A stretch of 64,000 bases of DNA from Collinsella sp. AK_207A (lineage in GTDB: Bacteria; Actinomycetota; Coriobacteriia; Coriobacteriales; Coriobacteriaceae), in assembly GCF_902501965.1 (NCBI RefSeq), contig NZ_CABWID010000018.1, forward strand, positions 1 through 64,000, given 5' to 3'. The notes below the pieces were generated by a model. The model had not been told where the DNA came from and did not search any database. It was given only the letters and a program-made list of their open reading frames with translations. Every line of letters starts with the position of its first letter. Within the stretch, counting starts at the first letter, position 1. The position numbers were made by a program, and so were the translations under genes. Shown here one piece after another: positions 1 to 64,000 of the stretch.

Positions 1-32
1 CATCTCCACCATTCCTTCAACTGGGAAAATGC

Positions 33-65
33 CGCCCCCGGGGCCCGGATAGGACCTCGGGGGCG
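33..65. terminator. GC-rich hairpin downstream of argS
   Basis: Arms at 33-43 and 55-65 pair over 11 bases with one mismatch around an 11-base loop. There is no T-run on either side. The hairpin lies about 80 bases past the argS stop codon, so it could end argS transcription or that of a gene to the left of the window. The rest of 1-142 holds nothing recognisable. Confidence 0.4.
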
Positions 66-142
66 TTCGGTTAACTGCGGGAGCGTGCCGTCAGCTCAAT
101 GTGTTCGGTTGGGATCGGAAATCAACCAGGTAGAGGGATGTG

Positions 143-1990
143 CTACATCTGCGTGGGCGCGGAAACGCCGATCAGGCTGAGCACGAGCGCCAGCACGGAG
201 CGAACGGCGTCGCACGCGGCCAGGCGGGCGCGGGTGAGCTCCGGCTCGATGGGACGACCCTCGCTCGGCAGCACCTGGCAGGCGGCGTAGAAGCCATGGA
301 AGTCGGAGGCGAGCTCCTCCAGGTAGTGCGTCAGGCGGAACGGCGCGCGGTCGCGAGCGCAGCCGGCGATGAGGTCCTCGAGCTCGGAGAGCTTGCGGGC
401 GAGCTGGAGCTCCGTCGGATCGGTTAGCAGCGCGTAGTTCACGGGCTCGCCGCCGATGGCTTTGAGCGCCACGTTCTCCATGGTCATGAGGTCGCCCTGC
501 TCAACGGAGACGCCGGCGGCGCGGCGCAGGATGGAGCAGATGCGCGCGTGGGCGTACTGCACGTAGTACACCGGGTTGGACTGGCTCTTCTCCTTGACGG
601 CATCGATATCGAAGTCGATGGTCTGGTTGGAGGAGCGGCTGATGAGCGTGTAGCGCGTGGCGTCCGGACCCACCTCATCGATGAGCTCGCGGAAGGTGAT
701 CATCGTGCCCTTGCGCTTGGACATGCGGATAGGCTTGCCGCCGCGCAGCAGGTTGACGAACTGGCCCAGGGGCACCTCGAACTGACCGGGGTAGCCGAGG
801 GCGTCGCAGACCGCGCGCACGCGGGCGATATAGCCGTGGTGGTCGGCGCCCCAGATGTCGAGGACGCGGTCGACGCGCTGGAACTTGTTCCAGTGGTAGG
901 CGATGTCGGAGGAGAAGTAGGTATAGTCGCCGTTGGTCTTCTGGATGACGCGGTCCTTGTCGTCGCCGAACTCCGTGGACTTAAACCACAGGGCACCGTC
1001 GTCCGTGCGGTAGAGGTAGCCCATCTTGTCCAGCTTGTCATAGGCGCGCTCCACCGGCGAGGTGCCCGTCCAGTCCTTCTGGTACATGGTGCGCTCGCTC
1101 ATCCACACGTCGAAGTCGCAGCGCACGTCGTGGCAGGTCTCGCGCATGTCCTTGAGCATCTTCTGGTAGCCGCGCTCGCGGAACTCGAGCATGCGGACCT
1201 GCGGGTCGGCGTCAACCCACTTGTCGCCGTCGGTGCGGAAGAACGCCGCGGCCTCGTCGATGATGTAGGTGCCGCCGTAGGAGTCCTTGCCCAGGTCGTT
1301 GGTGAACTCGTCCATGTAGGGATGGCTGTCCGGATGCTCGTCGGCCTCGTCCTGCACGAAGTTGTCGCGGTCCTGGGCCAGGAAGTCGCGCGCGGCGTCC
1401 AGGTCGCAGCCCTGCTTCTCCATGATGTCGGCAAGCTGCATGTAGCGCTTGGAGATGGAGTTGCCGAAGGTGTTCATCTGGTTGCCGTGGTCGTTGATCC
1501 AGAACTCGCGCTCGATGTCGTACCCGGCGTGGCTCATGACGTTGGCCATGGAGTCGCCGAGCGCAGCCCAGCGGCCGTGGCCCACGTGCATGGGGCCCAC
1601 GGGGTTGGCGGACACGAACTCGATCTGGGTCTTCAGGCCGCCGCCCACGTTGGAGCGGGCGAAGTCCATGCCCTGCTCGCGAGCCTCGCCGAAGATGGCG
1701 TTCACGGCCGCGGCACCCAGGTAGAAGTTGATGAAGCCGGGGCCGGCGACCTCGACCTTGGCGATGGCCGGGTCGGCGGGCATGTGCGCCGCGACGGCGT
1801 CGGCGATCTTGCGAGGCGCGCAATGGGCGAGCTTGGCGGACTTCATCGCGCACGTGGAGGTCCACTCACCGTGGGAGGTGTCGGCCGGTCGCTCGATGCC
1901 GCAATCCTCAAGCTCGAACGCAGGCAGCTCACCGGCCTCCTGCGCAGCCGCGAGGGCAGCGCGAACCAGCTCTTCGATCTTCTCGGGCAT
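143..1990 (-). CDS. argS: arginyl-tRNA synthetase
   Basis: Class I aminoacyl-tRNA synthetase that charges tRNA-Arg in the cytoplasm; 615 residues, near the upper end of the usual size. The N-terminal add domain is followed by the catalytic Rossmann fold, where the HIGH-type signature reads HVGHGR after SANPVGPM. An RMSKRKG segment corresponds to the KMSKS-like loop, and a helical DALR anticodon-binding domain ends the protein. The start at 1990 has an AGGAGG site six bases upstream; the open frame continues about 90 codons further upstream but has no family match there. It is transcribed divergently from the CarD-like gene. Assignment is secure. Confidence 0.95.
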   Translation of the reverse strand: MPEKIEELVRAALAAAQEAGELPAFELEDCGIERPADTSHGEWTSTCAMKSAKLAHCAPRKIADAVAAHMPADPAIAKVEVAGPGFINFYLGAAAVNAIFGEAREQGMDFARSNVGGGLKTQIEFVSANPVGPMHVGHGRWAALGDSMANVMSHAGYDIEREFWINDHGNQMNTFGNSISKRYMQLADIMEKQGCDLDAARDFLAQDRDNFVQDEADEHPDSHPYMDEFTNDLGKDSYGGTYIIDEAAAFFRTDGDKWVDADPQVRMLEFRERGYQKMLKDMRETCHDVRCDFDVWMSERTMYQKDWTGTSPVERAYDKLDKMGYLYRTDDGALWFKSTEFGDDKDRVIQKTNGDYTYFSSDIAYHWNKFQRVDRVLDIWGADHHGYIARVRAVCDALGYPGQFEVPLGQFVNLLRGGKPIRMSKRKGTMITFRELIDEVGPDATRYTLISRSSNQTIDFDIDAVKEKSQSNPVYYVQYAHARICSILRRAAGVSVEQGDLMTMENVALKAIGGEPVNYALLTDPTELQLARKLSELEDLIAGCARDRAPFRLTHYLEELASDFHGFYAACQVLPSEGRPIEPELTRARLAACDAVRSVLALVLSLIGVSAPTQM

Positions 1991-2308
1991 AGATCCTCCT
2001 TGGATGTGGCCCCGCCGTGCGATTCTGGGGCAGATATGCAGATAGTTGAACGATAGCACACTTACCCTTTTGGCTTTTCTAAAACACCACGTTGACGGGC
2101 CATCGTGCTCATATTCCCCAAAGCACGGACGCAGCGCCCGCAACTGAAGCAAACCGAGCGCGCGATCGCTCCCAAAGGCCTTTGCCAGCCGCGTAACATG
2201 CGCCACACGCGCCCGAAACCTGCCCATTTTATGGTGTTTTGTCATAAAAACCCACGTAAACATGCTATTCTAGAGCCTAATTGCATACGTTTGAGACGGA
2301 GGCTGAGC
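1991..2308. promoter_or_regulatory. divergent promoter region argS / carD-like
   Basis: These 318 bases between divergent start codons contain no gene. For the plus strand, TGCTATTCT at 2263-2271 is an extended -10 about 38 bases before the CarD-like start, with no convincing -35. On the minus strand a related TGCTATCGT lies about 60 bases before the argS start. Both are by-eye matches only. Confidence 0.4.
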
Positions 2309-2812
2309 ATGTTCGAAATCGGAGAGCATATTATTCACCCCGGACAAGGCGTGTGCACCGTTGTGGGATTCGAGGACGCCCCCTCCCCCATGATTGTGCT
2401 GGAAGCGAAATGCGGGCACGCCCGTACGCGCATGATGTACCCAATGTCCCAGGTAGAACGTCTGCACGCCTGCATCTCCCGCGCCGATGCCGAGCATCTC
2501 ATCACGAACTACGACGCCCTCGAATGTGACCCCTTCACCGAACGCAACAGCTCGCTCGAGGAATCCCATTTCAAACAGCAGATCAAGCAGGGCGCACCCG
2601 AGACGGTGCGCGTGGCGAAGACCATGCGCTGCCGCATCCACGATGCCGAGCGCCGGGGCAAGAAACCGTCCTCGTACTACACGCGCGTGCTAAAGGAGGC
2701 GCACCGCCGCGCCACGGAGGAGCTGGCGGTGGCGCTGGACTGCACCGAGGAGGACCTCGAGAGCCGCCTGGCGTCGCTCGGCCTCACCGACACGACGCCC
2801 AGCGTGAACTGA
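2309..2812 (+). CDS. CarD/CdnL/TRCF-interacting-domain transcription regulator
   Basis: A 167-residue protein opening with FEIGEHIIHPGQGVCTV, the hallmark of the CarD_CdnL_TRCF domain. This family binds the RNA polymerase beta subunit and stabilises open promoter complexes, often at rRNA and housekeeping promoters. The N-terminal Tudor-like RNAP-binding domain covers about residues 1-60. A basic helical C-terminal half, expected to contact DNA at the upstream edge of the -10, follows. Start 2309 has GGAGG at 2298-2302; the frame is open upstream, but the homology begins exactly here. It could be the essential housekeeping CarD or a second, specialised paralogue; the window does not show which. 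Confidence 0.9.
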   Translation: MFEIGEHIIHPGQGVCTVVGFEDAPSPMIVLEAKCGHARTRMMYPMSQVERLHACISRADAEHLITNYDALECDPFTERNSSLEESHFKQQIKQGAPETVRVAKTMRCRIHDAERRGKKPSSYYTRVLKEAHRRATEELAVALDCTEEDLESRLASLGLTDTTPSVN

Positions 2813-2824
2813 CCACGCGAGGCC

Positions 2825-3427
2825 CTACTCCGCCTGGAACGTGTCGCGGTCCGGTGCGAAGCTCTGCATCGCCTTGATGGTGCGGTCGAAAAGCTCATCG
2901 AGCTCCCAGCCGAGCGCCGCAGCGCCTTCGCGGATAACGTCGCGCGAGACACCGGCGGCAAAGCGCTTGTCCTTGAACTTCTTCTTGAGCGACTTCACGT
3001 TGAAGTCCATCACGCTCTTGGACGGGCGCATCACCACGGCCGCGCCGATGAGCCCGGTGAGCTCCTCCGTGGCGAAGAGGATCTTCTCCATCTGCAACTC
3101 GGGCTTGGGCAGGGCATCGTTGTAGTCGGCGTTATGCGACTGGATGGCGCGGATGAGCTCGGGGCTCCCGCCCTGCTCCTCGATGAGCTCGGCGGCGTAG
3201 ACCGTGTGGTTCTTGGGATCGTCGTCATGCTCCTCCCAATCGAGGTCGTGGAGCAAGCCGACGATGCCCCAGAACTCCTCGTTCTCGGAATCGAACTCCC
3301 GCGCGAAGTAGCGCATCGTCTGCTCGACGGTCTCACCGTGCTCGATATGGAATGGATCCCTGTTGTGAGCCGTGAGCAGCGCGAATGCCTCGTCGCGCGT
3401 CATGCCGGCAGACAGCTTCTCGGACAT
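2825..3427 (-). CDS. HD-domain phosphohydrolase-like protein
   Basis: 200 residues with a metal-dependent HD fold. H in FHIEHGETV, the HD pair in LLHDLDWEE, and later His and Asp residues (NHTVYAAEL, QSHNADYND) fit the HD superfamily of small phosphohydrolases. Start 3427 follows a GAGAGGGGATT leader; the open frame further upstream runs into repeat sequence and is not coding. The stop faces the stop of the CarD-like gene 12 bases away, so the two genes converge with almost no spacer. The substrate is unknown; members of this branch are annotated only as HD domain proteins. Confidence 0.8.
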   Translation of the reverse strand: MSEKLSAGMTRDEAFALLTAHNRDPFHIEHGETVEQTMRYFAREFDSENEEFWGIVGLLHDLDWEEHDDDPKNHTVYAAELIEEQGGSPELIRAIQSHNADYNDALPKPELQMEKILFATEELTGLIGAAVVMRPSKSVMDFNVKSLKKKFKDKRFAAGVSRDVIREGAAALGWELDELFDRTIKAMQSFAPDRDTFQAE

Positions 3428-3510
3428 GATCAATCCCCTCTCGACGCTGATATCCCGAGATGGTACCCACGGGCACGGAGCGCCATACCGCACCGCACCC
3501 CAAAGGACCC

Positions 3511-3732
3511 GGCGTGGACGGCTTGGATCCGTGGCAGAAGACCCTTCGAACTTCCGCAGCGAACTGAGGCGTTTCTGGGAGATAGTCCCTGGAACGAACA
3601 GCGGTCTCCACGCCCATCGCGACAACGAGCTCATCCTCGTTCTGTTCGTTCCAGGGACTATCTCCCAGAAACGACCAGTCTCGCGAGGAGCGAGCAAGGG
3701 TCTTCCGTCGCCCTATCCGGGCCGTCTGCGCC
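3511..3732. repeat. nested-palindrome intergenic element, copy D
   Basis: Outer arms 3511-3546 and 3696-3732 are imperfectly complementary, ending in a 9-10 base perfect match. Inside are the conserved shoulders seen in the other copies: CCGCAGCGAACTG at about 3553-3565 and CCAGTCTCGCGAGGA at about 3675-3689. The innermost part is a long palindrome given as a separate entry. The element starts about 10 bases after the proA stop and fills the 315-base gap before the HD gene; no gene lies here. Confidence 0.75.
3571..3672. repeat. 30-bp perfect inverted repeat inside copy D
   Basis: Arms 3571-3600 and 3643-3672 are exact reverse complements over 30 bases with a 42-base spacer. The spacer has its own small palindrome (AACGAG/CTCGTT). 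It occupies the position where copies A and B carry the short AAAACGGC/GCCGTTTT hairpin. Confidence 0.9.
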
Positions 3733-3742
3733 GAGCCGGCAA

Positions 3743-5056
3743 TTACGGCCGTACCTGACCGGTACCGCGAATCTCGTACTTGTAGGTGGTGAGCGCCTCG
3801 GTGGCGAAGGGACCGCGAGCATGGAGCTTCTGCGTGGAGATGCCGATCTCCGCACCCAGACCGAACTCGCCGCCGTCGGTGAAGCGCGTACTCGCGTTGG
3901 CGTAGACCGCCGCCGCATCCACCTCGCGCAGAAAGCGCTCGCACGCCTCCGTATCCTCTGCCACGATGGCCTCGGAGTGACCGGTGCCGTGGGCGTTGAT
4001 GTGCGCGATGGCCTCGTCCTCGCCGGACACCACCTTGACGCTCATCTCCAGGGCCAGGTACTCACGGTCCCAGTCGGCATCCGTGGCGGGAGCGAAATGT
4101 GCGAGCGGCGCGTCCGCGTCGCCCCGCCGGCCCGCAGAGGCCGTCACCGCGGCACCGCGCGTGGCGGCGTCGCCGTGGATGAGCACGCCGGCCCGGGCGA
4201 GCTCGTCCAGTATGCCGGGCAGGAACTCAGGCGCGACCTCGTCGTCGACCAGCAGGGACTCCGCCGCGTTGCACACGCCCACGCGCTGCGTCTTGGCGTT
4301 CATCACGATGGCGCGCGCCTTCTCCAAATCGGCGGAACGGTGCACGTAGATATGGCAGTTTCCCGTGCCTGTCTCGATCACCGGCACCAGGCTCTCGCGC
4401 ACGCAGCGCTGGATGAGGCCCGCCCCGCCGCGCGGAATGAGCAAGTCGACCACGCCGCGCTGCCGCATGAGCACAGCCGTGGCCTCGCGGTCCGTGGTCT
4501 CGATGATGCTCACGGACGCGTGCGGCAGGCCCTGGGCCTCCACCGCGTCGGCGAGCACCTGGGCGATGGCCACGCACGAGCGTTGCGCCAGGGAGCCACC
4601 CCGCAGGATGCAGGCGTTGCCCGTGCGGATGCAGATGCCCGCCGCGTCCGCCGTCACGTTGGGACGCGCCTCGTAGACCATGGCCACGAGACCGAGCGGC
4701 ACCGAAACCTTCGTGAGGTCGAGACCGCAATCGATCGTGCGGTGCTCCAGCACGCGCCCGACCGGGTCGGGGAGCTCGGCGAGCGCATCCAGGCCCGCTG
4801 CCATGGATTCCATGCGCTCGGGCGTGAGCAGCAGGCGGTCGAGCATGCCCTCTGTGGTGCCTGCGCGACGCGCGTCCTCCATGTCCTTGGCATTGGCTGC
4901 CAGGGCCTCGGGCGACCGTTTGCGCAGCGCGCACGCCATGGCGTGAACCGCCGCGCGACGACTGTCATCGCTCGCGAACGAAAGCTCCCGCGAGGCGCTC
5001 TTGGCATCGCACGCCAGACGCTCCACGTATTTCCTGACGTTGTAGATGATGGTCAT
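3743..5056 (-). CDS. proA: glutamate-5-semialdehyde dehydrogenase (gamma-glutamyl phosphate reductase)
   Basis: Second step of proline synthesis: NADPH-dependent reduction of gamma-glutamyl phosphate to glutamate semialdehyde. 437 residues, the usual size plus a short insert. Family marks include YEARPNVT, IRTGNACILRGG, the substrate-binding region IPRGGAGLI and the catalytic cysteine in VGVCNAAES. The start chosen (MTIIYNV, 5056) follows AAGGGG; a second in-frame Met 11 codons upstream lacks a ribosome site. The transporter gene lies 34 bases upstream on the same strand and may be co-transcribed. proB is not in the window. The gene ends against repeat copy D. Confidence 0.95.
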   Translation of the reverse strand: MTIIYNVRKYVERLACDAKSASRELSFASDDSRRAAVHAMACALRKRSPEALAANAKDMEDARRAGTTEGMLDRLLLTPERMESMAAGLDALAELPDPVGRVLEHRTIDCGLDLTKVSVPLGLVAMVYEARPNVTADAAGICIRTGNACILRGGSLAQRSCVAIAQVLADAVEAQGLPHASVSIIETTDREATAVLMRQRGVVDLLIPRGGAGLIQRCVRESLVPVIETGTGNCHIYVHRSADLEKARAIVMNAKTQRVGVCNAAESLLVDDEVAPEFLPGILDELARAGVLIHGDAATRGAAVTASAGRRGDADAPLAHFAPATDADWDREYLALEMSVKVVSGEDEAIAHINAHGTGHSEAIVAEDTEACERFLREVDAAAVYANASTRFTDGGEFGLGAEIGISTQKLHARGPFATEALTTYKYEIRGTGQVRP

Positions 5057-5090
5057 GGCAGCCCCTTCGCTCGGCATTTCGCCCATCATA

Positions 5091-6065
5091 CTACGATGCC
5101 ATGCGGTCCCCCGTATCGGGGTCCGTGCCGTCCCATCCGCCGACCGCGGTGCGAACCGGGTCCCAGTGAAGCGTCATCTCCAGATGGTCCTCGGCGAGGA
5201 ACTCGCGCTCGATGCCGTTCAGTATTCGGTGCGCCTCGATCGGGTCCATCTCAGCGGGCATGACCACGTGCGCGGTGGCGAACCGACGTCCGGGGCCGTA
5301 GTCGTGCACCCTGAGCTCATGCATATCGAGCACACAGGGGCGCGAGAGCACGCGGTTGCGAATGTGCTCCACGAGCTCCGGGGAGGGTGCCTGGCCCAAG
5401 AGCGGGCTCACGGTATCCCGCACGAGGCCGATACCGCTTACCAGCACGAACAGGCCGAGCGCGAGGCCCACCCAGCCGTCGAGCTGCACGCCCGTGCCCT
5501 GCGAGATCAGCGCACAGGTCAACACGCCGAAGGTGGTGATGGCGTCGTTTCGGGAGTCCATCGCCACGGCTTCGAGCGCCTCGGCGTCGATGCGGCGCGC
5601 CACGAGCTGATTGAATCCCATCATCCAGGCCTTCATCCCGATGGACATGAGCATGATCGCCAGCAGAGGCAAGCTGAACTCCACGGGCTCGGGATGCAGG
5701 ATGCGGGCGAGGCCCGACCGGCTGAGCTCCACGCCCACGGCCACGACCAACACCGAGGTCACGAGCCCCGCCAGATACTCGAAGCGCCCGTGACCGTACG
5801 GATGCCCCGCGTCCGCCGGGCGCTCGGCGAGCTTGAACCCGAGCAGGCTCACGATGTTGCTGGCGGCATCCGACAGGTTGTTGATAGCGTCGGCCACGAT
5901 GGAGACAGAACCCGATGCCATGCCGATCGCGCCCTTCGCCAGGCAGAGCAGTATGTTGCAGACGATGCCCACCGCGCCGGCAAGCTGCCCGTAGGCGCTC
6001 CGGACCATCGGGTCCGCCGTTTCGCGGTAATCATGCACGAACAGCTTGATGAGCCATGTGGACAT
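5091..6065 (-). CDS. cation diffusion facilitator transporter, possibly manganese
   Basis: 324-residue CDF-family metal/proton antiporter of the cytoplasmic membrane, with about six transmembrane segments and a C-terminal cytoplasmic domain ending in a His-containing strand. The HPYGHGRFE motif follows TM2. The transport-site quartet reads as N62-x-x-x-D66 in TM2 and D170-x-x-x-D174 in TM5. Zinc exporters normally have His in this site, whereas N-D-D-D or D-D-D-D sets are linked to Mn(II) export. Start 6065 is preceded by GGGGAGG. Manganese specificity is an inference from these residues. Confidence 0.85.
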   Translation of the reverse strand: MSTWLIKLFVHDYRETADPMVRSAYGQLAGAVGIVCNILLCLAKGAIGMASGSVSIVADAINNLSDAASNIVSLLGFKLAERPADAGHPYGHGRFEYLAGLVTSVLVVAVGVELSRSGLARILHPEPVEFSLPLLAIMLMSIGMKAWMMGFNQLVARRIDAEALEAVAMDSRNDAITTFGVLTCALISQGTGVQLDGWVGLALGLFVLVSGIGLVRDTVSPLLGQAPSPELVEHIRNRVLSRPCVLDMHELRVHDYGPGRRFATAHVVMPAEMDPIEAHRILNGIEREFLAEDHLEMTLHWDPVRTAVGGWDGTDPDTGDRMAS

Positions 6066-6273
6066 AGGACCTCCCCACTTGAGCGCATACACTTATTAAA
6101 CGTTGTTCAATTGCGATTGTGAGCCTTCTCACCCAGAACGTCCACTGTTCACCTGCTTGAACATCACAAGGGAGCCACAGTTGCCCCGAGCTGACCGAAC
6201 CGCGGCGCTACGGGCGAAAACCACGCCCCGCTCAACTAGAATGGATGAAACGCAAACGGTTGGAGTTGTTCCC

Positions 6274-7227
6274 ATGACGCAGCAGAACGCAGACGCACCC
6301 ATCCCCGCTTTCCTGCACGATCAGCTGGAAGCGGCCTATCAGGCAGAGGTCGTTCAGCGCCTCCTCGACGGATACCGCGCGGCGGCGAGCCGCCCCGTCA
6401 CGCTGCGGGCGAACACGCTCAAGGCGGACGCCGAGACGGTGGCGGGGGCGCTCGGCAGGGTGGGCATCGGCTTTACGCGCGTGCCCTGGTACGAGGACGC
6501 CTTCGTTTTGGACGACGCGGTTTCCGAGCGGGATGTATGGACGCTCGACATCTATCGGGAAGGCGCAGTCTACCTGCAGTCCCTCTCCTCCATGACGCCA
6601 CCCCTCGCGCTCGGGCCCCGTGCCGGCGCGGACGCGCTCGACATGTGCGCCGCCCCCGGCGGCAAGACGTCGCAGATGGCCGCGCTCGAGCCCGAGGCCC
6701 ACATCACCGCCTGCGAGCTCTCGGCGCCGCGCGCAGAAAAACTCACCTACAACCTGCAAAAGCTCGGCGCCCACAACGTGCAGGTCATGAAGACGGACGC
6801 GCGGCGCCTAGACGAGTTCTTCAGCTTCGATCAGATTCTGCTCGACGCCCCCTGTACCGGAACGGGAACGGTGCGCGCCGGGGACCAACGCGCCGAGAAG
6901 CGCATCACCGCCCAGCTGCTCGCCAAGGTGACGCGCTCGCAAGCGCAGCTCCTCGACCGCGCGCTCACCGTGCTCAAGCCGGGCGGCGAACTCGTCTACT
7001 CCACGTGCTCCGTGCTACCTCAAGAAAACGAGGAACAAGTTCGCAGCGCGCTGAAGGCCAAGCGCCATCGCGATTGCGAGCTTGTGCCGCTAAACCTGGA
7101 CGCCGCGTGGACGGAAGGCGACTTCGCCCTCCCGCTCCTGGAAAACGGGTTGCCCGGCACACTCACCATCGCCCCCGCGCGACACTTCGAGGGCTTCTAC
7201 ATCGCCAAGATCAAGAAAGCGCACTAG
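6274..7227 (+). CDS. RsmB/RsmF-type cytosine-C5 RNA methyltransferase
   Basis: SAM-dependent m5C methyltransferase of the NOL1/NOP2/sun family, acting on rRNA or tRNA. 317 residues. An N-terminal substrate-binding portion precedes the Rossmann core with the SAM site DMCAAPGGKTSQ. The two catalytic cysteines lie in DAPCTGTG and YSTCSVLPQENE. It lacks the extra C-terminal PUA-like domain of longer RsmF proteins. Start 6274 is preferred over the Met 11 codons upstream because GGAG lies eight bases before it. The target base cannot be told from the sequence. Confidence 0.88.
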   Translation: MTQQNADAPIPAFLHDQLEAAYQAEVVQRLLDGYRAAASRPVTLRANTLKADAETVAGALGRVGIGFTRVPWYEDAFVLDDAVSERDVWTLDIYREGAVYLQSLSSMTPPLALGPRAGADALDMCAAPGGKTSQMAALEPEAHITACELSAPRAEKLTYNLQKLGAHNVQVMKTDARRLDEFFSFDQILLDAPCTGTGTVRAGDQRAEKRITAQLLAKVTRSQAQLLDRALTVLKPGGELVYSTCSVLPQENEEQVRSALKAKRHRDCELVPLNLDAAWTEGDFALPLLENGLPGTLTIAPARHFEGFYIAKIKKAH

Positions 7228-7265
7228 CGAGAAGCGGCCACGCGAGCGCGCGGCCGACAACGGGG

Positions 7266-7424
7266 TTACCGCAGATGGGACCCGCCGCGAAAGGCCCGCG
7301 GGTCCTCGTCGTCACCGCGAGAACGGTCGCGCAGAGCGGTGATGCCCAGATACACGAGGGCGACGACGGCGATAACGCCCACGCAGATGAGCATCGGGCC
7401 CATAACCTCGACGATCTCGTTCAT
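7266..7424 (-). CDS. 52-residue single-pass membrane protein
   Basis: A small gene: MNEIVEVMGP, then one hydrophobic helix of about 22 residues (about 11-31), then a charged, Arg/Asp-rich tail. A good ribosome site (GAAGGGG) sits about eight bases before the ATG. The topology suggests an inner-membrane microprotein with the charged tail in the cytoplasm. It converges on the methyltransferase gene with 38 bases between stops. I do not recognise the family; a much longer frame reading upstream through this start has no coding character. Confidence 0.6.
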   Translation of the reverse strand: MNEIVEVMGPMLICVGVIAVVALVYLGITALRDRSRGDDEDPRAFRGGSHLR

Positions 7425-7623
7425 GCGTGCCACCCCTTCCGATCGTTCGTTGGTTGGACTAGCATAGCAGACGCCCCAACCGCTCCCCCAAGACTCCGCA
7501 CTCGCTACAAAAGGGCCATGGCGCGCATGACTACCGCCGCCTGCGCCGGGGTACAAAAAAAGCATCGTTGCGATACCCTGCGGCACGCACCGCATCAAGA
7601 ACTCAATCATACGAGGAGGCACC

Positions 7624-8691
7624 ATGGACGTCACGGATACCGTCAAGATGAACGAATCAGGCGCCGGGAACGCGCCGACGAAATGCGCGGTCCCCGAGGT
7701 CGATACCAAGGTCGCCGAGGAACCGGACGCCGCGCTCGAGGTACCCGCCGAGGTGCCCGAGAGCATCGATGCCGCCGTCGATTTCTCTGAGGTGGAGATC
7801 GCCGAGGAGTTCTCCGGTGCGCCCACCGTGGTCACGCCTGCCGGCAAGCTGCAGCTCGAGCCTACCCCCATCGAGGGGCGCCTCCGCCACGCCGCGCTCT
7901 CCGTTCCCGCCGAAACCGAGGAGTGCAGCGGCTTCACGCTCTTCGGCCGCCGCATCCGCTCGCTGCTTTACACCACGGACGTCGCCGTGATCAAGAACTC
8001 CAACGCGGATGCCATCTTCGCCGTGTACCCCTTCACCGCGCAGCCCGCCATCACCCAGGCCCTCCTGACGGTGGCCGAATGCCCCGTCTTCGTGGGCGTG
8101 GGCGGCGGCACCACCACGGGCAAGCGCGCCGTGCAGCTGGCCGCCGTCTCCGAGATGCAGGGCGCCGCCGGCGTGATCGTCAACTCCCCCGCGAGCCCCG
8201 ACATGGTCGAGCAGATCGCCAACATCGTGGACATCCCCGTGGTCGCCACCGTCGTGGCCTGCGACGAGGTGGCCCATGCCAAGGTAGCCGCCGGCGCCAA
8301 GATCCTCAACGTGGCCGCCGGCAAGGACACGCCCGCCGTCCTGCGCGAGCTCCGCGAGCACTACCCCAACATGCCGCTCATCGCCTCCGGCGGGCGCAGC
8401 TCCCTCTCCGTGAGCGAGACGGTCTCCGCGGGCGCCAATGCCGTCATCTGGACGCCCCCCTCGGCCCAGCAGCTCCAGGCCGACATGATGAAGCGCTACC
8501 GCGCCGCCGCAGCCGAGAAGACGACGCCGGAGCCCGTCTTCGACCCGGTGAGCGCCGCCTCCGAGAACCCGCTTGAGAGCGCGCGGGCCGACGTCCCCTT
8601 CCCCGACGAGCTCATCGCCAAGGCGCACAACGCCCGCGATCGCCGTGCCGAGCGCCGCAGCAAACTGCGCTTCTTCTTCCCTAAGAACTAG
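7624..8691 (+). CDS. TIM-barrel 'hydrolase' family protein with acidic N-terminal extension
   Basis: 355 residues. From about residue 85 onward the protein resembles a roughly 240-residue TIM-barrel family common in Firmicutes and annotated only as 'hydrolase'. Its marks are IRSLLYTTDVAVIKNSNAD, VGVGGGTTTGKRAV, barrel strands ending in GVIVNSP, VATVV, ILNVAAG and IASGG, and a closing WTPPS. The first 80 residues are acidic and low in complexity, and are not part of the usual family. The substrate is unknown. A GAGGAGG ribosome site precedes ATG 7624. It converges on degV across a strong hairpin. Confidence 0.7.
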   Translation: MDVTDTVKMNESGAGNAPTKCAVPEVDTKVAEEPDAALEVPAEVPESIDAAVDFSEVEIAEEFSGAPTVVTPAGKLQLEPTPIEGRLRHAALSVPAETEECSGFTLFGRRIRSLLYTTDVAVIKNSNADAIFAVYPFTAQPAITQALLTVAECPVFVGVGGGTTTGKRAVQLAAVSEMQGAAGVIVNSPASPDMVEQIANIVDIPVVATVVACDEVAHAKVAAGAKILNVAAGKDTPAVLRELREHYPNMPLIASGGRSSLSVSETVSAGANAVIWTPPSAQQLQADMMKRYRAAAAEKTTPEPVFDPVSAASENPLESARADVPFPDELIAKAHNARDRRAERRSKLRFFFPKN

Positions 8692-8709
8692 AAAGCTGGC
8701 TCCGGCGGT

Positions 8710-8763
8710 CCCGCCCGGAGGGCAAGCGCCGCCGGGATGCCGGGCGCTTGCCCTCCGGGCGGG
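8710..8763. terminator. bidirectional hairpin between convergent genes
   Basis: A perfect 21-base inverted repeat (8710-8730 with 8743-8763) around a 12-base loop, placed between the TIM-barrel stop and the degV stop. There is no T-run, but its position and stability fit a terminator for both strands. Confidence 0.75.
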
Positions 8764-8766
8764 AGT

Positions 8767-9654
8767 CTAGTCCACGCGCTTGTCGCCCATGAAGAAGAGC
8801 GCCACCGTGCCGGGGCCGGTGTGTGCGCCGATGACCGTGCCGATGTCGTGGATGGCGATCTTGCCGGCAAGCTGGGGAATCTGCTCCCCGATCATGCGGG
8901 CGACCTCTTCGGCGTCCTCGCGGCAATCGGATTGGCTGATGCAGCACTTGCCCGTGTAGGCGGCGCCGTCTTCCACGTGCGCCATCATGGCCCGCACGAG
9001 CCTCTTCTGGGCCTTCATTTTGGTGCGGATCTTCTCGCGCGGAATCAGCTTGCCCTGGTAGTCCATGTTCAGCAGCGGGCAGATCTTCAGCGCCGTGGCG
9101 ATGAGCGCGCTCGTCTTGCTCACGCGGCCGCCGCGCTTCAGGCACTCGAGGTCAGAGACGTAGAACCAGCTGTTGAGGTTCGTCTTGTGCTCCTCGCACC
9201 AAGCCGTGAGCTCGGCGAGGCCCATGCCGGCGTCGCGCAGGTCGGCGAGGTATTCCACAAGAAGGCCATAGCCCGAGCTCGCGCAGAGGGAGTCCACCAC
9301 GTTGATGGTGCGCTCGGGATAGGCCGAGCGCAGCTGCTCGGCGGCCACGCACGCGGAGTTGTAGGTGCCCGAGATGCCCGAGGAGAGCGTCACGTGCAGG
9401 ATGTCATGGCCGGCCTTGAGCTCCGGCTCCCAGGTGGCCACGTACTCGCCCGCCGCGATCTGCGAGGTGGTGGGCTGGCTACCCGCCTTGATCTTGCTGA
9501 AGAACTCGTGCGGCGTGATGCGCGCGTAGAGGTCGTCGGGGTAGGTGCCGCCGTCCATGTTGTAGTGGAAGCAGGTGAGGAGCACGTGGCGCTCCTCGAA
9601 GAACGAACGCGGATAATCGGCGGTGGAGCTGCAGGAAAGCACGTAATCAGACAT
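8767..9654 (-). CDS. DegV family fatty-acid-binding protein
   Basis: 295 residues. DegV/FakB-like fold: an N-terminal SCSSTADYP segment, the conserved SQPTTSQIAAGEY region, then LSSGISGTYNSA and a C-terminal GTVIGAHTGPGTVALFF. The family binds a fatty acid in a pocket; FakB members present it to the kinase FakA for incorporation into phospholipid. No fakA is in the window, so the role is inferred from the family. The start has AGAGG upstream. The 128 bases to the next gene hold no clear feature. Confidence 0.88.
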   Translation of the reverse strand: MSDYVLSCSSTADYPRSFFEERHVLLTCFHYNMDGGTYPDDLYARITPHEFFSKIKAGSQPTTSQIAAGEYVATWEPELKAGHDILHVTLSSGISGTYNSACVAAEQLRSAYPERTINVVDSLCASSGYGLLVEYLADLRDAGMGLAELTAWCEEHKTNLNSWFYVSDLECLKRGGRVSKTSALIATALKICPLLNMDYQGKLIPREKIRTKMKAQKRLVRAMMAHVEDGAAYTGKCCISQSDCREDAEEVARMIGEQIPQLAGKIAIHDIGTVIGAHTGPGTVALFFMGDKRVD

Positions 9655-9782
9655 GGGAACCTCTTAATCGGCGGGTCAGAACCTTGACTTCTGGGGATTA
9701 TCGCACAAAAGGACGGCGGCCGCCGCATGTGCGACGACCGCCGTTCAGCGCTCTCACCGAAACCGGGCCAGGAGCAGGACCG

Positions 9783-11687
9783 CTACATGAGCGATTCCTG
9801 TGCAAGGGGCGTGGTGCGGAGCGTCATGGCTTGCGTGGCGCCCGCGGGGACCACCACGTTGTAGGTAAAGGTGGTGGTCTCCTGGGCGTCCGTTTGGAAG
9901 AGGCCACGCAGCACCTGATGGCCCTGGAACGTGGCCTCGGTCCAATCGCCGTTCTGGTAGCCGTTAACGTTCATGTTGGTGATCGTGCCGCCCGCGGGCG
10001 CGTAGAACATCATCATCGTCAGCATGTCGCCGTTGGTGCGCTTGGCGGGATTGTAGCCGCTGACGTACAGCGGGGCTGTCGCCGCCTGCTCGGGCGTCAT
10101 GATGTTGGTGATCGCGGTCGTGACGGCGTAGGTGGTGGTGCCGTCGGCGTTTTGCACGCCCTCGCCGATCTGCGTCTTGATGGAAGCGAACCAGTCGATC
10201 TTGCTCCACGTGCTATCGTACTCGAAGACGCCGAGCTCAGGCTTCGTGGGATCGCTCGCGAGCTTGCCCGAGAACCCGAGGGTGTCCATCACGGCCTCCT
10301 CGTCCTCGTTCGCCATCCACACGAGCAGACGATCCTGTTGGGCGGATTCGTCGATCGTCTTCCAGAGGTCGCTCACGCCCACACCGCCAAGATTGTTCAT
10401 GACGGTCTTGAACGCCATCGCGGCGACAGAGGAAAAGTAGGCATCCTGGGCACCGGTGTCGTTGCCAAGGCGCCAATAGGTCTCGCTCAACAGCATGGAG
10501 GCGGCGTTAGTGCCGTCGATCGTGCTGCCGTCGGCGGCGGTGAACCCACCGGTCAGGCTGAGCAAGCGCTGCAGGAAGACGGGATCGATGGCGATGACGC
10601 CGTCCACGTTGCCATAACCCGCCTGGGCCCAGAAGTCGCGCGAGAGCGCGCCGACACGGGAGAAGTCGGGGATGGTATTCACCTGGGCGGGGTCGACGTC
10701 CATATTGGAACCGGAGGCAGCGCGTTCCTCTTCGGTGATCTGCACCTGCAGGCCGGGCTGATGCAGGATGGAGGTGAAGTCGCCGTTCATCTCGATCTTG
10801 CCGTCGGTGACGGTCAGCACGCCCCACGAACCGGGCAGGCCACCCGTGGCGCGCAGCTCGGAGTTGTTCTGGGCGATGATCAGGTAGCTCCGCTGACCGC
10901 CTTCGCCGAACATCTGCGGCAGCACGTTCAGGATGGGCTGGAGCTGGTCGAGCATGCCGCCCGCCTTGCCGAGCGGCTCCTGCACCTTGTCGAGCACCGC
11001 CTGGACCTGGGGGATGCGGGCCTTCGGCAGCGAGCTGATCGTCTCCGCGTCCGCCTTGATCGTGGGGATGGCACCGCTCACGGCGGCGGAGACCTCCTTG
11101 AGCATGGGGATGTTCACCGAGCCGTCCTGCAGAAGGTCGGAGAGCTTCTTGCCCGAAAGGCTCTGGCAGATGGGTGCGAGCGCGTTGTCCACCAGATCCT
11201 TCGCCGAGGAGCCGAGCGTCTGCACGCTCTGGATATCCTGCCCCACTACGGGTAGGTGCGCCGCCACGCTCCAGAGCGGCGCGTGCACCTCATCGTTGAT
11301 GCTCGTCGTACGATCCTGGATGATGCTCAGCGAGGTAGAGAGCCCGCCCGTGTCCCCGTTTTTGAGGTTGTCCTTCAAGACAGACGCCTGCGCCATGAGG
11401 ACCGTGGAGTCGGACTTGACCTTCTGGGCGGAACGGAAGAGCAGGAAGCCGGACACGCCGCAGGCCACGATGAGTACCGCGATGACCACGGCGACCACGG
11501 TGCCCGCCACGTGCCGACGGCGGGGCGGCTCCGGCTCAAAGCGAGGGGCGCGACCGCGCGACTGGGGAGCAGCGCTTGCCCGAACGACGCCCTGACGCGG
11601 CGCGGCATATTGCTGCCGTCGGACCGGTTGCCGTTGCTGTACGGCCGATGGCTGCTGGGAGCTCTCTTTAAAATGTCTTCCTGCCAC
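9783..11687 (-). CDS. DUF4012 membrane-anchored surface protein
   Basis: 634 residues. A basic, Gln/Arg-rich cytoplasmic N terminus of about 55 residues is followed by one membrane helix (VAVVIAVLIVACGVSGFLLF), then a large extracytoplasmic region. This contains the DUF4012 signature (SYLIIAQNNSELRATGGLPGS). DUF4012 proteins are frequent in actinobacterial cell-surface polysaccharide clusters, but their activity is not known. I place the start at GTG 11687, with GAGGAG seven bases upstream; an ATG 16 codons earlier has none. It lies downstream of the glycosyltransferase genes on the same strand, which suggests a part in assembly or attachment of the polysaccharide. Confidence 0.8.
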   Translation of the reverse strand: MAGRHFKESSQQPSAVQQRQPVRRQQYAAPRQGVVRASAAPQSRGRAPRFEPEPPRRRHVAGTVVAVVIAVLIVACGVSGFLLFRSAQKVKSDSTVLMAQASVLKDNLKNGDTGGLSTSLSIIQDRTTSINDEVHAPLWSVAAHLPVVGQDIQSVQTLGSSAKDLVDNALAPICQSLSGKKLSDLLQDGSVNIPMLKEVSAAVSGAIPTIKADAETISSLPKARIPQVQAVLDKVQEPLGKAGGMLDQLQPILNVLPQMFGEGGQRSYLIIAQNNSELRATGGLPGSWGVLTVTDGKIEMNGDFTSILHQPGLQVQITEEERAASGSNMDVDPAQVNTIPDFSRVGALSRDFWAQAGYGNVDGVIAIDPVFLQRLLSLTGGFTAADGSTIDGTNAASMLLSETYWRLGNDTGAQDAYFSSVAAMAFKTVMNNLGGVGVSDLWKTIDESAQQDRLLVWMANEDEEAVMDTLGFSGKLASDPTKPELGVFEYDSTWSKIDWFASIKTQIGEGVQNADGTTTYAVTTAITNIMTPEQAATAPLYVSGYNPAKRTNGDMLTMMMFYAPAGGTITNMNVNGYQNGDWTEATFQGHQVLRGLFQTDAQETTTFTYNVVVPAGATQAMTLRTTPLAQESLM

Positions 11688-11855
11688 GAACACTCTCCTC
11701 ACCCATAGACAAGCGACTTCGAAATGATAGTTCACCCACGGTGCCTGAACCTAAATGCATAGTGGGCCGCATCGAGTTACCAAGAAACTCCGCAGGTGCC
11801 CCCTATCGCGGCCCGTTATGCGCCGCACCGAGCCCTCCCCAGCCGGAACAACTCC

Positions 11856-13691
11856 TTACGCCTTGTTCGTGATCTTGCGAACGAGGTAACCGGCCAGCTC
11901 TCGACGAGGCGTGCGCGCGGGGAAGAGCTTCTCGTACAGCGGCCTCAGCTTGTTCTTCACCCGACGCATGAACGGCAGCTTGTTCTTAGTCATGCGGTCG
12001 ATCGCAATGGGTGCGAACGGGGTCTTCAGGGCATAGCGCCAGAAGTAATCGGCATAATCCGTCTCGGGATGATCCCAGGGCTTGTCGTCGCCGGCGAAAT
12101 GAACCACATACGGATCCTTTCGCGCCTCCATATACGGTTCGCTCAGGTGGCGCGGTGCCAAGCTGATGATCTCCTTGACGCGGATGCCGAACCAATCCAT
12201 CATGACGTTCCACCGCATATCGAGATATTTCACATGCCCCTCGGCAAAGTGGTTGAGCACATCCTGGTCGAGAAGCTGCCACTCGTAGGACGTGGCGTAC
12301 GCGAACAGCTCCTCGACAGTGTAGTGCCGCCGGAACTCCGCGAGATTGAAGATGATCGTCCCCGCCTGAAAATAGCTGTAAGGGTCCTTCATCTTCAACA
12401 CGTTGTCCATGTAGTCCTTTTTATCCGGCTGCGCCCCGTTATAGAGGCCCGCCGTATCCGCATCCGCCACGGCGGCGAGCAGGTACCCGTCGACATCGAC
12501 GTCGAACAGCTCGGCGATATCATGGTTCACGACCATATCGCTGTCCAGGTACAGGGCCTTGTCGTACTCCGGAAGAATATCCTGCATGAGCAGACGGAAA
12601 TACGTCTCGATACGGAAATGCCCGCGAAGGAAGAGCTTGTCGTTGTAATCGACCATAAAACGCGTGGTGTTAAAGAACCGCAGGGAGAAGTTGTCGGGCA
12701 TCATGCGCCGCAGCACGACCTGGTTGCGCTCGCTGATGTCGCGATGGAGCACGATGACGTCGTACTGGCGCGTCTCTGATGCGTTTTCCGCAATCGATTC
12801 GAGCAGGGTTCCCATGTAGGGGACATAGAAATCATTTGCGGAGAGCACGAGCGCAACGGGGGGCTTGTCGCCCACCTGCTTGAGGGGCCGCGGGAACGCG
12901 GGGCGCGTCACGTTGTCGAACAGCGTCCGCTGCAGCTCGCGATACGTGTAGTGGCCCTGACCCTTGAGCCAGGTAAAGTAGATGCCCAGCAACCGCTCGG
13001 CAAGATATCCGCTCACGCGATACTGCGCCGAACTGTAATCGGAGAAATCCCGTCGCCGCTCGTGCTCGGCCAAGATATCGAACAGCCATGAGCAGTAGTC
13101 GAAGAAGATCTCCCGCTTCATGATGAACATGTTGCAGAAATAGCCGGTAGACCCATCCAGATAGGCGTTGGCCGCATCCATCATGTGCGGGTACCGTTCC
13201 TGGATGATATCCAGGACGCACTGGAGGTCTTCGGGACGATGCTGCAGCGCCCGGCAATATTGCTCGCGCATGGTCATCTTCCCCACAAAGCGGCCCCGCT
13301 CGGGAAGAATGAAGTCGTTGCCCTCGATCACCTCGCGCATACGGTGCTCGTTCAGGCCGATGCGCTCGAGCGTTTTCTCGTCGTTGGAATCAAAGAGGGC
13401 ATCGGCGAAGCGGTTGGTACGGAAAGGCTCGTCGGAAAACGAGAAGTAGCGCCGATAGTGGAAGAGGCCGTAGTAATCGGCGTCCAGGTTCTTCCAAGCC
13501 CAGTACTGCGCCGTCAGCTCGCAGTAGTACGGGTTCTTGTACGAAATGTTCTCACCCTCGTCATCGTGCTGCATGCCCTTGAAGCGATGATCGGCAAGCG
13601 CCGTTCCCACCTGAACGGGAACGATCAGCGGGTTGTCGGGAATGACGATATCGTCTCGATGGCAAGCCATGACGATCTTGATTGTTGACAT
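11856..13691 (-). CDS. two-domain glycosyltransferase (DUF4422 + GT8)
   Basis: 611 residues. The N-terminal half is a DUF4422 putative glycosyltransferase domain (KIVMACHRDD, then YCELTAQYWAWKNLDADYYG and LFHYRRYF). The C-terminal half, from about residue 270, is a GT8 fold with the metal-binding DxD in LYLDSDMVV and a C-terminal VVHFAGDDKPW motif. GT8 enzymes transfer galactose or glucose from nucleotide sugars with retention. Start 13691 has GGGGGAA before it. The gene is last but one in the rhamnose/polysaccharide cluster. The sugar and acceptor cannot be stated. Confidence 0.82.
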   Translation of the reverse strand: MSTIKIVMACHRDDIVIPDNPLIVPVQVGTALADHRFKGMQHDDEGENISYKNPYYCELTAQYWAWKNLDADYYGLFHYRRYFSFSDEPFRTNRFADALFDSNDEKTLERIGLNEHRMREVIEGNDFILPERGRFVGKMTMREQYCRALQHRPEDLQCVLDIIQERYPHMMDAANAYLDGSTGYFCNMFIMKREIFFDYCSWLFDILAEHERRRDFSDYSSAQYRVSGYLAERLLGIYFTWLKGQGHYTYRELQRTLFDNVTRPAFPRPLKQVGDKPPVALVLSANDFYVPYMGTLLESIAENASETRQYDVIVLHRDISERNQVVLRRMMPDNFSLRFFNTTRFMVDYNDKLFLRGHFRIETYFRLLMQDILPEYDKALYLDSDMVVNHDIAELFDVDVDGYLLAAVADADTAGLYNGAQPDKKDYMDNVLKMKDPYSYFQAGTIIFNLAEFRRHYTVEELFAYATSYEWQLLDQDVLNHFAEGHVKYLDMRWNVMMDWFGIRVKEIISLAPRHLSEPYMEARKDPYVVHFAGDDKPWDHPETDYADYFWRYALKTPFAPIAIDRMTKNKLPFMRRVKNKLRPLYEKLFPARTPRRELAGYLVRKITNKA

Positions 13692-13815
13692 GAATTCCCC
13701 CATGTCGTCTCAGCGATGAGCAGAAAGCGCCACCAAATAGCGCGGCAAAGCCCATCAAGTGTACCGAATCACCGCTACCGGGACATCCCGAGCCCGCTGA
13801 TAGCGTCGAAAAGCC

Positions 13816-16305
13816 CTACAGGGTGTGGTCGGCGCAAAGCCCCACAACGAGCTCCCACCAATCGCTATCCGGGTTGAAATTGGAGTTCACCGCGGGATCC
13901 GGACTGGAGAAGAACGCCGGGTGCTTGCTGATAGTGTAGGACCGTTCGCGAAACAGCCGGGCGCGCAGGCGCGCATCGGTGGCCTCGCGGCCCCGCGACG
14001 CGAACTCCTTGTGCTGCAGCACGGCGGAAGCCTGGTAGACCACCACGTAACCGCGTTCGCGCGCAGAGAGGCAGTAATCCCCGTCGTTGTAGCCCACGGC
14101 AAGGCGCTCGTCGTAGCCGCCGATATCCTCGAACAGCGAGCGGCGCGTGAGCTGGCAGGCGCCCGTCACCATGGAGTACTCCTGGGACATGCCGGCGGAG
14201 AACCCGTAGCCGGGTATGCTCGCCGCCAGGTTGCGGTTCACATGGGAGAAGCCTCCCTCGCTGCGGACGGACATGCCGGCATGCTGCACCAGGCCGTCTG
14301 GGAAGAGCAGTTTGGCCCCCACCACGCCCACGTCCTCGCGCGCGAAGCACCCCACCATCTCGGAGAGCCAGGCGGACTCGATCACCTCGGTGTCGTTGTT
14401 CAAGAAGAGCAGGAGCTCGCCGCAAGCGTGGGCGGCACCGAAGTTCACGAGCGCCGAGTAGTTGAAGCCATGCTCGGTTGGCGCGTCCGGAGCGAGCAGG
14501 TCCGGCGTCCACGTGATCACGCGCACGCGGCCGTCCTCCTGCAGGCGCCCGTAGAGCTCGAAGGTCTCGGGGTTCTCGCTGCCGTTCTCCACGACCACGA
14601 TCTCGAAGTTAGGATACTCGGTCTTCTGCAGGATGGAGGATGCGCATGCCTCGAGGAGGTCCGCGTGATCGCGGCTCGGAATGACGATGCTCACGAGCGG
14701 AGCGGGGTCGGGCACGTCGAAGCGCACCCGGTAGGTGTAGGGCAAGGGGCCGTCCAGCACCTCGCCCGCCCAACCGCGGCGCTCAAGATGCCGCTTGAGG
14801 GCGAGGGCGCCCGCCGTGTGGGCGTAGGGCTTCTGGTTCCCACCGCCGGCCGTCGAACCCTCGTGCTCGCGCCAGTGATAGAGCACGCGCGGCACGTGCT
14901 CAATGTGGCGCGCAACGTCGAAGGCCTTGAGCGTGAGGTCGTAGTCCTGGGCGCCCGCCACGTCCGAACCGGAGCGCTCGGCGAGGCCCAGGACGCGCCG
15001 GCTCACCATGAGGAGGTGCGTGATGTAGTTGTGGCCGTGCAGGCGCGTGAGGCTGGGCGCCGGCTTGAACGCGGGCGCAGCGTAGACGCCGTTGCGCAGG
15101 TGATCCTCGTCGCAATAGAGCAGGTCGCTCTCCGGATTCCGGGCGATGGCCTCGGCGAAGCACCAGAGCGCGTCCGGCTCGAGCACGTCGTCATGGTCGA
15201 GGAACGCCACGTACTCCCCCATCGCCGCCGCGATACCGGCGTTCGTGTTCTCGGAAATTGAGGCGTTCTCAATCCGAAGCACGCGCACGCGTGGATCGGA
15301 AACCTCCGCGAGCACGCCGTCGACGCCCGCATCCGGCCCGCTCGCGTTCACGAGCACGAGCTCCCAGGAGGTATAGGACTGCGCGAGCACCGAGTCGATG
15401 CAGGCACGCAGGTACGCGGGCGGCGTGCGGAAAACGGGCACGACGATGCTCATGAGAGGACCGGGGTGCGCCGCCGACCGCTCACGCTGTCGGGCAAGCA
15501 GCTCGGGCGTGGCGCGGTGCTCCTCGAACCAGACGGTGTAGTCGCGGTCGGGGGCACCGCCCTCGGCGAGCATGCCGAAGTGACCCCGCAGCCCGGCGAA
15601 CGAGCGCTCGCAGACCGAGGTGAAGTCGCGGCACCCCTCATGCCCCGCAAGTCCCGCCTCGATGACCAGGTTCCGCACGCCTGCAGGTGCCGCCAGGGAG
15701 AGCATGACCACGCGCTCCGAGAACGAGGGATCGATCTCCGAGGGGACCACGTGGTCCTCCAAAACACTCCAGGAAAGCTCTACCGGCTCCAAAGTCCGGC
15801 CGTCGCGAAGCTCGACGTACAGCTCTGCCGCGGCATCGTCCGTTGGGAAGCGACAGGGGATGCGCAAAACGCCTCCGTCGGAGCCGTCGGGCCAGATCTC
15901 GAGGAGCTGCACATGGGCGCGCAGGGACGAGAGCTCAGTGTCGACGCCGCGCAGGAACGTGGCGAGCACGGGCTTGCGCATGGTGAGCAGGCGCGACTGC
16001 AGGCCGGAGAGCTTAGGGTCGAAGATCGTGCGAACCAGGCGCGTGCCATCGTCCGTCGCGATGAGCGACACATCCTGGCGCGCCTCGAGCAAAGGCACCG
16101 TCACGACGACGACTCGTCCGCCCGCACGGCATCCGGCTTCGCGAACGATGGCGGAGCCGCCGTCGAGCTCGAACACTGAGCACGGCACCTCGCGTCCCCC
16201 GGCGTGAGAGCTGGCGCGAACCTTCTTGGAAACCGGCACCTCGAAGGCAAGGTAGCCGCGGGCGGCGCCGCGGCACTGGGCGAGGAACCGAGTTGAGGCA
16301 CCCAT
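13816..16305 (-). CDS. large glycosyltransferase with two GT2 domains
   Basis: 829 residues. An N-terminal region of about 280 residues without a clear family is followed by two GT-A domains in tandem. The first starts at about residue 285 (PLMSIVVPVFRTP) and has the acidic motif FLDHDDVLEPD. The second starts near 540 (PLVSIVIPSRDHADLL) and has LFLNNDTEVIE followed by GGYDERLAVGYNDGDYC. Such double GT2 proteins build rhamnan or similar polymers. The ATG lies three bases after the stop of the rmlC-rmlD fusion, so the two are translationally coupled, and rhamnose transfer is a reasonable inference. Confidence 0.85.
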   Translation of the reverse strand: MGASTRFLAQCRGAARGYLAFEVPVSKKVRASSHAGGREVPCSVFELDGGSAIVREAGCRAGGRVVVVTVPLLEARQDVSLIATDDGTRLVRTIFDPKLSGLQSRLLTMRKPVLATFLRGVDTELSSLRAHVQLLEIWPDGSDGGVLRIPCRFPTDDAAAELYVELRDGRTLEPVELSWSVLEDHVVPSEIDPSFSERVVMLSLAAPAGVRNLVIEAGLAGHEGCRDFTSVCERSFAGLRGHFGMLAEGGAPDRDYTVWFEEHRATPELLARQRERSAAHPGPLMSIVVPVFRTPPAYLRACIDSVLAQSYTSWELVLVNASGPDAGVDGVLAEVSDPRVRVLRIENASISENTNAGIAAAMGEYVAFLDHDDVLEPDALWCFAEAIARNPESDLLYCDEDHLRNGVYAAPAFKPAPSLTRLHGHNYITHLLMVSRRVLGLAERSGSDVAGAQDYDLTLKAFDVARHIEHVPRVLYHWREHEGSTAGGGNQKPYAHTAGALALKRHLERRGWAGEVLDGPLPYTYRVRFDVPDPAPLVSIVIPSRDHADLLEACASSILQKTEYPNFEIVVVENGSENPETFELYGRLQEDGRVRVITWTPDLLAPDAPTEHGFNYSALVNFGAAHACGELLLFLNNDTEVIESAWLSEMVGCFAREDVGVVGAKLLFPDGLVQHAGMSVRSEGGFSHVNRNLAASIPGYGFSAGMSQEYSMVTGACQLTRRSLFEDIGGYDERLAVGYNDGDYCLSARERGYVVVYQASAVLQHKEFASRGREATDARLRARLFRERSYTISKHPAFFSSPDPAVNSNFNPDSDWWELVVGLCADHTL

Positions 16306-16308
16306 CCC

Positions 16309-17769
16309 CTACTCCGCATCCGCGGCGAGCAGCTCGTCCAGGTACTCCCCGAGCTCCTCTTCCCAATCGCGCGGGGTAAAGCCCGCTGCCTCAAGCTTGG
16401 AGAGGTCGAGCGCGGAGTGCACCGGGCGCGGGGCGATGGGGCCCTCGGCGCTCGCGTAGTACGCCTCGGTGCTCACGGGCACCACCGCATCGCCGTTGCC
16501 GTTCGCGCGCTCGAAGACGCGCCGGGCGATATCGGCCCAGGAGCGCACGGCACCCGAACCGGTCATGTTGTACGTGCCGTACGGCGCGTTCGTCTGAAGC
16601 AGGTGGAAGATGGCGCCCGCCATCTGATCAGTGAAGGTCAGGCGGCCCAGCTGGTCGTCCACCACGGTCACCTGGGGCAGCTCGCCCGCGGCCGCGCGGT
16701 CGGAAAGCGCGCGCATGGTCTTGGCGAAGTTCTTGCCGCGACCGATCACCCAGCTCGAGCGCAGGATGTAGTGCTTGGGGCATCCCGCCACGGCCAGGTC
16801 GCCCGCTGCCTTGGACTCGCCGTACACGGAGAGCGGGCTCAGCGGCTCGTCCTCCGCATGAAGCTCCGCGGTGCCGTCGAACACGTAGTCGGAGCTGATG
16901 TGCACGAGCGCGATCCCGTGCTCGGTGCAGGTGCGGGCGAGGAGCGCCGGCGCGGTGGCATTGGCGGCCCAGCAGATGCGGCGACCCTCCGGCGTCTCGG
17001 CGCGATCAACCGCCGTGTAGGCGCCGCAGTTGATGACGGTACCGTAGAGGCTCCAATCGTATTGCGCGTAGGCAGCGGGATCGGACATGTCGAAGGTGTC
17101 GATGTCGCAGTAGTCGAAGCCCTCGAGGCCGTGTGCCTCGGCATAGGCCCGCACGGCGTTGCCGAGCTGACCCTTGCAGCCCGTCACGAGGGTACGCTTG
17201 GGCGCCATGGGCAGGGCGTCCGCGATCATTGGATGGTGCTGGTCGGCCTCGGAGAGCTCGCATTGCTCAAGCGGGATGGGCCACTGGATACCGAGCGTGG
17301 GGTCGGCCAGGTTCACGAAGGTGTAGGTCTTCTTGAGCTCGGCGGACCAATGGGCGTCCACCAGGTAGGTGTAGGCGGTGCCGTCCTCGAGCGCTTGATA
17401 GGAGTTGCCCACGCCGCGCGGCACGTAGATGGCCTTGGAGGGATCGAGCGTGCAGGTGAAGACCTGCCCGAAGCTCTCGCCGGGGCGAAGGTCGACCCAG
17501 GCGCCGAAGACGGATCCCGTGGCCACGGAGATGTACTTGTTCCAGGGCTCGGCGTGGATGCCGCGCGTGACGCCGCGGTTGTCGTTGAAGGAGATGTTGT
17601 TCTGCACGAATCGCAGGTCGGGGAGGCCGAGTGCGCACATCTTCTCGCGTTGCCAGTTCTCCTTGAACCAACCGCGCGCATCCCCGTGCACCGACAGGTC
17701 GAACACGAGGACACCGGGAATGTTGGTGGTGGTGACCTTCAGGTCCTTCTCGAACTCGAACTCGACCAT
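16309..17769 (-). CDS. rmlCD: fused dTDP-4-dehydrorhamnose 3,5-epimerase / reductase
   Basis: 486 residues joining two dTDP-rhamnose enzymes. About residues 1-190 are the RmlC cupin (DARGWFKENWQ, QNNISFNDNRGVTRGIHAE, VPRGVGNSY). About 200-486 are the RmlD short-chain reductase, with the Rossmann motif VTGCKGQLGNAV, HISSDYVFDG and the YxxxK pair in YGESKAAGD. The epimerase inverts C3 and C5, and the reductase then makes dTDP-L-rhamnose, so the fusion hands the intermediate directly on. Start 17769 is preceded by GAGGAGAGGAAGG. It lies between rmlB and the double GT2 gene in one transcription unit. Confidence 0.93.
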   Translation of the reverse strand: MVEFEFEKDLKVTTTNIPGVLVFDLSVHGDARGWFKENWQREKMCALGLPDLRFVQNNISFNDNRGVTRGIHAEPWNKYISVATGSVFGAWVDLRPGESFGQVFTCTLDPSKAIYVPRGVGNSYQALEDGTAYTYLVDAHWSAELKKTYTFVNLADPTLGIQWPIPLEQCELSEADQHHPMIADALPMAPKRTLVTGCKGQLGNAVRAYAEAHGLEGFDYCDIDTFDMSDPAAYAQYDWSLYGTVINCGAYTAVDRAETPEGRRICWAANATAPALLARTCTEHGIALVHISSDYVFDGTAELHAEDEPLSPLSVYGESKAAGDLAVAGCPKHYILRSSWVIGRGKNFAKTMRALSDRAAAGELPQVTVVDDQLGRLTFTDQMAGAIFHLLQTNAPYGTYNMTGSGAVRSWADIARRVFERANGNGDAVVPVSTEAYYASAEGPIAPRPVHSALDLSKLEAAGFTPRDWEEELGEYLDELLAADAE

Positions 17770-17872
17770 GCGGCCCTTCCTCTCCTCAAGACGAAAGGCG
17801 AGACGAGCAAGCGCCGTCCCGCTGCTCAAAGGTGGCGGGGAAAACCGGCTCGCCCGCCGCCCGATGCATTGC

Positions 17873-19841
<1,969 letters not shown>

Positions 19842-19962
19842 GGCACAGGACCTCCATGGAGCGAGGGGTTTCACAGATGGTTAAAGTATACGATGCATCG
19901 TGAGCACTGCCGTAACGCCGTGCCGATGTCCACGAAGAAAGAATGCCCAAGTGGGCACGACG

Positions 19963-21945
19963 CTAGGAGAGCGCCTCCAGCTCCTCCAACCACAGCCGCG
20001 CGCTCGCGTCGCTCGGCATGCGCCAGTCGCCGCGCGGCGAGAGCGTCACGCTGCCGACCTTTGGGCCATCGGGCAGGCAGCTCCGCTTGAACTGCTGCGT
20101 AAAGAACCGCCGGTAGAACTCCTTGAGCCACGAGAGGATGACGGCGGGCTCGTAGGCGCCCGCAAACGAGCGGCACGCCTGCCGGTAGATGCGCGCGGGC
20201 GGCAGCCCGAAGCGCAGCAGGTGGTAGAGGAAGTAGTCGTGGAGCTCGTACGGTCCCACCAGGTCCTCCGTGCGCTGCGCGATCTGGCCGTCCCCCGTGG
20301 GCGGCAGCAGCTCAGGCGAGACGGGCGTGTCGAGGATGTCGCGCAACACCTCCTCCGCCTCGCCGCCGAAGAGGCCCGCGGCGTAGGCCACTAGGTGCCG
20401 CACGAGCGTCTTCGGCACGCCAGCGTTCACCCCGTACATGCTCATGTGGTCCGCATTGTACGTGCACCATCCCAGCGCGAGCTCGGAGAGGTCCCCCGTC
20501 CCGAGCACAAAGCCGTGCAGCTCGCCGGCGAGGTCCATGAGCACCTGCGTGCGCTCGCGGGCCTGGGCGTTCTCGTAGGTGACGTCACGCACCTCGGGGT
20601 CATGCCCGATTGCGCGGAAGTGCAGCTCCACGGCATCGCCGATGGGAATCTCGCGGAAGTCGACCGCGAGGCACCGGGCGAGCTTCTCGGCGTTGCCCTT
20701 GGTGCGCCCCGTGGTGCCGAAGCCAGGCATGGAGACCGCGTGCACGCCGATGCGGGGAAGCCCCAGCTGGTCGAAGGCGCGCACGGCCACGAGCAGGGCG
20801 AGCGTGGAGTCGAGCCCACCCGAGAGCCCGATGACCAGGCTCTCGGTGCCCGTGTGGGAAAGGCGCGTGGCCAGGCCCCGGCTCTGGAGGTTGAGGATGG
20901 TCTCGCATCGCTCGGCACGACGCGCGCGGTCGGCCGGCACGAAGGGCGCACGGTCGAAGACGCGGTCGATCTGGTCGGCGTTTCGCAGAATGGCCGGGGC
21001 GTTCGCACCCGATCCATCCTCCGCCGCACCCGGCGCGAACGAGAAGGGAACCTCACGCGCCCAGGGCACCTGGTCGTCGCGTCGCCAGGTGGTGCTCCGC
21101 CGGCGCTCGGCCATGAGACGGGCGAGGTCGACGTCGGCCACCGCCATGTCGCAGGTGAAGAGCTCAGTACGCGCCAGCACCGCCCCGTTCTCCGCAATGA
21201 GGTTCTCGCCCGCGAACACGAGGTCCGTAGTCGACTCGCCCTCCCCCGCATCGGCGTACGCGTAGGCGGCGTAGAGGCGCGCGCTCTGGGTCAAGACCAG
21301 CTGCCGACGATACGAGGCCTTGCCGATGACCTCATCGGATGCGGAGAGGTTGAGCAGCACCGTGGCACCGCCGCCGAGCGCCATGCCCGTCGAGGGCGGG
21401 TTGGGGACCCACAGGTCCTCGCAGATCTCCACGCCCACGCGAACGTCCTCGAGGCCAGGGTCCGTGCACGCGTAGACCAGGGAGGAGCCGAAGGGCACCT
21501 CCTCGCCGTCCCGGGCAACGTTGCCGGCACTCAAATCGACCGAGGGCGCGAACCAGCGGCCCTCATAGAACTCGCCGTAGCTCGGAAGATGGCGCTTTGC
21601 CGTAAAGCCCAGCAGGCGACCGGCGCAGCAGACCGCCGCGCAGTTGTAGACCTCCTCGGCATGGGCCAGGGGCAGCCCCACGGCAAAGAGCAGCGGGAGG
21701 CTCGCCGTCTCGCGCAAGATGCGCCGAAGCGACGCGCTGCAAGCGGCGAGCAGCGCTTGGTCATGAAAGAGATCGCCGCAGGTATAGCCGGTGAGGCAGA
21801 GCTCCGGCAGCACGAGCACCGAGACGCCGGCGTCAGCCGCGGCGCGCACGGCCGCAAGAACGGCCTCGGTATTGCCGGGTACATCGGCAACGTGAATCTT
21901 GGGCGTGGCGGCGGCGATGCGCAGGAATCCATCGGTGGCGGGCAT
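19963..21945 (-). CDS. nadE: glutamine-hydrolysing NAD+ synthase
   Basis: 660 residues, the long bacterial type. The N-terminal nitrilase-type glutaminase domain shows its Glu-Lys-Cys triad in VLPELCLTGY, AKRHLPSYGEF and GVEICEDLWV. The C-terminal ATP-pyrophosphatase domain has IGLSGGLDSTLALL and GTGDLSELALGWCTYNADHM. It amidates nicotinic acid adenine dinucleotide using ammonia channelled from glutamine, the last step of NAD synthesis. Start 21945 follows GAGAGGGGA. It is a single gene with separate neighbours. Confidence 0.95.
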   Translation of the reverse strand: MPATDGFLRIAAATPKIHVADVPGNTEAVLAAVRAAADAGVSVLVLPELCLTGYTCGDLFHDQALLAACSASLRRILRETASLPLLFAVGLPLAHAEEVYNCAAVCCAGRLLGFTAKRHLPSYGEFYEGRWFAPSVDLSAGNVARDGEEVPFGSSLVYACTDPGLEDVRVGVEICEDLWVPNPPSTGMALGGGATVLLNLSASDEVIGKASYRRQLVLTQSARLYAAYAYADAGEGESTTDLVFAGENLIAENGAVLARTELFTCDMAVADVDLARLMAERRRSTTWRRDDQVPWAREVPFSFAPGAAEDGSGANAPAILRNADQIDRVFDRAPFVPADRARRAERCETILNLQSRGLATRLSHTGTESLVIGLSGGLDSTLALLVAVRAFDQLGLPRIGVHAVSMPGFGTTGRTKGNAEKLARCLAVDFREIPIGDAVELHFRAIGHDPEVRDVTYENAQARERTQVLMDLAGELHGFVLGTGDLSELALGWCTYNADHMSMYGVNAGVPKTLVRHLVAYAAGLFGGEAEEVLRDILDTPVSPELLPPTGDGQIAQRTEDLVGPYELHDYFLYHLLRFGLPPARIYRQACRSFAGAYEPAVILSWLKEFYRRFFTQQFKRSCLPDGPKVGSVTLSPRGDWRMPSDASARLWLEELEALS

Positions 21946-22026
21946 GGGGCTCCCCTCTCTGGTCGAATGCGTCAATTGTAGCGTGTTCGGGACGCGGTCC
22001 GTGCCCGTGCGGGGGAGGCCGCAGCC

Positions 22027-22953
22027 CTACTCCCCCTCCTCCACGGGGGCATACCAGACGCGATGGTCCTCCAGGCGCATGACGGCCACCTGCCCGTGGG
22101 GAGCGCCGCCCGCCGCGCTCGCGTCGATGTCGATGCGGTCGGCTACACCGCCGGTATCCTGGCAGGCGCCGACCTCCACCACGAGGGCGCGCTCGTCGGC
22201 GTTCAGGACGGGTCCATGGGTGTGTCCCGCGTAGCGCTGGATGAGGACGCTCGGCGTGTGCCCGGCCACCACCAAGGGCCCGCGGCCCTCGCCGTCGACG
22301 AAGCCCGTCGGCCTGCCCCAGAACTCTTCGCGGATCCACAGCAAATCCTCGGTTTTCTGGGCGCCCATCATCACGTAGAGCACGCTCGCGTCCAGGTTCT
22401 GCAGCACGCCGGGGCGCTCGACGGGAATTCCCGAGGCGGCGAGATAGGCATGGGCCGCCGGGGCGTTGATGCCGGCATGGCAGAGCATATAGGTGCGCAT
22501 GTAGGTGGGGGCGGCGCCCGAGACGGGGGCGACATCGGACGCGGGGCGCGGGCGCGGGGCGAAGTGATCCTCCACCTTCACCACATCGTAGAGCGGCAGG
22601 CCGCGCATCCAGGCGATGATGTCATCGGCCTGCTCGCGCGGCAGCGCATCCAGCTGCCCAGCCGTCACCCAGCCGCCGTTGATCTCCCAGTCGCCCTCGG
22701 AATACGGGGTCGCGCCTTGGAGGGCATCGAGCATCAGACCCTCATGGTTGCCCTTGAGCACATGCACCTGCCCGATGCCGTGCGAATCGGCGAGGCCGCG
22801 CACCAAGTGGATGACGCCCAGCGGCTCCGGTCCCCGGTCGATCATGTCTCCGAGCACGTAGAGCGTGTCGTCCGCCCCCACGCCCGATGCCTCGAGCACA
22901 CGGTCCAGGGCGCGAAGATGCCCGTGGGCATCGGACGTGACGTACGTGGCCAA
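22027..22953 (-). CDS. calcineurin-like metallophosphoesterase
   Basis: 308 residues of the Ser/Thr phosphatase / ApaH-like branch. Metal-ligand motifs in order: SDAHGHLRAL (DxH), LYVLGDMIDRGPEP (GDxxDRG), VLKGNHEGLML (GNHE), a later His in MLCHAGINAP, and VVAGHTPSV (GHTP). The start is taken as TTG 22953 because GAGGAGG lies six bases before it and the domain starts right there. An ATG ten codons upstream has no ribosome site. Possible substrates are phosphoproteins or dinucleoside polyphosphates. It stands alone between nadE and serA. Confidence 0.85.
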   Translation of the reverse strand: MATYVTSDAHGHLRALDRVLEASGVGADDTLYVLGDMIDRGPEPLGVIHLVRGLADSHGIGQVHVLKGNHEGLMLDALQGATPYSEGDWEINGGWVTAGQLDALPREQADDIIAWMRGLPLYDVVKVEDHFAPRPRPASDVAPVSGAAPTYMRTYMLCHAGINAPAAHAYLAASGIPVERPGVLQNLDASVLYVMMGAQKTEDLLWIREEFWGRPTGFVDGEGRGPLVVAGHTPSVLIQRYAGHTHGPVLNADERALVVEVGACQDTGGVADRIDIDASAAGGAPHGQVAVMRLEDHRVWYAPVEEGE

Positions 22954-23090
22954 GGGCACCTCCTCGATTGAAGCGGACACCATCCGGCGCCCGCTAAACC
23001 TTCAAGTTTCAATCGAGAGTTTACCCCTTTGCGCGCGACCGTTCACGCACAACCTGTGACAATTCGCTTACGGGGTTTCTTTATTCCGTT

Positions 23091-24254
23091 TTACTTGATC
23101 ACGCGCACGCGATAGACAGCGGGAATCTGCTTCAGCGCCTCGATGGTGCTCTGGTCCAGATGCTCGTCGGTATCGAACATGGTGTAGGCGTTCTCGCCGG
23201 CGCTCTCGTTCACCATACGCTGCACGTTGGCGTTATCGTGCGCGAGAATCGCCGTGATCTGACCGATCATGTTGGGCACGTTGGCATGCAGACAGGCGAT
23301 ACGGCTCGCGGCGCGCGCCTTGCCCATGGAGCAGGCCGGATAGTTCACGGAATGCGCGATGTTGCCGTTCTCCAGATAGTCCTTGAGCTCGGAGATGGCC
23401 ATGTCGGCGCAGTTGGCCTCAGCCTCGCCCGTGCCGGCGCCCGAGTGCGTGGTGACGAACGTGTTCTTCATCTTGACCGTACCGGACGTGGCGAAGTCGG
23501 TGGAGAACCAGGAGAGCTGACCGCTCTCGAGCGCCGCGGCCACCGCCTCCTCGTCCACGATGGTCTCGCGCGCGTAGTTGATGAGCACGGCGCCGGGCTT
23601 GAGCTTGGAAAGCTGCTCGGTCGAGATCATGCCGATGGTGTCGGCCTTGCTGGGCACGTGCAGGGTGAGGTAGTCGCAGTTGCGGCACAGGTCCTCGAGC
23701 GTGCCCACGCGGTTCACGGAGTGCGAGAGCTCCCAGGCGTGCTCGACGGAGATGAACGGGTCATAACCGTACACATGCATGCCGAGATCGACGGCGGCGT
23801 TGGCCACCTTGGAGCCCACGTTGCCGAGGCCCACCACGCCGATGCGCTTGCCGCGCAGCTCGTGGCCGACGAACGCCTTCTTGGCCTTCTCGGCATCTAC
23901 CTGGATGTTCGGGTCCGCGGCATGTGCGCGCACCCAGTCCATGGACTGCACCACGCCGCGGCTCGAAAGCACGAGCATGGCAATGACGAGCTCCTTCACC
24001 GCGTTGGCGTTGGCGCCCGGCGAGTTGAAGACCACCACGCCGCGGCGGGCGTACTCCTCCACGGGGATGTTGTTGACGCCCGCGCCGCAGCGGCCGATCG
24101 CGCGGATGGACTCCGGCAGGTCGTAGCCGTGCAGATCCGTGGAGCGCATGAGGATGGCATCGGCCTGGGCCGCGTCGTCCACGAACGCGTAGCCGTCGCC
24201 GAACTGGACGTCGCCGTCCTTGGTGATGTCGTCGATCGTCTTGATGTAGCGCAT
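23091..24254 (-). CDS. serA: D-3-phosphoglycerate dehydrogenase
   Basis: 387 residues, short-form enzyme with a C-terminal ACT domain. The NAD site is GVVGLGNVGSKVA; the substrate region has GRCGAGVNNIPVE and INYARETIVDE. The catalytic His appears as VTTHSGAGTGEAE. The ACT domain (ACLHANVPNMIGQITAIL) probably senses an amino acid, classically serine. The enzyme commits 3-phosphoglycerate to serine synthesis. It lies downstream of serC on the same strand with repeat copy A in the 160-base gap, so the pair is probably one operon whose second gene depends on reading through that hairpin. Confidence 0.94.
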   Translation of the reverse strand: MRYIKTIDDITKDGDVQFGDGYAFVDDAAQADAILMRSTDLHGYDLPESIRAIGRCGAGVNNIPVEEYARRGVVVFNSPGANANAVKELVIAMLVLSSRGVVQSMDWVRAHAADPNIQVDAEKAKKAFVGHELRGKRIGVVGLGNVGSKVANAAVDLGMHVYGYDPFISVEHAWELSHSVNRVGTLEDLCRNCDYLTLHVPSKADTIGMISTEQLSKLKPGAVLINYARETIVDEEAVAAALESGQLSWFSTDFATSGTVKMKNTFVTTHSGAGTGEAEANCADMAISELKDYLENGNIAHSVNYPACSMGKARAASRIACLHANVPNMIGQITAILAHDNANVQRMVNESAGENAYTMFDTDEHLDQSTIEALKQIPAVYRVRVIK

Positions 24255-24277
24255 GATGGCTTTTCCTTCCCACCGCT

Positions 24278-24378
24278 CCGAGCGGGCATGCCCTTCGCTC
24301 AGCCCTCGCAAGACTGGAAAACGGCGAAGCCGTTTTCTCAGTTCGCTGCGGAGTGTCGCTTCGGGCATACCCGCCCGG
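24278..24378. repeat. nested-palindrome intergenic element, copy A
   Basis: Outer arms 24278-24293 and 24363-24378 are complementary with two mismatches that become G-U pairs in minus-strand RNA. The 69-base core (24294-24362) matches the core of copy B at 61 of 69 positions and includes the hairpin AAAACGGC-GAA-GCCGTTTT. It lies 36 bases after the serC stop and 23 bases before the serA start. Confidence 0.85.
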
Positions 24379-24414
24379 ACCTTCGTTCAATCCACACTTG
24401 CTTGGGTGTGTATT

Positions 24415-25518
24415 CTACTTGGCAGAATGACTTGCTTCGAACTCTTCCATATATGAGGCGAGGGTCTTCACGTCGTCGAGGGTGACGGCGTTGTAGATGC
24501 TCGCGCGCATGCCGCCGACGAGACGGTGCCCCTTGACGCCCTGGATGCCTCGCTGGGCGGCACCGGAGACGAACTCCTTGTCCAGCTCGGGGGAATCGGT
24601 TCGGAAGGTGACGTTCGAAAGGGAGCGGCTGGACGGCTGCGCGGTGCCGTGGAAGATCTCGCTCTTATCGAGCAAACCATAGAGCACGTCGGCCTTCTCC
24701 TGGTTGCGCGCCTGCATGGCCTTGAGGCCGCCCGTCCTCTCAATCCACCGGAGCACCTTGCCGCACAGGTAGATACCGAAGGTATTGGGCGTGTTGTACA
24801 TGGACTCCTTGCTCGCCTGGAGCCGGTAGTCCAGATACGTGGGACAGATGTCCGCCCGCGCGGGACCGTCCGCGATGAGGTCCTCGCGCACGATGACGAC
24901 CGTCACGCCCGCGGGGCCAGCGTTCTTCTGGGCGCCTGCGTAGATGAGGCCGTAGCGCTCGACGTCGAGCGGATGCGAGAGGAAGCAGCTCGAGACATCG
25001 GCCACGAGCGGCGTCTCGCCCGTCTGGGGCAGCTCTCGGTACTCCGTGCCGAAGATCGTGTTGTTCTGGCAAATGTAGACGTAGTCCAGATCGCCCTCGG
25101 CAACGCGCGACGCAACGGGCCCCAGATCGGGAATGCGATCGAAGCTCGTGCCCTCGCTGGAGGCGAGCACCGGCGCCTCACCGTATTTCTGCGCCTCCTG
25201 CCAGGCCTTCTTGGCGAAGTTGCCCGTCACCAGGTAGCCCGCGCGGCCGCGGCGCATCAGGTTCAGCGGAATGCCGGCGAACTCCAAGGTGGCGCCGCCC
25301 TGTAGAAAGAGCACGCGATAGGTATCCGGGATGTCCAGGATGTCGCGGAGCGTCTCCTCGGTCTCCTCGATGATCTGCTGGTAGGCAGCGGAACGGTGAC
25401 TCATCTCGAGCACGGACATGCCAAGGCCGCGATAGTCGAGCAGCTCCGATTGCGCCTCCTCCAGCACCTCGAGCGGCAACGCCGCCGGGCCGGCGGAGAA
25501 ATTATGCACGCGCGCCAT
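24415..25518 (-). CDS. serC: phosphoserine aminotransferase
   Basis: 367-residue PLP enzyme of aminotransferase class V, converting 3-phosphohydroxypyruvate to phosphoserine in serine (and possibly pyridoxine) synthesis. It begins HNFSAGPAALP, has LFLQGGATLEFAGIPLN, and the PLP lysine in YAGAQKNAGPAG. The C-terminal KGHRLVGGMRAS motif closes the active site. ACGGAGG precedes ATG 25518. serA follows. serB is not in the window. The 147 bases upstream show no T-box or other leader. Confidence 0.95.
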   Translation of the reverse strand: MARVHNFSAGPAALPLEVLEEAQSELLDYRGLGMSVLEMSHRSAAYQQIIEETEETLRDILDIPDTYRVLFLQGGATLEFAGIPLNLMRRGRAGYLVTGNFAKKAWQEAQKYGEAPVLASSEGTSFDRIPDLGPVASRVAEGDLDYVYICQNNTIFGTEYRELPQTGETPLVADVSSCFLSHPLDVERYGLIYAGAQKNAGPAGVTVVIVREDLIADGPARADICPTYLDYRLQASKESMYNTPNTFGIYLCGKVLRWIERTGGLKAMQARNQEKADVLYGLLDKSEIFHGTAQPSSRSLSNVTFRTDSPELDKEFVSGAAQRGIQGVKGHRLVGGMRASIYNAVTLDDVKTLASYMEEFEASHSAK

Positions 25519-25665
25519 CTGATAACCTCCGTACGAGTCGCCTTATCCAACGCGCATGAACTCTAACACACTAAAGCAGCAGGACACGCCCCATGGCTGA
25601 CTCGATACAAAACCCTATCAATTTGCTAGAGATTTACCGCGCGATGCGTGCCTCAGCAACCGCGA

Positions 25666-26259
25666 CTACTCCCCGAGCTCCCGTCGCATGGCATCCTGCT
25701 CCGCGATCTCTTGCAGCCGGAAGGCCTCACCGTCAAAGCCGTACCGCGCCACCGAGCAGTTGCCAGGAACGACCATGTGCTCGTCCGCCTTACCGCCGTC
25801 GCGCACCGCCGTGATGAACTCGCGGCTCGCGGAGCCATGGCTGACCACGAGCACGCTCCGATGCCCAGTGCGCTGCATGATCTGGGTGAGCGTGCTGACG
25901 ATGCGATCGCGAAACGCCAGCTGTCCCTCGCCGCCAAAAGGCACGAAGAAGTCACCCCAGGGCCAGGCGGGCATAAGGTAGGTGCGCTCGCCCTCGAAGG
26001 CGCCGAACGACCACTCCATGAGGCCGCGCTCACACTCGAAGGGCATGTCGGTGATGCGCTCGAGCGTCTGATGCGTGCGCGCGACGAGCGAGGCGTAGGC
26101 ATGGTCGAAGGTGACGCCGCGCTGCGCGAAGTACCGGCCCACGCGGGACGCCTGTTCCTCACCCTCGGGTGTGAGCGGGGAATCCACCCAACCTTGAATG
26201 ATGTGGCGCTCGTTGAACAACGTGCGACCGTGGCGTACGAAATAGAGCGTGCCCGACAT
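25666..26259 (-). CDS. histidine phosphatase (phosphoglycerate mutase family)
   Basis: 197 residues. The catalytic RHG motif sits near the N terminus (YFVRHGRTLFNE), the second catalytic His in VVSHGSASREF, and a Glu-rich middle (LMEWSFGAFEGE) completes the pocket. The branch includes broad phosphatases and cofactor-dependent mutases. The short length and missing mutase inserts favour a phosphatase. AAGGAGG precedes ATG 26259. It lies between the AhpF-like gene and serC on the same strand, which gives no clear hint of substrate. Confidence 0.85.
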   Translation of the reverse strand: MSGTLYFVRHGRTLFNERHIIQGWVDSPLTPEGEEQASRVGRYFAQRGVTFDHAYASLVARTHQTLERITDMPFECERGLMEWSFGAFEGERTYLMPAWPWGDFFVPFGGEGQLAFRDRIVSTLTQIMQRTGHRSVLVVSHGSASREFITAVRDGGKADEHMVVPGNCSVARYGFDGEAFRLQEIAEQDAMRRELGE

Positions 26260-26336
26260 GAAGCCTCCTTGAAGCGGGAATGTCGGACGATTATAGCAAC
26301 CGGCCATGACCTGGCGGACGGGCGCGGCTAAGTCTT

Positions 26337-28043
26337 TTACAGCCTCTTTGCGCGTACGAGATCCAGCGCCTGAGCCAAGTTCTTCTTGCCGAAATGCACC
26401 TGCTCTGCGCCGCCGCGCTCCACGACCACGCAGGGCACGCTCATGGCGTTGTAACGCTCGCGCAGATCCGGGAAATGAGCGATGTCGAAGACGTCGACGG
26501 TTACGAGCGGGTTGTCCGCCGCGATGCGCTGCAGCGAGACGACCGTCTCGGGGCACATGGTACAGGAGAGCGAGACGAGGACCTTCACGCGCACCGGATC
26601 CGCGATCGCGGCGATGGCCGCGCGATCGGCGTCGTCGATGGGCTGGCCGGGGCCCGCCGCGTTGTAGAGGCCGAGTACGAAGCTCGTGAACTCGTGCCCG
26701 CCCGGCACGCCGTGGAAGGCAAGGCCGGTCGGATTGGGCTCGCCATCGCCACCCGGACGGCAGACCTCCACGAACGGCAGGGAAGCGGCATCGTCCTCGG
26801 CGGTATCCGCATGCTCGACCGAGAGCTTGTCCGTGAGCTTGGCAAGCTCGTCCATATAGCCCTCGAGCTCGCGTGAGACAGTGCGGTCGTCTGGGTGCAG
26901 GCGCAGCACGAGCGAGCCCGTCATGCGCGAGAAGACGGCGTTCAGCTGTGCGAGCATCGCCTCGTCGAAGAGCGCCGACGCCGCGGCGGAGCTCGCTGCC
27001 TCACCCTCGGCCGTCGGCTTGGGGGCGGGTTCGTCGGCCGCGTCCGCAACCGCCGGACGACTCACGGGAACCTGGGGCACGAGACCTGTGCGCCCCTGCG
27101 CCGCCTTGAGGTAGCGCTCCATGTCCGTTGCGGTCTGCGCGGCCTGGCCCACAGCGGTGGTGACTTGGCGAAGCGTCTTCACGCAGACATCGCCCGCGGC
27201 GAAGAGGCCGTCGGCGCTCGTCATCTGTTGCGCGTCCGTGAGCGCGTAGCCGCGATCGTCCGTTGCCGCCACACCGTCCATAAGGCTCGTTGCCGGCGCG
27301 TACCCTACGAAGACGAAGATGCCGAACGTCTCGCCGTCCGCGGCACGATACTCCTCCACCTTGTCGGTCTTAAGGTTCTTGTAGCGCAGCCAGCGGAGCG
27401 CGGAGTCGCCACCGGCGGCCTCCACCTCGGTGTTGTAGAGCACGGTGACCTTGTCGTTCGACTTGGCCTCCTCCGCGGCCGCGGGCGCGCAGGTGAAGTC
27501 GTCATCGCGCACGAGGATGGTCACGTGGCGCGCGTACTTGGTGAGAAACACGCTCTCCTCCGCCGCAGCGAAGCCGCCGCCCACGACGAAGACATCCTTG
27601 CCGGTGAAGAACTCGCCGTCGCAGGTGGCGCAGTAGGCAACCCCGTGGCCGCGAAACTCCTCCTCACCCGCAAAGCCCACGTGCCGGGGGCTCGCGCCGG
27701 TGGCGAGCAGCACGGCGAAGCAGTCGAGCGTTCCCTTTGAGGTGCAGACGTGCTTGATATCGCCGACAAGGTCCAGGGAGCGCGCCTCAGCGAGCAGGAA
27801 CTCCGCGCCGAACGCCTCGGCTTGGCGACGCATGGTCTCGGTGAGCTCGGCGCCGCCCGTCGCGAAGACACCCGGGTAGTTCACGACCTCGCTCGTGATG
27901 GTGATCTGCCCACCAAAGTGGTCCTTCTCCACCACGAGCACCCGGTACCGGGCACGCGCAAGATAGATCGCCGCCGTAAGACCGGCGGGACCGCCGCCGA
28001 TGATGACGGCGTCGTAGAGCTTGGAGACGTCGATGTCTGACAT
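26337..28043 (-). CDS. AhpF-like flavin disulfide reductase, thioredoxin domains at C terminus
   Basis: 568 residues. Residues 1-320 are a thioredoxin-reductase-type FAD/NAD(P)H domain: IIGGGPAGLTAAIYLAR, redox pair C138-A-T-C141, NADP site VVGGGFAAAEE and a closing FAAGDVCV. A Pro/Ala-rich linker (about 325-370) leads to a C-terminal part with a tandem thioredoxin fold like the AhpF N-terminal domain, carrying C494-T-M-C497. Electrons should run NAD(P)H, FAD, C138/C141, C494/C497, then AhpC, whose gene lies just upstream. In classical AhpF the thioredoxin part comes first. Start 28043 follows AAAGGAG. Confidence 0.88.
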   Translation of the reverse strand: MSDIDVSKLYDAVIIGGGPAGLTAAIYLARARYRVLVVEKDHFGGQITITSEVVNYPGVFATGGAELTETMRRQAEAFGAEFLLAEARSLDLVGDIKHVCTSKGTLDCFAVLLATGASPRHVGFAGEEEFRGHGVAYCATCDGEFFTGKDVFVVGGGFAAAEESVFLTKYARHVTILVRDDDFTCAPAAAEEAKSNDKVTVLYNTEVEAAGGDSALRWLRYKNLKTDKVEEYRAADGETFGIFVFVGYAPATSLMDGVAATDDRGYALTDAQQMTSADGLFAAGDVCVKTLRQVTTAVGQAAQTATDMERYLKAAQGRTGLVPQVPVSRPAVADAADEPAPKPTAEGEAASSAAASALFDEAMLAQLNAVFSRMTGSLVLRLHPDDRTVSRELEGYMDELAKLTDKLSVEHADTAEDDAASLPFVEVCRPGGDGEPNPTGLAFHGVPGGHEFTSFVLGLYNAAGPGQPIDDADRAAIAAIADPVRVKVLVSLSCTMCPETVVSLQRIAADNPLVTVDVFDIAHFPDLRERYNAMSVPCVVVERGGAEQVHFGKKNLAQALDLVRAKRL

Positions 28044-28197
28044 GTTGCTCCTTTCCTCCTGGTCGCTGGTCGGGACGGGCGGGGCCACGGCTGACGCAGG
28101 GCGTTGCGGTAGCCTGGGCCCGGTTCAGCTGAGCGCAGTTTTCTTTTTTAGAGATGGGGAGGCGGCACTCGTCCGGGACAGGGGGGCCGGAGCGGCA

Positions 28198-28272
28198 GGG
28201 CGGGGTGGTACCGTCCCGGGCGAGTTCTGGCGCAGCCAGCTGTCTGAAGCCCGGGACGGTACCGCCCCGCCC
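28198..28272 (-). terminator. long hairpin between ahpC and its reductase gene
   Basis: Arms 28198-28220 and 28250-28272 pair over 23 bases with one mismatch, around a 29-base loop with its own CTGG/CCAG pair. It starts 34 bases after the ahpC stop. Without a T-run it may be a partial terminator or RNA stabiliser that lets ahpC be made in excess over the reductase. The rest of the 263-base gap holds no gene. Confidence 0.6.
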
Positions 28273-28306
28273 CCAAGCCCTAAACCCTAGGACCTGAGTT
28301 CTAGAC

Positions 28307-28870
28307 CTACAGCTGGCCCACCAGGTCCAGGCTCGGCTTCAACGTCTCGGCACCCGGCGTCCACTTGGCAGGGCACACCTGGTCGCCGTGCTCGGCCACG
28401 AACTTGGCGGCCTGCACCAGGCGCAGCAGCTCCTTGGCATTACGGCCAACGCCGCCGGCGGTCACCTCGTACACCTGCACCTTGCCCTCGGGATCGACGA
28501 TGAAGGCGCCGCGCTCGGCCACGCCGTCGGGCTCGATCAGCACGTCGAAGTCGCGGGCGAGGACGTGCGCCGGGTCGGCGAGCATCGGATAGGCGACCTT
28601 CTTGATGCGCTCGGACTCGTCGTGCCACGCCTTGTGGACGAAGTGCGTGTCGGTGGAAACGGAGTAGATCTCGCAGCCCTCGGCCTTGAAGGCGTCGTAG
28701 TTCTCAGCGAGCTCCTCGAGCTCGGTGGGGCACACGAAGGTGAAGTCGGCCGGATAGAAGAAGAACAGGCTCCAGCAGCCGAGAACATCAGCCTTGGAGA
28801 CAGCCTTGAACTCGTCGTTCTGGAAGGCCTGGACGGTGAAGTCGCCGATCTCGCGTCCGATCTGGGACAT
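28307..28870 (-). CDS. ahpC: typical 2-Cys peroxiredoxin (alkyl hydroperoxide reductase C)
   Basis: 187 residues. The peroxidatic cysteine is C47 in DFTFVCPTELEE; the resolving cysteine is C166 in GDQVCPAKW; an active-site Arg lies in VGRNAKELLR. It reduces hydrogen peroxide and organic peroxides in the cytoplasm and is recycled by the AhpF-like protein encoded next. AAAGGAG stands before ATG 28870. A strong promoter overlapped by a Fur-family box lies directly upstream (separate entry), so peroxide-responsive control is expected. Confidence 0.96.
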   Translation of the reverse strand: MSQIGREIGDFTVQAFQNDEFKAVSKADVLGCWSLFFFYPADFTFVCPTELEELAENYDAFKAEGCEIYSVSTDTHFVHKAWHDESERIKKVAYPMLADPAHVLARDFDVLIEPDGVAERGAFIVDPEGKVQVYEVTAGGVGRNAKELLRLVQAAKFVAEHGDQVCPAKWTPGAETLKPSLDLVGQL

Positions 28871-28915
28871 GGTTCGCTCCTTTGCAACCCGGAAACTGCC
28901 GGATACAGCTTCCTT

Positions 28916-28959
28916 ATTGATACTGATTATCAATATAGAAAGTTAACCATGGTTGTCAA
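28916..28959 (-). promoter_or_regulatory. ahpC promoter with Fur/PerR-type box
   Basis: On the minus strand, TTGACA (28959-28954) and TATATT (28937-28932) are separated by 16 bases. Overlapping the -10 and the predicted start is the palindrome ATTGATA-CTGAT-TATCAAT (28916-28934). Its 15-base core fits the Fur-family 7-1-7 consensus TGATAATnATTATCA at all but one position. A PerR-like repressor acting on ahpC is the natural reading; no such gene is in the window. Confidence 0.75.
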
Positions 28960-29069
28960 GTAGAATTCGGTGGATATCGATCGGAACGATGTCATAGCAG
29001 ATGCGGCGATGCCGCTCATCGCGCCATTCTGCGATGGCTGATGTTGTCACAGGGGGAAATGGAGAGCGG

Positions 29070-29549
29070 CTACTCCCCCTCGCGCCAGCCCTTGCCGACG
29101 TCAACCCAACCGAGGGCGCGCGCATAGCGCTCCAGCTCGGGTACCGTGAGCTCGATGGCGCTGTTGGAGCTACCCGCGGCCAGGAACACCGTGCCAAACC
29201 GTTTCAGGCTCTCGTCCAGGTAGACCGCCGCGCCCTCGTTCACCGCGAAGGGACACACGCCGCCTATGGCATGTCCCACGAGGCGTGCGACGTCGTCGTG
29301 GGACAGCATCTTTGCTTTGGTATGGAACGTCACCTTGAAGCGCTTGTTGTCAGCTCGCGCATCGCCCGCGAACACCACGAGCGTCGGAGTCTCCCCCACC
29401 ATGAACGAAAGCGTCTTGGCGATGCGCGCAGGCTCCACGTCCAGGGCCTGGGCGGCAAGCTCGATGGTCGCGCTCGATTGGCTGAACTCCAGAATACGGT
29501 CGGCGATGCCGATCTCGCCGAAATACGCGCGCACCCGCTCGATCGACAT
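29070..29549 (-). CDS. YbaK/EbsC-type aminoacyl-tRNA deacylase
   Basis: 159 residues. The YbaK/ProX editing fold: ARIAKTLSFMVGE holds the conserved Lys, and IGGVCPFAV the GxxxP loop of the active site. Family members hydrolyse mischarged tRNAs such as Cys-tRNA-Pro, in trans. A ribosome site AAGAGGC precedes ATG 29549. It is a single gene between ahpC and the metal permease. Which mischarged tRNA it clears cannot be told from sequence. Confidence 0.85.
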   Translation of the reverse strand: MSIERVRAYFGEIGIADRILEFSQSSATIELAAQALDVEPARIAKTLSFMVGETPTLVVFAGDARADNKRFKVTFHTKAKMLSHDDVARLVGHAIGGVCPFAVNEGAAVYLDESLKRFGTVFLAAGSSNSAIELTVPELERYARALGWVDVGKGWREGE

Positions 29550-29715
29550 GCAATGCCTCTTTTCCCCTAGGTTTATTGGGAAGAGACTATCCCATGACGG
29601 GCGTCGAGCCGGCTGCCCGCAACCTTGGCGCGAATCGCCCGGCGCCACGTCCTACAAAAGCCCCAGATGCTCGCAGGTATGGCATCAAGGGGCAGCGCGT
29701 GCGCAAAGCGTTCCG

Positions 29716-30786
29716 CTAGAGTCCCAGCACCATGAGCACGATGCCCCAGAAGACACCGAGCACGTAGAGCATCCCCAAGATGGCGACGTTCTCGCGGACG
29801 CTCCGGTTGGCCGAGAAGAGCACCAGGAAGCCCACGCCCACGCCCACGAGCGAGCCGGCCATCATGGGACCGAAGGCGAGCACGCCTTCCAAATAGAGCT
29901 GGGTGATGACCACGCTCGCGGCGCAGTTGGGAATGAGCGCCACCAGGGCGGAGGCGAACACGGCGAGTACCTCGTTCGACGCGAGGAACTGGGAGAGCAC
30001 GGGCTCGCCCACCGTGTCGAGTATCGCCACGAGCGCCACGGTCACCAGGAAGATGAACGCGGTCACCTTCACCGTGTGCGAGAGGGCGGAACGGAGCGCG
30101 AACCGGGCAATCGCCCGCTTGTCCGTGGGGTCGACCTCCTCGCAGCCGCAACCGCAGCTGTACTGGTAGCTGGGCGGGGCGTCGTAGCTCTGCACCTCGA
30201 ACTCGCCGCCGGGATACCCGCTCGGCCCCAGGCGGCGCAGCGCGCACACCTCGGAGACGGCGTTCCACGCGGGGTCGTCCTCTTCTTCCTCTTCCTCCAC
30301 GGCAGAAGCGACGGAAGCCTCATCGGACATGCCGGGCCCGAGCACCCGGCGCTTGAGCGTGGCATGCAGGCGGGGGCTCTTGCGGATCCCGCGCAGGGCG
30401 AGGTCGATCGCCATGCCCGAGACAACGGCGACCACTGCCTTGGTCAGCAGGATGAACGTCATCTTCCCCAGATCGACCTGCTCGGCAACGAGCAGGGGAA
30501 GCATCTCGTCGGACGTGGACAGGAACACCGCCACGAGCGTGCCGAGCGTGATGACCCGCCCCGCGTAGAGCGTGGCGCCCATGGCGGAGAAGCCGCACTG
30601 GGGCACGATGCCCGCGATGGCGCCCACCACGGGGCCGGCCGCGCCGGCGCGCTGGATGGCAGAGCGGATCTTGTCTCCCGCCGCGAACTCGAAGACCGCG
30701 AGCAGGGCGAAGGTGACGAACAGGAACGGCACGAGCGCCAGCGTGTCCTTGGCGGCGTCGATCACGATATCCAAAACAAGTTCCAT
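29716..30786 (-). CDS. putative 10-TM heavy-metal exporter (ArsP_2/DUF2899-like)
   Basis: 356-residue membrane protein. Two groups of hydrophobic helices flank a hydrophilic loop at about residues 150-230. Each half has a similar signature (IVPQCGFSAMGATLYAG in the first, LIPNCAASVVITQLYLEG in the second), the mark of the 'putative 10TM heavy-metal exporter' family. The loop contains a Glu stretch and the cluster SCGCGCEE, a possible metal site. The substrate (arsenic species, manganese or another metal) is unproven. The ribosome site is weak (GAGAGG about 13 bases upstream). No ars genes are adjacent. Confidence 0.75.
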   Translation of the reverse strand: MELVLDIVIDAAKDTLALVPFLFVTFALLAVFEFAAGDKIRSAIQRAGAAGPVVGAIAGIVPQCGFSAMGATLYAGRVITLGTLVAVFLSTSDEMLPLLVAEQVDLGKMTFILLTKAVVAVVSGMAIDLALRGIRKSPRLHATLKRRVLGPGMSDEASVASAVEEEEEEDDPAWNAVSEVCALRRLGPSGYPGGEFEVQSYDAPPSYQYSCGCGCEEVDPTDKRAIARFALRSALSHTVKVTAFIFLVTVALVAILDTVGEPVLSQFLASNEVLAVFASALVALIPNCAASVVITQLYLEGVLAFGPMMAGSLVGVGVGFLVLFSANRSVRENVAILGMLYVLGVFWGIVLMVLGL

Positions 30787-30942
30787 GGAGGGACCACGTT
30801 CCTCTCGAAGGACGGATGTGAAGGGTTTCTACCCATGAAGCAAGCAGTTAACCTACCATGAGCAAGGTAGGCTATGGTACCCAAAGCGGTTGCACATAGG
30901 AAACTCTACACAAGACATCGTTCCCGAAAGGACCTCTTGCAC

Positions 30943-31914
30943 ATGAAGCTCACCGACGCGCTCGACTACGCGAACTCCTTCTACATTCCCGAGCTCATCT
31001 TTTCCGGCGGCTACGACTCCATCGAGTCCGAGCGCCAGCGCGGCGAGGACGCCCTGAAGACGCTCGTGGACGAATGGAACGCCAACGAGAACCCGAGCTT
31101 TGGCTTCGACCTCATCCGCGAACTCGCGGACCGCAACCGCGGCATCTGCGACCATATCGGCGAGGCACGCCTGCGCAACCTATCCTCCCCCATGCTCGCC
31201 CGCAGCCTCTCCGACGCCGACATGTGCGCGGCAATCGGCAAGCTCCAGGGCCGCGGAGCGGCGACCGTCATGCGCGAGGTGCGCGGGGACGCCAACGCCT
31301 ACGCCGTGGCCTGGGTGCGCAAGCCCATCAAGGGCAAGGTGCTCGGCATCGACATCGAGACCACCGGGCGCGCGCCCGAGCGCGGCTACATCATCAACGT
31401 GGGCTGGGAGCTCATGGAGATGACAAGCGACGCGGTGCCCACGGACGGCGAGGCCGTGTACTGCGGCCTGCCGGAGGAACCGTACCGCGAGACGGGCGTG
31501 CCCCTGGCAGACATTCACCACATCACCTGGGACATGGTGGCGGGCAAGACGCCCTTCCGCGAGGATAAGGCCCTGCAGAAGCGGCTGCTCACCCTGATGA
31601 AGAAGTATCCCATCATGGCGCACAACGCCGCCTTCGAGGATTCGTGGTTCCGCCTGCACCTGGACGGCTACGCCGAGGCGCGCCGTGCGGGCAAGATCAT
31701 CGTGATCGACTCGCGCCACATCTGCCGCTCGCTCGATGGCGAGGTCCGCACGCTGCCGCGCGAGAGCGCGCCCGCCGCGCTGGAGAACTGGGCAAGGCGT
31801 CGCGGCACCTTGGTCGAGGGCGAGGCCGAGCGTCACCTGGGCCTGGACGACACGGACCTTATGCTCAAGACCGTGCAGGCCGAGATGAATCAGAAAAGCA
31901 TGTTTGCCAAGTAG
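30943..31914 (+). CDS. DEDDh 3'-5' exonuclease
   Basis: 323 residues. An N-terminal region of about 115 residues without clear family is followed by an RNase T/DnaQ-type exonuclease domain: Exo I GIDIETTGRAP, Exo II IMAHNAAFEDSWF, Exo III HLGLDDTDLML with the DEDDh arrangement. It acts on 3' ends of DNA or RNA. AAAGGA lies about ten bases before ATG 30943. It is a single plus-strand gene ending in an intrinsic terminator; its role in repair or RNA turnover is unknown. Confidence 0.82.
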   Translation: MKLTDALDYANSFYIPELIFSGGYDSIESERQRGEDALKTLVDEWNANENPSFGFDLIRELADRNRGICDHIGEARLRNLSSPMLARSLSDADMCAAIGKLQGRGAATVMREVRGDANAYAVAWVRKPIKGKVLGIDIETTGRAPERGYIINVGWELMEMTSDAVPTDGEAVYCGLPEEPYRETGVPLADIHHITWDMVAGKTPFREDKALQKRLLTLMKKYPIMAHNAAFEDSWFRLHLDGYAEARRAGKIIVIDSRHICRSLDGEVRTLPRESAPAALENWARRRGTLVEGEAERHLGLDDTDLMLKTVQAEMNQKSMFAK

Positions 31915-31925
31915 GCAACGGGCGG

Positions 31926-31973
31926 CGAGCCGGGAGCGATCCGCCCGGCCGTGCCCGGCTCTCGTGGGTTTTT
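31926..31973 (+). terminator. intrinsic terminator after the exonuclease gene
   Basis: CGAGCCGGG (31926-31934) pairs with CCCGGCTCTCG (31954-31964) with a two-base bulge, and five T residues follow at 31969-31973. It starts 11 bases after the stop codon, on the correct strand. Confidence 0.75.
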
Positions 31974-32130
31974 CCGAGTAGTGAACGGGGCTTCTCCGTC
32001 CAAGCAGTGGTCGCCGCCATTTCCCCAGCTCAGGGGCCATCGGTTTATCCGAAAAATGAACACCGCGTTCACAACTCGGATAAACCGGAGCCGGGAGCGT
32101 TCACTACTCCCGATTTTCAACGACAACCGC
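31974..32130. repeat. palindromic repeat R1 flanking the orphan nuclease-like gene
   Basis: Three nested complementary pairs: GAGTAGTGAAC 31976-31986 with 32099-32109; CGGTTTATCCGA 32041-32052 with 32076-32087; and TGAAC/GTTCA inside. A 23-base stretch, 32065-32087, recurs exactly at 33444-33466 in R2. Both copies are followed by TTCAACGACAA. No gene lies in this part of the 272-base gap. Confidence 0.8.
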
Positions 32131-32186
32131 AAACCCGCCGAGCGTGCTCGGTGCCCACGCACTTTGCACCACCATCGCCGCCACCC

Positions 32187-33158
32187 CTACGCCATGCGCC
32201 GAAGCACGAATCGCCTCAGCTCCTCTTGCCTCAGCTCGAATTCATCGGGTAACGCCGCCGGCGAGATACCCATCTTGCGCCGAATGCACAGCATGAAGCG
32301 CCCAAAGACAGCACGGTTGAAGAACCCCCATCGACGTATCGCCATCACACCATGCCCCATCGCCCGGAGCGCTCGTTCTCGCTCATCATCTTCCACGGCG
32401 CGCATCTCGTCATCGTGGAAGAATCCGTGGTACTCGATATCCAGATGAATTCGCGGGAGATAGACATCGCAATAGAAGCAACTGCGCGCCGTAAGATGCC
32501 TGGCCCGGGCATTGACCTCGATTCTATAATCCATCTCCAGCCCCCGAATGCCAAGCCCGCCCTCACGCTTCGGCATCACCAGCATCATGACGAATGCCGT
32601 CTCCATCGGAGAGCGCGCTCCGTCACGTACGTAACGGATAGCGCGTCGAGCAAGTTCCACCCCATGACGCCGACCCGTTTTCTCAAAGTACCGAGCAAGC
32701 TCAGCCGTCGAAGTGAGAGCCGGACGCTCTCTGTAACCATCGGTTTCTTCGAACGGCAACTCATATGCTCCGCAGAGCTCGTAGTAGTACTCAACGAGCT
32801 CCCGAAAGGAAAGGTCGCGCGCAGCATTGAGCGCGGTCTGGCGAATATCGGTCACACAGATTCCGCCCTGCAACGGAATGATCGATCCGGCGGGCATCGT
32901 TCCCCGAAGCACATGGCAGATGACGCCATCGGAAAGACGGCGCTCCCCAGCCTCGGAAACAAGGACGTGCACGCGCTCCAAAAGCTCTGGCGGCACTCCA
33001 TACCGCGCCAGCTTGATACGCGCATCCTGCACCAGCGCCGTATCGCATGGACCCGTTCGAAGTCGTTTCGAGCGAGGCGGATACGACTGCTCGGAGACCG
33101 GACGATACGGCGCACGATGGTACAGTCGCGCGGTGCTATGTGCTAAGACAATGCTCAT
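32187..33158 (-). CDS. orphan protein with DUF559/Vsr-like nuclease domain
   Basis: 323 residues. The N-terminal two thirds have no clear family but contain RHGVELARRAIRYVRDGARS, typical of DUF559-associated proteins. The C-terminal third looks like a PD-(D/E)XK fold: Glu in SPMETAF, Asp in FYCDVYLP, Glu in LDIEYHGFFH, then the basic HGVMAIRRWGFF. The family is common in Coriobacteriia as stand-alone genes of unknown role. The ribosome site is not evident at 33158. Base composition is more AT-rich than the neighbours, and palindromic repeats R1 and R2 flank it; transfer as a unit is possible. Confidence 0.6.
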   Translation of the reverse strand: MSIVLAHSTARLYHRAPYRPVSEQSYPPRSKRLRTGPCDTALVQDARIKLARYGVPPELLERVHVLVSEAGERRLSDGVICHVLRGTMPAGSIIPLQGGICVTDIRQTALNAARDLSFRELVEYYYELCGAYELPFEETDGYRERPALTSTAELARYFEKTGRRHGVELARRAIRYVRDGARSPMETAFVMMLVMPKREGGLGIRGLEMDYRIEVNARARHLTARSCFYCDVYLPRIHLDIEYHGFFHDDEMRAVEDDERERALRAMGHGVMAIRRWGFFNRAVFGRFMLCIRRKMGISPAALPDEFELRQEELRRFVLRRMA

Positions 33159-33619
33159 ACGGCCAGTATTTCAAAGCACTGGACCCGGCAAAGCGTTTTT
33201 TCAGAATCAGAACCGCGATATGCGGTAATCGCTCCCCCTCATCTGACGGCCCAGTCAGAATTGTGGCAGATTCACCGGAATCCCCGTCTAAATCGTGTTA
33301 GATTTCAACCCTCCCCTGTAGCGCTCCGATGCATGCAGCGGCTCTATACATTGAAGGCACTCGGGTACGGGATAGACAGGTTCACCTGTGTTTTTGGGAG
33401 CTGTGAACGCTGCAAGACAACCGAATCCCGAGTTGTGAACGCTGCGTTCACAACTCGGATAAACCGATGAACTCTGACCGGCGGGTTTACAAGAGCGCCG
33501 GCCGCGGTGAACAGCCGGCGTTCACAACTCGTGTATTTCAACGACAATCCTGCCGCGAGCTTGCACGCGGAGTCGCAGAGCCGGATGGCGATGCACCCGA
33601 TCACGCCCGGCCGCGGCCT
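33159..33619. repeat. AT-richer gap containing palindromic repeat R2
   Basis: 461 bases without a gene. R2 occupies about 33381-33551: CCGAGTTGTGAAC 33428-33440 pairs perfectly with 33446-33458, and the 23-base stretch 33444-33466 equals 32065-32087 in R1. A further GTTCACAACTC lies at 33520-33530, followed by the shared TTCAACGACAA. The part nearest the nuclease-like gene (33159-33380) must hold its promoter, but I see no good -35/-10 pair. Confidence 0.75.
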
Positions 33620-34930
33620 CTACCGTGCCCTGGCGCGGCGCCAGCGCACGGCCGTGAGCACGAGGCCCACCGCTGCCACGCAGGCGAGCACGTGGAACAC
33701 GAACGTGAACCCCGCCATGAAGACCTCCGGACGCCCCTCGACGAAATGCGTCACGGTGCGGCCCATCTCCGCGCTCATCCGTCCGTACAGCAACGCGGAG
33801 CACCCCGAAATGCCGATCGCCATGCCCGCATAGCGCGCAAGGCCGGACACGCTCCCGGCAAAACCCAGGGCCTCGAGCGGCGCGGAATCCATGAAGAGCG
33901 CGTTGTTGGGCGACTGGAAGATCGAGGTCCCACAGCTCATGAGGCCAACGCAGAGCACGATCTGGACAACCGGGCTCTCGATGCCGAACGTGCCCACCAG
34001 CAACAGACCGCACACGTACACCGCGAGCCCCACCATGGTGGGAACCTCGCACCCCACGCGGTCGGACACCGTACCGGAAACAGGCCCCACGACCGCGTTG
34101 GTCACCGGCAGGGCCAGAAACAGCAGGCCCGAGACCGTTGCGGTAAACCCATGCGCATCCTGGAAGTAGAACGGCAAGACGAACTCCGAGGCGCCGATGC
34201 CCGCGAACACGATGAACATGGTCAGGAAGTTCAGCCGAAACTCCGGGCTGCCAAAGCACAGGCGCGCGGAGCCGAGCATGGAAAGGCCCGCCCGGTGCCC
34301 ATCGCGCATCGGATGCACATGGGGTAGCGTGCGCAGCCCGACCAGGAACGAGACCACGCCCACCGGCACGTTGATGAGGAAGATGCCCTCCCAGACCCAG
34401 CTGGAAACGATGATGCCGCCGAACACCGGGCCCGCCATCATGCCGAGCGCCACCGCGGTCGAGAGAAATCCCATGGCGCGTCCGCGCTCCCGCGCTGGGA
34501 ACGCCTCGGTGATGATACCCATGTTGTTGGCCATGGCGAGCGCGCACCCCACGCCCTGCACCGCACGCGCAACCACGAGCATGGGCAGCGAGGAGGAAAG
34601 TCCGCAGAGCAGCGAGCCCAACGTGAAGCCGACCACACCCGCCTGAAAAACGTACACCTTGCCGAGCTTATCGCCCAGACGGCCAAAGGGCAGCAGCGCG
34701 ATGCACGTGGCAACCAGGTAGATCGAGGAGACCCATTGGATCTCGTCGCCCGCGCCCAGCTCCTTCTGCATAACGGGCAGCGCCACCGTGACGATGCTCG
34801 AATCCAGGCAGACCATGAAGGTCATAACGAGCACCGTGACGAGAATCGCCCACTTATTGTACGTGCGCCCGAGGGGCGCACCCGTCTCCGCGCGCCCAAC
34901 CTGCTTCTCGGAACCATGCTCGATAGCCAT
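33620..34930 (-). CDS. MFS drug/solute transporter (DHA2-like)
   Basis: 436 residues with about 12 membrane helices. Motif A appears as FGRLGDKLGKV after TM2, and the N-terminal helix carries VCLDSSIVTVALPVMQ, typical of the DHA2 proton antiporters, although those usually have 14 helices. It likely exports a drug or metabolite. ATG 34930 has GGAGAT upstream. It is the last gene of a minus-strand run starting with the Wzm-like permease; with no other clue the substrate stays open, and polysaccharide-related export is only one possibility. Confidence 0.8.
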   Translation of the reverse strand: MAIEHGSEKQVGRAETGAPLGRTYNKWAILVTVLVMTFMVCLDSSIVTVALPVMQKELGAGDEIQWVSSIYLVATCIALLPFGRLGDKLGKVYVFQAGVVGFTLGSLLCGLSSSLPMLVVARAVQGVGCALAMANNMGIITEAFPARERGRAMGFLSTAVALGMMAGPVFGGIIVSSWVWEGIFLINVPVGVVSFLVGLRTLPHVHPMRDGHRAGLSMLGSARLCFGSPEFRLNFLTMFIVFAGIGASEFVLPFYFQDAHGFTATVSGLLFLALPVTNAVVGPVSGTVSDRVGCEVPTMVGLAVYVCGLLLVGTFGIESPVVQIVLCVGLMSCGTSIFQSPNNALFMDSAPLEALGFAGSVSGLARYAGMAIGISGCSALLYGRMSAEMGRTVTHFVEGRPEVFMAGFTFVFHVLACVAAVGLVLTAVRWRRARAR

Positions 34931-35005
34931 ATCAATCTCCACGAAAAAGGGCGGAGCACGTCGCAGTGCCCCGCCGCATCGATCGCTCAACCCGTTAATC
35001 GTACA

Positions 35006-36280
35006 TCAAGAATCCGGAGCGGACCCGTTACCGGCAGGCGCGCCGAGTAACCGTCGAATGAGGCCGACCGTGGCCTCGTAGGAGTGGGCACGGTCGAACT
35101 GCTCCTCCGCCACGGCACGTGCCCGCTCCCCCATCGCCGCGCGGCGAGCGGGGTCGCCCGCGAGGTCCACCAGCACGGCAACGAGCGCGGAAACGTCTCC
35201 CGGATCCACGTTCACGCCGAAGCCGTCCGCTTCCACCTTGGCGCGAAACTCCGGATTCGTGGAGGCGTTGACCATGGGCGAGCCCGCGGCCAGGTAGTCG
35301 CCAATCTTGGTGGGCACGCTCTGCGGCGCGTTCTCCACCAGCGAGTTCACCGTCATGTCGGACGCCTTGAGATAGGCGGCCATCTTGCGGTAGGGCATGT
35401 ACCCCAGAAGCTCCGCCGGGGCCCCCGTGCGCTCCACCGCGGTCTCCACCGCCGAACGGGCAGGCCCATCTCCCAGCACCTTGAGCCTGAGCCCGGGGCA
35501 GCTGCGGGCGGCGACGGTCACCGCCTCCACCAGCGTCTCCAAATCGTAGAGCGGCGAGATGTTGCCGGCGTACACCACCCAGGTCTCATCCGCGGGCTTC
35601 TCCACTTCATCGGCGAACTCGCGCGCGCCCGCGTCGAACTCCATCAGGTTGTTCCCCACGTACACCACGAGCTTGGGAATGTCCTCTGCGCGATCGCGGA
35701 ACCCGCGGGCGGCGTACTCGTCAGAGGTTCCCACGATCGCGTTCGCCAGGTCGTAGGCCCGTCGCGCCTGCCGATAGAACGGGGAGAAGAGCACATCGGA
35801 AACCACGGGCACGCTGAAGGCCACGCGGAACGCCTCGGGCCAGAGGTCGTTCACGTCCACCACGAAGGGAATGCCGAAACGCTCGGCTGCCCGACCCACG
35901 GCAAGGCAGACGTCGTTGGGCGGGATCTGGCAATAGATCAGGTCGTAGTCGTGGTGCTCCTCGAAGTAGCGCGCCACGTTGCCCGCCATCACGTGATGCG
36001 CCCAAATGCGCTGCGGGCACATGTTCTTGGGATAGGACGGCTCGGGGATGAACACCACGTTGAAGGGCTGGGCAGAGCGGTCGAACGCGGAAAGATCGCG
36101 CTGGCGCTTCTCCCAATGCTGAAAGCCCGCGGTGATGAAGTCCACCTCGAAACCGCGCGCCGTGAGCAGCGAGGCCAGGAACGTGTAGCGCGTGGCACCC
36201 TTCACCTCGTGTCCGAGCTTGGCATCGCAACTGAAAATCGCGATGCGCGGACGACGGGGGATGTCAGCCTGAACACTCAT
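35006..36280 (-). CDS. GT4-family glycosyltransferase
   Basis: 424-residue GT-B fold. The N-terminal Rossmann domain starts PRIAIFSCDAKLG and includes VVDVNDLWPEAFR. The C-terminal domain has WVVYAGNISPLYDLETLVEA, LKVLGDGP and the nucleotide-sugar region VPTKIGDYLAAGSPMV. Retaining transferase, cytoplasmic or membrane-associated. TGAGGAGAAGG precedes ATG 36280. Directly downstream of the Wzt-like ATPase, it probably adds a sugar to the polymer exported by that transporter. Donor and acceptor are unknown. Confidence 0.85.
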   Translation of the reverse strand: MSVQADIPRRPRIAIFSCDAKLGHEVKGATRYTFLASLLTARGFEVDFITAGFQHWEKRQRDLSAFDRSAQPFNVVFIPEPSYPKNMCPQRIWAHHVMAGNVARYFEEHHDYDLIYCQIPPNDVCLAVGRAAERFGIPFVVDVNDLWPEAFRVAFSVPVVSDVLFSPFYRQARRAYDLANAIVGTSDEYAARGFRDRAEDIPKLVVYVGNNLMEFDAGAREFADEVEKPADETWVVYAGNISPLYDLETLVEAVTVAARSCPGLRLKVLGDGPARSAVETAVERTGAPAELLGYMPYRKMAAYLKASDMTVNSLVENAPQSVPTKIGDYLAAGSPMVNASTNPEFRAKVEADGFGVNVDPGDVSALVAVLVDLAGDPARRAAMGERARAVAEEQFDRAHSYEATVGLIRRLLGAPAGNGSAPDS

Positions 36281-36328
36281 ACCCTTCTCCTCAGCTCGCT
36301 GTGATGGCGGACGAACGCTCGAGACGTC

Positions 36329-37090
36329 CTAGTCGAACTGCTGGCGGTAGGCGCGGCAGACATCCTTGACGGGCCCGACCATACGCTGCACGCCGTGCTC
36401 GATCCAGACGGCGCGCGTGCAGAGGCGCTCTACCTGCTCGAGCGAGTGACTTACGAAGAGCACGGTCACGTTGCCAGAGTCGATGAAGCTCTGGATGCGG
36501 CGCTCGCACTTCTCCTGGAAGAAGACGTCGCCCACCGAGAGCGTCTCGTCGACGATCAGCACGTCTGGCTCCACCACGGTGGCGATGGCGAACGCGATGC
36601 GCGCCACCATGCCCGAAGAGTAGTTCTTGAGGGGCACGTCCATGAAGTCGCGCAGCTCGGCGAACTCGATGATGTCGTCCAGATGCTCGTCCATGAAGTG
36701 CTTGGAGTACCCAAGGAGCGCGCCATTCAGGTAGATGTTCTCGCGCGCCGTGAGCTCCACGTCAAAACCGGCGCCGAGCTCGATCAGCGGTGCGATGTTG
36801 CCGCGGACCGTGCAGCTGCCCTCGCTCGGCTCGAGCACGCCCGCGATGATCTTGAGCATCGTGGACTTACCGGAGCCGTTGGTGCCCACGAGGCCCAGGA
36901 CCTCGCCCTTCCGCACGGAGAAGCTGATGTGGTCGAGCGCACGGAACTCCTTGAAGAAGAGCTGGTGCTTCGCAAGCGCGATAAAGTACTCCTTCAGGCT
37001 ATTGAGCTGCTCGCTCGCCATGTTGAAGACCATCGAGACGTCGTTGACCTCGATGACTGACGGGGCGGCACCCCGGGTGTCTTGAGCCAT
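36329..37090 (-). CDS. polysaccharide ABC exporter, ATP-binding subunit (Wzt/TagH-like)
   Basis: 253 residues. Walker A GTNGSGKST, signature YSSGMVARI (the usual variant of the polysaccharide/teichoic exporters), Walker B DVLIVDETLSVGD, H-loop VSHSLEQV. It lacks the C-terminal carbohydrate-binding extension of long Wzt proteins, so the polymer is probably recognised without an end cap. It pairs with the permease encoded 15 bases upstream to move a lipid-linked polymer across the membrane. GGGAGGG stands before the ATG. Confidence 0.9.
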   Translation of the reverse strand: MAQDTRGAAPSVIEVNDVSMVFNMASEQLNSLKEYFIALAKHQLFFKEFRALDHISFSVRKGEVLGLVGTNGSGKSTMLKIIAGVLEPSEGSCTVRGNIAPLIELGAGFDVELTARENIYLNGALLGYSKHFMDEHLDDIIEFAELRDFMDVPLKNYSSGMVARIAFAIATVVEPDVLIVDETLSVGDVFFQEKCERRIQSFIDSGNVTVLFVSHSLEQVERLCTRAVWIEHGVQRMVGPVKDVCRAYRQQFD

Positions 37091-37105
37091 GAGAGATGCC
37101 CTCCC

Positions 37106-37927
37106 TTAGATGTAGAGGATGAACTTGTGCTGCGTCCTGCGGAACACGAGGACGCCCACGGCGAGGGCGATGAGTGCCCACACCACGCAGGCGATGAGGA
37201 CGCCGAGCGTCGGGCTCTGCCGGTACAGCAGGATATCGCGCATGAACGTGAGGTAACTGTACATGGGGTTCGCCTTGATGATGATGATGACCCACGCCGG
37301 CGCCCCGCGATCGATGAGCATCTGGAAGTCCCAGAAGCAGGGCGTGATGTAGCTCCAGGCGGTCAGCACGACGCCCCAGAGATGGATGACATCGCGGAAG
37401 AACACCGCGAGCGAGCCGATGAGCAGGCCGATGCCCGCGCAGAAGAGCATGAGGAAGACGAGGCACACGGGCAGCAGGATGAGATGCCAGCTCGGCACCA
37501 CGCGGTACCACAGCATGACGATGGCCACGGCGATGAGCGAGAAGGCGAAATTCACGAGCGCGAAGAGCACCTTCTGCACGGGGAAGACAAACTTGTCGAC
37601 CTTCACCTTTTTGAGCAGCGGGGCCGCCGCGATGAACGAGGTCAGGGCCGCCGAGGTGGAATCCGACATGAAGCTGAAGGTGATGTTGCCCACGATGAGG
37701 TAGAGCGGGTAATTCTCGATGTTGGAGCTAAAGAGGAACGAGAACACGACGCTCATGACCACCATCATGAGCAGGGGGTTCAAAACGCTCCACAGGACGC
37801 CGAGCACGCTGCGACGATACTTGAGCTTGAAGTCCTTGGTCACGAGCTGCCGCAGGATGAGCAGGTCCTTGTTGAGCACCGTCTTTGCGACCGCGTTCGA
37901 AATGGAAGCCGTGGAATCAGATGCCAC
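37106..37927 (-). CDS. polysaccharide ABC exporter, permease subunit (Wzm/TagG-like)
   Basis: 273-residue ABC-2 membrane protein with six hydrophobic helices. The amphipathic N terminus with LVTKDFKLKYRRSVLGVLWSV is the hallmark of O-antigen and teichoic-acid export permeases. The start is GTG 37927 with GGGAGG eight bases upstream. It is first in the run permease - ATPase - GT4 - MFS. Which polymer is exported, the rhamnose-containing one made by the cluster at 9.8-19.8 kb or another, is not shown. Confidence 0.9.
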   Translation of the reverse strand: MASDSTASISNAVAKTVLNKDLLILRQLVTKDFKLKYRRSVLGVLWSVLNPLLMMVVMSVVFSFLFSSNIENYPLYLIVGNITFSFMSDSTSAALTSFIAAAPLLKKVKVDKFVFPVQKVLFALVNFAFSLIAVAIVMLWYRVVPSWHLILLPVCLVFLMLFCAGIGLLIGSLAVFFRDVIHLWGVVLTAWSYITPCFWDFQMLIDRGAPAWVIIIIKANPMYSYLTFMRDILLYRQSPTLGVLIACVVWALIALAVGVLVFRRTQHKFILYI

Positions 37928-38081
37928 CGAGTCGCCTCCCTAGATATACAGGCCATTCTATCAAAATAGAAATGCTAGCACAGAGGGAAACGGCCCCCTG
38001 AGATTCAAGAAAAGCCTATCGGGGAGCGGACACGCGGGCCATGATGCGGAGCGCGCCGGGCCACCGGCACCGGATACGCGA

Positions 38082-38109
38082 AGGGGCGCCGCGCAGCAGC
38101 GACGCCCCT
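38082..38109. terminator. hairpin downstream of pckA
   Basis: AGGGGCG (38082-38088) pairs with CGCCCCT (38103-38109) across a 14-base loop, 27 bases past the pckA stop. There is no T-run. The rest of 37928-38135 shows nothing else. Confidence 0.5.
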
Positions 38110-38135
38110 CGAAGCCAGGTTATGCGACAACATGC

Positions 38136-39746
38136 CTACGCATGCGGACCGGCATCGCGGACCTCGTCGGGGAGGTTCGGGAAGCGACGTGCGAAGTTCT
38201 CCTCGAACATACCGGCGAGCTTGCGAGCGCTCGCATCGTAGGCCTCGGGATCGGCCCAGAAGCTCCGCTGGTCCATCATCTCGGTGGGCACGCCCGGGCA
38301 CTCGACCGGCACGTCCAGGTTGAAGATGTCGTCGTGCACGTACTCCACGTTATCGAGGGCGCCGTCGTAGGCGGCCGCGATGCTCGCGTGGTTGTACTGG
38401 ATGGGGATGCGGTTGCCCACACCGTAGCCGCCGCCGACCCAGCCGGTGTTCACCAGGTACACCTTGGCGCCGCTGCGGTCCATGCGCTCGGCGAGCATGT
38501 CGGCGTAGACCATCGGGTCGAGCGGCATGAAGGGCTCGCCGAAGAGCGCCGAGAACGTCGGAACCGGGTCGACGATGCCCTGCTCCGTGCCGGCCACCTT
38601 GGAGGTGAAGCCCGTCACGAAGTGGTACATGGCGGCCTCGCGGGTCAGGCGCGCGATGGGCGGCAGCACGCCGAAGGCGTCGCAGGTGAGGAAGAACACG
38701 ATGCTCGGCTCGGGGCCGGTACCGGCCGGGTTGCAGTTGGGGATGTACTCAACGGGATAGCCCACGCGCGTGTTCTGCGTGAGCGAGAGGTCGAAGTAGT
38801 CCGGATGACGCTTGGCGTCGGAGACGACGTTCTCCGTCAGCGCGCCAAAGCGGACGGCGCGGTAGATCTCGGGCTCGCGCTCCTCCGTCAGGCCATCGCA
38901 CTTGGCGTAGCAGCCGCCCTCGATGTTGAAGACGCTGTCGCCGAGCGCCCAACCGTGCTCGTCGTCGCCGATGAGCTGGCGCGTGATGGTGGCGGAGAGC
39001 GACGTCTTGCCGGTGCCGGAGAGGCCGAAGTACACGGCGGATTTGCCGCTCTCGGGGTCCACGTTGGCGGAGCAGTGCATGGAAAGCACCTTGTCCTCCA
39101 CCGGCAGCAGGTAGTTCATCACCGAGAACACGGACTTCTTGATCTCGCCGGAGTACCCGGTGCCCGCGATGACGGTCATGCGGTCCTCGAAGTTGATGAT
39201 GACCGTGGCATCGGAGTGCACGCCGTCGCGCTCGGGGTCGGTCTTATAGTCGGGAGCGGCGAGGACGGTGAAATCGGGGGCGCCGTAGGTCTCGAGCTCC
39301 TCGTCCGTGGGACGCACGAGCAGCTGCTTGATGAAGAGGGCCTGGCTCGCGCGCTCGCACACGATCAGGAACTTGCGGGCATGGCGACGGTCGGCGCCGG
39401 CAAGCCCGCGCACCACGTAAAGCGGACGCTCGGCAAAGCGGCCGGCGATGCCGTCGCGCACGGACTCGAAGCTCTCGCGGGCGATGGGCACGTTCACGCC
39501 GCCCCAGGCGATCGTGTCGTGCACGTCGGGGGTGTCCACGATGAAGCGGTCCTTGGGCGAGCGGCCGGTGCGCTCGCCGGTCTCCACGGAAAGGGCGCCG
39601 TTGTCAAGCAGCTTGCCCTCCCCCGCCGCGAGCGCGTGCTCCACGAGCTCGGGAACGGTGAGGTCAACGTGGACGGGAGCGGCGTCGGCACCGGCAGTGC
39701 GGATGCCCAGGGATTCAAGCACCTTCATAATCGATTCGTTTGCCAT
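38136..39746 (-). CDS. pckA: ATP-dependent phosphoenolpyruvate carboxykinase
   Basis: 536 residues, usual for the ATP type. RSPKDRFIVD near the N terminus, the P-loop YFGLSGTGKTSLSA, the metal-binding DDEHGWALGDSVFNIEGGCYAKC and the adenine-binding IPIQYNHAS. It interconverts oxaloacetate and PEP; in fermenting gut anaerobes it often runs toward oxaloacetate to fix CO2 and feed succinate formation while making ATP. That direction is an inference. AAAGGA is placed before ATG 39746. Monocistronic by spacing. Confidence 0.96.
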   Translation of the reverse strand: MANESIMKVLESLGIRTAGADAAPVHVDLTVPELVEHALAAGEGKLLDNGALSVETGERTGRSPKDRFIVDTPDVHDTIAWGGVNVPIARESFESVRDGIAGRFAERPLYVVRGLAGADRRHARKFLIVCERASQALFIKQLLVRPTDEELETYGAPDFTVLAAPDYKTDPERDGVHSDATVIINFEDRMTVIAGTGYSGEIKKSVFSVMNYLLPVEDKVLSMHCSANVDPESGKSAVYFGLSGTGKTSLSATITRQLIGDDEHGWALGDSVFNIEGGCYAKCDGLTEEREPEIYRAVRFGALTENVVSDAKRHPDYFDLSLTQNTRVGYPVEYIPNCNPAGTGPEPSIVFFLTCDAFGVLPPIARLTREAAMYHFVTGFTSKVAGTEQGIVDPVPTFSALFGEPFMPLDPMVYADMLAERMDRSGAKVYLVNTGWVGGGYGVGNRIPIQYNHASIAAAYDGALDNVEYVHDDIFNLDVPVECPGVPTEMMDQRSFWADPEAYDASARKLAGMFEENFARRFPNLPDEVRDAGPHA

Positions 39747-39899
39747 GATCTGGTCCTTTCGGCCGTGCGGAAAAATCATTGCATTCCTTCATACCGCAAT
39801 TGCGCTTTAGCCGAGCGAGGTATTCGGCGGGTGGTGGAGACCAGGTGGACAGACGCGTACCGTCGGTAGCGCGGAGGAATCCCCGCCAGCGCACCCGCC

Positions 39900-39905
39900 T
39901 ATAAT
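39900..39905 (+). promoter_or_regulatory. -10 element TATAAT before the flippase gene
   Basis: A perfect TATAAT lies 34 bases before the flippase ATG. No good -35 is present at the right distance. Confidence 0.5.
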
Positions 39906-39939
39906 GGCGAGGCAGACGAACGGTTGAAAGCGGGAGCAC

Positions 39940-41385
39940 ATGACGAGCAGCCCTTGGGACACGATTCGGAAGGCCCGTGCCGCACGCGCGGCGCGGCAAC
40001 GCGGGACGACTCGTCACCGAGCGGCGCGCAACCGGTTCATCTCGCCTGTGGCGCGCCTTGTCAACCAGTGGTGGACGCGCTTGCTCCAGGCGGTGTACGA
40101 GGGCTCGCTCTCCGACCAGGAAGCCGAATACCAAGAGCACGAGACCACCCGCGACTATCTCTGGAACACCGCGGGAACGGCTGTCTGGGGCATGGTGTTC
40201 CCCGTCCTCTCCATCGTGGCGACGCAGCTCGCGGGAGCCGAGGGCGCCGGCATGTTCGCGATGGCGTTCGTCACCGGCACGCTGCTCATGATCGCGGCCG
40301 GTTACGGCGTGCGCACGCACCAGGTCTCCGACCTGGACGAGGACGCCTCGTTCGCCTCCTACCAGGTCAATCGATGGCTCACCGGCATTGCGGCCTTCGT
40401 GATCGGCCTACTCTACTGCACCCTGCGCGACTACGATGCGGCCATGATGGCGATCAGCCTGGGCGTCTACGTCTACAAGGTGGTCGACGGCGTCGCCGAC
40501 GTGTACGAGGGGCGCCTGCAGCAGGCGGACAAGCTCTATCTCGCCGGCATCAGCCAGACGATCAGATCGGGACTCGCGATCGTCTCTTTCTCGCTGCTGC
40601 TCCTGGTCACGCGCGACCTGGGCGTGGCGAGCATCGCCATGGCCGTGGTGACCGTTGCCTCGCTCGTGCTGGTAACGATTCCGCTCGCCCTGCTCGAGAC
40701 GGAGCGCTCCGCCCCCATCCGCCTGAACGAGGTCACCGCGCTCTTTCGCCAATGTCTCCCGCTCGCCGCGGCGCTTTTGCTCTTCAACCTCATCGAGAGC
40801 ATGCCGAAATTCGTGATGGAGGGCACGCTCGCCTACGAGAACCAGCTGTACTTCAACGCGCTGTACTTCCCCGCCCAGGCGATCCTGCTCACCGTGGGCT
40901 TTCTGTACAAGCCGCAGCTGGTGCGCCTGACGAGCATTTGGTCCAACCCACGCCGGAGGCGGCGCTTCGACCTCATCGTCGTGGCCATGCTCACCGTGGT
41001 CGTGGGCATCTCCGTGGTCGCGGGGCTCTTCATGGCGTGGCTCGGCATACCGCTCATGAGCTTTTTGTACGGACTCGACTTCGAGCGGTTCCGCCTGCTC
41101 GCCTACTTGATGGTCGCCGCCGGCGGGGTGACCGCGGCGATCGACTTCCTCTATGCCATCGTGTGCGTCCTTCGGCGCGCGGGCGATGTCATGAAGCTCT
41201 ACCTCATCTGCTTCGCTGCCTCCGTGGTAGCCCCGCTCATCCTGGTGAATCTCCTGGGCCTCACCGGCGCCGTGGCAAGTTACCTGGGCGTAATGACGCT
41301 GCTGCTCTTTTTGCTGCTCATCGAGTACGTTAAGATTCGGCGCGCGATCACGCGGGAGCGCAACCCGTTTCTGAGCCGGCGGTAA
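39940..41385 (+). CDS. polysaccharide flippase-like membrane protein
   Basis: 481 residues with about 12 hydrophobic helices, resembling MATE/MVF-superfamily Wzx-type flippases (lipopolysaccharide biosynthesis proteins). It has a basic, Arg-rich N terminus of about 45 residues before the first helix, and the helix pairs with short loops typical of the group. It would move a lipid-linked sugar across the membrane. GGGAG precedes ATG 39940. It stands near, but on the other strand from, the Wzm/Wzt genes; a second export route for a different glycan is plausible. Confidence 0.7.
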   Translation: MTSSPWDTIRKARAARAARQRGTTRHRAARNRFISPVARLVNQWWTRLLQAVYEGSLSDQEAEYQEHETTRDYLWNTAGTAVWGMVFPVLSIVATQLAGAEGAGMFAMAFVTGTLLMIAAGYGVRTHQVSDLDEDASFASYQVNRWLTGIAAFVIGLLYCTLRDYDAAMMAISLGVYVYKVVDGVADVYEGRLQQADKLYLAGISQTIRSGLAIVSFSLLLLVTRDLGVASIAMAVVTVASLVLVTIPLALLETERSAPIRLNEVTALFRQCLPLAAALLLFNLIESMPKFVMEGTLAYENQLYFNALYFPAQAILLTVGFLYKPQLVRLTSIWSNPRRRRRFDLIVVAMLTVVVGISVVAGLFMAWLGIPLMSFLYGLDFERFRLLAYLMVAAGGVTAAIDFLYAIVCVLRRAGDVMKLYLICFAASVVAPLILVNLLGLTGAVASYLGVMTLLLFLLLIEYVKIRRAITRERNPFLSRR

Positions 41386-41412
41386 CGCGACGGCCTGTAA
41401 CGCGACGGCCTG
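41383..41412. repeat. 15-base tandem duplication spanning a stop codon
   Basis: TAACGCGACGGCCTG occurs twice end to end. The TAA of the first copy is the flippase stop codon. Confidence 0.9.
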
Positions 41413-41466
41413 AGGGGTTCGCCGCGCACGGGCGATATATGTTCAGCGCCGCCTCTTACGATGCCG

Positions 41467-41535
41467 CTAAGTTTATGTGGCCGCCCTCTAAAGCGCCTTC
41501 CGCTCGAGCGGTCGGGGTACTAAGCTATGTGGCCC
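41467..41535 (+). promoter_or_regulatory. paired CTAAG..TATGTGGCC motifs before the Ser-rich gene
   Basis: CTAAGTTTATGTGGCC at 41467-41482 and CTAAGCTATGTGGCC at 41520-41534 differ by one inserted base and one substitution, and both lie in the 200-base leader of the Ser-rich protein gene. They may be two protein-binding sites or two -10 regions. Confidence 0.4.
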
Positions 41536-41589
41536 ACTGGGCGTGGCAACCCACGGGGTCCCAGTTTAACCGGACGGGAGGAACCGGAC

Positions 41590-42654
41590 ATGGCTTCGCA
41601 ACTACCCGAGTACACCGACTTGCAGCGCACGCGCGTGGTCAATCGCGCCGATGCCGCTGCACCATCCATAGGGAGTACCCAACCCATAACACCTCGTGAG
41701 GGGCTCTTCGACGGTCTCTCGATCGCGCAAATCGTGGCAGGCGCCGCCGCAGCCGCCACCTCCGTGCTGTTGATGTCCAAGATCGGCGTGGTCGGCTCAG
41801 TGATCGGCGCGGCTCTGAGCTCGGTGATCACCGTGGTCTCCACCCAGGTGTACCGTCGCATCCTCACCGCCGGAGCGCGCAAGCTCACACCGGGCAGCTC
41901 TTCGACCGGCACCACCGATGCCGACGCTTCGCGGACGGCCGTCGCGTACCGCCCCGCGGCGTCCGCATGGGGAGCCGATGCGCTCGACGAGGGTGCCTAC
42001 GCCGACAACGACGCGACGACCTACCAGCCCTTCGGAACCGCCGGCTACCGCTCTTCCGCCTCCGCAGGAAATGAGGCCGGTGGCACCCGTATCGCGCCCA
42101 CCAAGCTCCGCGCCCGCGCCGCCGCCGAGCGCAGCGACGTCCAGCGGAAGATCGTGGCTGCCTCGGTGGTCGCCGCCATCCTGGCCGTCGTGCTCTGTGC
42201 CGGCATCATCCTCATCACCACCGCCGGCGAGGGGCTCGGCACGCGGCCCAACTCGATCATCTACGAGCCGCTCGCGCAGGATGAGAGCACGACGGACGGC
42301 AGCGACGCTCAGCTAAGTGGCCAGGGCGCGGATACGAGTTCCAGCTCCTCACAGGATGCGAGCACCTCTCAGAACAGCTCCTCGGGACAGCAGGGCGCGA
42401 CGAATTCTCCATCGTCTTCAACGAGCTCCTCGTCCTCCAACTCAAGTGGCTCGACGAGCGACTCGAGTGCCTCGACCGATAGCTCGAACTCATCGGAATC
42501 GTCGAATAGCAGCAGCTCCAATACGAGTGGCGGCGACACCGCGAGCGGCGGCTCCGCCGGCAGCGATTCATCCGCCGGCACGGGAAACCAGGGTGAATCG
42601 AACCGGAGCGGAAGCGGCACAGACTCCGCGCGGGGAACGACCGCGACGTCGTAG
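41590..42654 (+). CDS. membrane protein with Ser-rich extracellular tail
   Basis: 354 residues, not recognised. A hydrophilic N terminus is followed by hydrophobic stretches at about 43-63 and 66-86, a hydrophilic loop of about 100 residues, a strong helix at about 188-211, then a tail (about 225-354) made almost only of Ser, Thr, Gly, Asn, Asp and Gln. The tail should lie outside the cell, like the wall-spanning stalks of surface proteins, and could be glycosylated; the flippase gene is directly upstream. GGGAGG precedes ATG 41590. Confidence 0.7.
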   Translation: MASQLPEYTDLQRTRVVNRADAAAPSIGSTQPITPREGLFDGLSIAQIVAGAAAAATSVLLMSKIGVVGSVIGAALSSVITVVSTQVYRRILTAGARKLTPGSSSTGTTDADASRTAVAYRPAASAWGADALDEGAYADNDATTYQPFGTAGYRSSASAGNEAGGTRIAPTKLRARAAAERSDVQRKIVAASVVAAILAVVLCAGIILITTAGEGLGTRPNSIIYEPLAQDESTTDGSDAQLSGQGADTSSSSSQDASTSQNSSSGQQGATNSPSSSTSSSSSNSSGSTSDSSASTDSSNSSESSNSSSSNTSGGDTASGGSAGSDSSAGTGNQGESNRSGSGTDSARGTTATS

Positions 42655-42750
42655 CCGCACGGGGGCGCAAGAGAATCCAAAGGTCAGGGCCAAAGCCACC
42701 TCCGGCCCGATGGTACACTGTGAGGTTGACCTTTCAACGATTGGATTTCC

Positions 42751-44268
42751 ATGCGCCACGACACCTCGATCGCACCTCAGCTGAGCGCTGCCAACAAACT
42801 CTATCTCTATGCCCTCCTCTCCCGTGAGCTCGGCTGCGGCAAGCAGACCTTTGCCACCCGCGTGGAAGAGGCGCTTGCCTCCGACCGCATGACGGCGGAC
42901 GACCTCGGCTTTACCGACACGCGCGCGCTGCTCGACGCGCTCTCGGAGTTTATCGAGCTCATAGTCTTCAAAGGCGGTCGCCTGTATGCGACGGTGATTG
43001 CGCAGCCCGACTGGGACGCCGCCCTCGCCGCCCCGGAAACCGCTAAGGATTCCTCTGCGAAGACCGGCAAACCCTGGAAGCGCAAAAAGGGTGCCAAGAC
43101 GCTCAAGCCCGCACGCCCCAAACGGGTGAGGCGCAGCGTCGAGCCGGCGAGTACGGCGCCGGAAGCAGCAGGGCGCGCCACCGCCCCGGAGACGGAACCT
43201 GCCGACAGCGCGCCCTCCACCCCCGCCACAGAGCCCGTCCCCGCACCGGAACCGGTGGTTGCTGCGGAGCTGAACCAGTCGGAGTGCGAAAACGTGCCGG
43301 TGGTTGCCGACGAACCCGCTCCCGCCCCTGAGGACTCCGAAAGCCCCGCTGAACCGGCCGGTGCGGAAAAGCAGGCCGCGGATGCCGCCGCGGCCGCTCC
43401 GGACGAGCGTCCCGCCATCGCGCTGACGGTGACGTACGACCCCTACACAGGCCGAGACGAGGAGGTCACCCTCACCGCGACGAAGCGGGCCGTCCCGGAT
43501 GCCCCCGCTACATCGCCGAAGGCGCCTGTGGCCACCCCTGAGCAGGAAAAGGGAAACGACCCCGCACCCGCTCCGGTAGCCGCTCCGTCAAACCGCCCGC
43601 AACGCACGGAACCTGCGGCACCAAAGCCCTCGGTGAAGCGCCGCCCCGCCGACGCTCTGCTGACCACGGCGCCCTCCGCGCTCGCGCTCAAGGGCTATCC
43701 GCGCGATTTCGAGACCGACGTGCACGTGCCGGGAGCGCTCCTCTCGCTGCTTGCCCGGATCGTTCCCGTGGGGGCAAACCCCCTCGCCACGCTCACCGAG
43801 GACTTTCGCGTGGCACGCGGCCTGAACACCGCCTCGGGCAATCGCACCCATGCAACGTTCTCCCTGCGCTACCAGGGCACGAACGGTAAGCCCGTACTCG
43901 CCGGCATCAAGCGCAATCCCGGCCCCGGCGCTCCCTGGGTGCTCGCCACCCTCGACCACGTTGACGAGGAGCTGCTCGCCCAAGCGGGAATCGAAGGGCT
44001 TGCCACGCGGCTCGACGACCCACGGCAGCAGGCGCTCTTCCAACTGGGCCTGCACGTGCGCTTGGAGACGGAGGCCCTCGAGCGGCTCACCGCCGCTGCG
44101 TATCCCGCCGTTTGGACCGCCGATAGCCTGCGCGTCCAGCTGGCCTTCGCCTACGCCCGTACCGGAGCGGACGCAAGCTTCCCCACTGGGCTCTTTACCG
44201 CGGACGGCACCCCGTTGCTCGCCGAGCTGGAAGCAGCGGACGACGACATTCCCTGGAAACTCGTCTAG
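42751..44268 (+). CDS. unrecognised three-part protein with Pro/Ala-rich linker
   Basis: 505 residues. About 1-85 form a compact helical domain ending in a small beta pair (LGFTDTRALLDALSEFIELIVFKGGRLYATVI is its last part, read from 42901 to 42996). It resembles an OST-HTH/LOTUS RNA-binding fold, a weak by-eye match. About 95-310 are a basic then acidic Pro/Ala/Glu linker. About 320-505 are a conserved-looking globular domain, from FETDVHVPGALL to the C terminus, without known family. It is soluble and cytoplasmic by appearance. The ribosome site is weak. The 96 bases upstream contain TACACT as a possible -10. Confidence 0.6.
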   Translation: MRHDTSIAPQLSAANKLYLYALLSRELGCGKQTFATRVEEALASDRMTADDLGFTDTRALLDALSEFIELIVFKGGRLYATVIAQPDWDAALAAPETAKDSSAKTGKPWKRKKGAKTLKPARPKRVRRSVEPASTAPEAAGRATAPETEPADSAPSTPATEPVPAPEPVVAAELNQSECENVPVVADEPAPAPEDSESPAEPAGAEKQAADAAAAAPDERPAIALTVTYDPYTGRDEEVTLTATKRAVPDAPATSPKAPVATPEQEKGNDPAPAPVAAPSNRPQRTEPAAPKPSVKRRPADALLTTAPSALALKGYPRDFETDVHVPGALLSLLARIVPVGANPLATLTEDFRVARGLNTASGNRTHATFSLRYQGTNGKPVLAGIKRNPGPGAPWVLATLDHVDEELLAQAGIEGLATRLDDPRQQALFQLGLHVRLETEALERLTAAAYPAVWTADSLRVQLAFAYARTGADASFPTGLFTADGTPLLAELEAADDDIPWKLV

Positions 44269-44287
44269 AACCCACGAGCTAAAAGGG

Positions 44288-44322
44288 TGGGAGCGGACCC
44301 GCAGCCAGCGGGTCCGCTCCCA
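44288..44322. terminator. bidirectional hairpin between convergent genes
   Basis: A perfect 15-base stem (44288-44302 with 44308-44322) with a five-base loop, preceded on the plus strand by AAAA, which gives a U-run for minus-strand transcription. It serves the gene ending at 44268 and acetate kinase 2. Confidence 0.85.
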
Positions 44323-44380
44323 ACAGGAACGCTCATATGGGCGGAAACGGCTTCCCGATACCGTCCGCGATTCAGAACGC

Positions 44381-45553
44381 CTACGCCGTCAGGCGCTCCA
44401 CGTCCTTGGCGATCATGTACTCCTCGTCCGTGGGAATCACCATGACGGTCACCGAGGAACCGGCGGCCGAGATGACCTGCGGGCCGCGGCCGACCGCATG
44501 CTGGTTGCGCACGTCGTCCACGCGCACGCCCAGCCACTCGAAGCAGTGGCAGAACGCGCGACGGATGGTCCAGTCGTTCTCGCCGATACCGGCTGTGAAG
44601 GTGATGGTGTCCACGCCCGCCATGCTCGCGATCATGGCACTCGCCTGCTGCATAGCCTTGTAGGCGTACATATCGAAGGCGAGCAGGCAGTTCTCGTCGC
44701 CCTCATCGGCACCGGCGCGGATGTCGCGCGCGTCGCTGGAGATCTGCGAGACGGCGAGCAAGCCGGAGCGCTTGTTCATCATCTCGTCCACCTCGTCGTA
44801 GGTGTAGCCGCCCTCGCGCTGGAGGTAGCACACCGTGGCCGGGTCGATGGAGCCGCAGCGGGTGCCCATCATGAGACCGTCCAACGGGGTGAGGCCCATG
44901 GTGGTGTCGCGGCAGACGCCGTCCTCGATAGCACAGAGCGAGGCACCGTTGCCCAGATGGCACGAGAGCAGGCGATGGCAGTCGTCCCCCAGCAGCTGCT
45001 TGGCCACCATCCACTCGTAGCGATGGCTTGTGCCGTGTGCACCGTACTTGCGGATATGGTACTTCTCGCGCACCGCGCGCGGCAGCGGGTAGGTGTAGGC
45101 CACCGGCGCCATGCTCATGTGGAACGAGGTGTCGAACACGGCCACGTTGGGCAGCTCGGGATAGGCGGCCATGCAGTGCTCGATGATCGCGGCCTCGCCG
45201 TAGTTGTGGAGGGGTGCCAGCGGCGCCACCTCCAGGATCTTGGCGAGCACGTCCTCCGTTACCAGGGCGGAATCGTCGAAGTACCAGCCGCCCTGCACGA
45301 TGCGGTGGCCGATGCCCTCGATCTTGACGTCCACCGTGGCCAGGCACTTCAGCACGCGATCGATGGCGGAGGCATGGTCGGGGAAGAGCGCGTCCTCCAC
45401 CACCTTCTCGCCACCGAACTCGGCGTGGCCGAAGATACCGCGATCCTGGCCGATGCGCTCGCAATTGCCCTTGGCGAACACCTCGCGGGTGTCGGAATCC
45501 ATGAGCTGATACTTGAGCGTGGAGCTGCCGGCGTTGACGACCAGCACGTTCAT
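44381..45553 (-). CDS. ackA: acetate kinase, downstream paralogue
   Basis: 390 residues. ASKHA-fold kinase: MNVLVVNAGSSTLKY, the adenosine/phosphate loops HLGNGASLCAI and FTAGIGEND, and MGLTPLDGLMMGTRCG. It makes ATP and acetate from acetyl phosphate, the end of acetogenic fermentation. It lies about 60 bases downstream of a second complete acetate kinase on the same strand. The middle of the two genes is identical over 103 bases while the ends diverge. GAGAGGAGG precedes ATG 45553. All catalytic motifs are intact. No phosphotransacetylase gene is adjacent. Confidence 0.93.
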   Translation of the reverse strand: MNVLVVNAGSSTLKYQLMDSDTREVFAKGNCERIGQDRGIFGHAEFGGEKVVEDALFPDHASAIDRVLKCLATVDVKIEGIGHRIVQGGWYFDDSALVTEDVLAKILEVAPLAPLHNYGEAAIIEHCMAAYPELPNVAVFDTSFHMSMAPVAYTYPLPRAVREKYHIRKYGAHGTSHRYEWMVAKQLLGDDCHRLLSCHLGNGASLCAIEDGVCRDTTMGLTPLDGLMMGTRCGSIDPATVCYLQREGGYTYDEVDEMMNKRSGLLAVSQISSDARDIRAGADEGDENCLLAFDMYAYKAMQQASAMIASMAGVDTITFTAGIGENDWTIRRAFCHCFEWLGVRVDDVRNQHAVGRGPQVISAAGSSVTVMVIPTDEEYMIAKDVERLTA

Positions 45554-45612
45554 AGGGGTCCTCCTCTCGGACCGCTTGGCGCGGCCCCGGGCCTCGTTAT
45601 CCGCTGAAAGCC

Positions 45613-46788
45613 TTATGCCTGGCCGATGATGCGCTCCACGTCGGACGCGATCATGAACTCCTCGTCCGTGGGGATGACGTAGATATCCACGGAAGACGCC
45701 GTGCGCGAGACCTTCCACTCGCCCTCGGCGCGCAGCGCGTTCATGGCGTGGTCCATGCGCACGCCCAGCCACTCCAGGCGATCGCAGACGCCGGCACGCA
45801 CCGCGGGGGCGTGCTCGCCGATGCCGGCGGTGAAGACCAACGTGTCGATGCCGTTCATGGCGCAGGCCATCTCGGCCACCTTGGCGGCGATCTTGTAGAC
45901 GAACATGTCGAACGCCAGGCGGTAGTCGGGGTTACCCTCCTCGGTGCCCTCCTCAACGTCGCGGACGTCGTTGGTCTTACCCGTCACGGCGAGGAGGCCG
46001 GAGTGCTTGTTCATCATCTCGTCCACCTCGTCGTAGGTGTAGCCGCCCTCGCGCTGGAGGTAGCACACCGTGGCCGGGTCGATGGAGCCGCAGCGGGTGC
46101 CCATCATCACGCCGTCAAGCGGGGTGAGGCCCATGGTGGTGTCGGCGCAGTGGCCGTCCTGGATGGCGCAGAGCGAGGCACCGGAGCCGATGTGGCAGAC
46201 GACGACCTTGCGGGCGCGACCCTCGGTGATGCGCTCGACCTCCTGGCTGATGTAGCGGTAGCTCGTGCCGTGCGCGCCGTACTTGCGGATATGCAGCTTC
46301 TCGCACACGTCCTTGGGCAGCGGATAGGTGCTCGCCACCTTGGGCATGTCGAAGTGGAAGGCGGTGTCGTACACCGTGACGTTGGGAAGCTCGGGATACT
46401 CGTGCAGGCAGTAGTCGATGACGTCGGCCTCGGGGTTGTTGTGCAGCGGGGCGAGCGGGGCCACCTCGCGGATCTTGGCGAGGATGTCGTCGTCCACGAG
46501 CGTGGAATCGCCGAAGTACCAACCGCCCTGCACGATGCGGTGGCCGATGCCCTCGACCTTGATGTCATGGGCGGCGAGGTCCTCGAGCACCACCTTGATG
46601 GCGGCCTTGTGGTCAGGGAACTCCACGGAGTCCGTGGCCTTCTTCTCGCCGCACGCCTGGTGCGTGAACGTGCCGCCGGGGAACGTGACGCGCTCGCACG
46701 CGCCCTTGGCCGAGACCGCGCGGGTCTTGGTGTCGATGACTTTGTACTTGAGGGTCGAGCTGCCGGCATTGACGACGAGGACGTTCAT
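45613..46788 (-). CDS. ackA: acetate kinase, upstream paralogue
   Basis: 391 residues with the same motif set as its neighbour (VVNAGSSTLKY, HIGSGASLCAI, MGLTPLDGVMMGTRCG, FTAGIGEHAPAV). It is the first gene of the tandem pair. Differences cluster in the N-terminal 60 residues and in the C-terminal region, so substrate preference could differ, for instance propionate or butyrate against acetate; this is an inference only. GGGAGA lies before ATG 46788. The 158-base gap upstream, shared with the end of the HIT gene, should hold the promoter. Confidence 0.93.
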   Translation of the reverse strand: MNVLVVNAGSSTLKYKVIDTKTRAVSAKGACERVTFPGGTFTHQACGEKKATDSVEFPDHKAAIKVVLEDLAAHDIKVEGIGHRIVQGGWYFGDSTLVDDDILAKIREVAPLAPLHNNPEADVIDYCLHEYPELPNVTVYDTAFHFDMPKVASTYPLPKDVCEKLHIRKYGAHGTSYRYISQEVERITEGRARKVVVCHIGSGASLCAIQDGHCADTTMGLTPLDGVMMGTRCGSIDPATVCYLQREGGYTYDEVDEMMNKHSGLLAVTGKTNDVRDVEEGTEEGNPDYRLAFDMFVYKIAAKVAEMACAMNGIDTLVFTAGIGEHAPAVRAGVCDRLEWLGVRMDHAMNALRAEGEWKVSRTASSVDIYVIPTDEEFMIASDVERIIGQA

Positions 46789-46876
46789 TGGTCTCCCTTG
46801 TTGCGGTGTACACAGGTAGTTTGATTTTACCGCTCATGCGCGCCGGCGAACAGACGAAAGGGAGACCGATACGCAA

Positions 46877-46908
46877 CCGCGGGCGCTCCCCGTTGGAAGC
46901 ACCCGCGG
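46877..46908 (-). terminator. hairpin after the xseAB-HIT unit
   Basis: CCGCGGG (46877-46883) pairs with CCCGCGG (46902-46908), extended inward with two mismatches. It lies 38 bases past the HIT stop; there is no T-run. Confidence 0.5.
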
Positions 46909-46946
46909 ATAATCCGCTCCTCAAGGAAGCCTATTGCTCCGGAGAG

Positions 46947-47300
46947 CTATTCCTCCGGCAGCAGCCCCTCGCCGAGGTGCTTGCCGCCCAGCACGTGCAT
47001 ATGGAAGTGCATCACGGTCTGACCGGCGTCGGCGCCCTTGTTGGAGATGACGCGGAAGCCCTGGGTGAGGTCCTTCTTGGCCGCGACCTCCTTCACGGCG
47101 TGCACCATGGCGCCCATGGTCTCGACCGGCACGTCATCGGCGATGTCGGCATAGTGCGCCTTGGGAATCACCAGCGTGTGCACCGGCGCCTGGGGATTCA
47201 GGTCGTCGAAGGCGATGACCTGGTCGTCCTCGTACACGACCGTGGACGGAATCTCGTGCGCGGCGATCTTGCAGAAGATGCAATTGGGATCCTGGCACAT
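46947..47300 (-). CDS. HIT-family nucleotide hydrolase
   Basis: 117 residues, HINT/HIT branch. The histidine triad reads MHFHMHVLGGK; CIFCKIAAHEIPS at the N terminus is typical and has two Cys of a possible zinc site. It hydrolyses adenosine phosphoramidates or similar nucleotide conjugates. The ATG lies two bases after the xseB stop with GGGGAG upstream, so it is translated with the exonuclease VII genes, an association without known meaning. Confidence 0.9.
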   Translation of the reverse strand: MCQDPNCIFCKIAAHEIPSTVVYEDDQVIAFDDLNPQAPVHTLVIPKAHYADIADDVPVETMGAMVHAVKEVAAKKDLTQGFRVISNKGADAGQTVMHFHMHVLGGKHLGEGLLPEE

Positions 47301-47302
47301 GG

Positions 47303-47557
47303 CTACTCCCCTTCCTTCTTGGCCTCGGGCACCACCACGTCGGTGCCGTCCGCCTCCTTCATGAGCACGGAAACCTTCTGCTGGGCATCCGCCAGGCGGG
47401 TGCGCAGGCTCTTCAGGAGCTCCACACCGCGGGCGTAGCCCTCGAGCGAGTCCTCGAGCTCCAGATCGCCCGATTCGAGGTTGCGGATGATGAGCTCGAG
47501 CTCGCGCGAGGCCTCCTTGTAGGTGAGCTCTTCCACGGGACGCTTCTCGTCTGCCAT
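47303..47557 (-). CDS. xseB: exodeoxyribonuclease VII small subunit
   Basis: 84 residues. The coiled helical hairpin of XseB: LTYKEASRELELIIRNLESGDLELEDSLEGYARGVELL (47396-47524) matches the whole conserved domain. Several small subunits assemble on each XseA and keep it soluble and active. It starts five bases after the xseA stop. Confidence 0.93.
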   Translation of the reverse strand: MADEKRPVEELTYKEASRELELIIRNLESGDLELEDSLEGYARGVELLKSLRTRLADAQQKVSVLMKEADGTDVVVPEAKKEGE

Positions 47558-47562
47558 GTTTC

Positions 47563-49047
47563 TTATCCCTTCTTTCCGGTGGGAACAGCGCTTGCCGTAC
47601 CCTCCACCTTGTTGACCGTACCGTACACGCGCCCGTCGGCGAGCCGCACCGAAAGCACGCCTCCCGGGACAAAGTCGGAAATCGAGGTCGCTACCTCATC
47701 GCCGTTGTACGCAATAGAGTAGCCGCGCGCGAGGACCTTGAGCGGCGAGAGCGCCTCGAGCTTGGCCGCGCTCTCCGCGAGCTTGGCCGCGGGCTTCTCG
47801 ACGATGCCACCCGATACCGCGGAGAGCCGCGATGACATGAGCGAGAGCGCGTGACGGCGCGAACCGAGCGCACCGGCGCTCGCATTGGCCAGGCGCGGAG
47901 ACAGGCGATCGAGGGCAGCGGTAAACGCGGCGGGCACGCGGCCGCCCGCATCCTGTAGCCGTTCCTCCGCACGGTCCAACTCGAAGACGCGCTGCTCGAG
48001 CGATGCCGTGGGCTTGGTGAGCACGGGGCGCGACGCCACCGCGTCAAGGGCCGTCTGCAAACGGTCCAGACGGTTCCCCATCGCCCGCGAGGCACGCTCC
48101 TGCGCGGCATCGAGGTCGGCCGATGCCTCGGAAACCAGCCCGCTCGCACACGCCTGAAGGCGTTCCGCGCGGGCGGCGAGCAGCTCCACGAGGTCCTTGC
48201 GCGCGGGCGCCACGGATTCCGCAGCGGCCGTGGGCGTGGACATGCGCCGGTCGGAGACCATGTCGCAGATGGAGTTATCGGGCTCGTGGCCGATGCCCGT
48301 CACCACCGGCAGCGGGCACGCCGCCACCGCGCGGGCGAGCGCCTCGTCGTTGAAGGCCATGAGGTCCTCGTAGCTCCCGCCGCCGCGAACCAGCAAGATG
48401 CAGTCGGGCGCTGGCTTGATCGCCGCGGCGCGGGCGAGTCCCTCGATCAGCTCCTCGGGGGCGCCCTCGCCCTGCACCTTGGCGCCCACGCAGATGATCT
48501 CGACAAAGGGGTTGCGCCGCTGGAGCGTCTGCTTCACGTCGTCGATCACGGCGCCCGAGAGCGAGGTCACCACGGCGACGCGCTCGCAGAAGGCGGGAAT
48601 GGGCCGCTTGCGCGACTCGTCCATGAGCCCCTCGCCGCGAAGCTTGCGGGCGAGCGCGTCAACCTGCTGGCGCAGGAGCCCCTCCCCCACCATGGAGAAG
48701 GAATCGGCGATGAAGGCGAGCTCACCTTTGGCCTTGTAGACGTCGAACCGGCCGGTGAACTGCACCTTCTGGCCGTTCTCGAGGTCGAAGGAGCGACGCT
48801 GGTACACACCGCCCCAGATGCGGCACTGCAGCGCGGCGTCCTCGTCCTTGATGGCGAAGTAGCAGTGGCCGCGCTGGCCCCACGGGCCCTTGAAGCCCGA
48901 GACCTCGCCGATGATAGTGATGCGCGGGATGGTCTTGAGCTTGCCGTTCGCGAGCTCCACCGCCTGGGCGACGGTCAGCACACCGTCGTCCTGCGCCTCC
49001 CCGGGCGAGCCGTCCGCGGCGACCGCCGTCTTGTCCCAAATGCTCAC
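47563..49047 (-). CDS. xseA: exodeoxyribonuclease VII large subunit
   Basis: 494 residues. An N-terminal OB-fold (ITIIGEVSGFKGPWGQRGHCYFAIKD region) binds single-stranded DNA. The catalytic domain includes VVTSLSGAVIDDV, RGGGSYEDLMAFNDEALARA and TGIGHEPDNSICDMV. A long helical C-terminal part binds XseB. It cuts single-stranded DNA from both ends to oligonucleotides in mismatch repair. The start is GTG 49047 with AGGGGAG upstream. First gene of xseA-xseB-HIT. Confidence 0.95.
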   Translation of the reverse strand: MSIWDKTAVAADGSPGEAQDDGVLTVAQAVELANGKLKTIPRITIIGEVSGFKGPWGQRGHCYFAIKDEDAALQCRIWGGVYQRRSFDLENGQKVQFTGRFDVYKAKGELAFIADSFSMVGEGLLRQQVDALARKLRGEGLMDESRKRPIPAFCERVAVVTSLSGAVIDDVKQTLQRRNPFVEIICVGAKVQGEGAPEELIEGLARAAAIKPAPDCILLVRGGGSYEDLMAFNDEALARAVAACPLPVVTGIGHEPDNSICDMVSDRRMSTPTAAAESVAPARKDLVELLAARAERLQACASGLVSEASADLDAAQERASRAMGNRLDRLQTALDAVASRPVLTKPTASLEQRVFELDRAEERLQDAGGRVPAAFTAALDRLSPRLANASAGALGSRRHALSLMSSRLSAVSGGIVEKPAAKLAESAAKLEALSPLKVLARGYSIAYNGDEVATSISDFVPGGVLSVRLADGRVYGTVNKVEGTASAVPTGKKG

Positions 49048-49113
49048 GTGCCGCTCCCCTCGCTTCCCTGTTGCCTGCCCAGCAGTCTACCCCACGGCGC
49101 GGACACGAGCGCC

Positions 49114-49196
49114 GTGTACGAACGAACCAGACACGTTCTTTCACCCGGCTCCGCGGACGGCGGGCGTGAAAGAACGTGTCTGGTTCGTTCGTACAC
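49114..49196. repeat. 31-bp perfect inverted repeat between divergent genes
   Basis: Arms 49114-49144 and 49166-49196 are exact reverse complements over 31 bases around a 21-base GC-rich loop. It lies between the starts of xseA and the TetR gene, so a terminator role for neighbouring genes is not expected. The rest of the 275-base gap holds the TetR promoter and operator. Confidence 0.9.
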
Positions 49197-49251
49197 AACC
49201 CCTGTCCCGCGTACCGTTCGTCCCCGTATTCGCGCCATCCGTCTGATTTCG

Positions 49252-49304
49252 TTGACATCTCCCCGTGGACCGGTAATCCTGTTACCTGAGATAACCTCGT
49301 TATC
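49252..49304 (+). promoter_or_regulatory. TetR-gene promoter and palindromic operator
   Basis: TTGACA (49252-49257) and TAATCC (49274-49279) are 16 bases apart. GATAAC-CTC-GTTATC (49290-49304) is a perfect palindrome at the expected transcription start, the usual place for an autoregulating TetR operator. Confidence 0.6.
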
Positions 49305-49322
49305 AGAAGGGATTCCGGTTCC

Positions 49323-49973
49323 ATGCCCCACGCCGCCCAGCGCACCCGGGAGCGCATCCTCGCCGTCGCCGCGCAGGAATTCCTGGACAAGGGATTCGCG
49401 AAGGCGAACCTGCGCGACATCGCCCGGAAGAGCGAGGTCACCACGGGGGCGATCTACCGGCACTTCCCGGGCAAGGAGGAGCTGTTCCAGGAGCTCCTTC
49501 GGCCCGCGTTCGACGTCATCGCAGAAGCTCGCACCATCGCCGCGGAGGAGGACGCGGCCCATCCGGCCATGCACATGCTGTCCGAGGCCGCCATCCAGTG
49601 CTCGCTGGACGGCGTCATGCAGGTCATCGACGCCATGTACGAGCAGGCGACGGCCTTCAAGCTCCTCCTTTGCTGCGCCGACGGCTCCCCCTACGAGGAC
49701 ACGGTGGAGCTGATCGTCGATTCGTACACCGACTCGTACGAGGCCTACGTGGACCACCTCGTCGCGCTCGGCATCGCCACCCACCGCCCCGGGCGCATGG
49801 AGCTCCACATGCTCGCGCGGGCCTTCATCGAATCCATCTGCGAGTGCGTCCGGCACGACATCGCGCCCACCGCGGCCCGTGACTACCTGAAAAGCATCGT
49901 CATCTTCGAACACCACGGCTGGTACGGACTGCTCGGCATCGGGGCCGGGCGGGCCGGACACCTGGCCGCCTGA
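49323..49973 (+). CDS. TetR-family transcription regulator
   Basis: 216 residues. The N-terminal helix-turn-helix is clear (RERILAVAAQEFLDKGFAKANLRDIARKSE, 49347-49436, then TTGAIYRHFPGKEELF). The C-terminal ligand domain is variable, as in the family. It is first in a plus-strand run with two ABC half-transporters and an ECF transporter, and a palindromic site lies in its own promoter, so it probably controls the whole unit in response to the transported compound. AAGGGA lies about ten bases before the ATG. Confidence 0.88.
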   Translation: MPHAAQRTRERILAVAAQEFLDKGFAKANLRDIARKSEVTTGAIYRHFPGKEELFQELLRPAFDVIAEARTIAAEEDAAHPAMHMLSEAAIQCSLDGVMQVIDAMYEQATAFKLLLCCADGSPYEDTVELIVDSYTDSYEAYVDHLVALGIATHRPGRMELHMLARAFIESICECVRHDIAPTAARDYLKSIVIFEHHGWYGLLGIGAGRAGHLAA

Positions 49974-50129
49974 GGCGGGCCCCGCGACGCCCAAGAGCGA
50001 AACGGGGCCCCTGCCGCACATAAAGTAAGACTCTTCTAACTTTTAAGAACGGCTCGGAACTCCAGAACCGCTCGGAACGTCCTCACATCCAACTGCCAAG
50101 AACTCATCAAGCACGCAAAGGAGATCGCC

Positions 50130-51950
50130 ATGGCCGAAACGAATCAACCGGGAACGTCCGCCGGCGGCGTGCGCCAGCTCCTGGCCTACGCCGGCCCGCA
50201 CCGCGGTGCGCTCTACCGGGCCGTCGCCCTCGCCATCGCGGGCGAGCTCTGCGGCATGCTGCCCTACGTGGCGGTCGCGCTCTTCGTGGGCCGCCTTTTG
50301 AGCGGGCCGGCCAGCCAGGTCGCGCCGGCCGGGCAAATCGCTCCGGCCTGGCAGTCCGGCCAGGCGACGCCCTCCCTCGCGCTCGTCCTCTTCCTCGTCG
50401 CCCTGCTGGGGCAGGTTGCGCGGGAGCTGCTGACGTACCGCTCCACGCTCTGCTCGCACCTGGCGACCTACGCGATCCTCCGCGAGATGCGTCGCGCCGT
50501 GGCGCGCAAGATGGAGCACGTGCCGCTGGGCGCGATGATCGACACGCCCATCGGCGCCCATAAGATGCTGCTCGTGGACACCATCTCGAAGCTCGAGGAC
50601 TCGATGGCCCATTTCATGCCCGAGTTCACCTCCAACATCGTCGCGCCGCTCGTCTCCGTCCTGGCGCTCCTCTGCATCGACTGGCGCATGGGTCTCGCCT
50701 CGTTCGCCACCCTCCCCCTCGCGGCGCTCTGCTACTGCGGCATGACGTGGCGCTACCGGGAGCGCATGGACACCTACACCCGGGCGGGGAACGCCATGAA
50801 CGCGGCACTCGTGGAATACGTGAACGGCATCCAGGTGATCAAGGCCTTCAGCCGCTCGGGCTCCTCGTACGGGGCGTTCTCCCGGGCGGTCGACTTCTTC
50901 CACACCTCCACGATGGCCTGGTACCGGCAGTGCTGGTTCTGGTCCGCCGCGGTGCAGGCCATCATGCCCTGCACGCTGCTGGGCACGTTGCCCGTGGGCC
51001 TGCTCCTGTATATGCACGGCCAGATTGCCCTGCCGGTGCTGGTGCTGGGGCTGATCCTACCGCTTGGCTTCATCGCCCCGCTCATGCGCGTGGCGAAGCA
51101 ATCCGAGAACTTCGTCATGATCAAGGAGCACGTGAGCCGCGTGACGGCGTTCCTGCAGACTCCCGAGCTCGAGCGTCCGAACGACCGCGCGCAGTTGGAC
51201 GGCACAGCGCTCGCGCTCCGCCACGTGGGGTTCGCGTACGGCGAGACGGAGGTCCTGCACGACCTGAGCCTGGACATCGCGCCCCAGACCATGGTGGCGC
51301 TCGTGGGGCCCTCGGGCTCCGGGAAGTCCACCGTGGCGAAGCTGCTGGCGGGCTTCTGGGACCCGGGCGCCGGCAAGATCTCGCTCGGCGGCGTGGACCT
51401 GCGGGACATGCCGGCCGCGCAGCTGGCGGAGCACGTCTCCTACGTGGCGCAGGACACCTTCCTCTTCGACAGCTCCATCCGCGAGAACATCCGCATGGGG
51501 CGGCCCGGGGCAACGGACGCCCAGGTCGAGGCCGCGGCACGGGCCGCGGCAGCCGACGCGTTCATCCGCGCCCTCCCCCAGGGCTACGACACGCCCGCCG
51601 GGGACGCCGGCGGCTCGCTCTCCGGCGGGGAGCGCCAGCGCGTCACGATCGCTCGTGCCTTCCTGAAGAACGCGCCCGTCATCATCCTCGACGAGGCGAC
51701 CGCCTACACGGACCCGGAGAGCGAGTGCGAGATCCAGCGCGCGCTCACCCAGCTCGTCGCGGGCAAGACGCTCATCGTCATCGCGCACCGGCTCTCCACC
51801 GTGCGCGCGGCCGACGCCATCGTCGTGCTGGAGGACGGGAGCATCGCGGACACCGGCACGCACGAGCAGCTGCTGGAGCGCTGCGAGCTCTACCGGCGGA
51901 TGTGGGACGCGTCCGTCATCGACCCGACGACGACGGAGGAGGTGGCGTAG
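50130..51950 (+). CDS. ABC half-transporter, membrane and ATPase domains fused
   Basis: 606 residues. Six membrane helices in about 1-320 (with a repetitive Ala/Gly/Gln loop at about 60-80), then an ATPase domain with [39 protein letters not shown] and an H-loop Ile-Ala-His. The layout is that of type IV exporters and of the siderophore-related IrtA/IrtB and YbtP/YbtQ pairs. It most likely forms a heterodimer with the product of the next gene, which begins directly after its stop codon. AAGGAG precedes the ATG. Confidence 0.88.
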   Translation: MAETNQPGTSAGGVRQLLAYAGPHRGALYRAVALAIAGELCGMLPYVAVALFVGRLLSGPASQVAPAGQIAPAWQSGQATPSLALVLFLVALLGQVARELLTYRSTLCSHLATYAILREMRRAVARKMEHVPLGAMIDTPIGAHKMLLVDTISKLEDSMAHFMPEFTSNIVAPLVSVLALLCIDWRMGLASFATLPLAALCYCGMTWRYRERMDTYTRAGNAMNAALVEYVNGIQVIKAFSRSGSSYGAFSRAVDFFHTSTMAWYRQCWFWSAAVQAIMPCTLLGTLPVGLLLYMHGQIALPVLVLGLILPLGFIAPLMRVAKQSENFVMIKEHVSRVTAFLQTPELERPNDRAQLDGTALALRHVGFAYGETEVLHDLSLDIAPQTMVALVGPSGSGKSTVAKLLAGFWDPGAGKISLGGVDLRDMPAAQLAEHVSYVAQDTFLFDSSIRENIRMGRPGATDAQVEAAARAAAADAFIRALPQGYDTPAGDAGGSLSGGERQRVTIARAFLKNAPVIILDEATAYTDPESECEIQRALTQLVAGKTLIVIAHRLSTVRAADAIVVLEDGSIADTGTHEQLLERCELYRRMWDASVIDPTTTEEVA

Positions 51951-53804
51951 ATGGTTGCGATCGTGCGACGGATCCTGAACCTCGCTGGGCCGACCTATCG
52001 CGGCAAAATGGTATGGGGCCTGGCGTTTCGGATCCTGAAGTCCCTCTTCGCGTCGTTCGTCCTCATGGCCGTGCTCTTTGCATTCACGCAGATGCATGCG
52101 CTGACGACGGACGTCGCGCTCACCGCGGTGGGCATGCTCGCGGCGAGCGTGACGGGGCAGTTCGTCTGCCAGTACCTGAGCGACATCTTCCTCACCCAAT
52201 CGAGCTACCGGCTCTTCCACGACCTGCGCCTGGAGATCGGCGACAAACTCAAGCGGGCGCCGATGGGCTACTTCTCCGAGCAGCGGCTGGGCAACATCCA
52301 GACGGTGCTGACCACCACCATGGGGGACCTCGAGGCGAACTGCGCGCTCGGCCTCTCGTTTTTAGTGGGCGGGTTCTCCCAGGCCCTGTTCATGGGCGCG
52401 ATGATCACGGTCTTCTGCCCGCCCGTGGGCACGGTGGTCCTCGCCATCCTCGCCCTGGGGGCCATCGCCCTGACGCGCGTGCAGTCCCGGGCCGCGCGCT
52501 TCACGGCCCGCATGCAGCGGGCACAGGAGAGCTTGACCGGGCGCTCGATCGAGTACATCCGGGGCATCGCCGTGGTGCGATCGTTTACCGGCACGGGGAG
52601 CACGGCCGAGGTCGACCGGGCCTTCGACGAGAAGTACCGGATCGACATCGACTGCACGCGCGGGACCGCCGTGCCCATGAAGCTCTACAGCTCGCTCTTC
52701 CGGGTGGGCGCGGCGGTGCTCTTCGGCACGACGGCGCTCCTCGCCGTGGACGGAATCGTGGACACGGCCGTGTGCCTCACGCTCATCGTCGCCTCGTTCC
52801 TGGTGTTCATGGAGATCGAGCAGATGGGCGACGGGGCATTTCTCTCCAAGCTGTTGGCGGCCCAGCTCGACCGTCTGGAATCCGTGTTCGACATCCCCGC
52901 GATGGACGGCGAGCGGCGAAGCCTGCAGCCCCCGTTCGACATCGAGCTCGCGCACGTGGACTTCTCCTACGGCGAGACGCCCGTGCTCCGCGACGTGTCG
53001 CTCACCATCCCCGCCGGAACCACCTGCGCCATCGTGGGACCGTCCGGGTCGGGCAAGACGACGCTCGCCAACCTGATAGCGCGCTTCTGAGACGTGGACG
53101 CCGGAGCGGTGCGCGTGGGCGGCACCGACGTGCGCGAGATCGATCCTGAGGCCCTGCTCGCCCAGGTGAGCATGGTCTTCCAGGACGTGTACCTGTTTCA
53201 CGAGAGCATCGAGGAGAACATCCGCTTCGGCGCGCCCGAGGCGACCCACGAGCAGGTCGTTGCCGCGGCCCGGCGGGCCCGCTGCCACGAGTTCATCACG
53301 GCCCTGCCCGCGGGGTACGCCACGGTGGTGGGCGAGGGCGGCTCGACCCTCTCGGGCGGCGAGCGGCAGCGCATCTCGCTGGCGCGCGCCATGCTGAAGG
53401 ACGCGCCCCTCGTGATCCTGGACGAGGCGACGAGCTCCATCGACCCGGAGAACGAGCTCCTGCTCATCGCGGCCATCGAGGAGCTCACGCGCGGAAAGAC
53501 GCTCGTGACCATCGCCCACCGCCTCTCGACGGTGCGGACGGCGGACCAGATCGTGGTCATCGACGGCGGACGGGTGGTCCAGCGGGGCACCCATGAGGAG
53601 CTCGCGGCGCAGCCGGGCGTGTACGCCCGGTTCCTGGCGGCGCGGGAGGAGGCGGCGTCGTGGACGCTGGCGCGCGGGGCTGCGGTGGGGGCCGGGGTTG
53701 GTCCGGAGATTGGTCCGGGGGACGGTCCGGAGGCCGCGGCGCAGCTCACGCCGAAGGCCGGTCCGGGGGCTTCGCCGCGGCTTGCACCGGAGGTCGCGCG
53801 ATGA
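51951..53804 (+). pseudogene. second ABC half-transporter, interrupted by an in-frame TGA
   Basis: 617 codons in one frame, broken only by TGA at 53088-53090. Before it: six membrane helices and an ATPase start with [17 protein letters not shown]. After it, same frame: [44 protein letters not shown]. The sister protein has GFWDPGAG where this has RF-stop-DVDAG, so the stop replaces a Trp (TGG to TGA). The first part (379 residues) has Walker A but no signature or Walker B, so it cannot hydrolyse ATP alone. A low-complexity Gly/Pro tail ends the frame, overlapping the next gene by ATGA. A sequencing error is possible. Confidence 0.8.
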
Positions 53805-56221
53805 GCGAGACGGGGCTGGTCGCCCGGCTGGAGGACGTGGGCTTTCGCTACGAGGGCCGGGACGCCGCGAGCCTGCGGGATCTGTGCTGTGCCGTGCGGC
53901 CCGGCGAGTTCGTGGTGCTCACCGGGCCGAGCGGCTGCGGCAAGACGACGCTCGTCCGGTGTCTGAACGGCCTCATCCCCCACTTCTTCCCCGGCGAGCT
54001 GACGGGTGCGGACGAGCTCTTCGGGCGCGACGTGCGACAGACCGCCCCCTGGAAGGTGGGCCGGCGGTGTGCCTCCATCTTCCAGGACCCGCGCAGCCAG
54101 TTCTTCACCACCAACAGCTCGTGCGAGGCGGCGTTCGCCTGCGAGAACTACGGGGTCCCGCACGACGAGATCGTGCGGCGGGTGGATGCCGCCTTCGCGG
54201 CGGGCGGGCTGGAAGGCCTCGCGAACCGGAGCGTCTTCGACCTCTCCAGCGGCGAGCGGCAGAAGGTAGCCTTCGCCGGCGCCTGGGCGATGCAGCCCGA
54301 CCTGTACGTGCTGGACGAGCCCTCGGCCAACCTCGACCTGGCGAGTATCGAGCGGATGCGCGCGATACTCGCCCGGCTGAAGGCGGCGGGCAAGACCGTC
54401 GTCGTGTCCGAGCACCGCCTCTCCTACCTCGCGCACCTGGCCGACCGCGTGCTGTACCTGCGGGACGGACGGCTGGCGGAGGAGTTCTCGGGCGCGGAGC
54501 TCCGGAGCCTCGCCCCGGGCGAGCTGCGGCGCCGGGGGCTGCGGGAGCTCGACCTAGGCCGGGTCCGGCTGGGGACGGGCGAGAGACCGGCGACGGGGCG
54601 CGGAATGGGACTCGCGGCAGGACCGGGGTTGGTAACGGAACACGGACCGGAAACGGCCGCGGGGCCGGGGCCGGCGGCGAGGCGGGCAGCGGCGCGCCCG
54701 GCAGCGACGACGTTCCGCCCGCGGGCGCACCCGACCCCCGAACCGGCCGTCCCCCTCTTCGAAGCCGCCGGTATAGCCTTCGCGCCGCCGCGGTCCCAGC
54801 CGATCATCCGCGATCTTGCCCTCACGCTCCGCCGGGGCGAGGTGGTCGCGCTCGTGGGACGGAACGGCTGCGGCAAGACGACGCTCGGCAAGATCATCGC
54901 CGGGCTCGTCCCCTGCCGGCGGGGACGATTCCTCGTGGACGGCCGCCGGACGCGGCGCCGCTGGCTCTCGGATGCCGCGTACTTCGTGATGCAGGAGGCC
55001 GACTTCCAGCTCTATACGGACAGCGTCCGCGCGGAGCTGCTCCTGGGCCGCGAGGGCGACGCCGAGAGAGTCGCGCGCGCGGACGAGGCCCTGGAGCTGC
55101 TGGGGCTCGCGCCCGTTCGGGACGACCACCCGCAATCGCTGTCCGGTGGGCAGAAGCAGCGCGTGACCGTTGCCGCGGCGCTCGTCTCGCAGAAGCCCCT
55201 GGTGATTCTCGACGAGCCGACGAGCGGACTGGACTGGGCGAGCATGGCGGCCTGCGCGCGGGCGGTGGGTGCCCTGCGGGACGCGGGCCGCTGCGCGCTC
55301 GTCATCACGCACGACCTCGAGTTCATCGCGCGCGCGGCCGACCGGGTGCTCTTCATGGAGGACGGCGCGATCTCGCGCGCGGTCGCGCTGGAAACGGACG
55401 CGGACCTGGATGTCGTGCGCGCCTTCATGGCAGGGCTCGCCTGCGATGAAGGGGGCGGCAGGGGGAGCACCGAGACCGGGGCCGAATCCGGGGCCGCCGA
55501 GCCCGCCCCGGCACCCGTGCGCGGGTCGCGGGGCCCGGTCCTCGACCCGCGCGTCAAGCTGTTGAACGCGCTCATGGTCTCCACGCTCGCCTTCTCGCTG
55601 CCGGGGCGGCTCGCGAGCCTGCCCCTGCTGGCCGCGGGAGCGCTCTTCGCCCTCGCGGTCGGCCGGCCCGGACTCGCCGCCAGGTTCATGGTCGCCTGGG
55701 GTGCCCTGTTCGCGCTCGCCCAGGTCGTGCCGCTCGTCCTCGCGTCGATCATCTACTTCCTCTTCCTGCGCGCGGTGGTGGTCGCGCTCGCGGTGGGCAC
55801 GATGTACGCCACGACCGAGATGGCGGCGCTCGTCACCGCCCTGCGGGCCATGCGGCTGCCGCGGGAGCTCGTGGTTGCCGTCGCCGTGATGCTCCGGTTC
55901 ATTCCCTCGTTTCAGCAGGACGTGCAATCTATCGCGCAGGGCATGCGGACGCGCGCCGTCGGCGTGACGCCGCTTCGCCTGGTTCGCCATCCCGCGCTCG
56001 TGTACGAGGGCTTCGTCGTGCCCCTCATCATGCGCGCGCTCATGACGTCGAGCGAGCTCGCCGCCTCCGCGGAGACGCGCGGCATCAGCTGCCCCTGCCC
56101 CAAGACCAGCTACCTCGTCGTAGCGTTCACGGTCCGCGACCTCGTGGCGTGCCTGGCGCTCGTCGCGATGTACGGAATCATTGTCGGAGTGCTCGCATCG
56201 GGTGCGATGGCGAGCCTGTAG
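53801..56221 (+). CDS. ECF transporter module: two ATPases and T subunit in one polypeptide
   Basis: 806 residues. ATPase 1 (about 5-240): GPSGCGKTT at 42-50, signature LSSGE at 148-152, LYVLDEPSANLD. A Pro/Gly/Ala linker follows. ATPase 2 (about 310-550): GRNGCGKTT, LSGGQKQRV, LVILDEPTSGLD. After a second linker, about 585-806 is the EcfT membrane subunit with LDPRVKLLNA and the coupling motifs QGMRTRAVG and SAETRGIS. Such modules energise uptake by a substrate-binding S protein, encoded next. The usual arrangement is three separate genes. GGAGG is placed seven bases before ATG 53801, which overlaps the previous stop. Confidence 0.88.
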   Translation: MSETGLVARLEDVGFRYEGRDAASLRDLCCAVRPGEFVVLTGPSGCGKTTLVRCLNGLIPHFFPGELTGADELFGRDVRQTAPWKVGRRCASIFQDPRSQFFTTNSSCEAAFACENYGVPHDEIVRRVDAAFAAGGLEGLANRSVFDLSSGERQKVAFAGAWAMQPDLYVLDEPSANLDLASIERMRAILARLKAAGKTVVVSEHRLSYLAHLADRVLYLRDGRLAEEFSGAELRSLAPGELRRRGLRELDLGRVRLGTGERPATGRGMGLAAGPGLVTEHGPETAAGPGPAARRAAARPAATTFRPRAHPTPEPAVPLFEAAGIAFAPPRSQPIIRDLALTLRRGEVVALVGRNGCGKTTLGKIIAGLVPCRRGRFLVDGRRTRRRWLSDAAYFVMQEADFQLYTDSVRAELLLGREGDAERVARADEALELLGLAPVRDDHPQSLSGGQKQRVTVAAALVSQKPLVILDEPTSGLDWASMAACARAVGALRDAGRCALVITHDLEFIARAADRVLFMEDGAISRAVALETDADLDVVRAFMAGLACDEGGGRGSTETGAESGAAEPAPAPVRGSRGPVLDPRVKLLNALMVSTLAFSLPGRLASLPLLAAGALFALAVGRPGLAARFMVAWGALFALAQVVPLVLASIIYFLFLRAVVVALAVGTMYATTEMAALVTALRAMRLPRELVVAVAVMLRFIPSFQQDVQSIAQGMRTRAVGVTPLRLVRHPALVYEGFVVPLIMRALMTSSELAASAETRGISCPCPKTSYLVVAFTVRDLVACLALVAMYGIIVGVLASGAMASL

Positions 56222-56236
56222 AGAAGGGAATCTCCC

Positions 56237-56824
56237 ATGTCGGAAACCGCGACCAGACCGTTCCAGATGAAGGACCTGATCACCTGCGCGCTGATGGTGG
56301 TCTGCGCCTATGTGATCTACTTCCTCTGCGCGCTGCTGTCCTTCACGCCGTACACGATGGTGTTGGTCTGCCCCCTCTGGGCCGTGCTGGCGGCCATCAC
56401 CTTCTTCCTGGTGGGGGTGCGGACGCGCAGCTCGCGGATGCTCTTCGTATTCATGGCCGCCGTATCCCTGAGCGGCCTGTACCCGCCCAACATGGCATGC
56501 GGCCTGATCGCGGCCATCGCGTGCCTGCTGCTGACGCGGGCCCGGGGCGCGGCGGACCTGCGCGCGCTGACCGCGAGCTGGATGCTCTACGCCGTGGCGA
56601 CGGCGTTCGGCGGCATGTACGTCCCGTTCCTGTTCTTCTCCCAGCAGACGATCGCGAGCTACGGGAGCATGCACGGCGAGGCCTACCTGGAGACGCTCAC
56701 CACCATGTCGACGCCCTGGTTCGTAGCGGTCATGCTCTGCGTGACGGCAATCTGCGCGTTCATCGGCTCGCTGGTCGCTCGGAAGCTGCTGAAGAAGCAC
56801 TTCGAGAAGACGGGCGTGGTGTAG
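56237..56824 (+). CDS. ECF transporter S subunit (MptD/Trep_Strep-like)
   Basis: 195 residues, six hydrophobic helices. It resembles the MptD-type S components of ECF transporters (MKDLITCALMVVCAYVIYF start, a central FGGMYVPFLFF and a basic C terminus). These bind the substrate in the membrane. The substrate of this family is not established; the pairing with an Irt/Ybt-like ABC pair suggests a metal chelate, haem or similar compound, as an inference. It starts 15 bases after the fused module gene, with AGAAGGGA upstream. Confidence 0.78.
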   Translation: MSETATRPFQMKDLITCALMVVCAYVIYFLCALLSFTPYTMVLVCPLWAVLAAITFFLVGVRTRSSRMLFVFMAAVSLSGLYPPNMACGLIAAIACLLLTRARGAADLRALTASWMLYAVATAFGGMYVPFLFFSQQTIASYGSMHGEAYLETLTTMSTPWFVAVMLCVTAICAFIGSLVARKLLKKHFEKTGVV

Positions 56825-56838
56825 GGCCGGACCTGTCA

Positions 56839-56860
56839 TTCGGGTTCAAATGAACCCGAA
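56839..56860. terminator. hairpin between convergent genes
   Basis: TTCGGGTTCA and TGAACCCGAA pair perfectly with two bases between, 14 bases past the S-subunit stop and 23 before the zinc peptidase stop. Confidence 0.7.
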
Positions 56861-56883
56861 CGCACGGAAAACCGAACGCTCCG

Positions 56884-57603
56884 CTAGTCGCGATCCCGGC
56901 CGCGCGTCTGGAACAGCAGGTAGAGCAGCTGCAGGATGCTCGTCAGCGCGGCCGCCACGTACGTGAGCGCCGCCGCCGTGAGCACCTGGCGCGCACCGCG
57001 CACCTGTGTGTCACTCATGCCGCTCTGCTCGATGTAGGCCACGGCGCGGCGGCTGGCGTCGAACTCAACGGGCAGCGTGACCAGCTGGAACACCACCGAG
57101 AACGCGAAGAGTGCGATGGCGAGCGTGGTGAGGCCGGAGACGTTCAGGAACACACCGGCCAGGAACACGAGCATCCAGGCCTGCTGCGTGAAGTTGACCA
57201 CCGGCACGAGGGCCGAGCGCACGCGCATCATGGCGTAGCCCTGGGCGCGCTGGGCCGCGTGCCCCGCCTCGTGGCAGGCCACGGCCACGCTCGCCACCGA
57301 GCCGCCGGAGCGGTTCGCCTCGGAGAGGTAGAGGTTGTTGTCCCGCGGGTCGTAGTGATCGGTGAGCGTGCCCGCCACCGACTTGATGCCCACCTGCGAG
57401 CACCCGAGCGCGTCCAACATGCGCCGCGCCACCGCGGCGCCGGTGTCGCCGTCGGAGCGCACCTTCGACCACTTCCGGTAGGTGGAATTGATGTAGGACT
57501 GGGTGACGAGGCCCAGCGCCAGCGATGCCACGACCAGCATCAGGTACATCGGGTCGATGCCGTACCCGAAGCCGTAGCCGTATCCCAAACCGTACCCGTA
57601 CAT
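56884..57603 (-). CDS. zinc metallopeptidase, YugP family
   Basis: 239-residue membrane protein. A Gly/Tyr-rich N terminus and first helix are followed by a cytoplasmic peptidase segment with the metal motif ACHEAGHAAQ (HExxH), then two or three further helices. The family (DUF2268-unrelated, 'neutral zinc metallopeptidase') is widespread in Gram-positives; targets are unknown. CAGGAGGGA precedes ATG 57603. rnd lies upstream on the same strand, about 80 bases away. Confidence 0.85.
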   Translation of the reverse strand: MYGYGLGYGYGFGYGIDPMYLMLVVASLALGLVTQSYINSTYRKWSKVRSDGDTGAAVARRMLDALGCSQVGIKSVAGTLTDHYDPRDNNLYLSEANRSGGSVASVAVACHEAGHAAQRAQGYAMMRVRSALVPVVNFTQQAWMLVFLAGVFLNVSGLTTLAIALFAFSVVFQLVTLPVEFDASRRAVAYIEQSGMSDTQVRGARQVLTAAALTYVAAALTSILQLLYLLFQTRGRDRD

Positions 57604-57681
57604 GCGGATTCCCTCCTGTCAAAAACGCGTTGGACCCCTTGTACCCACAAGCCGGGCGCGTCACGCCCGCCACGGGCCCCG

Positions 57682-58815
57682 CTACAGCATCTCGATCTTG
57701 CGGCCCTTCACCGTGAGTCCGAGATTGCCCGCGAGCAGGTCGTCAAGCAGCGTGCCCACGAGCTCGAAGCGCCAGCCGTCGCGCAGCGGACTCTTCTCCG
57801 GATGCTCGATGTAGCCCGCCAGGTCCTCCCGCGTGGCGATGATGCTCGTCGCCACGCCGCTGCGCTCGCTCACCAGGCGAATGAGCGCGTACATGAGGTC
57901 GACGATGCTTTCGAGCTCGGCGTCCATGGCCTTGCGCCCACGCTCCAGGTTGGGCAGGTTCTCCGCCGGGCACCGGGCACCGTTCGCCGCCGCGGCGAGC
58001 ACAGCCTGCACGTCCCGGTCGGAAAGCTCCTCGGTGCCGCGCACGCGCCGGAGCTCCGGCGCCGTGCGAGGCGGCCGCTTGGCGAGCGCCACGAGTACCT
58101 CGTCCGACATGATCCAGCGGCGCGGGATATCGTGCGCCATGGCACGGCGCTCGCGCCACGCCGCGAGCTCGCGCGCAACGCCCTGCTGCCGCCGCGTCAG
58201 GCCGCTCACCCGTTTGACCTTGCGGTACGCGGAGCGTGGGTCGAGCACGTAATGCTCGAGCTTGGTGAGCGGGCGCGTCTCGTCCATCACCCAGGAGGCA
58301 CGGCCCGTCTCGGCAAGGCGCTCGGAGATGACGTCGAACACGCGGATGAGGTAGCGCACGTCGTCAACCGCGTAGTCTATCTGCTCGGGCGTGAGGGGAC
58401 GGGCGCTCCAATCGGTGAGCGACTCGCTCTTGGGGAGTGTCACGCCGCAGAACGCGTGCACGAGCGCGTTATAGGAGCTCTGCTGCCGCTCACCCAGAAA
58501 CGCGGCCGCCACCTGGGTGTCGAAGATGGGCGCGGGCAGCGTGCCCAGCACGTGGTAGAGCACCTCCATATCCTGTGAGCAGGCATGGAAGACCTTGATG
58601 ACCTCCTCATCGGCCATGAGCCTGGCAAGCGGCTCCAAGTCCTCGATGGTCAGGGGGTCGATCACCACGCACTCGTCCGGTGTGGCGACCTGCACCAGGC
58701 AGAGCTTGGCATGGTAGGTCCGCTCGCGCAGGAACTCCGTGTCAACGGCAACGGCATCGAAGGAGCGGGCCCGTTCGCAGAAGGCCGCCAACTCGTCAGA
58801 TGTGGAGATGTACAT
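57682..58815 (-). CDS. rnd: ribonuclease D
   Basis: 377 residues. DEDDy exonuclease: Exo I VAVDTEFLRERTY, Exo II VFHACSQDMEVL, Exo III YAVDDVRYL. HRDC domain at about 205-290, followed by a second helical region with RGRKAMD-like features. It trims 3' ends of tRNA and other stable RNAs. GGGAGAG stands before ATG 58815. The usual length is 370-390. Confidence 0.92.
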   Translation of the reverse strand: MYISTSDELAAFCERARSFDAVAVDTEFLRERTYHAKLCLVQVATPDECVVIDPLTIEDLEPLARLMADEEVIKVFHACSQDMEVLYHVLGTLPAPIFDTQVAAAFLGERQQSSYNALVHAFCGVTLPKSESLTDWSARPLTPEQIDYAVDDVRYLIRVFDVISERLAETGRASWVMDETRPLTKLEHYVLDPRSAYRKVKRVSGLTRRQQGVARELAAWRERRAMAHDIPRRWIMSDEVLVALAKRPPRTAPELRRVRGTEELSDRDVQAVLAAAANGARCPAENLPNLERGRKAMDAELESIVDLMYALIRLVSERSGVATSIIATREDLAGYIEHPEKSPLRDGWRFELVGTLLDDLLAGNLGLTVKGRKIEML

Positions 58816-58910
58816 GTCTCTCCCGTATTATTCACTCACCCATGCGGGGGCGGGTAGGATTACGATCGTTCCTACTATAACCGCCCAGGCACAGAACGGA
58901 GGCCACGCCC

Positions 58911-59825
58911 ATGCGCTGCCTCATCATCCACAACCCCGCTTCCGGTCCGCGCTCGGACGAGATCTTCGCCTTTGCCCACGCGCTCTCGCGGGCGGACGAC
59001 GAGGTCGTCTTCCGCTTCATCGGCGACGGTATGGAGCCCGAGGACGCCACACGCGACGCGCGAAGCTTCGACCGCGTGGTCGCTTCCGGCGGCGATGGCA
59101 GCGTCTCGAGCATCCTCTACCAGCTGCGCGACACCGGCGTGCCCGTGCTCGTGTTCCCCTCGGGCACCTCCAACCTGTTCTTCAACAACATCGGCAACGC
59201 CCCGGAACCGGCCGCGCTCGCCCAAGCCTGCCGCGCAGGCAAGACCGCCCAGGTGGATATGGGCGAGCTCTCGTGGAAGGACGAGAACGGCGAGGAACGA
59301 CGCCATGGATTCATCATCATCGCCGGCACGGGCTTCGATGCCGAGATCATGCAGAAGGCCGAGGCCAGCCACGGCGACATGGGCGAGATCGCCTACTTCC
59401 TCTCCGCCCTCTCCACGCCCTCCCCGCAGGTGGCGCACTTCACCATCGAGCACGACGGCCAGGTGGACGAACTGGACGGCATCGGCTGCATGGCGGGCAA
59501 CACCGCCGTGATCCAGAACGAGATCAACCTCTTCCCCAACTGCCGTATGGACGACGGCCTCATCGACATCGCCGTGATCGAGCCGGCGAAGCTGGTCGAG
59601 CTGCTCCCCACCGTGATCGCCGGCATGCTAGACCCCGCCGGCAAGGGCCTAGGTCGCCCGCAGTTCAAGCTCTTCCAGGCACGCGAGGCACGCGTGACGG
59701 TCACACCCTCGCTCGGTATGGAGTTCGACGGCGAGGTCATTCCCGGCAAGCCCACCGAGTTCTCGGCGCGAGCCCTGCCCAAATGCCTGAACCTGATCAT
59801 CGACCGGTTCTCCTCGCTGGCCTAG
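58911..59825 (+). CDS. diacylglycerol kinase-family (YegS/BmrU-like) lipid kinase
   Basis: 304 residues. The DAGK catalytic domain: HNPASGPRSDE, the glycine-rich VVASGGDGSVSSIL, VFPSGTSNLFFNNIG and, in the C-terminal domain, GTGFDAEIM and LGMEFDGEVI. It phosphorylates diacylglycerol or a related lipid at the membrane, in phospholipid recycling. GGAGG lies nine bases before ATG 58911. Repeat copy B starts 11 bases after its stop. Confidence 0.9.
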   Translation: MRCLIIHNPASGPRSDEIFAFAHALSRADDEVVFRFIGDGMEPEDATRDARSFDRVVASGGDGSVSSILYQLRDTGVPVLVFPSGTSNLFFNNIGNAPEPAALAQACRAGKTAQVDMGELSWKDENGEERRHGFIIIAGTGFDAEIMQKAEASHGDMGEIAYFLSALSTPSPQVAHFTIEHDGQVDELDGIGCMAGNTAVIQNEINLFPNCRMDDGLIDIAVIEPAKLVELLPTVIAGMLDPAGKGLGRPQFKLFQAREARVTVTPSLGMEFDGEVIPGKPTEFSARALPKCLNLIIDRFSSLA

Positions 59826-59836
59826 ACTGACCTGAC

Positions 59837-59949
59837 GGCCGGACGGCCCCGCGTACCCTGCGTTCAGTCCTCGCGAGACTGGAAAACGGCTTCGCCGTTT
59901 TCGCAGTTCGCTGCGGAGTGTCGCTTCGGGTACGCGGGGCCGTCCGGCC
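59837..59949. repeat. nested-palindrome intergenic element, copy B
   Basis: Outer arms 59837-59858 and 59928-59949 are perfectly complementary over 22 bases. The 69-base core (59859-59927) matches copy A at 61 of 69 positions, with the inner hairpin AAAACGGC-TTC-GCCGTTTT. The arm sequences of A and B are unrelated. It lies directly after the lipid-kinase gene, in a 321-base gap between convergent genes. Confidence 0.9.
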
Positions 59950-60011
59950 TTTGTTGCCCTGCTTGTGCGAAGCGCGATCGGCGCGGTGCTCCTAAAAAAG
60001 AAATAACTAGG

Positions 60012-60100
60012 TTGCAGCTCGTCGGTGACGGCGCGGAGCCGGCTGCGGGTCGCCCGTTCCCGCGGCTTCTCCGGGAAGTCTTCCAGTCTCGCGAGGACCA
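60012..60100. repeat. degenerate element, copy E
   Basis: GCCCGTTCCCGCGGCT at 60052-60067 is identical to 63847-63862 in copy C. TTCCAG followed by the shoulder TCTCGCGAGGAC lies at about 60081-60098. The outer arms and left half are not recognisable. It lies 47 bases past the ecfT stop. Confidence 0.6.
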
Positions 60101-60146
60101 GCGCACCCGCCCCCGGCGGCCGTGGCAACCCGTGGGCGGCTCTCAA

Positions 60147-60893
60147 CTAGAACGCGATGCCCAGGGCGATGAGGCCCACGGCAATGACGAGGGCGGTCAC
60201 GTCCATGGGAGCCATGGGGTAGCGCTTGTAGCTGCTAGCGCGCGTGCGGAGGTAGAAGCCACGCTGCTCGGCGGCGAGGGCCGTGGCGTCGGCCTTGCCC
60301 ACCGAGCTCACGAGCAGCGGAATGCAGAGCGGCAGCATGAGCGTGAGCTTGCGGAAGGGGTTCTTGGTGTCGTACTCCACGCCGCGGGCGGTCTGAGCCT
60401 CCATGATGGCGTTCATCTCCTGGCCGAAGATGGGCACGAAGCGGAGCGCCGTGGTGAAGGTGAACGCGTACTTGTAGGGCACGTGCAGCTTCTCAACGCA
60501 GGCGTTCGCGAGGTCATTCAGCTTGGTCACGGTCAGCATGAGGATGAGCGGCAGCGCCACGCCGAGGAGTCGCAGACATGCCTTGGAGCCCGTGACCGCG
60601 CCGTCCGTCGTCATCCAGAACACCAGAGGCGCGCCCGTGCGCATGAAGGCCGTCTGGAGCAGGAACATCACCACCGCGAGCGGCACCAGCAGCTTGAGCA
60701 GGGAGGCCAGACGGTTGAAGACCCCGGCGTAGACGCCGAGGACGAGCGTGAGGGCGAGCAGCCCCAGCAGCATGGGGTAGGTGTCCGCCGTGAAGGTGGC
60801 GATGATGATGCCGGCCGCGAGGCCGAGCTTGGCGACGGGGTTCATGCGATGCAGCACTGTGGTGCCAGGCACGTAGTCGATGACGTTGATCAT
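60147..60893 (-). CDS. ecfT: ECF transporter T subunit
   Basis: 248 residues, about five to six membrane helices. It opens MINVIDYVPGTTVLHRMNPVAKL and carries the two Ala-Arg-Gly coupling motifs, EAQTARGVEYD and LAAEQRGFYLR, which contact the ATPases. It links the fused ATPase protein to the S subunit encoded at 62802-63380. Its ATG overlaps the stop of the ATPase gene (ATGA), so the two are translationally coupled. Confidence 0.92.
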   Translation of the reverse strand: MINVIDYVPGTTVLHRMNPVAKLGLAAGIIIATFTADTYPMLLGLLALTLVLGVYAGVFNRLASLLKLLVPLAVVMFLLQTAFMRTGAPLVFWMTTDGAVTGSKACLRLLGVALPLILMLTVTKLNDLANACVEKLHVPYKYAFTFTTALRFVPIFGQEMNAIMEAQTARGVEYDTKNPFRKLTLMLPLCIPLLVSSVGKADATALAAEQRGFYLRTRASSYKRYPMAPMDVTALVIAVGLIALGIAF

Positions 60894-62671
60894 CGGGCGA
60901 CCATCTCCTCCACAACCGAAACCACGTCGTCCACCTCGGAGAGGCCCGCGAACGCCGGCGAGATGGTGCGCGCCAGGCGCTCGGAGAGCTCCGTCACCTG
61001 CGGCGGGGCGATGCTCGCCTCGCGCATGAGGTCGCCCTCGCCAAAGACCTGGCGCGTGGGGCCGCGGCCGAGGATGCGCCCCTGGGCCATGACCACCAGG
61101 CGCTCGGCGAAGTCCGAGACCACCTCCATATCGTGGCAGACCATGATGACGGCGCTGCCGCGCTCGGCCATCTCGGAAACGGTTTCCATGACGGTCATGC
61201 ACTCGCGGTAATCCAGGCCGCTCGTAGGCTCGTCCAACACGATGACCTCTGGCTCCATGACGACCACGCTCGCAAGGGCGATCTTTTGCCGCTGCCCGCG
61301 CGAGAGCGAGAACGGGGCCTCCTCCGCCGGCAGGCCGAAGCGCTCGATCACGCGCTGCGCGCGCTCGCGGGCCTCCTCCTGCGGCGTACCGGTGAGCACC
61401 AGGCCGAAGGCGACCTCATCGAGCACCGTCTCGCGGCAGATCTGGCGGTCGGGATTCTGAAAGAGCGTCGACAGGTGGGCGGCGATGCGGCTCACCGGCG
61501 CCTCGCGCGTGTCCAGGCCGGCCACGGTGACCACGCCCGAACTGGGCTTGAGCAGGCCGTTCAGCAGTTTGGTGAGGGTGGTCTTGCCCGCACCGTTCTG
61601 CCCCACCACGCCCACGAGCTCGCCGGGATAGACGGCAAGCTCGAGATTCTGCACGGAAGCCCCGCCGCCGGGATAGGAGAAGCACACGTCCTCGAAGGAC
61701 ACCGCGGGCTTGGCACCCTCGGCCTTGGGCCGGGGCGCGGGTGCATGCGGGGACGACGCGGGCAAGGCCGCTTCGGAGACGACCGCCGCCTTCGCCGAGC
61801 CCGCCGCCGCGGTCTCGCGGCCACCCAGCGCGCGGGCGATGAGCTGCTCCGCCTCGGACACGTTCAAGCACGGGCTCCCCGCCGGCACGACCCCGTCCGC
61901 TACCAGACGGTTGTAGATGCGCGTCACGCGCGGGCTGTCGCACCCGATGCGACGCAGTTCCTCACCGTGCGCGAAGACCTCGTGCGGAGCGCCGGAAAAG
62001 ACGATCTTGCCGGCGTCCATCACCATCACGCGGTCGCAGTACTCCGAGAGCATCGCGACCTTCTGCTCCATCACCACCACGGTGACACCGCGTTCGCGGT
62101 TGATGCGCCGCAGCGTGTCGTACACGAGCTGCGTGGCGGCGGGGTCGAGGGCGGCCGTGGGCTCATCCAGCACGAGCACGCGCGGGCCCATGGCGAGGAT
62201 CGCCGCGATGGCGACCTTCTGCTTCTGCCCACCCGAGAGCGTGGCGATCTCGCGATGGCGCAGGTCGGCGATGCCGACGGTCTCGAGCGTCTGCACGAGG
62301 CGCTGCTCGATCTGGTCGTGCGGCACGCCGAAGTTCTCCATACCGAAGAGCATCTCGTCCTCCACCACGGAGGCGACCATCTGCGCGTCGATGTCCTGCA
62401 GCACGCTTCCCACCACCGAGGAGATGTCGGTCAGCGTGGCCTCGCAGGTATCGAGCCCCTGCACGTACGTGACACCGTAGAGCTGGCCGTGGAAGTGGTG
62501 CGGAATCGCCCCGGACAGCACGGCCGCCAACGTGGAGCGCCCCGAGCCCGCGGGGCCGATCACGCCCACGAACTCGCCTTCCCGGACGGAAAGCGACACG
62601 TGGTCGAGCGCGACCTGCGAGCTCGCGCCGTAGCTGAACGAGACGTCCTTCATCTCGATGATAGGAGCCAT
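60890..62671 (-). CDS. fused ECF transporter ATPases (EcfA-EcfA')
   Basis: 593 residues, two ATPase domains. Domain 1: Walker A GPAGSGRST, where Lys is replaced by Arg45; signature LSGGQ 145-149; Walker B RVLVLDEPTAALD. Domain 2: Walker A GQNGAGKTT (Lys363); signature LSRGQ 456-460; VIVLDEPTSGLD. The altered Walker A and the altered signature should meet in the same composite ATP site, leaving one canonical site. An Ala/Pro-rich linker lies at about 285-322. The start 62671 follows GAAGGGGAAGG. It is the second gene of the unit S - ATPases - T. Confidence 0.92.
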   Translation of the reverse strand: MAPIIEMKDVSFSYGASSQVALDHVSLSVREGEFVGVIGPAGSGRSTLAAVLSGAIPHHFHGQLYGVTYVQGLDTCEATLTDISSVVGSVLQDIDAQMVASVVEDEMLFGMENFGVPHDQIEQRLVQTLETVGIADLRHREIATLSGGQKQKVAIAAILAMGPRVLVLDEPTAALDPAATQLVYDTLRRINRERGVTVVVMEQKVAMLSEYCDRVMVMDAGKIVFSGAPHEVFAHGEELRRIGCDSPRVTRIYNRLVADGVVPAGSPCLNVSEAEQLIARALGGRETAAAGSAKAAVVSEAALPASSPHAPAPRPKAEGAKPAVSFEDVCFSYPGGGASVQNLELAVYPGELVGVVGQNGAGKTTLTKLLNGLLKPSSGVVTVAGLDTREAPVSRIAAHLSTLFQNPDRQICRETVLDEVAFGLVLTGTPQEEARERAQRVIERFGLPAEEAPFSLSRGQRQKIALASVVVMEPEVIVLDEPTSGLDYRECMTVMETVSEMAERGSAVIMVCHDMEVVSDFAERLVVMAQGRILGRGPTRQVFGEGDLMREASIAPPQVTELSERLARTISPAFAGLSEVDDVVSVVEEMVAR

Positions 62672-62801
62672 GCGGCCTTCCCCTTCATGCGTTGACGAAA
62701 ACGGGCCGCCAAGGTGACGGCCCGTCAATACTACCGCAACCGGCGCAAATGCAACCTCCTCGGTACGGCGAACTCGCGGCTCGCCCGAGCGTTCGAAGAT
62801 G

Positions 62802-63380
62802 CTACTCGACCTTCAACGCCTTCTTGATGGGGATGTAGAGCGCGGCCACGAGCACGGCGTTGAAGACGGCCGTGGCAAAGATGACGGGGAGCATGGCGGC
62901 AGGCAGCACGGCGACCATCTCGGCGGAGAAGCCAAAGAGCGCGAGCTTGATGACCATGAAGATCACGCCGGAGAGCACCGTGGTCACGAACGTGCCCACC
63001 GCGGGGATGGCAGCCTTGGCGCCGGACTTCACGCCAGCGCTGACGATAGCGGCCATGACCATGGCGGCGACGCCCTCGGCGGCAAAGTCAACGAACGGCG
63101 AGGTGGTGGTGATCTGAATCACCGCAGCGGAGATGAGGCCGATGATCAGGGCCTGGAAGATGTTGGGACGCACGACCAGGATGGTCAGGCAGAAGGCGGA
63201 GATGATGAACTCTGGGCTGATGGCGCCGCCGGTAGCGCCGGAGATGACCTTGCCCACGGTGAAGTCCAGGATGAAGCCGGCGGCGAGGAGCACGGCGAGG
63301 AGCACGAGGGCCTTGATATCCAGCTTGCCGTGATCGACGGACTCGACGGTGCGGGGCTGGGCGGTGGTGGTCTGAGACAT
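62802..63380 (-). CDS. ECF transporter S subunit, probably for tryptophan
   Basis: 192 residues: a hydrophilic N terminus of about 22 residues, then six hydrophobic helices (LDIKALVLLAVLLAAGFILDF is the first; the fourth to sixth lie after residue 125). First gene of the ECF unit. Sequence alone does not name the substrate. The transcript leader contains a Trp-rich leader peptide and a terminator, so tryptophan is the likely ligand, as for the TrpP-type S subunits. The ribosome site is a purine-rich GAAAGGAAAC before ATG 63380. Confidence 0.8.
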   Translation of the reverse strand: MSQTTTAQPRTVESVDHGKLDIKALVLLAVLLAAGFILDFTVGKVISGATGGAISPEFIISAFCLTILVVRPNIFQALIIGLISAAVIQITTTSPFVDFAAEGVAAMVMAAIVSAGVKSGAKAAIPAVGTFVTTVLSGVIFMVIKLALFGFSAEMVAVLPAAMLPVIFATAVFNAVLVAALYIPIKKALKVE

Positions 63381-63493
63381 GGCAGTTTCCTTTCGAACGT
63401 GACTATCCTGGAATGGCGTTTGATGATTGCTGGAGACGGACGAAGGCGCGCGATGCGATTTCGCTCGGTCGTCTTCGCGGGGGACGGCATAAG

Positions 63494-63522
63494 AAAAGGC
63501 CCCCGGTCAGACCGGAGGCCTT
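63494..63522 (-). terminator. attenuator terminator upstream of the ECF unit
   Basis: On the minus strand AAGGCCTCCGGT pairs with ACCGGGGGCCTT around a CTG loop, one mismatch in 12 pairs, running into TTTTCTT. It lies between the leader peptide stop (63554) and the S-subunit start (63380), the classical place for an attenuator. Confidence 0.88.
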
Positions 63523-63553
63523 GGCAGCTGCTACGAGGCAGGAGCGAGGAGAC

Positions 63554-63616
63554 TCACCGTCGACCGAACGAGTTCACATCGCGCCACCACCAGTTGTTGA
63601 GCATGGTGTTCTGCAT
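63554..63616 (-). CDS. 20-residue tryptophan-rich leader peptide
   Basis: ATG at 63616, stop TGA at 63554-63556. Trp codons 9, 10 and 11 are consecutive (NNWWWRD). AAAGGAG lies nine bases upstream. Three TGG codons in a 20-codon peptide, just ahead of an intrinsic terminator, mark it as a regulatory leader: when charged tRNA-Trp is scarce the ribosome stalls there and should prevent terminator formation. The peptide itself probably has no function. Confidence 0.88.
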   Translation of the reverse strand: MQNTMLNNWWWRDVNSFGRR

Positions 63617-63661
63617 GGTGGTGACTCCTTTCGGTGAGTTGGCTCTTTTGCTTAGCCCGGC

Positions 63662-63689
63662 ACTATAGCACAGTGGAGTGCTCGCGCAA
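63662..63689 (-). promoter_or_regulatory. promoter of the attenuated ECF unit
   Basis: On the minus strand, TTGCGC (63689-63684) and TATAGT (63667-63662) are 16 bases apart, with an extended TGC before the -10. The start would be near 63655, giving a leader RNA of about 275 bases before the S-subunit gene. Confidence 0.65.
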
Positions 63690-63710
63690 GCGCCTGTTTC
63701 CAATCGGTTA

Positions 63711-63934
63711 CGCGCCCGCTCGGGAGGGGCGGCCCGGCAACGCCCCGGCGCCTTCCGCAGCGAGCTGAGAAAGCGTCGAAGCCGAGCCCAGGAACGGGCG
63801 GCGGCCCGATTGCTTGCCTCAACCCTCGGCGAACGAACCCGTTTTAGCCCGTTCCCGCGGCTCGGCGCAGACGTTTTCCAGCTTCGCGAGGACGCGTCGG
63901 GGCGTTGCCGGGCCGTCCCTCCCGAGCGGGCGCG
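63711..63934. repeat. nested-palindrome intergenic element, copy C
   Basis: Outer arms 63711-63746 and 63899-63934 are complementary over 36 bases with one mismatch. The 152-base interior has the shoulders CCGCAGCGAGCTGAG (63755-63769) and TTCGCGAGGA (63883-63892). Between them is an inner palindrome (GCCGAGCC with GGCTCGGC; GGAACGGGC with GCCCGTTCC). It ends 13 bases from the stop of the partial gene at the window edge. Confidence 0.85.
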
Positions 63935-63947
63935 CAGCTCATCTCCT

Positions 63948-64000
63948 CTAGAAGATGCTGGACAGGTCTCCCCTGTTCAGGGCCTCGTCGAAGATATGCT
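63948..64000 (-). CDS. C-terminal end of a gene running off the window
   Basis: An open minus-strand frame enters from the right edge and ends with TAG at 63948-63950; the last residues read HIFDEALNRGDLSSIF. It is too short to identify. The downstream position of repeat copy C supports a real 3' end here. Confidence 0.45.
   Translation of the reverse strand, partial: HIFDEALNRGDLSSIF

Follow-up and report, generated by a model that had tools for sequence, protein, structure and literature searches.

The palindromes that lie dispersed in bacterial genomes have so far been tied to Y1 (RAYT) or DDE enzymes. In Collinsella sp. AK_207A, two copies of a palindromic repeat, R1 and R2, flank a gene for a nuclease-like protein. 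What does this nuclease do between the two palindromes, and does it act on them? We analysed a window of 64,000 nucleotides from this genome and compared the locus with those of its relatives. An earlier note on the window had likened the arrangement to REP palindromes around a RAYT transposase gene. It proposed that the nuclease may cut or mobilise the palindromes, or that the block is a transferred cassette.

The repeat pair and the gene between its copies

R1 and R2 share an exact 23-base segment, GCGTTCACAACTCGGATAAACCG, at positions 32065-32087 and 33444-33466, and a tail, TTTCAACGACAA, at 32115-32126 and 33536-33547, as had been observed. Both repeats are complete copies of a single element, 166 bp long and asymmetric, whose inverted arms are nested. 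The element has four arms, spaced 32/18/75 bp; R1 reads 75/18/32, and therefore the two whole elements are oppositely oriented. The earlier note had placed the repeats in direct orientation. The 23-base segment and the tail do appear direct, because the element is itself made of inverted arms, but the elements as wholes are inverted. R1 (31960-32125, minus strand, 132.6 bits) lies 62 bp downstream of the nuclease gene and on the gene's own strand, while R2 (33382-33547, plus strand, 139.2 bits) lies 224 bp upstream of it on the opposite strand. The outer arms of R1 are GTTCACTACTCGG (31974-31986, minus strand) and CGTTCACTACTCCC (32098-32111, plus strand), and its inner palindrome spans 32041-32087 with arms at 32041-32061 and 32067-32087. 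R2 has outer arms at 33396-33410 (minus strand, reading GGGAGCTGTGAACGC on the plus strand) and 33518-33532 (GCGTTCACAACTCGT, plus strand). The 15-bp arms of its inner palindrome (33428-33458) are 100% complementary, and a degenerate copy of the internal core, CTGACCGGCGGGTTTAC, lies at 33470-33490 on the plus strand.

The palindrome extends beyond the nuclease block. The arm GTTCACWACTCGG occurs 14 times in the window's own genome (2.12 Mb in 24 contigs), where eight full copies of the element align nearly gapless over 166 bp. The six full copies besides R1 and R2 lie on contigs C24, C5, C14 and C1, with two on C18. At least one fragment is present as well, at C5:22558, and probably another on C2. 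The copies examined adjoin ordinary genes, namely adhE-like, prfC-like and uvrB (named by eye from sequence). Within this genome, pairing in the element (76.3%) has no covariation excess over shuffled alignments (75.4%).

A single ORF lies between R1 and R2, as the earlier note had it. It encodes 323 amino acids on the minus strand at 32187-33158 (stop codon 32187-32189), and it is described here from the ORF list, a 13-homologue alignment and an AlphaFold2 model. GC content is 55-60% in the region of the gene and about 62-69% around it, in agreement with the remark that the gene is more AT-rich. The model has a mean pLDDT of 88.2. Foldseek by itself returned no match to it at E<=0.001, and the fold assignment depends on a second look with VIA-align. 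By VIA-align, residues 181-299 (32262-32618, minus strand) resemble the homing endonuclease I-Bth0305I (3r3p; Z 9.0, rmsd 2.6, 95 aligned), the putative endonuclease 3hrl (Z 8.1) and Vsr (1cw0; Z 7.6). On the predicted structure, this C-terminal nuclease domain is of the Vsr/I-Bth0305I fold, and the suggestion of a restriction-nuclease-like fold in place of a transposase is upheld. Residues E186, D231, H248 and D257 are invariant across the 13 aligned sequences. We take them to be the E, D, H, D catalytic set for which EDxHD is named, and judged from the alignment the window protein appears to fit the EDxHD / Vsr-like nucleases. The N-terminal domain (residues 2-178; 32625-33155, minus strand) is presumed to bind DNA. 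Its best match is Rv2827c (1zel), a weak one with Z 4.6 for the whole model and 4.9 for the domain alone, where the next row (Z 4.6) is an unrelated enzyme, and the DNA-binding role is a guess. The window protein has no match in Pfam (neither DUF559 nor Y1_Tnp, PF01797), while 11 of the 13 aligned homologues match Pfam DUF559 (PF04480) at E<=1, with a best E of 1.5e-6. NCBIfam gave no match to the window protein, PHROGs gave nothing useful, and a query of viral_contigs found no relative.

Elements beside homologues and across genomes

A homologue of the nuclease is present in 43/43 Collinsella genomes searched and, class-wide, in 225/396 sampled genomes at E<=1e-25. When 20 of these loci (up to 20 kb, from 16 other genomes) were compared with themselves, most had a repeat pair hugging the gene, different in sequence each time. 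At 55, the R1/R2 bracket scores higher than any of 157 distant control ORFs from the same loci, which reach 38 at most, and 11 of 21 homologue loci score above all 157. In a test of left against right flanks, 17/36 true pairs score at least 39, against 16/1260 mismatched pairs. At least 12 of these 16 mismatched pairs reach 113 or above, along 120-600 bp, and we read these as a reflection of shared neighbour genes; where the window is involved, the shared gene is an exonuclease gene. In a class-wide set, mainly Eggerthellaceae-like, scores of at least 50 are found in 14/28 true flank pairs and in 2/756 mismatched ones. A palindrome score of at least 50 within 500 bp on either side is found at 17/34 loci, compared with 38/911 single control windows. 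About half of the homologues are without a bracketing pair at these thresholds (19/36 loci at 39, 14/28 loci at 50), and bracketing is weak in the C. aerofaciens group. Many genomes of this group (L053-L074) have a palindrome with the arm CATATGAACATGCGCTCATATAA about 570-600 bp past the homologue.

The gene had been called an orphan, which it is not: four paralogues are found at other places in the genome, with 26-31% identity across the matched part, and two of the four are bracketed by their own, differing elements. Paralogue C15b (L046 4417-5610) sits between direct copies, 145 bp each, of another element whose ends are 26 bp long, and a solo copy of that element is found on C14 (L044 about 745-890). 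C10b has a palindrome on each side, while C15a and C10a have a palindrome on a single flank. Similarly, the three homologues of genome G023 have three different bracketing repeats. Because the elements differ between paralogues in both genomes, the arm seems to go with the gene rather than with the genome.

Arm sequences tend to be particular to a homologue or paralogue, and the arms vary by species with their complementarity kept. The arm found 14 times in the window's genome occurs in 0/42 other Collinsella genomes, though all of them carry a homologue, so the palindrome is far from equally common elsewhere. The expectation that relatives would carry the same palindrome holds for its architecture and fails for its sequence, which differs by species and by paralogue. 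In G025, the local arm has 60 matches, most of them paired at a distance of 143 bp, which makes about 29 elements; it has 0 in 42 other genomes. The arm of G042 has 22 matches (about 12 elements) and 0-3 in other genomes, which is the control level of the reversed pattern. That of G106 has 19 matches, compared with 0-4 in 29 other genomes, and extraction yielded 12 elements. Two cognate element copies flank the nuclease gene in each of these three genomes. Element length is 166 bp here, exactly 166 bp in G025 and about 100-120 bp in G106. With homologues beside their own palindromes and with dispersal in G042, G025 and G106, the proposed link between nuclease and palindrome and its likeness to REP/RAYT are supported. 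Among 16 distinct copies in G025, about six lie in unrelated flanks, and no target-site duplication is evident by eye at the 16. Among the G025 copies (L226-L249), about ten of the 16 share a longer surround, CCAAC..element..CAAGTTGG, which perhaps reflects insertion into another repeat.

The elements of different genomes form one family. A covariance model built solely from the eight own-genome copies finds these again, together with elements in 18/42 other Collinsella genomes (E<=0.01), and its best match in another genome is in G042 (3e-15). Across 67 homologue loci, counted after two antisense duplicate rows had been removed, 11/14 distinct places at E<=0.001 are no more than 700 bp from the nuclease gene, and two of the 11 come from the Eggerthellaceae-like set (L144, L152). 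Among 23 elements from 11 genomes the arms differ, for example GTGAACGC, TATGCATAG, AAGTGCATCG and TTATGAACGA. Across these genomes pairing is 81.8% Watson-Crick, against 52.1% when shuffled, and two-sided covariation is 0.293 against 0.067, with 0/500 shuffles as high; alignment A3 was fitted to the structure, so the pairing is biased upward and is support rather than proof. The test used 23 of the 55 rows of A3, as antisense, partial and near-duplicate rows were dropped and one of the eight own copies was kept. In their loop, Eggerthellaceae-like elements (e.g. L142-L155, L194) repeatedly show a core close to (g)cGACCWGGnGTTTyTc. The core CGACCTGG is exact in 9/12 copies of G106, and Collinsella elements have related yet looser versions. 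The Eggerthellaceae-like core motif scores above the 95% control level on 10/66 Collinsella flanks, a modest transfer. The loop core contains CCWGG, which is the sequence context of Vsr repair enzymes; this is possibly a coincidence. Arm similarity correlates weakly with protein similarity (Mantel rho 0.10, p 0.08, n 33), and arms seem to turn over faster than proteins.

Gene residence, proposed element spread and rival explanations

In most Collinsella loci compared, the nuclease gene comes after the exonuclease gene and points the same way. The window has it the other way round, and 30874-34990 holds the exonuclease gene (plus strand), the nuclease gene (minus) and an MFS gene (minus). G023 (L082 6460-10658) has exonuclease, MFS and nuclease genes in a single direction, and by gene order the nuclease-MFS segment of the window seems inverted relative to it. 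From its place beside the exonuclease gene in most Collinsella loci compared, the nuclease gene is taken to be an old resident, and the idea of a transferred cassette is not sustained.

A site of element gain or loss is seen in birA. In G106, an Eggerthellaceae-like genome, a biotin-ligase (BirA-like) ORF (L220 942-2006) contains an in-frame element. The same loop was compared in 18 related genomes. Similarly built elements occupy it in G106, G165, G257 and G273, and it is short in at least three others, namely G219 and two congeners of G106, G214 and G091. Several further genomes have longer loops. With the loop filled in some relatives and short in others, the site is occupied or empty between close relatives. 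Between the birA elements of G106 and G165, both arms change together (TATGCACGATT vs TATGAACGATT). This may reflect a single insertion followed by losses, or several insertions.

Which enzyme might move the element? Among the 14 genomes searched for Y1_Tnp (PF01797), eight have it, the window's own genome among them, and six do not (G025, G042, G023, G017, G106 and G374). G025 and G106 (one contig each) and G042 are rich in elements yet without it. A RAYT acting in trans was considered and is unlikely, as PF01797 is missing from these three element-rich genomes. The window's own genome has one Y1 transposase-like gene (G000:C16:12714-13007), on a contig from which the window's arms are absent. 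In G025, arm matches occur almost exclusively at element spacing, and the sole gene seen between copies is the nuclease; the other close copy pair inspected there encloses no sizeable ORF. As Y1_Tnp is absent from element-rich genomes and this other pair holds no sizeable ORF, the nuclease is the best candidate for the mover, by association only. We know of no Vsr-type nuclease that performs strand transfer.

Discrete in extent, the element is built of nested inverted arms and an internal core. One copy stands on each side of the gene, and further copies are scattered in the genome. We consider it rather probable that the nuclease gene, with its Vsr/EDxHD-type domain and an N-terminal domain that putatively binds DNA, belongs to a REP/RAYT-like family in which each gene has a palindromic element of its own as partner, and that the enzyme acts on the element. 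The protein would bind its cognate element via the arms, and the nuclease domain would cut or nick it, possibly in hairpin form. Through repair or copying from other copies, the element could then be duplicated into new sites, and the copies within a genome could be kept alike. The nuclease would serve its element as RAYT is thought to serve REPs, without a Y1 transposase. The gene itself would be mostly stationary and vertically inherited while the element spreads.

The elements might instead be ordinary non-autonomous MITEs that are moved by some other transposase, with the nuclease gene as cargo between two copies. Inverted ends, dispersed copies and a lack of coding content would suit such elements. 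Nonetheless, one protein family is bracketed by differing elements across genomes and across the paralogues of one genome, and control genes are not. The lack of Y1_Tnp in G025, G106 and G042 and the empty second pair of G025 also tell against the cargo explanation, and we regard it as unlikely. We give a similarly low probability to a role of the protein in defence or as a selfish nuclease (restriction or AbiEi-like), with the palindromes as its operators or self-recognition sites, which it would not move. This would agree with the DUF559/REase-type Pfam matches among homologues, with a weak PADLOC match of the window protein to a methyl-directed restriction enzyme (E 0.019) and with the weak likeness of the N-terminal domain to Rv2827c, and gene-adjacent palindromes can be operators. 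It accounts poorly for discrete 100-166 bp units that lie far from any homologue beside unrelated genes, one of them within the birA coding sequence, and operators need neither a conserved internal core nor two nested stems.

The asymmetric fold of the element, with two nested stems, a recurring unpaired core and pairing that is kept across species, would suit an RNA that is transcribed, folds and acts together with the nuclease, whether as guide, scaffold or inhibitor. The copy inside a coding frame is presumably transcribed. Still, the window has no Rfam match, inverted repeats are equally useful as DNA, and copies occur in both orientations relative to the neighbouring gene, so that we hold an RNA role to be quite improbable. 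Intergenic palindromes are common, and the association could in principle be a search effect or an alignment artefact. About 4% of control 500-bp windows hold a strong palindrome, and structure was used in fitting the alignment across genomes. Three separate bracketing controls and three independent genome-wide pattern searches contradict this, and we give chance hardly any weight.

In these gut bacteria related to Collinsella, the nuclease genes lie between palindromes particular to each gene, which several genomes also carry at scattered sites, and this has the look of a so far undescribed route by which a short stretch of DNA spreads. More tentatively, at a little under an even chance in our judgement, the Coriobacteriia may harbour a new class of mobile DNA system, in which a Vsr/EDxHD nuclease propagates its own palindromic element and has repeatedly switched recognition specificity. 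A third, unrelated type of enzyme in the job so far held by Y1 and DDE enzymes would mean that intragenomic repeats, selfish or domesticated, had evolved convergently. The cognate recognition sequence would be on display in each gene's flanks, and many natural nuclease-target pairs could be read from genomes. Because each gene carries its element alongside, recognition would be predictable and testable at once. A function would also be assigned to a large family of uncharacterised proteins, that of the 225 sampled genomes.

Comparison with known systems

MITEs of DDE insertion sequences are likewise short, non-coding and dispersed, with terminal inverted repeats. Here, no parent insertion sequence with these ends and no target-site duplication were seen, and the only bracketed gene found is the nuclease. 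The protein side recalls Vsr, the EDxHD homing endonuclease I-Bth0305I and DUF559 proteins in the predicted fold of residues 181-299 and in the invariant E, D, H and D, and most homologues match DUF559. The window protein differs from them in an additional N-terminal domain of about 180 residues and in its bracketing elements, neither of which was found described in the literature searched. In the open-licence PMC literature, we found nothing on DUF559/Vsr-type nucleases with palindromic repeats, nor on such elements in Eggerthella or Collinsella. Rickettsia palindromic elements are mobile palindromic units that can sit in frame inside genes, and the G106 copy in birA is placed like them. To our knowledge they have no partner nuclease.

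In layout there is a likeness to REP/RAYT, where a pair of inverted palindromic elements encloses a gene, further copies are dispersed in the same genome, and the palindromes are lineage-specific and have a GT(A/G)G head, as given for the RAYT side in PMC2817692. REP palindromes are short, 20-40 bp in PMC3733652, whereas the elements described here measure 100-166 bp and combine nested stems with a core. REPs occur in hundreds of copies and these elements in tens. RAYT is a Y1/HUH enzyme, IS200/IS605-like; the enzyme here is predicted to have the Vsr/EDxHD fold.

Follow-up and report, generated by a model that had tools for sequence, protein, structure and literature searches.

The stretch of DNA analysed here, referred to as the window, comprises the first 64,000 nucleotides of contig NZ_CABWID010000018.1 of Collinsella sp. 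AK_207A. It carries several copies of a palindromic element, in which a core is enclosed by two complementary outer arms. Copy B, on the plus strand, consists of a left outer arm (59837-59858, 22 bp), a core (59859-59927) and a right outer arm (59928-59949) followed by TTTGTTG. The core contains a left shoulder (59869-59882), an inner stem (59883-59903) and a right shoulder (59904-59918). Copy A, also on the plus strand, has a left outer arm of 16 bp (24278-24293), a core (24294-24362) with shoulders at 24304-24317 and 24339-24353, and a right outer arm (24363-24378), and is located in the spacer between two genes of the minus strand, which are taken to be serA and serC. An earlier note on this DNA had described a core common to A and B within arms that pair at each locus and are unrelated between loci. 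We found the cores to be identical at 61 of 69 positions. The arms of B are complementary at 22 of 22 positions and those of A at 14 of 16, with two A.C mismatches, while the arms of A match those of B at 9 of 16 positions.

Copies A and B belong to a short class. Copies C and D were rightly reported to have the same shoulders, and they belong to a longer class. Copy C (3544-3696, minus strand) has an inner part of 108 nt, with inner arms at 3570-3601 and 3642-3673 that are complementary at 32 of 32 positions, and lies 53 nt beyond a proA-like gene (3743-5089). Copy D (63745-63899, minus strand) has an inner part of 110 nt, and its outer arm of 41 nt (63711-63751) is 95% complementary to its partner (63894-63934). 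The left half of a further long copy persists as a relic on the minus strand (60050-60100), comprising a shoulder (60081-60100) and then an inner arm with GGAACGGGC; the right half is absent.

We searched the genome with copy B, which returned about 20 strong matches and several that were split. The split matches are the long class, and a covariance model built from eight long copies identified about 20 long copies. In total, the genome contains about 40 copies of 100-230 nt in two sizes, about 20 with an inner part of 21-22 nt and about 20 with one of 107-110 nt, while one copy has an inner part of 46 nt. The conserved core enclosed by an outer stem particular to each site, as the earlier note had it, was confirmed. 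In both classes, the left shoulder is CCTCGCGAGACTGG and the right shoulder is CAGTTCGCTGCGGAG. The shoulders pair imperfectly across the variable inner stem, with conserved bulges between inner and outer arms. Long copies also share a second conserved joint, in which GGAAC...AACG stands against CGTTCC at a constant distance. Inner and outer stems are equally variable, and complementarity is kept in both. Conservation fades gradually outward, with no sharp stop at the core edge. Possible conservation of the arms across the genome was also checked, and the outer arms of different copies were found to share about as few words as shuffled arms. A coding reading of the 108-nt inner part was dropped because inner lengths of 107 and 110 nt break any frame, and the shoulders, compared by eye with a K-turn, did not match it. 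A census of 463 kb of the genome, a sample partly picked for element-bearing regions, counted 58 perfect inverted repeats (15 bp or longer, within 320 nt), whereas six shuffles that preserved dinucleotides each gave none. Of these 58 repeats, 24 reach 20 bp, and a shoulder or the second core described below is present in 16 of the 24.

The arms evolve in pairs. Of 47 pairs in eight long copies, 27 were changed on both sides, a number reached in none of 500 shuffles. We then analyzed the mismatches remaining in the outer arms, using scoring blind to mismatch type. The 20 long copies have 8 G.T, 8 A.C and 8 other mismatches, and the 17 short copies have 8, 5 and 5, respectively; inner-arm A.C counts were left out, as they contain one fixed mismatch column. 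In contrast, simple terminators with a T tail from this genome have 19 G.T, 3 A.C and 1 other. The difference between elements and terminators is supported by Fisher tests (p = 0.031 for G.T against A.C; p = 0.0007 for G.T against the rest). Maintenance of the arms looks DNA-templated rather than RNA-selected.

The elements are located at gene ends throughout the genome, in line with the proximity to stop codons noted before. Where an element side faces a nearby stop codon (24 cases), the distance between stop and core edge is 14-63 nt in 22, although genes were called by codon score and individual gene ends are approximate. Most copies are in sense orientation to the preceding gene, while several are antisense, including copy A. 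Most sense short copies are followed by T-rich sequence, as in ordinary terminators, and long or antisense copies are mostly without it. The T fraction of the tails is about 0.37 in sense short copies (counted by hand), 0.25 in all elements and 0.385 in terminators. The T-rich tails therefore make some RNA-level function likely. The hairpin may also act at gene ends, for instance in termination or insulation.

Some arms run into genes. In L149, the outer arm extends over 52 bp with no mismatch and takes in the last 18 nt of uvrC and its stop codon, with an inverted copy on the far side. The arm of L159 covers 10 nt of a gene end, and that of L148 runs over both stop codons of a convergent gene pair. 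A test for avoidance of stop codons by the arms gave a permutation P of 0.57, and the later, larger set of long copies has arms crossing stops. The end of uvrC (LQATQRA*) could be aligned with that of a congener UvrC (LRATE*), which makes the codons ahead of the final two look native; the final two before the stop have no counterpart in the congener. These few codons, compared with a single congener, suggest that copying at uvrC may have run from the gene to the far arm. L159 is symmetrised, its shoulders being fully symmetric, as expected if copying ran through them. The asymmetric shoulder pair is kept in 18 of the 19 other long copies; in L163, the left shoulder is degenerate.

We expanded the search to relatives. 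The core of this genome (family 1) was found in no congener. A related second core (GCTC..AGTCCT .. TGCGGAACTCGC) with the same plan was identified in 39 of the 45 genus genomes and 47 of the 67 family genomes, spanning 4 of 6 genera. Judging from their shared motifs, the two cores are likely to have one origin. Orthologs of the L217 locus carry the element in 22 species, with a nearly constant core. Among its arm haplotypes, pair differences were both-sided in 594 cases and one-sided in 84, figures to be read as a ratio rather than a test, since haplotype pairs are not independent events. The pair classes include C-G/G-C, A-T/T-A and T-A/G-C, which are not passable through G.U. The few unpaired cells at L217 lean to G.T (4 G.T, 1 A.C and 1 other).

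Other orthologous loci contain chimeric and intermediate forms. L225 has four matched arm haplotypes, together with a chimera in G012, in which the left arm of one haplotype is joined to the right arm of another and the arms are mismatched. L223 falls into two haplotype groups that have the outermost foot GGCTCCCG/CGGGAGCC in common and differ in the rest of the arm, where a 6-bp indel in both arms sets them apart. At this locus, the changes in G001 are confined to the left arm, while G009 has two of these in the right arm too. Sites lacking the element were sought in three ortholog sets, which yielded only G009 (L253), where the element was apparently lost between GCCAGG repeats, and the rearranged or truncated L308 and L310. 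Empty hairpins, that is, an outer stem without the core, were predicted by the earlier note and were not found among the orthologs of two loci, all of which carry or carried the element. The serA-serC spacer, the site of copy A, holds a second-core hairpin in two congeners, in L119 (13202-13314; genome G039) and L084 (genome G017), and in more distant congeners it has an unrelated 6-bp stem. In young copies at two different loci in relatives, the arm portions flanking the core agree over about 20 bp and the outer extensions are different. Part of the stem therefore moves together with the core, while the remainder is acquired or altered at the site.

We consider it probable that the family consists of dispersed palindromes built around a selected core, and that template-switch (fold-back) DNA synthesis lengthens their arms and keeps them matched. 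While the DNA is replicated, the nascent strand would fold back on the palindrome and one arm would be copied into the other, by template switching or quasipalindrome correction. The arms would change in pairs because one is copied into the other. Copying past the edge of the element would lengthen the stem into neighbouring DNA, and the outer stem would therefore be specific to the site and sometimes include the adjacent gene end. The agent of these changes would be template switching in replication. The shoulders are still asymmetric despite the copying, which suggests that they are under selection, perhaps as a protein binding site for using or spreading the element. However, strong selection for pairing could likewise favour double changes, and both the lean to G.T at L217 and the terminator-like tails of sense short copies speak against the template-switch reading.

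Those same two features, together with the very strong covariation and the constant distance after stop codons, are what one would expect of an RNA element. Here, a transcribed hairpin (a 3' UTR, a terminator or a protein-binding RNA) would be selected, and compensatory mutations would keep the arms paired. In this genome, however, G.U does not exceed A.C or other mismatches as it does in bona fide terminators, and many of the pair changes are impossible via G.U. Codons lie inside arms, orientation relative to the gene varies, with several copies including A antisense, and no Rfam family was matched. At gathering score, Rfam gave no match in the window and none on the elements of relatives, the only scores being sub-threshold ones for miRNA hairpins; the one match among relatives was RNase P, beside the L200 element. 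We regard an RNA element as possible but doubtful. The suggestion in the earlier note of an RNA structure with a locally maintained stem holds as far as local maintenance goes, but this maintenance looks templated by DNA, not selected in RNA.

A variant of the template-switch reading gives the core a more active part. The bulged core would be recognised by a dedicated factor, which would promote fold-back synthesis or the processing of hairpins, and the element would in this way actively rewrite and lengthen its own arms at each site. We think this unlikely. If true, it would mean that a repeat can carry just its centre and build its ends from local DNA.

An element in the loop of terminator-type hairpins was one of the two readings offered by the earlier note; it would have inserted into pre-existing terminators, with the outer stem being the old terminator. 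The location at 3' ends, the T-rich tails of sense short copies and the foot at L223 common to two otherwise different hairpins agree with this. However, the arms are too long for ordinary terminators: they often reach 20-50 bp, while the simple 3' hairpins of the same genome have a median score of 10 bp and only 2 of 80 reach 20 bp. Some arms enter coding sequence, the G.U signature is missing, conservation declines gradually with no sharp core boundary, about 20 bp of arm are common to young copies, and no empty hairpin was found in the ortholog sets examined. We therefore judge such an origin to be quite improbable. Like intrinsic terminators, the elements form a hairpin soon after a stop codon, with a T-rich tail on some copies, but they differ in having a much longer stem, often no T tract and no preference for G.U among mismatches.

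REPs are palindromes of 20-50 nt tagged by GTAG (or CGTC) and associated with TnpA-REP transposases (PMC8266576, PMC3733652). The elements resemble REPs and BIMEs in being extragenic imperfect palindromes with conserved stem bulges, and this genome has a single Y1_Tnp gene (G000:C16:12714-13007), but spread by a Y1 (RAYT/TnpA-REP) transposase recognising the bulged hairpin is very unlikely. No shoulders were found near this gene, which is instead adjoined by a different palindrome, GTGGTACA..GGGAC. The presence of PF01797 and that of the core are not linked across genomes: G019 (12-15 core matches) and G017 (8) are without PF01797, while G029, G038 and G041 have a PF01797 gene and no core matches. 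The tags GTAG and CGTC each occur at 6 of 74 element sides, about as expected by chance. Membership of the REPs was rejected on size (100-230 nt), tag and transposase link, and the hypervariable matched arms are a further difference. Separately, we observed that the GTGGTACA..GGGACTGTCCC palindrome by the Y1_Tnp gene (G000:C16:12297-13187; L067/L127) recurs elsewhere in the genome, at L075 8637-8673. The RAYT-like gene and this palindrome may form a REP-like system of their own.

Bacterial MITEs such as ERIC are non-coding and dispersed and have an inverted-repeat structure. The elements here share these properties, but their conserved part is the middle and not the ends, neither defined ends nor a target duplication was seen, and the ortholog sets examined held no clean empty site. 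Template switching has been proposed to create and maintain hairpins (PMC8794818), and quasipalindrome correction has been described (PMC7202029). The elements resemble such hairpins in their perfect stems, in their paired changes, probably made in one step, and in their arms, probably lengthened by copying. As in that process, paired changes outnumber single ones, including changes not passable through G.U, and the stem is extended by an inverted copy of the flank. Those studies concern RNA genes and single hotspots, whereas the present elements are dispersed bacterial repeats whose asymmetric core is conserved, and they can be compared between orthologs as well as between copies. Quasipalindromes are an established site of template switching, and the present data agree with its acting on a dispersed family that has a selected asymmetric centre. 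The origin and upkeep of long perfect hairpins is an open question, for which template switching has so far been proposed from indirect footprints. In this family, present in most genomes of one bacterial family, one can follow paired changes together with intermediates, a chimera and a symmetrised copy, for the most part at orthologous loci. It also serves as a warning that strong covariation need not imply a selected RNA. The literature searched, with subscription papers mostly outside the search, held no account of such repeats in this bacterial group or of a family of like shape. Phages, plasmids and viral contigs gave no match, and four GTDB contig records with both shoulders came from unrelated organisms and were taken as chance matches.

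Other palindromes were observed in the window and elsewhere. A hairpin with 24-bp arms at 28198-28272 of the window has a loop (GAGTTCTGGCGCAGCCAGCTGTCTGAA) resembling the second, genus-wide core and is possibly a degenerate copy. At 49114-49196, near the junction of two minus-strand ORFs, a perfect inverted repeat of 31 bp encloses a 21-nt loop and lacks any known core. Another dispersed palindromic repeat, CCGAGT(T/A)GTGAACGC, unrelated to the shoulders, was found at 32041-32087 and 33390-33464 of the window and at 13177-13328 of L071. In L064, one 15-bp hairpin (ATCCTGCGCATATCG) occurs three times in 4.6 kb (586-628, 3542-3584 and 5074-5116). In the congener G016 (L108, L109 and L110), other palindrome families are represented by several inverted repeats of the GTACGCTATAGGCACG and CGGGGACGTACCT types.
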